Virus record (IMG/VR): IMGVR_UViG_3300042568_000171
Span: 1 to 34,315 of that record
DNA: 34,315 nucleotides
Source: a virus
Direction: 5' to 3' (one strand)
The translations under genes and the position numbers were made by a program. The notes below the pieces were generated by a model, which searched no databases, was not told the DNA's origin, and saw only the letters and a list, made by a program, of their open reading frames with translations. Of this stretch, positions 1 to 34,315 are shown piece by piece (the first letter of the stretch is position 1; each line of letters starts with the position of its first letter).

Positions 1-59
1 ATGTGCTGTACGGTTGGGCACCGCTGTACCAGGAACTGGCTTGCCGAGTTGCGGCTTAA
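1..59 (+). CDS. Coat protein, 3' end (duplicate of 34189-34247)
   Basis: This is the last part of the P22-type coat gene, ending at the TAA at 57-59. It duplicates the end of the full gene at 32991-34247 because of the terminal overlap. It is not a separate gene. Confidence 0.93.
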   Translation, partial: VLYGWAPLYQELACRVAA

Positions 60-127
60 CTTTTAATTGAAAGGAAACCTATCATGGCAAATCCCGGCCC
101 AGCAAGTACCCAAACCAATCACCCTTC
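1..127. repeat. 127-bp terminal direct repeat, left copy
   Basis: Bases 1-127 are identical to 34189-34315. They carry the last codons of the coat gene and the first codons of the following gene. Both ends fall inside genes and no packaging-site structure is visible. The length equals a common maximum assembly k-mer, so a circular-assembly overlap is the likeliest explanation and the unique genome would be 34,188 bp. Confidence 0.95.
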
Positions 128-509
128 AAATCTGGCCACCAACCAGGCACTTCGCCTGTTGGCCAGCGCCCAGGGTGTTAACCTCAACAGCGTAGGCGAC
201 ACGGTGGCAAACATCGTGAACCGCATCGGCAACATTAGCGTTCAAAGCGTGATTGTGGCCAACGCCAGCGTTGACCTGACCACCGCCCAACTGGCCGTTT
301 ACACCGGCCCTGGCGCAACTGGTACGGCCATCAAGACCGCCTATGCTCTGACCGGCAATTCGGCCAGCGACAAAGTGGTCATCACCGCCGCAACCGACAC
401 CGATGCAATCACTGTGGATCAACTCTACATTCGTTGCACTACGGCACAGGGCGCAGCGGCTACCGCTGATGTCTTCCTCTACGGTTACGACCTGACGTTC
501 CTTTCCTAA
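84..509 (+). CDS. Small virion-associated protein after coat, putative head decoration
   Basis: The 141-aa product is rich in Ala, Thr, Val and Asn, with no charged clusters, no cysteine pair and no membrane segment. This composition is typical of a beta-rich structural protein. The start follows a strong ribosome binding site (GAAAGGAAA) about 7 bases upstream. It lies 24 bp after the coat stop, where P22-like and other phages often place a decoration or minor head protein. Residues from about 50 onward alternate hydrophobic and polar positions, as in a beta-sandwich. I do not recognise a named family; the head role is inferred from position and composition. A hairpin terminator follows. Confidence 0.75.
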   Translation: MANPGPASTQTNHPSNLATNQALRLLASAQGVNLNSVGDTVANIVNRIGNISVQSVIVANASVDLTTAQLAVYTGPGATGTAIKTAYALTGNSASDKVVITAATDTDAITVDQLYIRCTTAQGAAATADVFLYGYDLTFLS

Positions 510-529
510 ACGGATGGAGTGAAACCCGA

Positions 530-559
530 GAAAGCCGCCCTCACAAGGGGTGGCTTTTT
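530..559 (+). terminator. Rho-independent terminator after the coat-proximal gene
   Basis: Arm 532-540 (AAGCCGCCC) pairs with GGGGTGGCTT across a short TCACA loop, allowing G-T pairs, and is followed by a run of five T. It sits 20 bp after the stop at 509 and before the ribosome binding site of the next gene. It probably reduces transcription into the fibre island after the highly expressed coat genes. Confidence 0.75.
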
Positions 560-599
560 CGCATTCAACACCTATAATTTCGCAAGAAAGGGGATTCAA

Positions 600-941
600 A
601 TGCTGCCTACATTCCGACCCAATGGGCCGACGTATCGGATCACGGTTCCGTCGTCTGCTTCTACCCCCCTAGAAATCGTCCCCAACACCAACGTTGAAAA
701 CAACTTTGTGGCGTTGATTAACACCGGCAGCGCGTCGGTAGTGGTCAGCCTGGGCACGACTTCAGGAACGACCAGAACACCCGCAGTTCCTAGCACTGGC
801 GCATCAACGCCTGGCGTGATTCTGCCGCCGAGCATGAACTACCCGATTGTGGTTCCTGCTCCGCGCAATTCGTTCTTCATTGCCATCATCGGCACTGCCG
901 CAAACGGCGAATGCTTCGTGACGCCTTTGGCTGCGGGGTAA
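600..941 (+). CDS. Small structural-like protein, unknown function
   Basis: The 113-aa product is rich in Pro, Thr, Ser and Val (start MLPTFRPNGP) and alternates beta-like stretches with turns. I chose the ATG at 600 because AAGAAAGGGG lies just upstream. An in-frame GTG at 519 would put its first codons inside the terminator hairpin and is less likely. The last 60 residues contain two hydrophobic strands (IVVPAP, FFIAIIGTA) that look like beta strands, not a membrane helix. It stands alone between a terminator and the giant fibre gene, so it may be a second decoration protein or a fibre-attachment protein. No family recognised. Confidence 0.75.
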   Translation: MLPTFRPNGPTYRITVPSSASTPLEIVPNTNVENNFVALINTGSASVVVSLGTTSGTTRTPAVPSTGASTPGVILPPSMNYPIVVPAPRNSFFIAIIGTAANGECFVTPLAAG

Positions 942-944
942 GCC

Positions 945-3900
945 ATGGCGGTTGCCAACCAGCAAACCATCAATATCGTTCCGGTTCAGGGTATTTTTGG
1001 CCCTGAGCCGACGTTTACCCCAATCACGCTAGTTGGCCCTGCTGGTTCGTATTTTTATCCGATCATCAGCCCGATTCAGTCAGGGCTGACGATCACGAAC
1101 TCCACGATTGATTCGTCAATCATCGGTGGAAATGTTGCGGCAGCGGCGTATTTCACGACAGCCCAGGTGGCTGCGACACCCGTAGCAGACGCAGACGTTG
1201 CCAACAAGGCTTATGTTGATTCTGTGGCGCAGGGGCTGGACATCAAAGCGTCCTGCCTCTACACGACCACAAACATCATCACGCTGTCGGGCTTAGGCGT
1301 TCAGGCCGGTGGCGATTGGACATCAAGCCTGACCGCTGGCGACCGGATTCTGGTCAAGAACCAAGCCAACGCAGCGCAAAACGGCATCTATGCAGCGTCT
1401 GCATCGGGCTGGACACGCACCTTGGATATGAACAACTGGGCCGAAGTGCCTGGCGCGTTTACGTTCATTGAGGACGGAGCGACCCTAGCATCAACGGGAT
1501 GGGTCACCACCGCGGGTTCCACTGGCACGATTGGCATCACCAATATGCCCTGGACGCAGTTTTCAGGGGCTGGGACGTACACAGCAGGAAACGGGCTGCA
1601 ACTGATTTCTAATGCGTTTTCGGTCAAGCTGAACGGCACGACCCTAGACGCCAGCGCCAGCGGTCTGAAGATTTCGGACACCTACGCAGGACAGACCAGC
1701 ATCACGACCTTGGGCACAATTGCCACGGGAACCTGGGCGGCTACAGATGTTGCTGTGCTGCACGGTGGTACTGGGGCATCTGATGCCGCGGGGGCTAGAG
1801 CAAACCTGTCTGCTGCCGTACTGGGGGCGAATAACGACATCACCAGTATGTCGGCCATCACAGGCGCAATAGCCACACCGACGTACATCGACTTCAACAG
1901 CACCCAAAGCCCGCTGCCGACCGACGCGACCGCAAGACTTTACTACGACAGCAACGATCAATTCCAAACCCTTGCCTTCCGCATGAACGGCAATGTGGTG
2001 CAAAAGATTGGTGAGGAGCAGTTCTATCGAATCAAGTGCCAAGGGGCCATTACCAAGGGCCAAGTGGTTTCGTTTGCCGGTACGGTTGGGGCGTCTGGTG
2101 GCCTAATTGGAAAAGCCGCTACGGGCCTGACCAAAGATCAAGGCCAATTGATTCTTGGCTTGGCTGCGGAATCTGGCAACAACAACGCCTGGATTTTCGT
2201 CGTTTCGTTTGGTGAGGTTAAAAACATCAACACCACAGGCGGCGCAGAAACCTGGGTTGCTGGTGACGAACTGTTCTACAACCCAGCCGTCACTGGGGGG
2301 CTGACCAAGAACAAACCCGCAGTTCCCAACGCCATCGTTTTGGTGGCCGCGGTGGTTTATGTAGGAACGTCCAACGGCATTTTGTTTGTTCGGCCTACCT
2401 ACGGGTCTATTTTGGGGGGCACTGATGGAAACGTTCAATTTGGAACACTCAATAACCTTGACGTTCTCCAATACAACGGCACAGGTCAGTATTGGACAAA
2501 CGCTGCCGCCAGTAGTCTATCGGTCAGCTACGCAGCTACGGCAGGAAGCGCCACCACAGCGGGAACCGCAACGAACCTGGCAGGAGGGGCCGCGGGAAGC
2601 CTACCGTATCAAACGGGTTCCGGCGCTACTACGTTCCTGGGGCTTGGAACATCCACTTTCATCTTAACGGCTGGTGCATCGGCCCCAACCTGGACAAATC
2701 CATCCAGCATCACAGTGGGAACGGCCACAAGCGCCACCAGCGCGGGCAAGGCGACGAATTTGGCGGGTGGTGCTGCTGCAAGTATTCCCTATCAGACTGC
2801 GGCTGATACAACGGCGTTTTTGGCGTCTGCTGCCGGTGATGCTGGCAAGGTGCTGCAATCCAATGGAACGTCGGCCCCGTCTTGGGTCACTCCTGTGGCC
2901 TACGCGACGGTTACCGATGACACGACGACGAACGGCACTAGGTATCCGCTATTTGCAAACCAAACCGCGGGCAACCTATCAACGGTCTTTGCATCGTCCA
3001 CCAAGTACCAGTACAACCCATCAACGGGCATTCTGACGGCCACAGGGTTCAGCGGATCGGGTGCGAATCTGACCAGCCTTCCCGCGGGGCAACTGTCGGG
3101 CACGATTCCATCAGGGGTTCTTGGTAACTCCAGCCTGTTCATCGGCACTACGTCAATTGCGTTGAATCGTGGCAGCGCCAGCCAAAGCCTTACCGGTGTT
3201 TCGATAGATGGCAGCGCGGGCAGCGCCAGCACAGCAACAACGGCGACCAATGCCAACAATGTGGCGATTACGGACAACACATCGTCCTCGTCCACTTATT
3301 ACCCCATGATGTCGGTGAATTCCACCGGCAACAATCCAGCAACAACATCGTCCACCAAATTTTCGTTTGTACCTAGTACGGGCGTTTTGACAGCAACATC
3401 GTTTACCGGTGCGGGTACTGGCTTAACCGGTACGGCAACCAGTTTGTCGATTGGTGGGAATGCTGCAACCGCAACATCCGCAACCAATGTGTCTGGAACT
3501 GTTGCAATAGCAAATGGCGGCACGGGTCAAACAACGCGTCAAAACGCGATGGATGCGCTGGCTGGCGCAGTTACATCAGGCCAATACTTGCGCGGCAATG
3601 GTACTGATGTGGTCATGTCTGCAATTCAGGCTGCTGATGTACCAACATTGAACCAAAACACCACAGGAACAGCTGCCAACGTCACCGGCACGGTAGCAAT
3701 TGCCAACGGCGGCACAGGCCAGACCACAGCCACCGCTGCGTTCAACGCCCTGGCTCCCAGTCAGTCTGGGCAAAACGGGCGCTATCTTAAGTCTGACGGC
3801 ACCAACGCAAGCTGGGACGCTATCGATATCAGCACTACTGACATCACGGGTGTTCTGCCTGCGGCCAACGGCGGCACAGGGGTCAACAACGGCTCCAGCA

Positions 3901-5207
3901 CCATTACGCTGGGCGGCAATCTGGTCACCTCTGGCGCTTTTGCCATAACCCTGACTGCATCCGGGGCCACCAACGTCACACTCCCTACGACGGGCACACT
4001 GGCTACGCTGGCAGGATCGGAAACGCTGACCAACAAGACGATCAGCGGCTCAAACAATACGCTGTCCAACATCGCCAACGCCAGCTTGACCAACAGCGCA
4101 ATCACCATCAACGGCAACAGCGTGTCTTTGGGGGGCTCCACCACCGTCACTGCTACGGCCACAAATGCCCTGACCATCGGCACTGGCTTGAGTGGCGGCA
4201 GCTACAACGGCTCTTCAGCCGTCACGATTGCGATTGACTCGACCGTTGCCACCCTGACGGGAGCGCAGACGCTGACCAATAAGACGATCAGCGGGGCAAG
4301 CAACACGATCTCCAACATCGCCAACGCCAGCCTGACCAACAGTGCGGTCACTATCAACGGCAACAGTGTCTCGCTGGGCGGCTCGACCACCGTCACTGCG
4401 GTCAACCCCAACGCGCTGACCATCGGTACTGGCCTATCCGGGGGCAGCTACAACGGTAGTTCTGCGGTAACGGTTGCCATCGACTCCACTGTTGCTACGC
4501 TGACCGGCACTCAAACGCTGACCAATAAGACGTTGACAAGCCCAACAATGACTGCCCCGGTGCTGGGCACCCCTGCGTCTGGCAATTTGGCCAACTGCAC
4601 CTTTCCAACACTGAACCAAAACACCACAGGAACGGCTGCCAACGTTACTGGGACAGTTGCGATTGCAAACGGTGGCACAGGGCAAACCACCGCCGCAGCA
4701 GCCATTACGGCGCTGGCGGGCACTCAGGTTTCTGGCCAATACTTGCGTTCCAACGGCACGGCTACGGCTCTTTCCGCGATCCAAGCTGCGGACGTTCCAA
4801 CGCTTAACCAAAACACCACGGGTTCGGCTGCCACTTTGACTACAACGCGAACATTGTGGGGTCAAAACTTTAATGGCAGCGCCAACGTCACTGGAGCATT
4901 GTCTAGCGTAACAACATTGTCCATGTCTGGACAATTAACTAACACGGTTGCAATAGGAACCGCGCCGCTAGTTATTACATCAACCACACGGGTGGCAAAC
5001 CTTAATGTTGCCACCGCAGGAACAGCAGACAATTCCACAAACATTGAGGTCACTGAAGACACCACGACCAACGCAGATTACTTTCCTGTTTGGGTAACAA
5101 GCAATACTGGCAATTTGCCCGCAAGAGTGTCATCGACTAAACTTAAATTCAACCCATCCACAGGTATTTTTACCGCAACGGGTGGCACTGGCGGGGGCAA
5201 CTTCTAA
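945..5207 (+). CDS. Giant repetitive tail fibre protein (1420 aa)
   Basis: Starts 3 bp after the preceding stop. The N-terminal 90 residues end in VANKAYVDS, followed by a block with ILVKNQANAAQNGIY and a WTRTLDM segment that recurs in phage fibre proteins. The rest is a low-charge Gly/Thr/Asn/Ser fibre built from repeats. ANGGTGQTT occurs three times, the VPTLNQNTTG linker three times, and a block with SSTK..PSTG..TAT three times (about 2911-3060, 3270-3430, 5050-5200). TNLAGGAA..PYQT occurs twice, and an 82-residue unit is duplicated exactly in phase. No intramolecular chaperone domain is visible; the protein ends GGTGGGNF. Expected to trimerise as a receptor-binding fibre outside the tail (family-level knowledge plus composition). 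Its size is large for a podovirus fibre. Confidence 0.9.
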   Translation: MAVANQQTINIVPVQGIFGPEPTFTPITLVGPAGSYFYPIISPIQSGLTITNSTIDSSIIGGNVAAAAYFTTAQVAATPVADADVANKAYVDSVAQGLDIKASCLYTTTNIITLSGLGVQAGGDWTSSLTAGDRILVKNQANAAQNGIYAASASGWTRTLDMNNWAEVPGAFTFIEDGATLASTGWVTTAGSTGTIGITNMPWTQFSGAGTYTAGNGLQLISNAFSVKLNGTTLDASASGLKISDTYAGQTSITTLGTIATGTWAATDVAVLHGGTGASDAAGARANLSAAVLGANNDITSMSAITGAIATPTYIDFNSTQSPLPTDATARLYYDSNDQFQTLAFRMNGNVVQKIGEEQFYRIKCQGAITKGQVVSFAGTVGASGGLIGKAATGLTKDQGQLILGLAAESGNNNAWIFVVSFGEVKNINTTGGAETWVAGDELFYNPAVTGGLTKNKPAVPNAIVLVAAVVYVGTSNGILFVRPTYGSILGGTDGNVQFGTLNNLDVLQYNGTGQYWTNAAASSLSVSYAATAGSATTAGTATNLAGGAAGSLPYQTGSGATTFLGLGTSTFILTAGASAPTWTNPSSITVGTATSATSAGKATNLAGGAAASIPYQTAADTTAFLASAAGDAGKVLQSNGTSAPSWVTPVAYATVTDDTTTNGTRYPLFANQTAGNLSTVFASSTKYQYNPSTGILTATGFSGSGANLTSLPAGQLSGTIPSGVLGNSSLFIGTTSIALNRGSASQSLTGVSIDGSAGSASTATTATNANNVAITDNTSSSSTYYPMMSVNSTGNNPATTSSTKFSFVPSTGVLTATSFTGAGTGLTGTATSLSIGGNAATATSATNVSGTVAIANGGTGQTTRQNAMDALAGAVTSGQYLRGNGTDVVMSAIQAADVPTLNQNTTGTAANVTGTVAIANGGTGQTTATAAFNALAPSQSGQNGRYLKSDGTNASWDAIDISTTDITGVLPAANGGTGVNNGSSTITLGGNLVTSGAFAITLTASGATNVTLPTTGTLATLAGSETLTNKTISGSNNTLSNIANASLTNSAITINGNSVSLGGSTTVTATATNALTIGTGLSGGSYNGSSAVTIAIDSTVATLTGAQTLTNKTISGASNTISNIANASLTNSAVTINGNSVSLGGSTTVTAVNPNALTIGTGLSGGSYNGSSAVTVAIDSTVATLTGTQTLTNKTLTSPTMTAPVLGTPASGNLANCTFPTLNQNTTGTAANVTGTVAIANGGTGQTTAAAAITALAGTQVSGQYLRSNGTATALSAIQAADVPTLNQNTTGSAATLTTTRTLWGQNFNGSANVTGALSSVTTLSMSGQLTNTVAIGTAPLVITSTTRVANLNVATAGTADNSTNIEVTEDTTTNADYFPVWVTSNTGNLPARVSSTKLKFNPSTGIFTATGGTGGGNF
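4025..4530 (+). repeat. 246-bp in-frame tandem repeat within the fibre gene
   Basis: The sequence GCTGACCAA(C/T)AAGACG starts at 4025, 4271 and 4517, an exact 246-bp (82-codon) period. The first two units are near-identical over most of their length (TISGxxNTxSNIANASLTNSA and following residues). The third copy diverges after the first few codons. Most differences between units are third-base changes, so the protein repeat is better conserved than the DNA. Confidence 0.9.
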
Positions 5208-5515
5208 TGAACACGACCTGGAAAATTCTCAGCATCAAGGCCAAGGATGGGCTAATTACCCAGGCGCAGTACCATGCCCGCGTGGCGCAAGATGACATGG
5301 CCGTTGAAACCGAAGGCACTTGGTTCTTCAGGGGTCAGCGTTTGGTTACGCCGTTTGAGAAGGTCACGGAAGAACAGATCGTCGGCTGGATCAAAACCGA
5401 ATCAGACGGCCTGGTTGAAGCACGGATGGCGCAGCAGTTGAAGAACCTGGCCGCACGGGATGAAACACCGCTGCCTTGGCTGCCCCAGGTGTTCACCCCC
5501 AAATTTGAGGAATAA
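5207..5515 (+). CDS. Small fibre-associated protein, unknown function
   Basis: The 102-aa protein begins MNTTWKILSI and contains a mixed-charge helical region (about residues 60-95, EEQIVGWIKTESDGLVEARM). The start overlaps the fibre stop by one base (TAATG), so it is translationally coupled to the giant fibre. Charged and helix-rich, it is quite unlike the fibre itself. Small coupled proteins after fibre genes are often fibre assembly or attachment factors; that role is inferred from position only. Confidence 0.8.
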   Translation: MNTTWKILSIKAKDGLITQAQYHARVAQDDMAVETEGTWFFRGQRLVTPFEKVTEEQIVGWIKTESDGLVEARMAQQLKNLAARDETPLPWLPQVFTPKFEE

Positions 5516-5517
5516 CT

Positions 5518-6018
5518 ATGGCTGTTTATCTTTCACCTTTTTATGGCGTTGGTGGTCAGTTATTTGACAATAACGGAAATCCACTTGCGGGTGGCAAAAT
5601 TTTCACTTATTTAGCTGGAAGCACAACGCCACAAGCCACATATACGACAAGCGCAGGAAATATTGCCCATAGCAATCCGATTGTTCTTAATGGTGCTGGA
5701 CGAGTATCTGGCGGTGAAATTTGGTTATCTGAAGGAATTTCGTACAAATTTATTGTTGAAGATTCAGCAAGCAATTTAATTGGCAGTTTTGACAACATAA
5801 AAGGTATTAATCAATCGCCTTTTACTAGTATTGCAAATTTTACTGGCGACGGTGGAACAATTATTTTTACATTGCCCGCTGTTCCTATTTCAGAAAATTA
5901 CATCAATATTTTTATAAATGGTGTTTATCAGAACAAAAATACATTTTCTGTTGCTGGCGCAGTTATTACGTTTTCTGAAGCGCCGCCGACTACTTCAAAA
6001 ATTGAAGTGGAGTATTGA
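5518..6018 (+). CDS. P22-tailspike-type head-binding domain protein
   Basis: The 166-aa product opens with LSPFYGVGGQLFDNNGNPLAGGKI, then TYLAGSTTPQATYTTSAG, NPIVLNGAGRV and a SYKFIVEDSASN block. This is the pattern of the N-terminal head-binding domain of P22-like tailspikes. Residues about 105-166 (GDGGTIIFTLP...INIFINGVYQ) form a second small beta domain common in phage fibres. There is no receptor-binding beta-helix on the same chain, so it is a short adaptor, perhaps anchoring a separately encoded spike. It begins 2 bp after the previous stop. Its codons are markedly more A/T-rich than the upstream fibre, suggesting separate acquisition. Confidence 0.85.
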   Translation: MAVYLSPFYGVGGQLFDNNGNPLAGGKIFTYLAGSTTPQATYTTSAGNIAHSNPIVLNGAGRVSGGEIWLSEGISYKFIVEDSASNLIGSFDNIKGINQSPFTSIANFTGDGGTIIFTLPAVPISENYINIFINGVYQNKNTFSVAGAVITFSEAPPTTSKIEVEY

Positions 6019-6020
6019 TT

Positions 6021-7139
6021 ATGGCGCAAACTGGTTACACACCAATCCTAATCTACAGTAGCACAACGGTTTCACAGGCCCCTTCTGTTGGGAACCTGAC
6101 CAACAGCACGTTGGGATCAGAACTTGCCATCAACATCACTGACGGCAAGCTGTTCTACAAGGACAACGCTAACGCGATTCAGGTCATTGCCTGGAAGACG
6201 ACCCCGACGACCGCGGGTGGCACGGGCCTGACCAGTTACACCGCTGGCGATATGCTGTACTACGCCAGCGGCACAACTTTGACCAAGTTGGCCATTGGCG
6301 CATCGGGTCAGTGGTTGGGATCGTCGGGCACAGCGCCGCAATGGAACGCGCCAGCGGCCCTTACAAAGACCGATGACACCAATGTCACGCTGACCCTTGG
6401 CGGCAGCGCCAGTACGGCGTTGCTTAATGCTGCATCGTTGACTCTTGGCTGGACTGGCCAATTGGCGGTTACCCGCGGCGGGACTGGGTTGTCCACCGTG
6501 GCCCAGGGTGACATTCTTTATGGGTCGGCATCAAACACGTTGTCGGCCTTGGCCAAAAACACAACGGCCACCAGGTACTTGGCAAACACCGGAACCAACA
6601 ACAATCCAGCATGGGCGCAAGTCAACCTGGCCAACGGCGTGACCGGAACCCTGCCCACGGCCAACGGCGGCACAAATTTAACGTCGTTTACCGCAAACGG
6701 GATTGTGTATGCCAGCAGCACAAGCGCATTGGCTACTGGTTCGGCGCTAGCGTTTGATGGGACAAATTTTAATACTACAGGAGATGCGTCAGCAGCATCA
6801 CTAATTCCGACGGGCGCACCCAATAGTAAATGGGCGTTTGATGGCACTAATTCTGCGTTGCTCATTACCATTGCAGACAACGCAACATATGACCTTGCGG
6901 TTGGTTCTGGCGTTGTCTACGCGTGGGACAACGGCGGCAACGGTGTCGCAACAATTTATTGTTATTACGGAACCACCGCGTTGGACTTCAACCCCGCTGC
7001 ATTTTATTCCACTACGCAAGGCACGGCAAACAAAATTAATGTGTATTACAACGGAACAACCGCGTACAGGTTTGAAAATAAAACCGGCTCATCAAAAAGC
7101 ATTTACATTGTGACGATCAGAAATCGCGCCGCAACCTAA
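6021..7139 (+). CDS. Tail fibre protein with Gly-Thr repeats
   Basis: The 372-aa product starts at the ATG at 6021, with GTGGAG about 8 bases upstream. Several GGTGL/ANGGTNLTSF motifs occur between residues 70 and 230, the same repeat grammar as the 1420-aa fibre. From about residue 275 it has a C-terminal module (ITIADNATYDLAVGSG ... YRFENKTGSSKSIYIVTI) that is clearly related to the end of the spike at 7473-8702. This suggests a shared foot, or recombination between neighbouring host-range genes. Likely an outer tail fibre; receptor unknown. Confidence 0.85.
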   Translation: MAQTGYTPILIYSSTTVSQAPSVGNLTNSTLGSELAINITDGKLFYKDNANAIQVIAWKTTPTTAGGTGLTSYTAGDMLYYASGTTLTKLAIGASGQWLGSSGTAPQWNAPAALTKTDDTNVTLTLGGSASTALLNAASLTLGWTGQLAVTRGGTGLSTVAQGDILYGSASNTLSALAKNTTATRYLANTGTNNNPAWAQVNLANGVTGTLPTANGGTNLTSFTANGIVYASSTSALATGSALAFDGTNFNTTGDASAASLIPTGAPNSKWAFDGTNSALLITIADNATYDLAVGSGVVYAWDNGGNGVATIYCYYGTTALDFNPAAFYSTTQGTANKINVYYNGTTAYRFENKTGSSKSIYIVTIRNRAAT

Positions 7140-7149
7140 AGGAAATGAA

Positions 7150-7470
7150 ATGAAATCTTACAAAATTGAAGAAATTGAATCGCAAGCAAGTCCTTTGTAT
7201 AAAGTTATTGTTGAGGAAAATGACGGGTCAATTTTGACTTGGCATTTGGCAATTAATGATAAAAAACAAATTGATGCTGTGGTGCGGGCCGCGTATGAAG
7301 AATTTAAAAACCCGCCGCCGCCTAAAGTGCCTAGTTACAAAGAAAAAAGACGCGCCGAATACCCGCCCATTGAAGATTATTTGGACGGAATTGTAAAAAA
7401 CGACCAGGCTCAAATTCAAAAATACATTGATGATTGCTTGGCTGTAAAAGCAAAATATCCGAAGGGTTAA
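7150..7470 (+). CDS. Small fibre-associated protein with RRAEYPPIEDYLDG motif
   Basis: The 106-aa, Lys/Glu-rich protein is preceded by AAAGGAAATGAA. The C-terminal half contains RRAEYPPIEDYLDGIVKN and ends YIDDCLAVKAKYPKG. A YP.I.D.LD...K.KYPK pattern recurs in many small proteins next to phage tail-fibre genes, which are usually annotated only as tail-associated or hypothetical. The N-terminal 60 residues look like a small alpha/beta domain. It lies between two fibre genes that share a C-terminal module, fitting an assembly or chaperone role (inferred). Confidence 0.8.
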   Translation: MKSYKIEEIESQASPLYKVIVEENDGSILTWHLAINDKKQIDAVVRAAYEEFKNPPPPKVPSYKEKRRAEYPPIEDYLDGIVKNDQAQIQKYIDDCLAVKAKYPKG

Positions 7471-7472
7471 TC

Positions 7473-8702
7473 ATGGCGATTACAAAAGTATCTTTTGCAA
7501 TGATTTCGGGGGCGACCCTGAACATTGTTGATTACCCTGGAGCCAATGCGGGCGACCAACTAATTGCCGCAATTGCGGACTTGCCAGCAGACGGGGGCAT
7601 CGTTGATTGCCGCAGCCTAACGGGCGATCAAATTATTTCCAGCACGGTCGAAATCGGTGGCACGAACAAGCCAGTAACGGTTTTGTGCAGCCATGCTGCG
7701 TCATTTAAGCCCGCCACGGGATCGACGCAAATGTTTCGCGTTCGGCCAAACGGCCAGTTGATTGGCGCAACAATTGACACAACCGATGTCACATATTCTG
7801 AAAGAACAATTTTAATTGACGATTCATTTAACGATGGCCAGTCAACATTGATTCAAGACATTGTTTGCAAAGGCAAAAACAGTGAAGGCACGGCGATTGA
7901 ATTGTCAACGTCTGGATCGTCGCTTTATGGAATTGTGTTTGTAACGCTAGACAATATTCGAACCGTTGGTTATTACGTTGGCATCAACGTTTACACCAAC
8001 GACGCGTCGCAATACATCAATTCCAACATATTCAGCAATATTGAAGTTAAAGGTGGCCAAATTGGCTATAACTTTAGCGGCAATGGCGATCATCGTGCCA
8101 ATCAGTCTATCAACTGTACTTTCCAGGCCGGGCCAACATCTGCTGTCGGCTTTAACATCTTGCGATCCATTTATTCCACCTGGCTAAATACAAACATTTG
8201 GGATATGCCAGTAGCGGGCAATGAAATTGTTTTGGGAGTTAATGCAGACCGCAACATTTTGTCAGGTTATCTTGCCGCGCTAAACGTAATTGATAACGGC
8301 GCGGCTAATGTGCTGTATGACATTGTATTTGGAAATATTCCTGTATGGGGAGAACTTCAAATACACAACACCCCGCTAGTAACATGGGGGATCAATTTCG
8401 CCACGCCAAGCGCCCCAAACTTAATTACATTGGCAGACAACGCAACATACAATTTTGCGGTTGGTTCGGGGCTAATGATTTTGCAATCAACGACCACCGG
8501 GGCGATGGGCATTTTTACATCGCAAGCACAAACAACGTATGTGCTCAATGACGCCACATCATCTTATTCGGCCACCAAAGACACCGCTGCAAAAACGAAT
8601 TGTTATTACAGCGCCGGTGCTGGATTGTATGAAATGCAAAATAAGACGGGTGGCGCGTTGTCGTATTACGTCACGTTGATTAAAACAAAAATCAACAATT
8701 AA
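7473..8702 (+). CDS. Tailspike-like protein, probable right-handed beta-helix
   Basis: The 409-aa product starts at the ATG at 7473, preceded by AAGGGTTAATC; the open frame extends further upstream without a better start. Residues 20-75 (YPGANAGDQLIAAIADLPADGGIVDC...) match the entry segment of pectate-lyase-type beta-helix spikes. The following 200 residues show short hydrophobic strands with repeated N and G turns (GTAIELSTSG, ISNIEVKGG-type stretches). The last 90 residues (LITLADNATYNFAVGSG ... YYVTLIKTKI) match the end of the preceding fibre. A polysaccharide-degrading or receptor-binding spike is the best inference; no catalytic residues can be assigned from sequence alone. Confidence 0.82.
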   Translation: MAITKVSFAMISGATLNIVDYPGANAGDQLIAAIADLPADGGIVDCRSLTGDQIISSTVEIGGTNKPVTVLCSHAASFKPATGSTQMFRVRPNGQLIGATIDTTDVTYSERTILIDDSFNDGQSTLIQDIVCKGKNSEGTAIELSTSGSSLYGIVFVTLDNIRTVGYYVGINVYTNDASQYINSNIFSNIEVKGGQIGYNFSGNGDHRANQSINCTFQAGPTSAVGFNILRSIYSTWLNTNIWDMPVAGNEIVLGVNADRNILSGYLAALNVIDNGAANVLYDIVFGNIPVWGELQIHNTPLVTWGINFATPSAPNLITLADNATYNFAVGSGLMILQSTTTGAMGIFTSQAQTTYVLNDATSSYSATKDTAAKTNCYYSAGAGLYEMQNKTGGALSYYVTLIKTKINN

Positions 8703-8714
8703 GGAGTTGTAAAA

Positions 8715-9695
8715 ATGACAACGCCATACGACATCATCACCAGATCAATGAAGGACATTGGCGCGTTGGCTGCGGGCGAAATCCCGACGGCTGACGAAGC
8801 CCAGGACGGTCTGGACTTGCTCAATGACATGATCGCGCAGTGGTCAAACGAGAACATGATGGTGTTTTACCGCACCGAGATTGTGTTTCCCTGTGTGCAG
8901 AACCAGATTCAGTACACCATCGGGCCGTCCGGTAACGTGTCGGCTAGGTTCGTGGGGTCAATCAGCGGCACTACTCTAACCGTCCCACCGGATGCAGTAA
9001 CCAAGGGTGCCATCACAATGGGTATGACGCTATCTGGCCCTGGTGTGCTGCCTGGAACCACCATTGTGGGCTTTGGAACGGGCGCAGGAGGCAACGTAAA
9101 CGAGGGAGGCACCTATACCGTCAGCCGCGGTCACACAACGCCTGTCGTCTTGCAGATCATTGATGCCTACTACCAGCGGCCCCTGACCATTGAATCGGCC
9201 TTTGTGCGGGTTAACACAACGTCCAACGGCGTCCCTATCTACGGTGGTGGTCTGGATTACCCCATCAGCATCTTGAGCCTGGAAGAATACGAATCCATCG
9301 GTCTGAAGGCGCTGAACGGCCCTTGGCCCAAAGCCATCTACTACCAGCCGTCTGAACTGCTGGGCACGATCTATGTGTGGCCAAACCCGTCGCAGGGCGA
9401 ACTCCACCTGTTCACGCAGACCATCTTCCGCGAATTTGGCGACTTGTACGGGTCAATGGAATTCCCGCAAGGCTACAACATGGCGCTGCGGTGGTGCCTA
9501 GCCGAGCGCATGATGCCCATGTTTGGCAAAGTAAATCAGATTCAGGTGAGCCAAATTACCGCCTACGCAGCCCAAGCAAAGGCGACAATCAAGCGCACGA
9601 ACATGAAGCCGCCGCAAGTGTCCAAGTACCCAGATGTGCTGATGACCGGCAGACCTAAAGACGCGGCGTTCATACTCGATGGGGGCTTTAACTGA
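8715..9695 (+). CDS. P22 gp4-like tail accessory / head-tail adaptor protein
   Basis: The 326-aa product has the gp4-family opening MTTPYDIITRSMKDIGALAAGE.PTADEAQDGLDLLNDMIAQWS. Later come QRPLTIESAFVRV, YPISILSLEEYESIGLK, a WPKAIYYQPSE segment and a YNMALRWCLAERM helix. In P22 this protein assembles on the portal ring and seals packaged DNA. Residues about 75-145 hold an extra segment (GSISGTTLTV ... TLSGPGVLPGTTIVGFGTG ... GTYTVS) interrupting the usual YTIGP...RP stretch, like the small beta modules found in other phage structural proteins. The start has an AAGGAGTTGT leader. The next gene overlaps its stop by one base. Confidence 0.92.
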   Translation: MTTPYDIITRSMKDIGALAAGEIPTADEAQDGLDLLNDMIAQWSNENMMVFYRTEIVFPCVQNQIQYTIGPSGNVSARFVGSISGTTLTVPPDAVTKGAITMGMTLSGPGVLPGTTIVGFGTGAGGNVNEGGTYTVSRGHTTPVVLQIIDAYYQRPLTIESAFVRVNTTSNGVPIYGGGLDYPISILSLEEYESIGLKALNGPWPKAIYYQPSELLGTIYVWPNPSQGELHLFTQTIFREFGDLYGSMEFPQGYNMALRWCLAERMMPMFGKVNQIQVSQITAYAAQAKATIKRTNMKPPQVSKYPDVLMTGRPKDAAFILDGGFN

Positions 9696-11167
9696 TGGCT
9701 GATTTCGGTTTTGTCGGTGCGTCTTACACCACCAGGTCTATCTACCAAGATGACCAGGAGTGCATCAATTTCTACCCCGAAATCGACCCGACTAAACAGC
9801 CTGGCGAACGGGGCATTGTTGCGCTGTACCCAACCCCTGGGCTGGTGACCGAAATCACCTTCCCCATTCCTGCGGAAAACCGAGGGATGCGGGCACTGTC
9901 GGGCCTTCAGTACGCCATCACGGTGTGTGGGAATCGGGTCTACCGCATCGCCTTAGACCTGACCTACATCCAAGTTGGAACCCTAACCACCAGCACTGGG
10001 CCTGTGTCAATCACGGACAACGTGATGACCGTCCAAGGGCTGACGGCCTACATCGTGGACGGTGTGAACCGCTATTACTACGTTGTGGCCACCAACACGT
10101 TCGTCACGCTGCCTTCAACGGATGGGCCGTGGCAAGGTGCTGATGTCTGCGACACGGTGGACAATTACATCCTGTACAACAAGCCAGGCACCCAGCTATG
10201 GTCATCCACAGACCTTGGATCGCCGCTGTCTACTCAGGCATGGTTTGGTGCCAAGGACGGATCGCCTGATAACTTGGTGACCCTGATTGTTGACCACCGT
10301 CAGGTCTACCTGCTAGGCGAAGTGACCGCGGAAGTCTGGATTGACGTAGGCACCCAGATTCCTGGTCTTATCACGTTCCCATTCCAGCGTGTTTCAGGAA
10401 CATCGAGCCAGAACGGCATCGGTGCTAGGTTCTCGCTGGTGCGGTATTCGGATACCTTCATGTTCCTGTCCCGTGATACTTTGGGCACGGCCACCATCGG
10501 CATGATGATGGGCTATGAGTACAAGCGTGTTTCTACTCATGCGGTGGAAAACAGCCTTATCGGTGTGAACGTAACGAACGCACGGGCCTGGTCATTCCAG
10601 CAGGAAGGACACGAGTTTTACGTTATCACCTTCCCCGACATTGACCTGACCTGGGTTTATGACTTGGCCACCCAGCAATGGTTTAAGTGGCTGTGGTGGG
10701 ACAGCCCGAACGCAGTCTATCAGCGCCACCGCGGTCAGAACTGCATTGCGTTTGCCAACAAGAACCTGGTTGGTGACTACGAGAACGGCAAGATTTATAG
10801 CCTTGACTTTGACACCTACACAGACGCGGGCAACCCGATCCGCAGGTTGCGCCGAGCGCCCCACCTAACGACCGACCTTCAGCGGCAGTATTTTGAGGAA
10901 TTCCAGATTCAGTTCCAGCCTGGCGTTGGTCTGACTACGGGCCAGGGCGACAACCCCCAGGCCATGCTAAGGTGGTCAAATGACGGCGGTTCTACCTGGT
11001 CAAACGAGCATTGGGTAGGAATTGGCCGTCAAGGCAATTACACTAACCGTGCCATCTGGCGCAGGTTGGGCTGGGCGCGTGACCGCATCTTTGAAGTGGC
11101 ACTGACTGACCCTGTAAAGGCTGTGATTGTGTCGGCCAACCTGAAGGCGTCTGCTGGGGACAACTAA
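9695..11167 (+). CDS. P22 gp10-like packaged-DNA stabilisation / tail hub protein
   Basis: The 490-aa protein begins MADFGFVGASYTTRSIYQDDQECINFYPEID, the typical start of the P22 gp10 stabilisation family, followed by GIVALYPTPGL. Family members form the hexameric hub below gp4 that closes the DNA channel. The mid-region has the repeated beta-blade-like segments expected of the family (residues about 60-330) and a conserved-looking WVYDLATQQWFKW stretch. Length is about normal. The start overlaps the adaptor stop (TGATG), so the two partners are probably made in step. Confidence 0.92.
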   Translation: MADFGFVGASYTTRSIYQDDQECINFYPEIDPTKQPGERGIVALYPTPGLVTEITFPIPAENRGMRALSGLQYAITVCGNRVYRIALDLTYIQVGTLTTSTGPVSITDNVMTVQGLTAYIVDGVNRYYYVVATNTFVTLPSTDGPWQGADVCDTVDNYILYNKPGTQLWSSTDLGSPLSTQAWFGAKDGSPDNLVTLIVDHRQVYLLGEVTAEVWIDVGTQIPGLITFPFQRVSGTSSQNGIGARFSLVRYSDTFMFLSRDTLGTATIGMMMGYEYKRVSTHAVENSLIGVNVTNARAWSFQQEGHEFYVITFPDIDLTWVYDLATQQWFKWLWWDSPNAVYQRHRGQNCIAFANKNLVGDYENGKIYSLDFDTYTDAGNPIRRLRRAPHLTTDLQRQYFEEFQIQFQPGVGLTTGQGDNPQAMLRWSNDGGSTWSNEHWVGIGRQGNYTNRAIWRRLGWARDRIFEVALTDPVKAVIVSANLKASAGDN

Positions 11168-11406
11168 TGCCAGCACTGACAAACATTCGATTTCCTACTT
11201 CGCCGTTTGTAGATCAGGCTACGGGTAGGCCATCGCGTGAGTGGATACAGTGGCTGCAAAACCCCAACTTAGTCAGTCAGACCGTTGAGTACCAGATCAT
11301 TAACGGCGGCGAAATCAACAACACGGTGATCGGCAACATCACGCCAGCCCAAGGCACGTTCACGCTGCTGACGGCCCTAAGCGGTATCGGAGGGGGTACG
11401 TTTTGA
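11167..11406 (+). CDS. Small tail-associated protein
   Basis: The 79-aa protein is coupled to the gp10 homologue by TAATG. The N-terminus (RFPTSPFVDQATGRPSREWIQWLQN) resembles the short helical start of small virion proteins. The C-terminus (INNTVIGNITPAQGTFTLLTALSG, ending GGGTF) resembles the N-terminal and terminal patterns of the fibres in this genome. In P22 the needle gp26 follows gp10. This protein occupies that slot but is far too short and lacks an obvious trimeric coiled coil, so I only infer a tail-tip or fibre-linking role. Confidence 0.8.
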   Translation: MPALTNIRFPTSPFVDQATGRPSREWIQWLQNPNLVSQTVEYQIINGGEINNTVIGNITPAQGTFTLLTALSGIGGGTF

Positions 11407-11858
11407 ACGTTCGACAGGCCACAGCCGAAGACTTGGACGCCTACATTGAACTGCTGGCGCATTTCCACGAATCTTCACCCATGAGGGGCGTTGCGCCTTA
11501 TGACCCTGAAGGAATTCGTGCTTTTTTGTCTGCTTCATTGGAAAATACCAACATTCTGTTGTTGGTGGGTGAACTGGATGGCCAGATTGTCGGGGTGACA
11601 TCGTGTTTGCTGTACCCGCTTTATTTCAGCCCTGGTTATCAGGTAGCCCAAGAACTGTGGTGGTGGTTGACCCCCGCGGCTAGGGGTAGCGGGATTGGCC
11701 AAGCAATGTTCAAGGCGATTGAAGCCTGGGCAAGAGAAAAAGACGCAAGGGCGCTGTTTATGATTGCTTTGGAAGATGAACGCGCAGCAGCAATGGAAAA
11801 AGTTTACTTTCGGGCGGGCTTTCGACCCCTAGAAAGAACGTTCATAAAGGAGTTGTGA
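11403..11858 (+). CDS. GNAT-family N-acetyltransferase
   Basis: The 151-aa protein starts MNVRQATAEDLDAYIELL and has the acetyl-CoA pyrophosphate loop RGSGIG (residues 94-99) after ELWWWLTPAA. The helix MFKAIEAWAREK follows, then a C-terminal FYRAG-like YFRAGF. These are the motif A and B features of GNAT acetyltransferases. The start is TTG at 11403, overlapping the previous TGA, with a strong GGAGGGGG just upstream; no ATG lies nearby. Its position between the hub and ejection genes indicates late expression. Substrate unknown: a virion protein, a host protein and a small molecule are all possible. Confidence 0.9.
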   Translation: MNVRQATAEDLDAYIELLAHFHESSPMRGVAPYDPEGIRAFLSASLENTNILLLVGELDGQIVGVTSCLLYPLYFSPGYQVAQELWWWLTPAARGSGIGQAMFKAIEAWAREKDARALFMIALEDERAAAMEKVYFRAGFRPLERTFIKEL

Positions 11859-11859
11859 A

Positions 11860-12579
11860 ATGGCAATCGGAACAGGAACCGCACTACTGCTAGGCGCTGG
11901 CGCTGGCCTGATCGGGTCTGGTATGCAAGCGCGGGCGGCTAAGTCTGCTGCGGCGCAACAGGCTGATGCAGCCCAGTACGCTGCTGACCAACAGCGGCAG
12001 ATGTTCGACATCATCAACCAGCAGCAAGCCCCGTATCGGGAAGCCGGTTACGGAGCGTTGACCCGCATCGGTGAACTGTTGCCTGGGCTGACGGCCCCCG
12101 TATCCCGTGAGGAAATCATGGGTCTGCCAGGCTATCAGTTTGGCATCGAGCAGGGAACCGGTGCAGCCCGTGCAGCCATGAACGTCGGTGGCGGTGGTTC
12201 AAACGTTGACCGTGCGGCCCAGAAGTTTGCGGTTGACTACACTTTGGGGACTGCGATGCCCCAGGTTATCGCACAGCGCCAGAACATCTACAACACCCTA
12301 GCGGGGATCGCTGGCATTGGTCAGACAGGCCAAACCCAAATGAACCAAGCCGGAATGAATGCCGCTGGCAACATCGGCCAAGCTGCTATCGGTGGGGCAT
12401 CTGCCTTGGGTGCTGGTCAGATCGGCGCAGCAAATGCTATGGCTGGCGGTTTGCAAGGCATTGGCAACACAGGGTTCTTGTATAGCTTGATGCAAAGGCC
12501 AGGCGGTGCAACAGCCATGGGGCCGGTTTACGGCCAGCAGCCTTTGGATTCGTCGTTTGCCCGTTATCAGGTGGGTTAA
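11860..12579 (+). CDS. Ejection (DNA transfer) protein, gp7-like
   Basis: The 239-aa, Ala/Gly/Gln-rich protein has an N-terminal hydrophobic glycine-zipper segment (residues 4-24, TGTALLLGAGAGLIGSGMQA). A helical AAKSAAAQQADAAQYAADQQRQMFDIINQQQAPYREAGYGAL stretch follows, and then GLPGYQFGIEQG and a glycine-rich tail. This combination is typical of the small internal virion proteins of P22-like phages that leave the capsid before the DNA and help cross the envelope. The leader AAGGAGTTGTGAA is almost identical to that of the adaptor gene at 8715. First of three consecutive ejection-type genes. Confidence 0.85.
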   Translation: MAIGTGTALLLGAGAGLIGSGMQARAAKSAAAQQADAAQYAADQQRQMFDIINQQQAPYREAGYGALTRIGELLPGLTAPVSREEIMGLPGYQFGIEQGTGAARAAMNVGGGGSNVDRAAQKFAVDYTLGTAMPQVIAQRQNIYNTLAGIAGIGQTGQTQMNQAGMNAAGNIGQAAIGGASALGAGQIGAANAMAGGLQGIGNTGFLYSLMQRPGGATAMGPVYGQQPLDSSFARYQVG

Positions 12580-12582
12580 ATC

Positions 12583-14217
12583 ATGGCAGACCTAAGCGTA
12601 ACACCCGTCGCATCTCAAATTAAGCCCGTGCCCAACATGAGTTTGGCCGATATGGTCAACCTTGCCCGCGGCGCACAAGCCTACCAGCAGACTGAGCAGA
12701 TGAACCCTTTGTTGCTTCAGCAGCAACAGCAAACAGTAGACACGGGAAGAATCGCACTGACGCTGGAGCAGCAAAAAGAAGCGGAACGCCAGCGGCTGAT
12801 TCCCTTTTTGCAAGACCCGCGAAACCTGCAATCAGATGGCCGTTTTGACATCAACAAGTTGAACGCTGACATTCTGAAACTTGCGCCGCTGACCGGTTCT
12901 AAATTCATTCAGGATTTTACCCAACTAAGCACCCTGCAAACAGAATCAGATAGAGCAATTCAAAGTCTTACCAATGACGAGCGCAACGTAGTGGCGTCAG
13001 CATTAGGCGCTGCTGGAAGGCAAGGCGTCAAAGATCGCGCACAGGTTTACGAATTGTTGGATGACATTCAAAACAAGTATCCCAAAAGCCCAACGATGCG
13101 AAATCTAATCAATTCGTACAAGGGGCAACTTAGGATGGCTGGCGCAAACGCGGATTTGCCAAGTTTGTTGATTGGTGCGGCCAATCAGGTGATGTCCCCT
13201 GCCCAGCAGCAGGAAGCGTTTGCACCGCGGGCTTCTACTGCTAGCACTGGGGCTGCAACTTTCCCGGTAGTGGTTCAGCCGTCTGTTGCTGGAGAAGCCC
13301 CAAGACAAACCGTTGGCGAAGTGCCGATTACGACGCAGCAACTTGGCCCTGACCAGTACGAAGTAATTGACCCCCGGCCTGACCCCTTAACCAATCTGCC
13401 GGTTGCAATTACCCGTAATCGCGAAGGCGCAATAATTGGGCGTCGGTTGTTGTCTGGTGCGCCTACACCGCAACAGATGCCAGGGCAAACGCTGCCAACT
13501 CCAGTTGGCCGAGAAATGCGGACTCTGTATCCAACCAGCACCCTTCCGCAAGTTACTCCTGTTACGCCTATCCCGCCTGGGGAAACGCCAGAAACACTTG
13601 CATTAGCCAATCAAGTGCGGATCAGAGCGTTGGAATCTGCAACACAGGTGCCATTGCAGAACTTCAATAACAACGAAATCATCAGATTGTCTGATGAAGC
13701 GTTAACTGGCCGCGGCGCTGGGATGCTGGCGAACCTGACCGGTGGATATGCTGTGTTTAACGCCGTGGGGCTTGGTGGTGGCAATGCTACGGCCTTGAAC
13801 CAGTTGGGTCATTACATGGCGCTGCAAACCGCAACGCTGGCGCAGTCTGCTGGTCTTGGTACAGATGCCGCAAGGAACATTGCAGCAGAAACCACCGGCA
13901 CGGTCAACTGGACGCCTGAAGCAATCAAGAAGACTGCGCGGGTCAACAGATCGCTGGCCACCGCTACAGACCTGTTTAACCAAGGCATTCAAAGCCAATT
14001 CAGTAAAACACAAAACCCACTGTCGGCGCGTGACTTCCAGAACAAATGGTCACAGACTGCTGACATCAACGCCATCCGATTGTTTGATGCGATGCGAAAC
14101 AACGATCAAGATGGGTTTAGGGAAGTTGTTGATTCAATTGGCGGGCTGCGGTCACCTGGCTTTGACAGGTTGAAGAACAAAGTTGAAGCAATCAAACGAC
14201 TAGTCGGGATGCAATGA
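12583..14217 (+). CDS. Internal virion / ejection protein, gp20-like by position
   Basis: The 544-aa product starts 4 bp after the previous stop. The first 160 residues are helical and glutamine-rich (QQTEQMNPLLLQQQQQ, LEQQKEAERQRLIPFL). Residues about 200-350 are Pro/Thr-rich and probably disordered. The C-terminal 190 residues hold hydrophobic helices around LANLTGGYAVFNAVGLGGGNATALNQLGHYMALQTATLAQSAGLG. No enzymatic motif is seen. The arrangement of a helical head, a disordered centre and an amphipathic tail between two other ejection genes matches the second ejection protein of P22-like phages. Identification rests mostly on context. Confidence 0.78.
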   Translation: MADLSVTPVASQIKPVPNMSLADMVNLARGAQAYQQTEQMNPLLLQQQQQTVDTGRIALTLEQQKEAERQRLIPFLQDPRNLQSDGRFDINKLNADILKLAPLTGSKFIQDFTQLSTLQTESDRAIQSLTNDERNVVASALGAAGRQGVKDRAQVYELLDDIQNKYPKSPTMRNLINSYKGQLRMAGANADLPSLLIGAANQVMSPAQQQEAFAPRASTASTGAATFPVVVQPSVAGEAPRQTVGEVPITTQQLGPDQYEVIDPRPDPLTNLPVAITRNREGAIIGRRLLSGAPTPQQMPGQTLPTPVGREMRTLYPTSTLPQVTPVTPIPPGETPETLALANQVRIRALESATQVPLQNFNNNEIIRLSDEALTGRGAGMLANLTGGYAVFNAVGLGGGNATALNQLGHYMALQTATLAQSAGLGTDAARNIAAETTGTVNWTPEAIKKTARVNRSLATATDLFNQGIQSQFSKTQNPLSARDFQNKWSQTADINAIRLFDAMRNNDQDGFREVVDSIGGLRSPGFDRLKNKVEAIKRLVGMQ

Positions 14218-17024
14218 TGACTGACATCGAAGAATTTGCAAAGCAAGTTTATAGTTCCCCACCGCCTCCTGCGCCACCTCCGCGGGGTGCTGCACCGGCT
14301 GCTGCGCCTATTGCGGCTGCTGCGCCCCCTCAGCGGGCTGCTACGCCTGTTTTGGAAGGTCTAGACCCTGAACTAAGAAACCGTTTGAATGCGGCGCAAG
14401 AGGCATATCGCCAACGGTTCAACAAAGATTTGCCGATCACAAGCGGGGTTCGCACCCGTGAGGATCAACAGCGTTTGTATGACCGCTGGAAGGCTGGCGA
14501 CAAGTCAATCTTCATGCCGCTGAATCCGGCAGACTATCCGAAGCAGACGACTTTTCACACGGACGCAGTTGATATTTCAACATCAGTCCCCGAGCCGTTT
14601 TTGCGGGAATTTGGCATCCACCGTCCGTTGGGCAGCAAAGACCCTGTTCATGCGGTTTTGATGCCAAGCAGTCAGCCGCCCGCGGCTGCTCCGGTTGCTG
14701 CCCCCGCTGCACCAATGGCACCAGCACCTGCCGCGCCGATGGCCGCTGCGCCAGCACCTGCTGCACCCATAGCTGCTCCCGCGGTGCCTATGCAGTCACC
14801 GTCGCAAACCGTAGCACAAGCCGCAGCACGGCAAGCCCCTGCAAGGCCCGCACCCGCTGCTGCACCCGCTGCCGCCCCTGCGATTAACCAATCAGACCTG
14901 ATGTCATCCCAAGCGGTGGATGCGTTTGCTTCTGATGTTTATGGTCAGCCGCCCAAAAAAGGCGCTGTGGCAAATCAGGTGACCAGATTCCTACGCGGCA
15001 GCGCGGCGTTGGCTGACACGCTGTTGGGCGTTGTTCCTGCTGTTGCTGGCATGGCAACCTACGCTGGTGCCCGTGCTACTGGCCAAACGCCCGAGCAAGC
15101 CGCGGCTACTAGGGCCAGCGTTACTGGAGCGATAGAACGCCCCGTGGGACGTGCATTTGGCGTGACTGAAACGCCTGAGTACAAAGGTGAATTCAGCCAG
15201 CGCGTTGCCGAAACCATCGGTAAGTTTGTCGGCGAGACTGCCGAGAGCATTTCCAAAAAAACAGGCATCCCTAAACCTGAAGTTGAATATTATTTGGAAT
15301 TCGGCGCTTCAGCGTTGCCATTTAGTAGGACTGTTCAGCGCGAAGTTGGTATGGCTGGCCGTGCAGCAGGACAGGCCGCGGGTAGGGTGGTAGAAGGTGT
15401 TTCACAAGTCACCCCCGCCCCTGTTCGCGCAGCGGTGCGGGCTACTACCGAAGCGGTGCTGCCTGGCACTACCAGAGCGCCCGCAAGAGCGCCGACCGTA
15501 GTCGCACCTACCACCCCTGCTGCGCCCGTTGCCCCACAACCCCAGATGGGACGCGGCAGTGTCGGAGCCGCTGGTGTGCCGGACGCTACGATTATTCGTC
15601 AAGCCCTACTGTCTGCTACGCCTGAATTCCAGCAGTTGTTTGGAAATATGCCGCTGGATAAGGCCAACACGCCTGTGATTTTGCGCCGCCTTGAGGGCGA
15701 TTCGTTGCCCATTCCTGTCCGACTGACTGAAGGCCAGGCCACCGGCGACATTGTGAAGTTGTCCAATGAACAAAATCTGAGGGCAAAACAACCAGCGTTT
15801 GCCCAGCGGTTTAACGAGCAGAACAACCAACTTGTTGAGAACGTGCCGCTGATCCGCGAACGCGCAGCGCCAGATGTGTTTGCGACTAAGACGATTGAAT
15901 CCAGCCAGGCGCTGATTGAAGCCTATAAGGCTTTGGACGATGCCCGCAATGTGGACATCCGTGCTGCATACAAAGCATTGGAAGATGCCAACGGCGGTGC
16001 GTTTCCTGTAGACGCGCAAGCAATTGTTCGTAATGCTGACGCAAAACTGGCCAAAAAACTGAAAACCAACTTTGTCCCGCCAGAAATTGCTGCCGACTTA
16101 AAGGCGTTCCGCGAAGGAAAGCCTATGAACTTTGAGGAGTTTGAGGCGCTGCGGACAAACTTGGCCGCAGAGGCGAGGAAAGCAGAACGTGCTGGGGATG
16201 GCAACAGAGAATATGCCGTTGGATTGATTCGTCAGGCTATGGAGGCGTTACCATTAAAAGGCGAAGCTGCTGCGCTAAAGCCGATAGCTGACCAAGCAAG
16301 AGGTTTGGCTAGCGCACGTTTTGATGCACTCAAAAAAGACCCTGCTTATAAAGCTGCTGTCAATGACACTGTGCCCGCCGACAAGTTTTTCGACAAGTTT
16401 GTCATCAACGGTATCAACAAAAACATCAATACGATGGTTGAAACGCTGGGCCGCGATTCTGTATCCCACCAGCATATGAGGGCTGGCACGATCAATTGGC
16501 TGTCTGACAAAGCAGGGATTGTGGATAACCGCAGTAACTTCAGCCAGGCCAACTACAACAAGGCTTTGAAGCGGTTGGATGATGTGAACAACTTTGGGGC
16601 CATCTTTGACCCTGACAGTCAGTTGCAGTTGCGTACCCTTGGCAACGTGGCCGCGTACACGCAATTTCAGCCCCGCGGTTCGTTCATCAACAATTCAGGC
16701 ACTTTGGTTGGGTTCTTGGCCACCAAAGCTGCGGGCGGGCTGGAGCAGGTCGGTAATGTTGCGGGCTTGAAGACTATCGGCTACCCCATCGGAAGCGAAA
16801 TTCGCCGCGGAGTAAGTGCAGCCCGTGAGCGCCGCGAAGTTGAACGCGCCTTAAGCCCTACTGCTGGAACAACTCTGCAAGACATTAGCCGTCAAGGCAA
16901 AGTGCCAAATCTTGTTAACCAGCCCCCAGCACCTCGCATAGAACCAGTGTTCGATTTTACAATCCCTGGCGGTCTGACTGATCTTGAGGTCTTGCACACG
17001 CCTCTGTACAAGCGCAAGAAATGA
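14214..17024 (+). CDS. Large ejection protein with N-terminal M15-like peptidase domain
   Basis: The 936-aa protein overlaps the previous stop (ATGATGA). Residues about 49-155 resemble a VanY/M15 metallopeptidase: LPITSGVRTREDQQRLYDRW, then FHTDAVDI (H115, D120) and PVHAVL (H146) as likely zinc ligands. The H-to-D spacing is two residues shorter than the classic HxxGxAxD. Ala/Pro-rich linkers follow (about 155-225), then a glycine/alanine-rich amphipathic region (about 255-300, near LADTLLGVVPAVAGMATYAGA) and a long helical C-terminus. The segment FAKQVYSSPPP at residues 8-18 recurs as FASDVYGQPPKKG at 237-249. A virion-borne wall-cutting ejection protein is the best interpretation. Confidence 0.83.
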   Translation: MMTDIEEFAKQVYSSPPPPAPPPRGAAPAAAPIAAAAPPQRAATPVLEGLDPELRNRLNAAQEAYRQRFNKDLPITSGVRTREDQQRLYDRWKAGDKSIFMPLNPADYPKQTTFHTDAVDISTSVPEPFLREFGIHRPLGSKDPVHAVLMPSSQPPAAAPVAAPAAPMAPAPAAPMAAAPAPAAPIAAPAVPMQSPSQTVAQAAARQAPARPAPAAAPAAAPAINQSDLMSSQAVDAFASDVYGQPPKKGAVANQVTRFLRGSAALADTLLGVVPAVAGMATYAGARATGQTPEQAAATRASVTGAIERPVGRAFGVTETPEYKGEFSQRVAETIGKFVGETAESISKKTGIPKPEVEYYLEFGASALPFSRTVQREVGMAGRAAGQAAGRVVEGVSQVTPAPVRAAVRATTEAVLPGTTRAPARAPTVVAPTTPAAPVAPQPQMGRGSVGAAGVPDATIIRQALLSATPEFQQLFGNMPLDKANTPVILRRLEGDSLPIPVRLTEGQATGDIVKLSNEQNLRAKQPAFAQRFNEQNNQLVENVPLIRERAAPDVFATKTIESSQALIEAYKALDDARNVDIRAAYKALEDANGGAFPVDAQAIVRNADAKLAKKLKTNFVPPEIAADLKAFREGKPMNFEEFEALRTNLAAEARKAERAGDGNREYAVGLIRQAMEALPLKGEAAALKPIADQARGLASARFDALKKDPAYKAAVNDTVPADKFFDKFVINGINKNINTMVETLGRDSVSHQHMRAGTINWLSDKAGIVDNRSNFSQANYNKALKRLDDVNNFGAIFDPDSQLQLRTLGNVAAYTQFQPRGSFINNSGTLVGFLATKAAGGLEQVGNVAGLKTIGYPIGSEIRRGVSAARERREVERALSPTAGTTLQDISRQGKVPNLVNQPPAPRIEPVFDFTIPGGLTDLEVLHTPLYKRKK

Positions 17025-17037
17025 AGGGGAACTGTGA

Positions 17038-17268
17038 ATGCAGCCAGAGATTGATCCCGTGAAGTACGGCCAGCTATGGGAAAAAGTACAGGGCTACGAG
17101 CGCCGTTTTGACGAAATGGAAAAGAAGATCGACAAGATGGAAACCAACCTGGAAAAACTTGTAGCGTTGGCCAATCAAGGCCGCGGCGGGTTTTGGGTTG
17201 GGATGTCTATCGTGTCGGCTGCGTCTGCCGCTGCTGGCTACATCATGTCCTACTTTGGGAAACACTAA
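17038..17268 (+). CDS. Small coiled-coil membrane protein of the lysis cassette
   Basis: The 76-aa protein has residues 10-47 as a charged coiled coil (ERRFDEMEKKIDKMETNLEKLVAL) and residues 51-72 as a single hydrophobic helix (GFWVGMSIVSAASAAAGYIMSYF). This resembles the XhlA-type accessory lysis proteins that sit next to holins. An AAGGGGAAC ribosome site precedes the ATG, and the stop overlaps the holin start. Probably an accessory or antiholin, with the coiled coil in the cytoplasm or periplasm. Confidence 0.82.
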   Translation: MQPEIDPVKYGQLWEKVQGYERRFDEMEKKIDKMETNLEKLVALANQGRGGFWVGMSIVSAASAAAGYIMSYFGKH

Positions 17269-17657
17269 TGTTTCAAGCCTTGATCCCTGCATTGGCCCCC
17301 ATCTTGGGGAAGGTTGTTGGCAACCTGTTTCCCGATCCGACTGAAAAAGCCAAGGCCGAAGCCGAGGTGATGCGCCAGCTACTGGCGGCGCAGTCTGAGA
17401 TTGAACAGGCGGCATCTAAGATCATCCAGACCGAGGCGGCATCTACTCATTGGTTGGCGGCTAACTGGCGACCCCTGACCATGATTACCTTTGTGGCCCT
17501 GATCGTGGCTAGGTGGTTTGGCTGGGCAGCGCCTAATCTGTCCGAAGCCGAGTACATCAAACTGTGGTCAATCGTGGAGTTTGGTCTAGGTGGATACGTT
17601 GTGGGCAGGTCTGTGGAAAAGATCGCCCCCAGCATTGCACAGGCAATTAAGCGATGA
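17268..17657 (+). CDS. Holin, 3-TM (GTA-release type)
   Basis: The 129-aa protein starts at the ATG at 17268, coupled by TAATG to the previous gene. Pattern: LIPALAPILGKVVGNLFPDPTEKAKAEAEVMRQLLAAQSEIEQAASKIIQTEAASTHWLAANWRPL followed by hydrophobic MITFVALIVARWFGW and a glycine-rich LGGYVVGRSVEK end. This matches the '3TM holin' family known from gene-transfer-agent and phage lysis cassettes. It should form inner-membrane lesions that let the endolysin out. The endolysin start overlaps its stop. Confidence 0.88.
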   Translation: MFQALIPALAPILGKVVGNLFPDPTEKAKAEAEVMRQLLAAQSEIEQAASKIIQTEAASTHWLAANWRPLTMITFVALIVARWFGWAAPNLSEAEYIKLWSIVEFGLGGYVVGRSVEKIAPSIAQAIKR

Positions 17658-18109
17658 CCTTTGCCCTGTCTCAGCGTTCCCTAAACAACCTGGTTGGGGT
17701 TGATAAGCGCCTGGTGCAAGTGGTTCACTTGGCCATTGAACTGACCAAGGTGGACTTTGCTGTGATTGAAGGGGTGCGAACCCCACAGCGCCAGCGGGAA
17801 CTGTTTGACAAGGGTGCAAGCCAAGTGCGTGAGGGCGGGACGCACGTTCAGGGCAGGGCTGTGGATTTGATGGCCTACATCGACGATAGGGCGTCTTGGG
17901 AACTGAACCTATACGACGACATTGCCGATGCCATGAAAGCCGCTGCAATCGAGTTTGACGTGCCTTTGCGGTGGGGTGCCGCCTGGACGGTCAAAGACAT
18001 TCGCAAGTGGCAAGGCACGATGGCGTCCGCAATGAACGCCTACATTGACGAACGCAGAAAGCAAGGCCAGCGCCCGTTTATTGACGGCCCGCACTTTGAA
18101 CTAGTCTAA
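17654..18109 (+). CDS. Endolysin, M15 L-alanyl-D-glutamate-type peptidase
   Basis: The 151-aa protein contains LVQVVHLAIELTKVDFAVIEGVRT.QRQRELF, then the zinc-site motif HVQGRAVD (H64, D71) and C-terminal GPHFELV (H147). This is the complete H/D/H pattern of M15 endopeptidases such as the T5 and A500 endolysins. There is no signal peptide, so release depends on the holin. ATGA overlap with the holin. The 3' end overlaps the leftward gene's stop by 32 bp. No Rz/Rz1 spanin pair was found in the cassette. Confidence 0.92.
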   Translation: MTFALSQRSLNNLVGVDKRLVQVVHLAIELTKVDFAVIEGVRTPQRQRELFDKGASQVREGGTHVQGRAVDLMAYIDDRASWELNLYDDIADAMKAAAIEFDVPLRWGAAWTVKDIRKWQGTMASAMNAYIDERRKQGQRPFIDGPHFELV

Positions 18110-18602
18110 TCGCGTTCAGGTTAAAGTTTTCGGCTATGACTTCAGCATAGTCAAAATGACGGCCAAAGCAATCCCTAAAAGAAACGCATTCGTCTGACCA
18201 GCCTTCGACTTGGTTGTTGTAAATGTACACTTTTCTGGGGACGGTGAGGGTTCCGCAGATGAAGTGCAGACCCTTGGGCGTGACACGCCAGAACCCGTCG
18301 GAGCGTTTGCTGTCGTCACCGCCGTGTTCAATCAGCCCCCACTTGGCCATCATGGTGTAGTTCTTGCCGCGTAGCATCCAGGCCGGTGCTATCGGTGGGA
18401 CGTTGACCCAGCCGTCGTCATCACAAGGGGCACGGGACAACCACAAAAGCGCGAGGGCGTGTGTCTCTGTGAGCGAGAAGGGCGAAATCTTGCCCCACTT
18501 GTCACAACAGGGGCAATGGCCCCCATCGCCTTCTATGGTTGCCCGCCATTCAGACTTTAGGTCATCCAGGTAGGCTTGACGGAAGATGTCTGTTTGCATC
18601 AT
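18078..18602 (-). CDS. CxxC zinc-binding, wHTH-like protein, unknown function
   Basis: The 174-aa product has GDGGHCPCCDKWGKI (CxxC at residues 30-33), then a helix (LTETHALALLWLSR) and a basic segment with WRVTPKGLHFICG that resembles a winged-helix wing. This layout recurs in uncharacterised phage proteins. The start at 18602 overlaps the preceding stop (ATGATG, second choice 18599); the longer open frame upstream lies over the 49-aa gene and is rejected. No ribosome site is seen, so translation is coupled. Last gene of the leftward operon; a DNA-binding role is inferred. Confidence 0.75.
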   Translation of the reverse strand: MMQTDIFRQAYLDDLKSEWRATIEGDGGHCPCCDKWGKISPFSLTETHALALLWLSRAPCDDDGWVNVPPIAPAWMLRGKNYTMMAKWGLIEHGGDDSKRSDGFWRVTPKGLHFICGTLTVPRKVYIYNNQVEGWSDECVSFRDCFGRHFDYAEVIAENFNLNAIRLVQSAGRQ

Positions 18603-18748
18603 GCGAACCAAAGGTAAAACCCGTGAAGGATGCCGATTGGAAAGAAGATTGCGCCAGCCAGAAGGAAGCCCCACATCCCATCTACAAAGCAGGTGAAGAC
18701 GTGGGTTAACCAAGCGAGAAAGCACAAAACGCCAATGATGTAACCCAT
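18599..18748 (-). CDS. 49-aa membrane microprotein
   Basis: Reading frame from the ATG at 18748 to the TGA at 18599, product MGYIIGVLCFLAWLTHVFTC... ending LHGFYLWFA. It has two hydrophobic segments (residues 2-20 and 27-48) separated by a short DGMWG turn, so probably two membrane helices. AAGGGG lies 6-7 bases upstream, and the stop overlaps the next start, both supporting translation. Embedded between the SSB-like gene and the CxxC gene. Function unknown; superinfection exclusion or membrane tethering are possibilities. Confidence 0.72.
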   Translation of the reverse strand: MGYIIGVLCFLAWLTHVFTCFVDGMWGFLLAGAIFFPIGILHGFYLWFA

Positions 18749-18757
18749 GATGGCCCC

Positions 18758-19012
18758 TTAAAACGGAACGTCTTCCATGTCGTCAAACCCGCTGCGCTGC
18801 TGGCGGGGCTGGTCTTCCCGCGGCCTGGGTTCGTTGAGATATGCCCAACCGTCCCAGCCGCCGTCTTTCAGCGGGATAACGTCGATCTTGAGCATTTCAC
18901 CATTCTTGGTGTCAATGACCGATCCGATGCGTTGATAGCGGTTCTTCTGTTGGCCGTCCTTGTTGGTGTACTGGCCGGTGATGACGGTGATTTCTTTAGT
19001 GACTTTAGGCAT
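18758..19012 (-). CDS. Small SSB-like protein with acidic VPF tail
   Basis: The 84-aa protein begins MPKVTKEITVITGQYTNKDG. Short beta-like strands follow (NRYQRIGSVIDTKNGEMLKIDVIPL, WDGWAYLNEP), then a Pro/Arg/Gln linker and the C-terminus SGFDDMEDVPF. The acidic tip ending in Pro-Phe is the hallmark of bacterial SSB tails that recruit partner proteins, and the core could be a compact OB fold. Normal SSBs have a core of about 110 residues, so this is minimal. The start at 19012 follows GGGGAATGAA. Located one base after the exonuclease, next to the ERF annealer: a recombination trio. SSB assignment is from tail and context, not a family match I can verify. Confidence 0.78.
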   Translation of the reverse strand: MPKVTKEITVITGQYTNKDGQQKNRYQRIGSVIDTKNGEMLKIDVIPLKDGGWDGWAYLNEPRPREDQPRQQRSGFDDMEDVPF

Positions 19013-19013
19013 T

Positions 19014-19634
19014 TCATTCCCCAATAATTTTCTTCAGTGCTGCAACCTTGGCGTCCACTTCAGCCAAGAACTTAACGACCTCTCCCTCCGTGGCCGACAG
19101 CCATTCGTCATCCCGATGTACACGGGTAACAAACAGTTGGGCCTTGGCGGGCATTCGCGGATCAAACACAACGTAGTCGCACCATGACCTGTCGGCGCAG
19201 CGCATCTGCCATTGCATTTGGGCGAAGTATTTGCCTTCTACCGGCGTGTCCGATAGCCAGCATTCCAGAGCGGTCTTGCTGTCAGGGCATTTGATCTCTA
19301 CCATGCCATCGTCACCGACAAGGCCGTCAGGAGAGGCACCAGCCGCTTCAATTGATGGGTGAGGGATAAACCCCACTTCGTCCACCATAACGCCTCTGGA
19401 AGCCTCATACGCGGCCCTAGCAAATGGTTCCTGATCTATGCCCCATTGCATGGATGCGTTTGTGTAGGACTCAGCCTTTGAGCCGGTGACCCGCTCCAGA
19501 ACAAGCTGGGTCATGTAGTTGCCGCGGTCTGCTCCGTAGCCGGTCTTGGTCTTGGCCAGGACTTTGTACAGGCTGCTGGCCGTGACTTTGCCCAGACGGG
19601 CTACAAACCATTCTTCTGTACGCTGCTCATCCAT
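19014..19634 (-). CDS. YqaJ / lambda-Exo-type 5'-3' exonuclease
   Basis: The 206-aa protein opens RTEEWFVARLGKVTASSLYKVLA, as in YqaJ recombinases. The active-site cluster is ASPDGLVGDDGMVEIKCP (D103, E113, K115), followed by QMQWQM (Q141 region). It should resect double-strand ends to give 3' single strands for annealing. The start at 19634 has AGGAGA upstream and overlaps the annealing-protein gene by 8 bp. The upstream extension of the frame (starting MIEQKRRKQ) lies inside that gene and is not used. Key partner of the neighbouring ERF-type protein. Confidence 0.92.
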   Translation of the reverse strand: MDEQRTEEWFVARLGKVTASSLYKVLAKTKTGYGADRGNYMTQLVLERVTGSKAESYTNASMQWGIDQEPFARAAYEASRGVMVDEVGFIPHPSIEAAGASPDGLVGDDGMVEIKCPDSKTALECWLSDTPVEGKYFAQMQWQMRCADRSWCDYVVFDPRMPAKAQLFVTRVHRDDEWLSATEGEVVKFLAEVDAKVAALKKIIGE

Positions 19635-20193
19635 TTGCTTTCTCCTTTTTTGCTCTATCAATACGGGCTTTCTTGGCTGCGATGACCTTCAGTTGTAGTG
19701 TCTGATTGCCTTGGCAAGCATCGTAGGCATCTTTGTACGCCTTGGTCATTTCGTCGCTGCTGGCGCTGGCTTCAATAGCCGCCAGGTGGTCTGTAATGTC
19801 TGGGGTTGCAGTGCGGCGCGTTGCTGCATTGCCGTCGTCGTCCTCTGGAGCGATGCCGCAAGCAGCCATCAAAGAGTAACGGCGGGCATACGTCAAAGCC
19901 GATCCGTAGCCCTGTGGATCGTGTTTAGCGGCAGGAACGTGCAGTTTGCCGCTGGTGATAACTTCACCTGATTCGTGGATCAGCACGGTTTCGACGGTCA
20001 CCCCATCAGCGCATTCGCTGGTCTGTTGCATCAAGGCAATGCCGTTCTGGTTTAAGGCGTCAATGACTGCCTCAACACAGGCCGACAGGTCAGCGTAACG
20101 GCTGCGAAAGTGCGGGTTCGTGGAAGACTTAAGCGCAGGGCCGAAAGCCTTCTGTGCCTTTACGAATGCGGTAGCTATCTTGGTGCCGATCAT
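19627..20193 (-). CDS. ERF-family single-strand DNA annealing protein
   Basis: The 188-aa product has the ERF signature FGPALKSSTNPHFRSRYADLSACVEAV and DPQGYGSALTYARRYSLMAACGI. After about residue 125 come a linker (ATRRTATPDITDH) and a charged C-terminal helix. P22 Erf and relatives anneal complementary strands during recombination and circularisation. Length is normal for the family. The start at 20193 overlaps the preceding stop (ATGA). With the exonuclease it forms a two-component recombination pair. Confidence 0.93.
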   Translation of the reverse strand: MIGTKIATAFVKAQKAFGPALKSSTNPHFRSRYADLSACVEAVIDALNQNGIALMQQTSECADGVTVETVLIHESGEVITSGKLHVPAAKHDPQGYGSALTYARRYSLMAACGIAPEDDDGNAATRRTATPDITDHLAAIEASASSDEMTKAYKDAYDACQGNQTLQLKVIAAKKARIDRAKKEKANG

Positions 20194-20429
20194 TTTTTCT
20201 TGCTCCTGAGTTCTTCAAGTTGGTCAACGGTGTACTGAAGCAAAGCCGACAGTTCACGAATCTTTGCAGTCAGTGCGCCTACCTGCCATGCAAGGCGGTC
20301 AGCAGCGTCTGCGTCAGCGTAATGGATGCCAGCGGTCTTTTCGATGCTGTTGATGATGTGTTCTGGGTTGATTTGCATTTCATACTCCTGTTGTCTTTGG
20401 ACGGTTTCGTAGAACTGTTGGTGGCTCAT
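20190..20429 (-). CDS. 79-aa coiled-coil protein, unknown function
   Basis: Start at 20429, preceded by AGAGGAAAAAAG. Product MSHQQFYETVQRQQEYEMQ...; residues about 40-76 (ADRLAWQVGALTAKIRELSALLQYTVDQLEEL) form a strong heptad-like helix, so dimerisation is likely. It ends RSKKK. The start lies inside the upstream 52-aa gene (50 bp overlap in another frame), and the stop overlaps the ERF-type start. An accessory recombination or regulatory factor is possible; no family recognised. Confidence 0.78.
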   Translation of the reverse strand: MSHQQFYETVQRQQEYEMQINPEHIINSIEKTAGIHYADADAADRLAWQVGALTAKIRELSALLQYTVDQLEELRSKKK

Positions 20430-20538
20430 CTTTTTTCCTCTCTGCGATTGGTTTCCAGCCGTACTTGCGCCATGTCTGCGTGATGTCTGTGGCGGCTGCT
20501 GGCGTGTACTTGAACTTGGGGTCAAGAAGGCGGTTCAT
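20380..20538 (-). CDS. 52-aa basic microprotein
   Basis: Begins MNRLLDPKFKYTPAAATDITQTWRKYGWKPIAERKKDEPP, with a mixed Arg/Lys and proline tail. The ATG at 20538 overlaps the stop of the preceding 43-aa gene (ATGA). The much longer open frame on this strand extends back over other small genes and is not credible. The FKYTPAAATDI..TW start resembles short phage proteins in early regions, but I cannot name a family. Function unknown. Confidence 0.68.
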   Translation of the reverse strand: MNRLLDPKFKYTPAAATDITQTWRKYGWKPIAERKKDEPPTVLRNRPKTTGV

Positions 20539-20666
20539 GACGACCACCAAGCCACGAGAAGCCATGCAAGGCCCACACCTATGGCCAAGGCCAGAATGAA
20601 GCCCCAGGCGGCTTCTGCGCGTCTTGACAGGCGTTCTGTCTTGTAGTGCTGTCTGTACTCTTTCAT
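20535..20666 (-). CDS. 43-aa single-TM microprotein
   Basis: ATG at 20666, TGA at 20535-20537. Product MKEYRQHYKTERLSRRAEAAW then GFILALAIGVGLAWLLVAWW: a basic cytoplasmic N-terminus of about 20 residues and one long membrane helix to the C-terminus. The leader AAGGAAACATC is a strong ribosome site. Coupled by ATGA to the next gene. By the positive-inside rule the N-terminus should face the cytoplasm. Function unknown. Confidence 0.75.
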   Translation of the reverse strand: MKEYRQHYKTERLSRRAEAAWGFILALAIGVGLAWLLVAWWSS

Positions 20667-20675
20667 GATGTTTCC

Positions 20676-20792
20676 TTAGAACGGTGCGGGGTTGGTTTTC
20701 TCTTGTTCTTGCTGTTGTTTGCGTTTGTATTCGCGTACCTGGGCGGGTGTCCAAGGGACAGGCCCGCCAGGCGGCGGGAAGGGCCAGGTCAT
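20676..20792 (-). CDS. 38-aa microprotein
   Basis: ATG at 20792, TAA at 20676. Product MTWPFPPPGGPVPWTPAQ followed by a highly basic, Gln-rich helix (VREYKRKQQQEQEK) ending TNPAPF. The start overlaps the stop of the 63-aa gene (ATGA), with no ribosome site of its own, so reinitiation is expected. The proline-rich head and charged helix look like a peptide-type interaction module. Too short for family recognition; moderate confidence because it fills the gap exactly with coupled ends. Confidence 0.62.
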   Translation of the reverse strand: MTWPFPPPGGPVPWTPAQVREYKRKQQQEQEKTNPAPF

Positions 20793-20980
20793 TTGCGGCA
20801 CGTTGCGTCAACATTGGCAAAGAATCGAGCGCCGTGATATGCGCTGCCTTGTTGAGTGCCGGGGCAACGGCACAGAATGACAAGACCGTAGGTTTCGTCA
20901 ATGCGGGCCGGGTGCAGTTTGGTGCCGCCGCGACCGATACGAACCGAGCCGACTGCTGGTTTGTTTGGAGTGGTGTTCAT
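20789..20980 (-). CDS. 63-aa Cys-containing early protein
   Basis: First gene of the leftward operon, product MNTTPNKPAVGSVRIGRGG ... ILCRCPGTQQG ... VDATCRK. It has a CxC pair (C37, C39) and a C-terminal Cys, possibly metal-binding. The leader AAGGAAGCATC is nearly identical to that of the 43-aa gene. About 40 bases separate the predicted start of transcription from the ATG. An early function such as host takeover or regulation is inferred from position alone. Confidence 0.72.
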   Translation of the reverse strand: MNTTPNKPAVGSVRIGRGGTKLHPARIDETYGLVILCRCPGTQQGSAYHGARFFANVDATCRK

Positions 20981-21027
20981 GATGCTTCCTTAAAAGACCG
21001 CTTGCTAAGTGCTACGGCATGGGATGG

Positions 21028-21057
21028 ATGTTAAGCCAGCTTACTTTGATGCGTCAA
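21028..21057 (-). promoter_or_regulatory. Leftward early promoter
   Basis: On the minus strand, TTGACG (complement of 21052-21057) is followed after 18 bases by TAACAT (complement of 21028-21033): a good sigma70 -35 and a fair -10. The -10 lies inside GCTTAACATC, which also spans the -10 of the opposing promoter. The palindrome at 21032-21043 covers the spacer. It should start the recombination operon about 40 bp ahead of the 63-aa gene. Confidence 0.65.
21032..21043. promoter_or_regulatory. Palindromic operator candidate
   Basis: TAAGCCAGCTTA is a perfect 5-bp inverted repeat with a 2-bp centre, overlapping the leftward promoter between -10 and -35. The half-site GCTTA recurs at 21104-21108 in the rightward promoter. 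Binding by the adjacent Cro-like protein is inferred. Confidence 0.5.
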
Positions 21058-21064
21058 CCCCTTT

Positions 21065-21093
21065 TTGCAAAAAATTTGTGGTGTTGCAAAAAA
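21065..21093 (+). repeat. Direct repeat TTGCAAAAAA x2 in control region
   Basis: TTGCAAAAAA occurs at 21065-21074 and again at 21084-21093, 19 bp apart, about two helical turns. The second copy forms the -35 of the rightward promoter. The A-tracts may bend DNA or mark a regulator site. Confidence 0.6.
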
Positions 21094-21112
21094 GCGAAAG
21101 ACAGCTTAACAT
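21084..21112 (+). promoter_or_regulatory. Rightward early promoter (before cro)
   Basis: TTGCAA (21084-21089), a 17-base spacer and TAACAT (21107-21112) make a plausible sigma70 promoter. It would start transcription at or just before the ATG at 21119, giving a leaderless or near-leaderless message, although GGGG lies immediately before the ATG. The -10 lies in the same GCTTAACATC found, oppositely oriented, in the leftward promoter. Confidence 0.5.
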
Positions 21113-21118
21113 CAGGGG

Positions 21119-21274
21119 ATGGACACGACAAAGGCTATTGAACTCGCAGGAACGGCTATGGCCTTGGCCAAGCTGCTGGGCATCACACGCCAGGCGATTT
21201 CGCAATGGGGTGACCAGGTGCCCCAGGCCCGCGTGTGGCAGTTGAGGGCGCTAAGGCCGGAGTGGTTCAAATGA
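21119..21274 (+). CDS. cro: Cro-like repressor (51 aa)
   Basis: Frame from the ATG at 21119 to the TGA at 21272-21274. Product MDTTKAIELAGTAMALAKLLGI then TRQAISQWGDQVPQARVWQLRAL, ending RPEWFK. Residues about 12-32 form a classic helix-turn-helix (AMALAKLLGITRQAISQWGD), and WQLRAL.PEW is the usual ending of Cro/YdaS-type proteins. It should dimerise and bind operators in the divergent region just upstream, limiting both early operons. No CI-type partner is encoded opposite, where temperate phages place it. The next gene overlaps the stop. Confidence 0.88.
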   Translation: MDTTKAIELAGTAMALAKLLGITRQAISQWGDQVPQARVWQLRALRPEWFK

Positions 21275-21426
21275 GGCAAGTAGGCTGGTTTTGGGGTCAA
21301 TGCCCCTTGCACTATCACAAGAACGTTTGGCTCTGGCTGTACAACGATCAGACAAGCAGCCATGAGTACATCAATGTAGGCGTGATGTCTGTGGACGATT
21401 TTGGGAATCTTTTTTTGGTGAGTTGA
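21271..21426 (+). CDS. 51-aa aromatic-rich microprotein
   Basis: Starts at the ATG overlapping the cro stop (ATGA). Product MRQVGWFWGQCPLHYHKNVWLWLYNDQ...; rich in Trp, Tyr and His in the first half and ending in a DDFGNLFLVS stretch. No membrane helix, no recognised family. Coupled translation with cro argues that it is real and made early. Confidence 0.6.
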   Translation: MRQVGWFWGQCPLHYHKNVWLWLYNDQTSSHEYINVGVMSVDDFGNLFLVS

Positions 21427-21443
21427 CAAGGAATTTTTACTTG

Positions 21444-21863
21444 ATGTATGATCCAAATTGTCTAGAGTGGCATCTGGACGATGGAAATGAGGTAAGACCC
21501 CCACAGGTTTCTGTGTGGTCTTGCAAGGTAGCTGGCGAGGCGTTTGCCCTCATTTCCAACCGTCTAGCTGCTGCTCTGCCAAGAGCCAAGACCACAGAGC
21601 ATCTTGCTGGGGGTTTTTGCTTTTGCAGACCGTACTCCGCACGAAGTAGGGGCCGCAAGTGGGGCTGCTCGGAAGGAAACCGCGACACGGTATGCCGTAA
21701 GGCTAGGGGGCAGTTCCCGAACAATCCGTGCGGCTGGTCGAATCATCAAGCCGAGGGGCGTACGGTGAGAACCCGTAGCATGATGATCCCGCAAGGGGGT
21801 GGAACCTGTTCCTTCTTACTTCACTGGTGTGGGGTAGGGGGGTCTTTGGGTGGAATTTACTGA
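21444..21863 (+). pseudogene. Possible frameshifted early gene (wHTH-like second half)
   Basis: A frame opens with ATG at 21444 (AAGGAA upstream) reading MYDPNCLEWHLDDGNEV ... FALISNRLAAALPRAKTTEHLAGG. After about 21610 its translation becomes unnatural (GFCFCRPYSARSRGR) although it stays open to 21863. From about 21613 to the TGA at 21766-21768 a second frame reads more convincingly: FAFADRTPHEVGAASGAA, then RKETATRYAVRLGGSSRTI and RAAGRI. The frames join if one G is removed from the GGGGGTTTTT run at 21609-21618, suggesting a sequencing error, a mutation or a +1 shift. The joined product resembles small winged-helix early phage proteins. An alternative is untranslated RNA. I see no other gene in 21427-21963. 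Confidence 0.35.
21494..21522 (+). promoter_or_regulatory. RNA hairpin, possible attenuator element
   Basis: 21494-21506 (AAGACCCCCACAG) pairs with 21511-21522 (CTGTGTGGTCTT) around a GTTT loop: about 11 pairs with one mismatch and one bulge. The second arm can instead pair with CAAGACCACAG at 21587-21597, after which GGGGGTTTTTGCTTTT follows. The two folds are mutually exclusive, as in an attenuator. It overlaps the doubtful reading frame at 21444. Confidence 0.4.
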
Positions 21864-21886
21864 ATTTGATTTTTGAGACACGGCTA

Positions 21887-21908
21887 GGTCTGGATTGATC
21901 CCCAGACC
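21887..21908 (+). promoter_or_regulatory. Hairpin upstream of the replication operon gene
   Basis: GGTCTGG (21887-21893) and CCAGACC (21902-21908) form a perfect 7-bp stem with an 8-base loop. No T-run follows, so it is not a simple terminator. It lies 55 bp ahead of the ATG at 21964. Further on, CCTCC at 21919-21923 can pair with the GGAGG ribosome site at 21946-21950. Confidence 0.4.
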
Positions 21909-21963
21909 GAAAAGCGAACCTCCCGCCTGCCGCTGTTTCTTTTCAGGAGGAGCAGGAGTTGTT

Positions 21964-22200
21964 ATGAGAAAGTTTGAAGTACGCACAACCAAGCTGGTTG
22001 TCGCACCTAAAGGCGAGCAAGTCTTTTCCGAGATGGCCACCTGGGTGGAAATCAAAGACGATGCTGCTGGTGAATTCGTCATGGTGACGCAATCAGGCCG
22101 CACTGATGTTGGCCAGATAGCCATAGACACGGACGAATGGCCAGCACTGAGGGACGCCATTGACCGCATGATTGCTCAATGCAGGGGGAATCATGTTTGA
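21964..22200 (+). CDS. 78-aa early protein, unknown function
   Basis: Starts at the ATG at 21964 behind two ribosome sites (AGGAGG at 21945, CAGGAG at 21953). Product MRKFEVRTTKLVVAPKGEQVFSEMATWVEIKDDAAGEFVMV followed by an acidic helix (DTDEWPALRDAIDRMIAQC). It has a small alpha/beta layout of strands, turn, strands and C-terminal helix. The open frame upstream is rejected because it ignores both ribosome sites. It overlaps the replication-type gene by 8 bp. Confidence 0.78.
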   Translation: MRKFEVRTTKLVVAPKGEQVFSEMATWVEIKDDAAGEFVMVTQSGRTDVGQIAIDTDEWPALRDAIDRMIAQCRGNHV

Positions 22201-22546
22201 ATCAGGCTTTGACCAGTTCTGGGCAGCATGGCCCAAAAGCCCAAGAAAAGGCGCAAAAGCGGCCTGTCTTGCACGGTGGAAGAAGGGTCTATACGAACAC
22301 TGTGCAGACCAGATTCTCAAGCACGTTGAGTGGCAAAAAACCACCGACCAGTGGCTGAAAGATAACGGCGCATTCGTGCCAGCACCCCTTGTTTACTTGA
22401 ACCAGATGCGCTGGGACGGGGCCGAGATTCCAGAGCCTAAGCGGGTGGTGTCTATTGCCCAGCAGTTTGAGGATCGCAACCGTAACGCGGTTCCGATGCC
22501 TGATTACATCCGTGAGCGCCTGGCGCAACTTAGGAAGGGCGTATGA
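22193..22546 (+). CDS. Replication-type protein (primosome/replisome organiser C-domain-like)
   Basis: The 117-aa product starts FESGFDQFWAAWPKSPRKGAKAACLARWKKGL, has ILKHVEWQKTTDQW and AFVPAPLVYLNQMRWDGAEIP, and ends with a charged helix. The pattern F..FW..YP...GK..A...W......I....W.......+.F.P.P..+L....W is shared by the C-terminal part of phage replication initiators and DnaT-like loaders. Here that part stands alone with no DNA-binding N-domain, so it may be a reduced helicase loader. The start is after GGGGGAATC. Tightly packed with its neighbours (ATGA to the next gene). Confidence 0.7.
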   Translation: MFESGFDQFWAAWPKSPRKGAKAACLARWKKGLYEHCADQILKHVEWQKTTDQWLKDNGAFVPAPLVYLNQMRWDGAEIPEPKRVVSIAQQFEDRNRNAVPMPDYIRERLAQLRKGV

Positions 22547-22752
22547 CAGTTCCTGTTGTTGAAAAAAACATCCCGCTGCCCCTGAAATTTCCATTTGACC
22601 AGATGGAAGTAGGCGACAGTTTTGCCATACCGTCAGCAGTAAAACGTGCGACTGTGGCTGTATATGCACGGCGTTACGGCGACAAGCACAAGATGAAGTT
22701 TGTAACCCGCAAAATGCCTGATGGCACGATCAGATGCTGGCGGGCTGCATGA
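22543..22752 (+). CDS. 69-aa phage protein of PFDQMEVGDSF type
   Basis: ATGA overlap with the previous gene. Product has PFDQMEVGDSFAIPSAVKRATVAVYARRYGDKHKMKFVTRKMPDGTIRCWR. The FDQM.VGDSF.......R......ARR.G.KF.TRK...G.R.WR pattern recurs in small early phage proteins of unknown role, probably nucleic-acid or protein-interaction modules. Basic overall. No membrane segment. Confidence 0.75.
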   Translation: MTVPVVEKNIPLPLKFPFDQMEVGDSFAIPSAVKRATVAVYARRYGDKHKMKFVTRKMPDGTIRCWRAA

Positions 22753-23021
22753 CCCGCGATGAAGGCCACCGGCTGCTGAACAGACTAAAAGAAGGGACAG
22801 CGTTTGAGTACCAACAAATCACAGCAGCCCTCATCGCTACCGGCGACTTGGACAGAGGAATGGCGCAGGGAATGCGAAGCACGGGAATGGATCAGCCGCT
22901 ACAGGCAAAAACGCGGTTCTGCGGAAGCATGGTGGCGGGAAACCAAGGAAGCGATACGCAAGGCGCGTGGCCAGGCTGGTCTAGATACCTTGATTGCGGA
23001 CATGAACGGGCAAAAAAATGA
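22749..23021 (+). CDS. Early protein overlapping the next gene in another frame
   Basis: The 90-aa frame is coupled by ATGA to the previous gene. Residues 1-35 (MTRDEGHRLLNRLKEGTAFEYQQ and ITAALIATGDL) look like the small phage proteins with a ...QIT.AL..TGDL ending. Residues 36-90 are odd (MAQGMRSTGMDQPLQAKTRFCGSM) and overlap the 75-aa frame starting at 22804. The stop overlaps the PAPS reductase start (ATGA). The first part is probably genuine; the tail may be an overlapping extension or the result of a frameshift. Confidence 0.5.
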   Translation: MTRDEGHRLLNRLKEGTAFEYQQITAALIATGDLDRGMAQGMRSTGMDQPLQAKTRFCGSMVAGNQGSDTQGAWPGWSRYLDCGHERAKK

Positions 23022-23031
23022 CAAAACATAA
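22804..23031 (+). CDS. 75-aa helical, charged protein (TTG start), nested overlap
   Basis: Begins at TTG 22804, with AAGGGA 6 bases upstream. Product STNKSQQPSSLPATWTEEWRRECEAREWISRYRQ and a further basic helix (SAEAWWRETKEAIRKARGQAGLDTLI). The EEWRRECEAR..... pattern is familiar from small phage replication-region proteins. It overlaps the previous gene in a different frame for 218 bp and the PAPS reductase gene by 14 bp. Residue composition is far more natural here than in the other frame. Confidence 0.68.
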   Translation: MSTNKSQQPSSLPATWTEEWRRECEAREWISRYRQKRGSAEAWWRETKEAIRKARGQAGLDTLIADMNGQKNDKT

Positions 23032-23962
23032 CATCGTAAGCGTCAGTGGTGGTAAAGACAGCACCGCATTGCTGTTGTTGGCGCTAGAAAGAAATACAGA
23101 AAATCTGCAAGCTGTTTTTGCTGATACGGGCCATGAGCATCCCCAAACTTACGAATACATACAGTATTTAAATGACAATGTTTTGCCAATAAAAACAATT
23201 AGGGCTGACTTTAGCGAACAGATTGCAAGAAAACGTGAATTTATTGCAACGAAATGGCGCGAGCAAGGAATTGCAGAAGAAAAAGTTTTACTGGCTTTAG
23301 AAACTTTGCGACCGACTGGCAACCCATTTTTGGATTTATGCATATGGCATGGAAGATTTCCTAGCACAAAAGCCAGATTTTGCAGTGAAGAATTAAAACG
23401 AAATCCGATCATGGAGCAGGTGCAAATTCCTTTGCTAGAGGCAGGGAACACCATTTGGTCTTGGCAAGGTGTAAGGTCTGATGAAAGTTTGGCTAGGCGT
23501 GATTTGCCAGAACTTGATTTAGTGGGCAGTCAAGAAAGTGGTGGCGAATTGTGGAACTACCGTCCAATCTTGAAATGGACTGCTGAAGATGCTTTTGCCA
23601 TGCATCGGAAGCATGGTGTAAAGCACAATCCTTTGTATGAACAAGGCATGGGCCGTGTTGGATGTATGCCCTGCATTCATTGCCGCAAAGATGAATTGCT
23701 TGAAATCAGCCGACGTTTTCCTGAAGAAATTGAACGAGTTGCGAAGTGGGAAAAAATTGTTCAGGATGCTAGCAAGCGAGGCACATCAACACTTTTAAAC
23801 GCTGGAATACCTGGTCTTCCAAGCGAAGAAGCTATGCGCGTCAGTAGCATTCATGAAATGGTCAAGTGGTCTAAAACAAGCCGCGGGCGAAGCAATTATG
23901 ATTTTTTTCGCGTCAGCGATGAAGGGTCATCTTGTAGCAGCATCTATGGGTTGTGCGAATAA
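23018..23962 (+). CDS. PAPS-reductase-family (adenylyl-sulfate/PP-loop) enzyme
   Basis: The 314-aa product has the PP-loop SGGKDS (residues 10-15), ADTGHEHP, C108, KARFCSEELKR (C122), SWQGVRSDES and GCMPCIHCRK (C216, C219, C222). The PP-loop activates a nucleotide. The cysteine set could hold an Fe-S cluster as in assimilatory APS/PAPS reductases and DndC-like proteins. Its G+C is visibly lower than the flanks and its codons end more often in A/T, a sign of recent acquisition. No other Dnd or sulfur gene is present. Roles in sulfur assimilation or nucleic-acid modification are both possible; I cannot tell which. Confidence 0.88.
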   Translation: MTKHNIVSVSGGKDSTALLLLALERNTENLQAVFADTGHEHPQTYEYIQYLNDNVLPIKTIRADFSEQIARKREFIATKWREQGIAEEKVLLALETLRPTGNPFLDLCIWHGRFPSTKARFCSEELKRNPIMEQVQIPLLEAGNTIWSWQGVRSDESLARRDLPELDLVGSQESGGELWNYRPILKWTAEDAFAMHRKHGVKHNPLYEQGMGRVGCMPCIHCRKDELLEISRRFPEEIERVAKWEKIVQDASKRGTSTLLNAGIPGLPSEEAMRVSSIHEMVKWSKTSRGRSNYDFFRVSDEGSSCSSIYGLCE

Positions 23963-23983
23963 AAGCAGTCAGGGAACCAGAGC

Positions 23984-24277
23984 ATGAGAAGGGCCGCAAA
24001 GGTTGATGCTAACCAAGAGCAGGTTGTTACGGCGCTACGAGCGGCTGGCGCTACGGTGCAGTCTCTGGCGGCTGTTGGCAAAGGCGTACCTGACCTGCTG
24101 GTGGGATTCCAAGGCAAGACACTTCTCATGGAAGTCAAAGATGGCAGCAAACCGCCATCGGCCAGGGAGTTGACTGAAGATCAATTGACCTGGCATGGCG
24201 CGTGGCGTGGCGGGCCGCTATCGGTAGTTGATGGGCCGGAGGCTGCACTAAGAGCATTGGGGGTACTGCGTGATTAA
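23984..24277 (+). CDS. VRR-NUC domain nuclease
   Basis: The 97-aa protein shows the VRR-NUC pattern GKGVPDLLVGFQGKTLLMEVKDG, with likely catalytic D37, E50 and K52 (PD...EVK), then LTEDQLTWHGAWRGGP. Such small phage nucleases cut branched or structured DNA. Length is typical of the stand-alone phage form. The start is ATG with GGGAA upstream. It lies among other DNA-processing genes. Confidence 0.92.
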   Translation: MRRAAKVDANQEQVVTALRAAGATVQSLAAVGKGVPDLLVGFQGKTLLMEVKDGSKPPSARELTEDQLTWHGAWRGGPLSVVDGPEAALRALGVLRD

Positions 24278-24602
24278 TCCAGAACAGTCAGCCGAGCGAA
24301 TCCGAAACATCGCGGCAGACTACGGCAAGGCCAAAGGCGACAGGGTGTACCTTGAAGAATTTAGGCGCAGCAAAAAAGCCATGCTGATGAAAGACTGTTT
24401 TTCGCTAGGGATTGAGGCAGCAAACGCCCAGGAGCGTGAAGCACTGGCCGATCCTGAGTACCACAGCCTACTGAAAGGCTTGGCCGCGGCGGTGGAGAAG
24501 GAAGAAACCCTGAAGTGGGAACTGGAAGCCGCGAAGATGGAAGTGGAAATCTGGCGCACCCAGCAAGCCAACGAGCGAATGGTGTTAAGGTCACATGAAT
24601 GA
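24270..24602 (+). CDS. 110-aa helical protein, unknown function
   Basis: GTG start at 24270 overlapping the nuclease stop. Product MINPEQSAERIRNIAADYGKAKGDRVYLEEFRRSKKAMLMK ... EKEETLKWELEAAKMEVEIWRT. Entirely helical and charged, with two long amphipathic helices, probably a coiled-coil dimer. Small helical proteins of this kind sit beside phage nucleases and HNH genes in many genomes and have no assigned role. Confidence 0.78.
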   Translation: MINPEQSAERIRNIAADYGKAKGDRVYLEEFRRSKKAMLMKDCFSLGIEAANAQEREALADPEYHSLLKGLAAAVEKEETLKWELEAAKMEVEIWRTQQANERMVLRSHE

Positions 24603-24781
24603 AATGCCCTATATGCGGAGCCTGGACGCTAATCAAAGACACCAGAAAGACGCTAGACAACCAAAAAAAACGTCGGTACGAATGCGCCAATGAACACCGA
24701 TTCAACACCCTGGAAACAATCCTTCCCCAAAAGGAAGTACGTCCGAAGCGCAAAACTGCTGCGCTTGGTGGCGGGGCTTAA
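24599..24781 (+). CDS. 60-aa zinc-ribbon protein
   Basis: The start overlaps the previous stop (ATGA). Pattern KCPICGAWTLIKDTRK...RRYECANEHRFNTLE supplies C3, C6, C29 and H33 as a zinc site, similar to the NrdR N-terminal zinc ribbon or Ogr-like factors. The basic tail (VRPKRKTAALGG) could touch DNA. The last 92 bp overlap the next gene in another frame. A small transcription regulator is the likeliest role. Confidence 0.8.
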   Translation: MKCPICGAWTLIKDTRKTLDNQKKRRYECANEHRFNTLETILPQKEVRPKRKTAALGGGA

Positions 24782-25064
24782 TTGCCAGTTCTGCGGGTCA
24801 GGATCGTTCGTTCAGGCCGCGCACAGCAACTGGGGCGGGGGTAAGGGGCGAGGGATCAAGGCCGATGACAACCTGGTGGCTGCGCTGTGTATGCACTGCC
24901 ATCACGACATAGACCAAGGGTCTAAGTGGTCAAAGAAAGAGCGCCAGCAAGCCTGGTGGCTGGCCCACATCAACACGGTAGACCTTTTATTGGCCACGAA
25001 CCAATGGCCTGTTGACGTACCCCTGCCTGATAGGCGAGAATGGGAACGGCTTTTCTCGCAGTAG
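24690..25064 (+). CDS. HNH nuclease, YbcO/DUF1364-like
   Basis: The 124-aa product has a zinc pair CQFCG (C32, C35), the motif AAHSNWGGGKGRGIKADDN (H45) and ALCMHCHHDIDQGSKW (C67, C70, H71/H72). This is the arrangement of YbcO-type HNH endonucleases found in the nin/rap region of lambdoid phages. The start at the ATG at 24690 lies inside the zinc-ribbon gene; no later methionine precedes the zinc pair. Ends just before a hairpin and terminator. Confidence 0.85.
   Translation: MNTDSTPWKQSFPKRKYVRSAKLLRLVAGLNCQFCGSGSFVQAAHSNWGGGKGRGIKADDNLVAALCMHCHHDIDQGSKWSKKERQQAWWLAHINTVDLLLATNQWPVDVPLPDRREWERLFSQ
25034..25059 (+). promoter_or_regulatory. Hairpin over the HNH gene stop
   Basis: GCGAGAA (25034-25040) and TTCTCGC (25053-25059) form a perfect 7-bp stem, with flanking TAGGC/GCCTA able to extend it. 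It overlaps the end of the HNH gene and lies 27 bp before the terminator. It may help terminate or stabilise the early transcript. Confidence 0.45.
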
Positions 25065-25085
25065 CCTATCTCCTTGGTTGAGATT

Positions 25086-25113
25086 TGGGGGGCTTTCCGG
25101 CCCTCTTTTTTTG
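25086..25113 (+). terminator. Rho-independent terminator ending the early rightward operon
   Basis: GGGGGC (25088-25093), loop TTTCCG and GCCCTC (25100-25105) form a 6-bp stem with one G-T pair, directly followed by seven T. It separates the replication genes from the small-gene and packaging operon that begins 20 bp later. Confidence 0.85.
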
Positions 25114-25129
25114 GTCTATCATTACCACT

Positions 25130-25489
25130 ATGGATGATGACGCCGCCGAATTCATAGCCGCCTTGCTGCACAGCAGCACGGTTGCCCACTTCATGCACCT
25201 GTCTACCGATTCGTTTTCGGCACACAAGGCGCTAAGGCACTATTACGAAGACATCATCGAACTGGCTGACGATTTCGCAGAAGCGTATCAAGGCCGGTAC
25301 AACAAGATCAAGACCTATCCTGAAGAATTTCATTCAGGCAAAGAGCCGGTCAAATACCTGAAGTCTGTGCTTGCCTTTGTGGATGAAGCCCGCAAAGATT
25401 TGCCCCAGGATTCAGAAATCCAGAATATCATTGACGAAATTTGTCAATTGATAGATCGAACCCTGTACAAACTGAAATTCTTGGACTGA
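25130..25489 (+). CDS. DUF5856-type small helical protein
   Basis: Starts at the ATG at 25130 (119 aa). Product begins MDDDAAEFIAALLHSSTVAHFMHLSTDSFSAHKALRHYYEDIIELADDFAEAYQGRY. The LLHSSTVAHFMHL.TDSFS.H.AL..YY..I..L.D.FAEAYQG pattern is a four-helix-bundle family of unknown function found in phages (DUF5856 as I recall it), with a ferritin/Dps-like look. His, Glu and Asp positions could bind metal, but this is unproven. The longer frame crosses the terminator and is rejected. No clear ribosome site, so it may be read from a near-leaderless message (TATCAT at 25117). First gene of the late arm. Confidence 0.8.
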   Translation: MDDDAAEFIAALLHSSTVAHFMHLSTDSFSAHKALRHYYEDIIELADDFAEAYQGRYNKIKTYPEEFHSGKEPVKYLKSVLAFVDEARKDLPQDSEIQNIIDEICQLIDRTLYKLKFLD

Positions 25490-25500
25490 AAGGAAAGACC

Positions 25501-25719
25501 ATGAAAGACAACGCTGAGATGACCCCCAAGGGCTATGGTTCTGGCACTAAGCCGCCCGCTGGCGCAAATGCGTCCGATATGTCCGGTGAGCGCCACGGCA
25601 AAGTGGTGAACGGCATTGGCATGGGCAAGGCCGACGGCACTGGCACCAATGGCCAGTTCAACGGTGGCCGTTCTAAGGGTGTGTGCTACACCCACGGACG
25701 TTCTTCCTACCAGAAGTGA
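25501..25719 (+). CDS. 72-aa Gly/Asn-rich protein
   Basis: ATG at 25501 after GAAAGGAAAGACC. Product MKDNAEMTPKGYGSGTKPPAGANASDMSGERHGKVVNGIGMGKADGTG..., with GQFNGGRSKGVCYTHGRSSY at the end. Low complexity and probably disordered, with single Cys and His near the end. No family recognised. Small proteins of this kind cluster ahead of terminase genes in related genomes. A virion-packaged or packaging-accessory role is possible. Confidence 0.75.
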   Translation: MKDNAEMTPKGYGSGTKPPAGANASDMSGERHGKVVNGIGMGKADGTGTNGQFNGGRSKGVCYTHGRSSYQK

Positions 25720-25880
25720 CCCCAATCGCCGATTTAGTCGGCGGTCTAAAGAAAAAGCCGCGGGGCAAAAGGCTTGCGGAGTTGGTTGAACAAGTTTCTT
25801 CACCCAATTATGTAAGCCCCCTTGACGACAAATCAAAGGCAAAGCAAAATGCAATGCCTAAGTCAAGGAAAGCTAAATGA
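25716..25880 (+). CDS. 54-aa Lys-rich protein (GTG start)
   Basis: GTGA overlap with the previous stop (GTG at 25716). Product TPIADLVGGLKKKPRGKRLAELVEQVSSPNYVSPLDDKSKAK... ending KSRKAK; about a quarter of residues are basic. A GTG at 25683 opens a longer frame but reads through a low-quality stretch (LHPRTFFLPE), so the coupled GTG is preferred. Unknown function; nucleic-acid binding is likely from charge. Confidence 0.65.
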   Translation: MTPIADLVGGLKKKPRGKRLAELVEQVSSPNYVSPLDDKSKAKQNAMPKSRKAK

Positions 25881-26086
25881 TAGATGCCCGCTGCAAGACC
25901 TGCCGGTTTTTTACCCAAGCGCAAGTGATGGGCGTTTGCCGTCGCTTTCCTGAGCATCAGAACAAGCATGAGTTGGATTGGTGTGGTGAACATCAACTGA
26001 CCACAATCATTGCTTTGCCTGTTGTAGAGCCAATGCGTAAAAAACCTGGAAGGAAGCCCAATGTGCCCGATTCAACCGCTGCGTGA
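25877..26086 (+). CDS. 69-aa Cys-rich zinc-binding protein
   Basis: ATGA overlap with the previous gene. RCKTCRFFTQAQVMGVCRRFPEHQNKHELDWCGEHQL contains four cysteines (C-x2-C ... C ... C) and nearby His, the usual arrangement of small phage/bacterial zinc proteins of unknown function (K.C..C.F......G.CRR.P........WCGE). The C-terminal 20 residues are basic and Pro-rich (RKKPGRKPNVPDS). Overlaps the GroES start by 26 bp. Confidence 0.82.
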   Translation: MIDARCKTCRFFTQAQVMGVCRRFPEHQNKHELDWCGEHQLTTIIALPVVEPMRKKPGRKPNVPDSTAA

Positions 26087-26333
26087 TCGCGTAGTAGTTC
26101 AGCCCCGTGTCCGCAAGTTGTCGGACATTATTTTCACTATCAACAGTGAAAAGATGAACGAGGGCACGATTGTGGCCATCGGGCCTGATGTCCATGAAGT
26201 CAGGCCAGGCGATTTCGTCAAATACGGCAACGGCACCTATCTGGATTGGCCTGTTCAGAACTTTGACGGCCAGGACTACCAGATCATTCAGGAAGCCGAC
26301 ATCGCGTGTGTCGTGGAGGAAGATTATGCCTAA
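26061..26333 (+). CDS. groES: Phage GroES (Cpn10) co-chaperonin
   Basis: The 90-aa product starts IQPLRDRVVVQPRVRKLSDIIFTINSEKMNEGTIVAIGPDVHEVRPGDFVKYGNGTYLDWPVQNFDGQDYQII. This contains the GroES core motifs PL.DRV.V, the mobile-loop region (IIFTINSEKMNEG), GTIVAIGP and VKPGD.V.YG. The mobile loop is short and unlike the usual GGI(V/M)L, so GroEL contact may be altered. No GroEL is encoded, so it should work with host GroEL. Placed before the terminase, portal and coat genes, it probably helps fold the coat, as T4 gp31 does (analogy). The ATG overlaps the previous gene. Confidence 0.9.
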   Translation: MCPIQPLRDRVVVQPRVRKLSDIIFTINSEKMNEGTIVAIGPDVHEVRPGDFVKYGNGTYLDWPVQNFDGQDYQIIQEADIACVVEEDYA

Positions 26334-26601
26334 AGGTCACGATAAGCCCATCCCGAAGACGACAACCGGCAAAGACAAAAACTACCGTTCTACCGAGCAA
26401 GGCGCAGGAATGACGGCAAAAGGCCGAGCCGCTTACAACGCAAAGAACAACGCAAACCTAAAACCGCCAGCACCAAACCCGAAGACAAAAGCAGATGCTG
26501 GACGAAAAGCATCTTTTTGCGCGAGAATGGAAGGGGTGGTAAAGAACGCCAAAGGCCCAGCAGAGCGGGCTAAGGCATCCCTAAAAAACTGGAATTGTTG
26601 A
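26326..26601 (+). CDS. Small basic protein of DUF6321 type
   Basis: ATG at 26326, after GAGGAAG and overlapping the GroES stop by 8 bp. The 91-aa product KGHDKPIPKTTTGKDKNYRSTEQGAGMTAKGRAAYN and KADAGRKASFCARMEGVVKNAKGPAERAKASLKNWNC shows the GMT.KG...YN....L..P.P.P....AGR..SFCARM.GV pattern of a common phage protein (DUF6321). Very basic, and often found near packaging genes. The long open frame upstream reads through groES and is a shadow. Exact function unknown. Confidence 0.88.
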   Translation: MPKGHDKPIPKTTTGKDKNYRSTEQGAGMTAKGRAAYNAKNNANLKPPAPNPKTKADAGRKASFCARMEGVVKNAKGPAERAKASLKNWNC

Positions 26602-26613
26602 AAGGAACAAATC

Positions 26614-27207
26614 ATGTCCAATACTCAAGCCATTGGGGTTGCCTACGCAGACCCCGCCCTGAACAGTTTTGAAGTTGGCACCGCGACCGTGCCGATTGAC
26701 GTTACTCAATCTGGCAATCTGAGCCAGATTTACGCAGAAACATCCCACCGGTCTGGTGATATGCGTGGCCTGTACGCCCGTGTGGATTACGCTGGCGCTG
26801 GCGCTGGTGAAACCCTGCGTGTTCTGAGCCGCGTTATTGCTGCCCAAGGCGCTGGTCAAACGACCAACGGCGCACACGTTAGCCTGTCAGTCAACACTGG
26901 CGGCACCATCAGCGGCGCAGCCAATGCCCTTCGTGCAACCATCGGTGGTTCGTCTACCAACCCTGGCGGCACCCTTGCGGCGCTGCAATTGGATTCGGAT
27001 TTCGCATCGGGCGGCACTTGGAGCAACGCATCTTTCCTGCGTGTGACCAACAGCGGCACCGGTGAAGTGGGTAACTTTGCTTTGATGCCCGCAGTCAGCG
27101 CAACTGGCGTGTTCCGTGCCAAGGTGGGTTCGCCCGTAGTTAGCCATTGCATTCCAGTGGTCAGCGGTGGCACGACCTACTACATCATGGTCAGCACGAT
27201 TGCCTAA
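26614..27207 (+). CDS. Beta-rich virion-like protein (197 aa)
   Basis: ATG after GAAAGGAACAAATC. Product SNTQAIGVAYADPALNSFEVGTATVPIDVTQSGNLSQIYAETSHRSG with Gly/Thr/Asn/Ser-rich strands and an ISGAANALRATIGGS motif. Composition closely resembles the coat-following protein at 84-509 and the fibres: few charges, many alternating polar/hydrophobic residues. No signal peptide and no membrane segment. A capsid-decoration or adhesive surface role is inferred. The next gene starts on its last base. Confidence 0.78.
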   Translation: MSNTQAIGVAYADPALNSFEVGTATVPIDVTQSGNLSQIYAETSHRSGDMRGLYARVDYAGAGAGETLRVLSRVIAAQGAGQTTNGAHVSLSVNTGGTISGAANALRATIGGSSTNPGGTLAALQLDSDFASGGTWSNASFLRVTNSGTGEVGNFALMPAVSATGVFRAKVGSPVVSHCIPVVSGGTTYYIMVSTIA

Positions 27208-27413
27208 TGGAAATCAGCCGCGAATTTATCCAGGCTGAAATCAGCCAGGTACAACAGGAAGTAGTGAAGGCGAGGACGTTTCTGATTCAAGCGGAAACGT
27301 CTTTAGCCATTTACCAGATGTTGTTGGCCAGGCTGGATCAAGGAGAGTTAGAAGATTTACAAGAATCCAATAACTTGGCTAATTTCTGTATAAACGCAGG
27401 GGGAACTGACTGA
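27207..27413 (+). CDS. 68-aa coiled-coil protein
   Basis: Coupled by TAATG to the previous gene. Product MEISREFIQAEISQVQQEVVKARTFLIQAETSLAIYQMLLARLDQGELEDLQ...; the first 55 residues are one amphipathic helix with hydrophobic heptads, the last 13 are disordered. Likely oligomerises. No family recognised. Confidence 0.78.
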   Translation: MEISREFIQAEISQVQQEVVKARTFLIQAETSLAIYQMLLARLDQGELEDLQESNNLANFCINAGGTD

Positions 27414-27571
27414 TGGCCAAAGGACTGTACGCAAACATTCACGCTAAGCGTGAGAGGATTGAGCAGCAGAAAGCCGCGGGCAAGACCCCAGAGCGTATGC
27501 GAAAGCCTGGGTCAGAAGGCGCACCCACGGCTAAAGCCTTTAAACAAAGCGCCAAGACAGCGAAAAAATGA
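27413..27571 (+). CDS. 52-aa Lys/Ala-rich microprotein
   Basis: Shares a base with the previous stop (TGATG). Product MAKGLYANIHAKRERIEQQ, then [32 protein letters not shown]. The KGLYANIHAKRERI...G..E.MRKPG..GAPT..AF..SAKTAK pattern recurs in phages as a tiny conserved protein of unknown function. Strongly basic, so DNA binding or packaging help is plausible. Confidence 0.83.
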   Translation: MAKGLYANIHAKRERIEQQKAAGKTPERMRKPGSEGAPTAKAFKQSAKTAKK

Positions 27572-27747
27572 CAATCGAGCAAATGCAAAAGCGCCTGGCT
27601 GAACTGCAAGAACTGGCGAAGCAGCATGAAAGCATACTGTTGCAGATCAGCGGGGCCATCCAGGAATACAACCGTGTCATCGCCGAGGAGCAATCCAAAG
27701 CAATGACGGAAGGAGCCAAAAATGCCGCTGACCAAATCGCCCAGTAA
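27568..27747 (+). CDS. 59-aa coiled-coil microprotein
   Basis: ATGA overlap with the previous gene. Product [35 protein letters not shown]..., a single acidic amphipathic helix ending KNAADQIAQ. Its last 26 bp overlap the next gene in another frame. Probably oligomeric. Unknown function. Confidence 0.78.
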
Positions 27748-27862
27748 GCAAGCGTTCGAAAAGAACATCAAAGCCGAAATTAAAGCAGGTAAGCCACCCA
27801 AGCAAGCGGTGGCCATTGCTTACGCTGTGAAGCGCGAAGCCAAGCCTAAAGGCAAAAAGTGA
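27722..27862 (+). CDS. 46-aa basic microprotein
   Basis: ATG at 27722 with a strong GGAAGGAG ribosome site. Product [21 protein letters not shown] then [19 protein letters not shown] ending KGKK. The F..NI..E...[13 protein letters not shown] pattern is a common tiny phage protein. The next gene (small terminase) shares its last base (TGATG). Confidence 0.85.
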
Positions 27863-28341
27863 TGGAAGCGCCCGTCAAACGGCGGGGGCAACCGAAAGAC
27901 AAGCCAAGCCCCGACGCACCTGAGCATCCAAAGAGTAAAGGTGGGCGTCCGACCAAGTATGAAGATTGGATGGCCGATGCCGTCCTAGACTACTTCAGCA
28001 CCCCAGTAGGGGATTTCCCTACCCTAGCAGGATTCGCTGCATCCATCAGTGTTTCACGCGACACCCTACACGACTGGGCACACGCCAAGGATGTTAGTGG
28101 GGACTTACGCAACCCTCAGTTTTCCGACGCCTATAAAAAGGCGAAGGATATGCAAGAACAGAACCTGGTCAAAGGTGCGCTTACGGGTGTGTACAACAGC
28201 ACGTTCGCCATCTTTACTGCCAAGAATGTGCTGGGTTGGAGGGACAAGGTAGAGCAGGAAATCACCGGCAAGGACGGTAGCCCGCTTGCTGGCATCCAGG
28301 TCATGTTTGTGAACCCCGATGCAGTTGACTCTCAAAATTAA
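27862..28341 (+). CDS. Terminase small subunit (DNA recognition)
   Basis: The 159-aa product has a disordered Pro/Lys-rich start, then GGRPTKYEDWMADAVLDYFST, FPTLAGFAASISVSRDTLHDWA (helix-turn-helix, residues about 65-85) and FSDAYKKAKDMQEQNLVKGALTGVYNSTFAIFTAKNVLGW, ending GKDGSPL. This is a standard small-terminase layout: DNA-binding HTH, helical oligomerisation core, and a tail that contacts the large subunit. Starts by TGATG, with a GTG at 27859 as an alternative. Directs the motor to the pac site, which probably lies in or near this gene as in other headful phages (inference). Confidence 0.9.
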   Translation: MEAPVKRRGQPKDKPSPDAPEHPKSKGGRPTKYEDWMADAVLDYFSTPVGDFPTLAGFAASISVSRDTLHDWAHAKDVSGDLRNPQFSDAYKKAKDMQEQNLVKGALTGVYNSTFAIFTAKNVLGWRDKVEQEITGKDGSPLAGIQVMFVNPDAVDSQN

Positions 28342-28471
28342 GCGGTTCCAACTCTATTTTTGTGTCGGCAAGGTTTACGACATAACCATAGATGGATGGG
28401 CACGGCAAGGTCTGACGGTGGCCTGGTTTGGAGAGAAGCGCCGCGTTTTCAATAGGACATGGACAACATGA
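28319..28471 (+). CDS. Possible 50-aa protein between the terminase genes
   Basis: The frame from ATG 28319 to TGA 28469-28471 reads MQLTLKIKRFQLYFCVGKVYDITIDG WARQG..., ending with an RRVFNRTWTT stretch. It spans the 117-bp gap between the two terminase genes and overlaps both. The stop overlaps an internal ATG (28468) of the large terminase, which would couple the two. The sequence looks protein-like (beta strands, VYDITIDGW), but no family is recognised and no strong ribosome site is present. Confidence 0.5.
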   Translation: MQLTLKIKRFQLYFCVGKVYDITIDGWARQGLTVAWFGEKRRVFNRTWTT

Positions 28472-29745
28472 CCGAAGTTGTCAACAACGCCATTGCAAAG
28501 GCCGAGTTTCCGGTCAAGCTGCAAGGACTGTTTAAAAAAAGCCGCTACAAGGTGCTGTATGGCGGGCGGGGTGGCGCTAAGTCTTGGGGTATCGCCAGGT
28601 CATTGTTGATCCTGGGGGCCAAAAAGCCCATGCGTATCTTGTGCGCCCGTGAGTACCAGACCAGCATCAAGGATTCCGTCCACAAGCTGCTGTGTGACCA
28701 GATCGAAGCATTGGGGCTGCTGGGGTTCTACGAGATCACCCAGGCCAGCATCCGCGGGGCCAATGGGACAGAGTTTGCCTTTATCGGCCTGAAGAACAAC
28801 CCGACCAACATCAAGTCTTTTGAGGGTGTGGACATCTGCTGGGTGGAGGAAGCCCAGACCGTCAGCCGCCTGTCCTGGAACATCTTGATTCCGACCATCC
28901 GTAAGGAAGGCAGCGAAATCTGGGTCAGTTTCAACCCTGAACTGGAGACAGACGAAACCTACCAGCGGTTTGTCCTGAAGCCGCCGCGGGACTGCATCAG
29001 CATCAAGATCAACTTCTACGACAACCCTTGGTTCCCCGAGACGCTGCGCCTTGAGATGGAAGCCCTGAAGGGCAGGGACTTACAAGCGTACAACCAGGTC
29101 TGGGAGGGGATGTGCCGTCAGACTGTAGACGGGGCAATCTTCGCCAACGAGATGATGCGGGCAGAAGCCGAGGATCGCATCACCAAGGTTCCATATGACG
29201 CTACAAAGCCCGTACACGCCGTCTGTGACTTGGGATGGGCTGATGCTACCGCTTGGTGGTTTGTGCAGTTTGTGGGCATGGAAACAAGGCTTATCAGGTA
29301 CTTTGAGGACAGCCAGCGAACCATGACCAGCTACTTGGCGCAGCTACAGACCTACGGTTACGTCTACGACACGATCTGGCTACCGCATGACGCCCAAAGC
29401 ACAACCCTTGCCGCCGCGGGACGGAGCATTGAGGACATCGTAAGGGGAGCAGGATTCAAGACCCGCATTCTGGACAGGGTGCCGGTAGTTGATTCAATCA
29501 ACGCGGCCCGCACGGTATTCCCTAACTGCTATTTCGATAGAGAAAACACAGCAGATGGATTAAACTGCTTACGACATTATCGGTATGACGTTGACCCAGA
29601 AACCGGACAATTCAGCAGACAACCGCTGCACGACCAGTATTCGCACGGGGCCGACGCATTCCGATATATCGGATTGATGATTAAAGAGCCGTCCAAGCCT
29701 AAAAAACGTGCCAATGTGGCCATGGCGGGCAACTGGATGAGTTGA
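28459..29745 (+). CDS. Terminase large subunit (ATPase/nuclease)
   Basis: The 428-aa protein has Walker A GGRGGAKS (35-42) and Walker B DICWVEEA (125-132). The nuclease domain has acidic residues in CDLGWAD (D257), PHDAQ (D311) and HGADAFRY (D399). This is the full PBSX-type/headful terminase layout. It drives DNA into the prohead and cuts it. Start: ATG 28459 with AATAGGAC upstream, or ATG 28468, which overlaps the stop of the small frame before it. Ends just ahead of the portal gene. Confidence 0.95.
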   Translation: MDNMTEVVNNAIAKAEFPVKLQGLFKKSRYKVLYGGRGGAKSWGIARSLLILGAKKPMRILCAREYQTSIKDSVHKLLCDQIEALGLLGFYEITQASIRGANGTEFAFIGLKNNPTNIKSFEGVDICWVEEAQTVSRLSWNILIPTIRKEGSEIWVSFNPELETDETYQRFVLKPPRDCISIKINFYDNPWFPETLRLEMEALKGRDLQAYNQVWEGMCRQTVDGAIFANEMMRAEAEDRITKVPYDATKPVHAVCDLGWADATAWWFVQFVGMETRLIRYFEDSQRTMTSYLAQLQTYGYVYDTIWLPHDAQSTTLAAAGRSIEDIVRGAGFKTRILDRVPVVDSINAARTVFPNCYFDRENTADGLNCLRHYRYDVDPETGQFSRQPLHDQYSHGADAFRYIGLMIKEPSKPKKRANVAMAGNWMS

Positions 29746-29756
29746 AAGGAAAAAGT

Positions 29757-31976
29757 ATGGCGTTGCAAGACATGGACAACGACACCCGCATTGGCGAAGC
29801 AATCAAGTTTCTGCGCCTAGTGGGTGAAGCGGACAGCCAGAACCGAGCCGAGGCACTGGGCGACCTAAAGTTTGCCGCGGGCGACCAATGGCCGGTGGAG
29901 ATTCAGAACAGCCGTAACCTTGAATCACGGCCTTGCTTAACCATCAACAAGATTGATGCGTATGTCCGTCAGGTGACCAACCAGCAGCGCCAGCAACGGC
30001 CCCGCATTAAGGTGCATCCGGTCAACAACGAAGGCGACTTGAAGATTGCCGAGGTGATTGAAGGCATCACTAGGCACATTGAGGTCAATTCCAACGCTGA
30101 TACAGCCTACGACACCGCGTTTGAGTACGCTGTAAAAATGGGTTGGGGCTACTGGAGGGTCACGACGAACTACATCAGCGAGGATTCGTTTGACCAAGAA
30201 ATTTACATCGAGCCTGTAGACGACCCGTTTTCGGTCTACTTTGACCCCAACAGCGTAAGCCCTGACGGTGCGGATGCTGAACGCTGCCTGATTACCAGCG
30301 TGATGTCCAAAGCGGCATTTCGACAGGCTTATCCTGGCGCAGACGACGGGGCTAACTTCAGCGCCCGCGCAACTGGCGACAGTGACGCCGAGTGGGTGAC
30401 CAAGGAAGACATCAGGCTGGCTGAATACTGGCACATCGAGCGTGTCAAAGCCACCTTGGTTCTGCTGTCTGATGGGACGAGGGTTTACAAGGATGAACTG
30501 CCGTCCGCAGAAATGATGGCTGCGTCAGGCATCACTATCATGGACGAGCGCCCGTCCTACCGTAAAAAGGTCAAGTGGTGCAAGCTGACGGCCATGGAAG
30601 TCCTTGAGGAACGCGAGTGGCCAGGCAAGTACATTCCGATCATCCCGTGCTATGGGGCGCAGGTTGTCGTTGAGGGCAAGCGCAAGAAGTACGGTCTTGT
30701 GCGGTTTGCCAAAGACCCGCAGCGGATGTTTAACTTCTGGCGCACGGCCCTGACCGAATCTATTGCCCTTGCGCCTAAGCCCAAGTGGCTGATTGCCGAG
30801 GGTCAGGACGAGGGTCATGAAAGCGAATGGGCACTGGCCAACCTGAAGTCCACCCCTGTCCTGCGATACAAGCAAAAGGACATTGAGGGTGTTCCAGCGC
30901 CTGTGCCGACCCGCATCCAGCCCGAGCCGCCGCCTGACGGCATCATGGTGGCATCAAGCGCGATTGCTGACGACCTGAAGACCGTGCTGGGCATCTTTGA
31001 CCCGTCCCAAGCACTGCCAGGCAATATTTCTGGCAAAGCCTTACAAGGCCAGCAGCAGCAGATTGACCTGTCGAACTTCCATTTCTACGACAACATGACC
31101 CGCAGCATCAAGCAGACGGGCAAGATCATTCTTGACTTGATTCCGAAGATTTACGACACCAAGCGGGTGCTGAGGATCATTGGGGTGGATGGCAAGCCGG
31201 ACATGGTGACCATCAACGAAGTAGAGGCAACCGGCGAAGTCCTTAACGATGTGACCGTCGGTCTATATGACGTTGTGATGGACACTGGCCCAGGCTACAA
31301 CAGCAAGCGCCAGCAAGCCGTGGACACCATGATGCCGCTGATGGCAGAACCCACGGTGTTCCAAGCCGCGGGCGATTTGCTGTTCCGAAACATGGACTTT
31401 CCAGGGGCAGACATCATTGCCGACCGCTTGGCCGCAATGAACCCGCTGTCGCAGATTGACGAAAAGTCAGATGTGCCGCCGCAGATTCAGATGAAGATGC
31501 TGCAAATGCAGAAGGCGATGGCCGATCAGGAACAGAAGATGATCGCCATGCAGTTGGAAATCAACAACCGTGGCCAAGTTGCCCAGATCAAGGAAGATGG
31601 CGACAACCGCCGCAAGCTGATGGATGTCATTTCCCGTGCTTACAACACCGACACCATCAACGAAGCCAAGGTCAATCAATCCAACATAAAAGCGGTAACC
31701 GACCAGAACAAGATGGAATTGGACGCCATGGTGCGTCTGGTGCTTGCTGGTCTACCCGCCCAAGCCTTGGCCGCGGAAATAGATCGGCGCGACCAAGAAC
31801 AGAGGAGCGCATCAGCCTTTGCGGAAATGGAAGTCAACCAGACACAGAACCCGTTTATTCAGGCTGGGCAGGAACTGTTAGCCCCGCAAATGCAGCCAAT
31901 GCAGCCTATGCAGCCGCCCATGCAGCCAATGCCACCTGAAATGGGTGGAATGGCTCCGATGGGATTGCCGCAGTAA
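29757..31976 (+). CDS. P22-like portal protein
   Basis: The 739-aa product starts at the ATG at 29757, after GAAAGGAAAAAGT. Signature segments: IGEAIKFLRLVGEADSQNRAEALGDLKFAAGDQWP, RPCLTINKIDAYVRQVTNQQRQQRPRI, YAVKMGWGYWRV, PYFDPNS-type DPFSVYFDPNSVSPDGADAERCLI, and a long central domain with FHFYDNMTRSIKQTGKIIL. These match the gp1 family. Residues about 590-680 form a long helical barrel-like region (MLQMQKAMADQEQKMIAMQLEI), and the end is Met/Pro/Gln-rich (MQPMQPMQ). A dodecameric ring at the tail vertex is expected. Length near the P22 protein. Confidence 0.95.
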   Translation: MALQDMDNDTRIGEAIKFLRLVGEADSQNRAEALGDLKFAAGDQWPVEIQNSRNLESRPCLTINKIDAYVRQVTNQQRQQRPRIKVHPVNNEGDLKIAEVIEGITRHIEVNSNADTAYDTAFEYAVKMGWGYWRVTTNYISEDSFDQEIYIEPVDDPFSVYFDPNSVSPDGADAERCLITSVMSKAAFRQAYPGADDGANFSARATGDSDAEWVTKEDIRLAEYWHIERVKATLVLLSDGTRVYKDELPSAEMMAASGITIMDERPSYRKKVKWCKLTAMEVLEEREWPGKYIPIIPCYGAQVVVEGKRKKYGLVRFAKDPQRMFNFWRTALTESIALAPKPKWLIAEGQDEGHESEWALANLKSTPVLRYKQKDIEGVPAPVPTRIQPEPPPDGIMVASSAIADDLKTVLGIFDPSQALPGNISGKALQGQQQQIDLSNFHFYDNMTRSIKQTGKIILDLIPKIYDTKRVLRIIGVDGKPDMVTINEVEATGEVLNDVTVGLYDVVMDTGPGYNSKRQQAVDTMMPLMAEPTVFQAAGDLLFRNMDFPGADIIADRLAAMNPLSQIDEKSDVPPQIQMKMLQMQKAMADQEQKMIAMQLEINNRGQVAQIKEDGDNRRKLMDVISRAYNTDTINEAKVNQSNIKAVTDQNKMELDAMVRLVLAGLPAQALAAEIDRRDQEQRSASAFAEMEVNQTQNPFIQAGQELLAPQMQPMQPMQPPMQPMPPEMGGMAPMGLPQ

Positions 31977-32005
31977 TTGACAACGCAAAAAATTAGGTTG
32001 AAAAT
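31977..32005 (+). promoter_or_regulatory. Promoter candidate ahead of scaffold/coat
   Basis: TTGACA (31977-31982), a 17-base spacer and GAAAAT (32000-32005) give a perfect -35 and a fair -10. It begins directly after the portal stop and could boost scaffold and coat expression relative to the packaging genes. Confidence 0.5.
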
Positions 32006-32040
32006 CAACCAAAGCCTACCGATTGGTTTAAATCGGGTTA
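31996..32040 (+). promoter_or_regulatory. Two tandem hairpins in the scaffold leader
   Basis: GGTTGA/TCAACC (31996-32010) forms a perfect 6-bp stem with a 3-base loop. About 13 bases later CCGATT/AATCGG forms a second 6-bp stem. Neither has a T-run, so they look like leader RNA structures or protein sites, not terminators. They sit between the promoter candidate and the scaffold start at 32057. Confidence 0.5.
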
Positions 32041-32056
32041 ATTCGTAGGGATACCT

Positions 32057-32962
32057 ATGTCGGAAGAACGTGTAGCCAGTAACTTGGTCACGAGTGAGAA
32101 TCTAGCGGAATTCACCGCCCAGAAACTTGGTCTAGTTGATACGCCAGCAAACGAGGCGGCAGAAGCCGAGCCGGATGCCGAGGCCGATCAGAGTGGACAG
32201 GACGGGGAAGGGAAGGACGCGACAGCGACAGATGAACAGAAGAAGCCGAATCCGAAGTTGGAAAGGCGGTTTTCTGAGATAACCAAACAACGCGAAGCAG
32301 CCCGCGAAGAAGCGAAGCGAGAGCGCGAACAAAGGGAATCTTTGGAAGCCAGGCTGAAGGAACTTGAATCCAGGGTCAATCCTCCGGCGCAAGCCGAGGC
32401 AGACGAACTGGGCCAGGAACCCAAGCCAGAGCAGTTCAGCGATATGTACGAGTACGCGAAAGCGTTGGCTGAGTACACCGCTGACAAGAAACTGATGGAG
32501 AGGGACAATCAGGAAAAGGCCCGCAAGGCCGCGGCTGAACAGGAAGCGAGATTCAAAACCTGGGCAGACCGTGTGAACGCAGCCAAGACCAATTTGCCCG
32601 ACTTTGACGACATGGTGCAAAGCAGTGACGTAAGGGTTTCTGATCCTGTCCGCGATGCAATCATTGAATCAGAAAATGGCCCGCAGATTCTTTACTACCT
32701 TGCTGAAAACAGCGAGTTTGCAAAGAAGCTGGCCGATATGTCAGTTGTCTCTGCCGTCCGCGAAATCGGGAAGATTGAAGCCCGGTTCATTAAGGAAGCG
32801 ACCGAAGTGAAGCCTATTGCTGTGAAGTCAAAAGCGCCAGCACCAATTAACCCGCTGAGGGGTGCGCTGAACACGGTGGATGCGAACGTGGATGCCGATG
32901 GCAATTTCCACGGATCGTTCCAGCAGTGGAAAGCAGCCCGCCAAGCACGGAAAATTCGCTGA
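32057..32962 (+). CDS. Scaffolding protein (P22 gp8-like)
   Basis: The 301-aa product is acidic near the N-terminus (NEAAEAEPDAEADQSGQDGEG). A charged coiled coil (PNPKLERRFSEITKQREAAREEAKREREQRESLEARLKELESR, residues about 65-110) follows, then a helical domain (SDMYEYAKALAEYTADKKLMERDNQEKARKAAAEQEARFKTWADRV). It ends with a basic helix-rich tail (FQQWKAARQARKIR), as in P22 gp8, where the basic C-terminus binds coat. Position directly before coat is diagnostic. It is expected to leave the prohead on packaging. Confidence 0.92.
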   Translation: MSEERVASNLVTSENLAEFTAQKLGLVDTPANEAAEAEPDAEADQSGQDGEGKDATATDEQKKPNPKLERRFSEITKQREAAREEAKREREQRESLEARLKELESRVNPPAQAEADELGQEPKPEQFSDMYEYAKALAEYTADKKLMERDNQEKARKAAAEQEARFKTWADRVNAAKTNLPDFDDMVQSSDVRVSDPVRDAIIESENGPQILYYLAENSEFAKKLADMSVVSAVREIGKIEARFIKEATEVKPIAVKSKAPAPINPLRGALNTVDANVDADGNFHGSFQQWKAARQARKIR

Positions 32963-32990
32963 CAATTAACCCTTTTTTTAGGAAACTGAA

Positions 32991-34247
32991 ATGTCCAATA
33001 ATCTGCTTACCATTAGCAAGATCACCAACGAAGCGTTGATGGTCTTGGAAAACGAACTGACCTTTTCGAGTGAAGTCAACCGCGAATATGATGACCAATT
33101 CGCTGTTGTCGGCGCAAAGATTGGCAACACCCTGAACGTCCGTCGTCCTGGCCGATTCATCGGTACGACCGGCCCCGCCCTCAATGTTGAAGACTTCAAC
33201 GAAACCAGCATCCCCGTGACCCTCTCGACGCAATTCCACGTCGATACCCAGTTCACGACCCAGGATTTGGCCCTTTCGTTGGATATGTTCAGCGACCGAG
33301 TGCTGAAGCCCGCCGTTGCCGCCATCGCCAACAAGATTGACTTTGACGGTCTGACCATGGCCAAGAACAGCACCGCCAACATCGTTGGTACTGCTGGTGT
33401 GCCCCCGACCGGTCTTATCACCTACCTGACCGCCCAGGCTTACCTGGACAGCGAGGGTGCCCCGCGTGATGGCCGTCGTTCGTGCATTATTGAGCCGTTC
33501 ACCAGCGCCACCATCGTTGACAGCCTCAAAGGTCTGTTCAACCCGCAGTCCGCTGTCAGCACCCAGTACCAAAAGGGTCTGATGGGCCGTGATTCCGGTG
33601 GCATGAACTGGAAGATGGATCAGAACGTCATCTCGCAAACGTTCGGTTCTTGGACGACCACCGCTGGCACCCTGACCGCCAACACCCAGAGCATCGGTAT
33701 CGCTACCGGCTGGGCACAGTCTTCGACCATCACGCTGACCCACAGCGCCGGTCTGACGCTGCGCCAAGGCGATGTGATCCAGATTGCCAACGTGTTCGCA
33801 GTCAACCCGCAGAACCGCCAGGCTTATGGTTCGAACAAAAATCGCAACTTTGTGGTTCAGTCCACCGTTACCGGTTCGGGTTCTTCGACCATGCAAGTGA
33901 CTGTGGTTCCGGCCATCATCACTGGTGGTCAGTTCCAAAACGTGACCATCCCCACGACTTCTGCAACCGCAACGGTTACCCCGTTTAGCATCGGCACCTC
34001 GGCTACCGGCACTGTGAGCGCACAAAACATTGTGATGCACCGCAACGCCTTCACCCTGGCCACCGCTGACCTTGAACTGCCTGATGGCGTCCACTTTGCT
34101 GGCCGTGCATCGGACAAGGAACTGGGTCTTTCGATGCGTATTGTTCGCCAGTACACGATCAACAACGACAGCATCCCGACCCGTTTGGATGTGCTGTACG
34201 GTTGGGCACCGCTGTACCAGGAACTGGCTTGCCGAGTTGCGGCTTAA
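32991..34247 (+). CDS. P22-type major coat protein (gp5-like)
   Basis: The 418-aa product opens MSNNLLTISKITNEALMVLENELTFSSEVNREYDDQFAVVGAKIGNTLNVRRPGRFIG and has FTTQDLALSLDMFSDRVLKPAVAAIANKID, the classic P22 coat-family start. Residues about 210-345 (Thr/Ser/Val-rich, WTTTAGTLTANT...) are the inserted Ig-like/I-domain region, followed by the conserved C-terminal HFAGRASDKELGLSMRIVRQYTINNDSIPTRLDVLYGWAPLYQELACRV. HK97 fold expected; assembly needs the scaffold and probably GroEL with the phage GroES. The ATG follows GGAAACTGAA. Its end is duplicated at position 1. Confidence 0.96.
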   Translation: MSNNLLTISKITNEALMVLENELTFSSEVNREYDDQFAVVGAKIGNTLNVRRPGRFIGTTGPALNVEDFNETSIPVTLSTQFHVDTQFTTQDLALSLDMFSDRVLKPAVAAIANKIDFDGLTMAKNSTANIVGTAGVPPTGLITYLTAQAYLDSEGAPRDGRRSCIIEPFTSATIVDSLKGLFNPQSAVSTQYQKGLMGRDSGGMNWKMDQNVISQTFGSWTTTAGTLTANTQSIGIATGWAQSSTITLTHSAGLTLRQGDVIQIANVFAVNPQNRQAYGSNKNRNFVVQSTVTGSGSSTMQVTVVPAIITGGQFQNVTIPTTSATATVTPFSIGTSATGTVSAQNIVMHRNAFTLATADLELPDGVHFAGRASDKELGLSMRIVRQYTINNDSIPTRLDVLYGWAPLYQELACRVAA

Positions 34248-34315
34248 CTTTTAATTGAAAGGAAACCTATCATGGCAAATCCCGGCCCAGCAAGTACCCA
34301 AACCAATCACCCTTC
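34189..34315. repeat. 127-bp terminal direct repeat, right copy
   Basis: Identical to bases 1-127 (see the left copy). Contains the coat stop, the ribosome site GAAAGGAAA and the first codons of the following gene. Confidence 0.95.
34272..34315 (+). CDS. 5' start of the decoration-like gene (duplicate)
   Basis: The first 14 codons of the gene fully present at 84-509, cut by the contig end and duplicated by the terminal overlap. Not a separate gene. Confidence 0.92.
   Translation, partial: MANPGPASTQTNHP

Follow-up and report, generated by a model that had tools for sequence, protein, structure and literature searches.

The immunity region of Salmonella phage P22 combines its Cro with operators of the form TTAAG-N4-CTTAA and divergent early operons, the replication genes lying on the right. 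Its c2 gene is situated between O_L and O_R, three sites are annotated on each side, and cro starts approximately 30 bp past its annotated promoter. The Cro of Yersinia phage PY54 is likewise small and all-helical, binds a 16-bp palindrome and is translated from an mRNA that RACE has shown to be leaderless; however, it has a single binding site, leaves its own expression unrepressed and occurs alongside cI, which sets it apart from the phage described here (PMC4488713). In cluster K mycobacteriophages, the SAS/ESAS regulatory element is repeated directly upstream of many genes, often of different families, with both its function and its binding protein unresolved (PMC3203893).

The locus considered here lies in a viral record of IMG/VR that is 34,315 bases long and is referred to in its entirety as the window (Table 1). 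It shares with P22 the type of Cro, the operator form, the divergent early operons and the placement of replication genes on the right, as well as an Erf-type recombination gene on the left; a predicted leaderless cro is a feature held in common with PY54. It differs from P22 in that no gene corresponding to c2 was found, in lacking three sites per side, and in the position of cro, only 6 nt past the -10 box. Recombination genes of both Erf and YqaJ type occupy the left side, with virion and terminase genes in other parts of the window, and the first leftward ORF has no match in Pfam or PHROG. A phage-collection search for close DNA relatives of the window returned just one 50-bp match; relatives were gathered with the 51-aa protein as query (48 viral contigs), with an alignment query, which added more, and with a divergent Cro query, which gave a further set.

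Table 1. Positions of predicted genes, promoters, operators and leader structure at the early control locus
Feature	Coordinates	Strand	Description	Basis or score
cro	21119..21274	+	P22-type Cro repressor, 51 aa	Profile, structure and fold matches
O_R, rightward operator	21095..21110	+	CGAAAGACAGCTTAAC; core 21097-21108; over -10 box and -35/-10 spacer	Matrix score 14.6; core matches 7/8
O_L, leftward operator	21030..21045	-	GTTAAGCCAGCTTACT (+ strand spelling); core 21032-21043; over leftward -10 box	Matrix score 16.0, top match in whole window; core 8/8
Middle operator, decayed	21053..21068	.	GTCAACCCCTTTTTGC; at leftward -35	
Rightward promoter	21107..21112 (-10)	+	-35 TTGCAA 21084-21089; 17-bp spacer; -10 TAACAT	From sequence
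Leftward promoter	21028..21057	-	TTGACG-18-TAACAT	Promoter scan
Leader hairpin, leftward transcript	20994..21018	-	GCCG...CGGTCTT; directly after predicted start	
First leftward early ORF	20789..20980	-	63 aa; Shine-Dalgarno AAGGA	ORF list and sequence
Erf-type ssDNA annealing protein	19627..20193	-	Leftward operon	PF04404, E 1.6e-22; phrog_2324

The 51-aa protein scores well above the cut-off of the P22_Cro family (PF14549, E 1.3e-12, 47.7 bits vs 30.2), and also, more weakly, above that of YdaS (PF15943, 33.9 vs 30 bits). Its best PDB match by sequence is 1RZS, P22 Cro, and the same entry is the first Foldseek match of its predicted all-helical fold (pLDDT 96; rmsd 1.0, TMq 0.80, E 0.015). 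By family, sequence and predicted fold, it is identified as a P22-type Cro. The gap of 6 nt between the -10 box and the cro ATG recurs in almost every locus, irrespective of recognition-helix class, and because cro begins so soon after the -10 box its mRNA is predicted to start at the A of the AUG and is probably leaderless. The -35 hexamer of this rightward promoter is weak, and the leftward promoter of the relatives reads TTGACA-17-TAACAT. Leftward transcription in the window is predicted to begin at approximately 21021 (-).

The original prediction placed an identical 10-mer, GCTTAACATC, in opposite orientations at the two -10 regions, and exactly two copies are indeed present in the window, at 21027-21036 (-) and 21104-21113 (+). 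Equally borne out are the palindrome TAAGCCAGCTTA over the leftward -10 box, which coincides with the O_L core, and the overlap of the rightward -35 with a direct repeat (TTGCAAAAAA at 21065-21074 and 21084-21093, the second copy holding TTGCAA). What had been overlooked is that the rightward 10-mer is also half a palindrome, AAAG-ACAG-CTTA, at the O_R core. The 10-mer is the overlap of an operator half-site, CTTAA, with TAACAT, the -10 box of both divergent promoters. For a 138-bp spacer of the same composition, the chance of an inverted exact 10-mer pair is approximately 0.018; however, the pair by itself constitutes weak evidence, since four inverted exact pairs no more than 110 bp apart are observed in the whole window vs 5.0 expected. 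The direct repeat was discarded as a conserved element, as it is peculiar to the window's lineage, with only its second copy widely conserved in an alignment of 34 intergenic regions.

Conservation was assessed over 49 distinct intergenic regions whose Cros carry the recognition helix SQW or SLW, counting a core TAAG-N4-CTTA with at least seven of eight matches. Such a core is found at the leftward promoter in all 49 and at the rightward promoter in 48, where it spans positions -22 to -11 from the cro ATG, so that 48 of the 49 regions have it at both. The exact 10-mer is far more restricted, occurring at the right site in 16 regions and at both sites in a single sequence, common to the window and contig L003. 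The expectation that relatives would retain the 10-mers is contradicted by contig L002, whose Cro is identical over residues 1-51, yet which has CTTACAGT and CTTACAATC in their stead whilst retaining the palindrome core. The AAG and CTTA arms show at least 98 % invariance over 41 distinct rightward sites, with a variable 4-bp centre between them. The AAG arm is 98-100 % invariant although it lies between the -35 and -10 hexamers, a stretch in which promoters do not require a set sequence. What is conserved, as read from these alignments, is not the 10-mer but the palindrome TAAG-N4-CTTA, which is 12 bp long and joined to the TAACAT -10 box; judged by the comparative data, the region is far from chance.

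Further sites were considered. The middle site at the leftward -35, degenerate in the window, is intact as CAAGCCCCCTTA in many relatives, 22 bp to the right of O_L. A match at 25811 (score 14.3) was not counted as an operator, because comparable matches of the relatives fall inside conserved coding sequence. Looping between operators was likewise set aside, the distances from O_L to O_R (64-66, 74, 82-83 and 89-91 bp) being without helical phasing. No clear operator pair was found in PdC23 or in Manatee Spring phage MW202462.

Support for the operators comes from P22 itself. A symmetric matrix, for which these metagenomic sites were the sole training set, was run over 6 kb of that genome (NC_002371 28500-34500), and the five top-ranked positions all fall inside the annotated O_L and O_R (chance approximately 1e-8). 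The two predicted sites are judged to be real Cro operators. Relatives with other recognition helices point in the same direction: Cros with a WLW helix (L047, L136, L140, L141, L148) are accompanied by GTCTAN-N4-CTATAC at both left and right sites, and the WNW-helix Cro of L147 by GTCCA-N6-TGGAC at both. With kinship ignored, these two classes appear to tie both sites to one protein, a claim limited by classes YH, SH and SR and one YQ member, where a clean left-right match is absent. The SHW-helix Cros (L227, L228) have another palindrome before cro, GTTGA-N6-TCAAC, with no left partner found. Several helix classes with matching operator changes offer a ready data set for rules of protein-DNA recognition. 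The proposal that one small Cro dimer could serve both early operons is well supported by the conservation, the P22 operator match and the concerted change of helix and site, although the element concerned would be the palindrome and not the 10-mer in which it was first placed.

The locus very probably acts as the switch for early control in a phage without a detected lysogeny repressor, in which Cro, acting on matched operators, would shut off both operons. Taking the anatomy, the conservation, the P22-type operator and the lack of a detected CI or integrase from the sequence, we infer binding, repression, start sites and timing along the following lines. On entry, both divergent early promoters, which are of sigma70 type, would fire, the leftward one driving the recombination and accessory operon and the rightward one the cro and replication operon. 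Cro would be the first rightward product, probably from a leaderless mRNA beginning at its AUG. As it accumulates, dimers would occupy the palindromic operator TTAAG-N4-CTTAA predicted to overlap each -10 box, as well as, in many relatives, the middle site at the leftward -35, and bound Cro would exclude RNA polymerase, turning off both operons together with any repeated units.

A lysogeny repressor usually adjoins this kind of divergent promoter arrangement. In the window the single HTH_3 (lambda-repressor-type) match is at cro, with no CI-type HTH elsewhere and no integrase. Lambdoid and P22 immunity regions are recognised by a cI or c2 gene that lies between the two operators and is transcribed divergently from cro, and no such gene was found here. 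It is conceivable, but improbable, that these phages are temperate, that the locus is an ordinary lambdoid immunity region and that cI and integrase simply happen to be missing from the contigs. The contigs are environmental and have no completeness estimate, and Ramlibacter monticola, the nearest relative in one bacterial-genome scan, has a 235-aa ORF, CI-like on reading of its translation, directly left of and divergent from cro. Against this, the aligned contigs have the leftward promoter and an early gene other than cI at the place beside cro that cI usually takes, and searches of 24 relatives (contigs of 30-37 kb without completeness estimate) returned no integrase, no S24 and at most one HTH_3 match each, whereas control genomes gave matches in the S24 and integrase searches. 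Less probable still is that the operators mainly serve another repressor, such as a P22-c2-like protein of a resident prophage or a host factor, with Cro secondary: the P22 annotation assigns the same operators to the C2 repressor, but no such gene was found in these contigs, and the sites track the helix of the phage's own Cro. Least likely of all is a mere chance likeness of two -10 regions with no common regulator, since, despite some five inverted exact 10-mers within 110 bp per random window-sized sequence and the confinement of the exact 10-mer at both sites to the window and L003, the palindromic arms are invariant beyond the promoter hexamers, the same matrix recovers the P22 operators, and both sites change together in the WLW and WNW Cros. 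A natural Cro circuit without a detected CI partner, present across dozens of phages, would open the solo action of Cro to study.

Control by Cro may extend beyond the two central operators. Scanning the flanks of the relatives with the matrix revealed further high-scoring sites 340-1800 bp left of cro, against a background of 0.004 hits per kb. These belong to a repeated unit, comprising a TTGACA-17-TACAAT-like promoter, an operator over its -10, a GCC...GGTCT hairpin leader, a Shine-Dalgarno sequence and a gene. Of the 46 genomes whose left flank extends for 1.4 kb or more, 39 carry one or more extra units by inspection, and in L007 the promoter-gene arrangement occurs three times in succession; in the window, no second leftward module was detected at the scan threshold. 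The genes behind the units are of differing families that swap places, one having an LPD29 domain and most being unknown. The arrangement is reminiscent of SAS/ESAS, except that in these phages every repeat can be recognised as a promoter and is accompanied by a P22-type Cro operator and a leader hairpin. On balance we favour viewing the early-left region as a series of exchangeable cassettes (Cro-repressible promoter, 5′-terminal hairpin leader and accessory gene), whereby a single leaderless Cro would act as the purely lytic timer of a dispersed regulon, with no lysogeny switch. Such promoter-operator-hairpin units could provide a means of finding Cro-regulated early genes in uncultured phages.

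Hairpin leaders of the form GCC[C/G]...[G/C]GGTCTT occur at several leftward promoters of the relatives (e.g. L007 2300-3680), with loops such as GAAA, GCAA, TAAC and TTCG. Amongst 35 distinct leaders, 20 have C-G and 13 have G-C as the base pair adjoining GCC/GG, and several different 4-nt loops are present. As a guess, the hairpin might stabilise the 5′ end of the transcript. The leader sequence GGTCTTT bears a faint likeness to boxA. A short ORF within the leader of the leftward transcript was rejected, its frame not being preserved among the leaders.

Downstream of cro, the ATG of an ORF at 21271-21426 (+) overlaps the cro stop codon, this ORF sitting between cro and an int-alpA RNA. A strong sigma70-like promoter, TTGACA-18-TATGAT (11/12), heads window positions 21423-21860 (+) and is followed by a non-coding structured stretch of approximately 400 nt. 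The latter is approximately 79-89 % conserved in relatives, with 15 of 120 pairs in the consensus fold changed on both sides and a z-score of -2.9; it has no match in Rfam or the phage collection and is a candidate new phage RNA. The int-alpA RNA lies at 21877-21950 (+) (RF02996, 37.0 bits vs 35.8), and a relaxed-threshold Rfam search of 20900-22000 yielded nothing new besides it. Although no integrase was detected in them, 23 of the 24 relatives carry int-alpA at E ≤ 0.001, usually shortly after cro.
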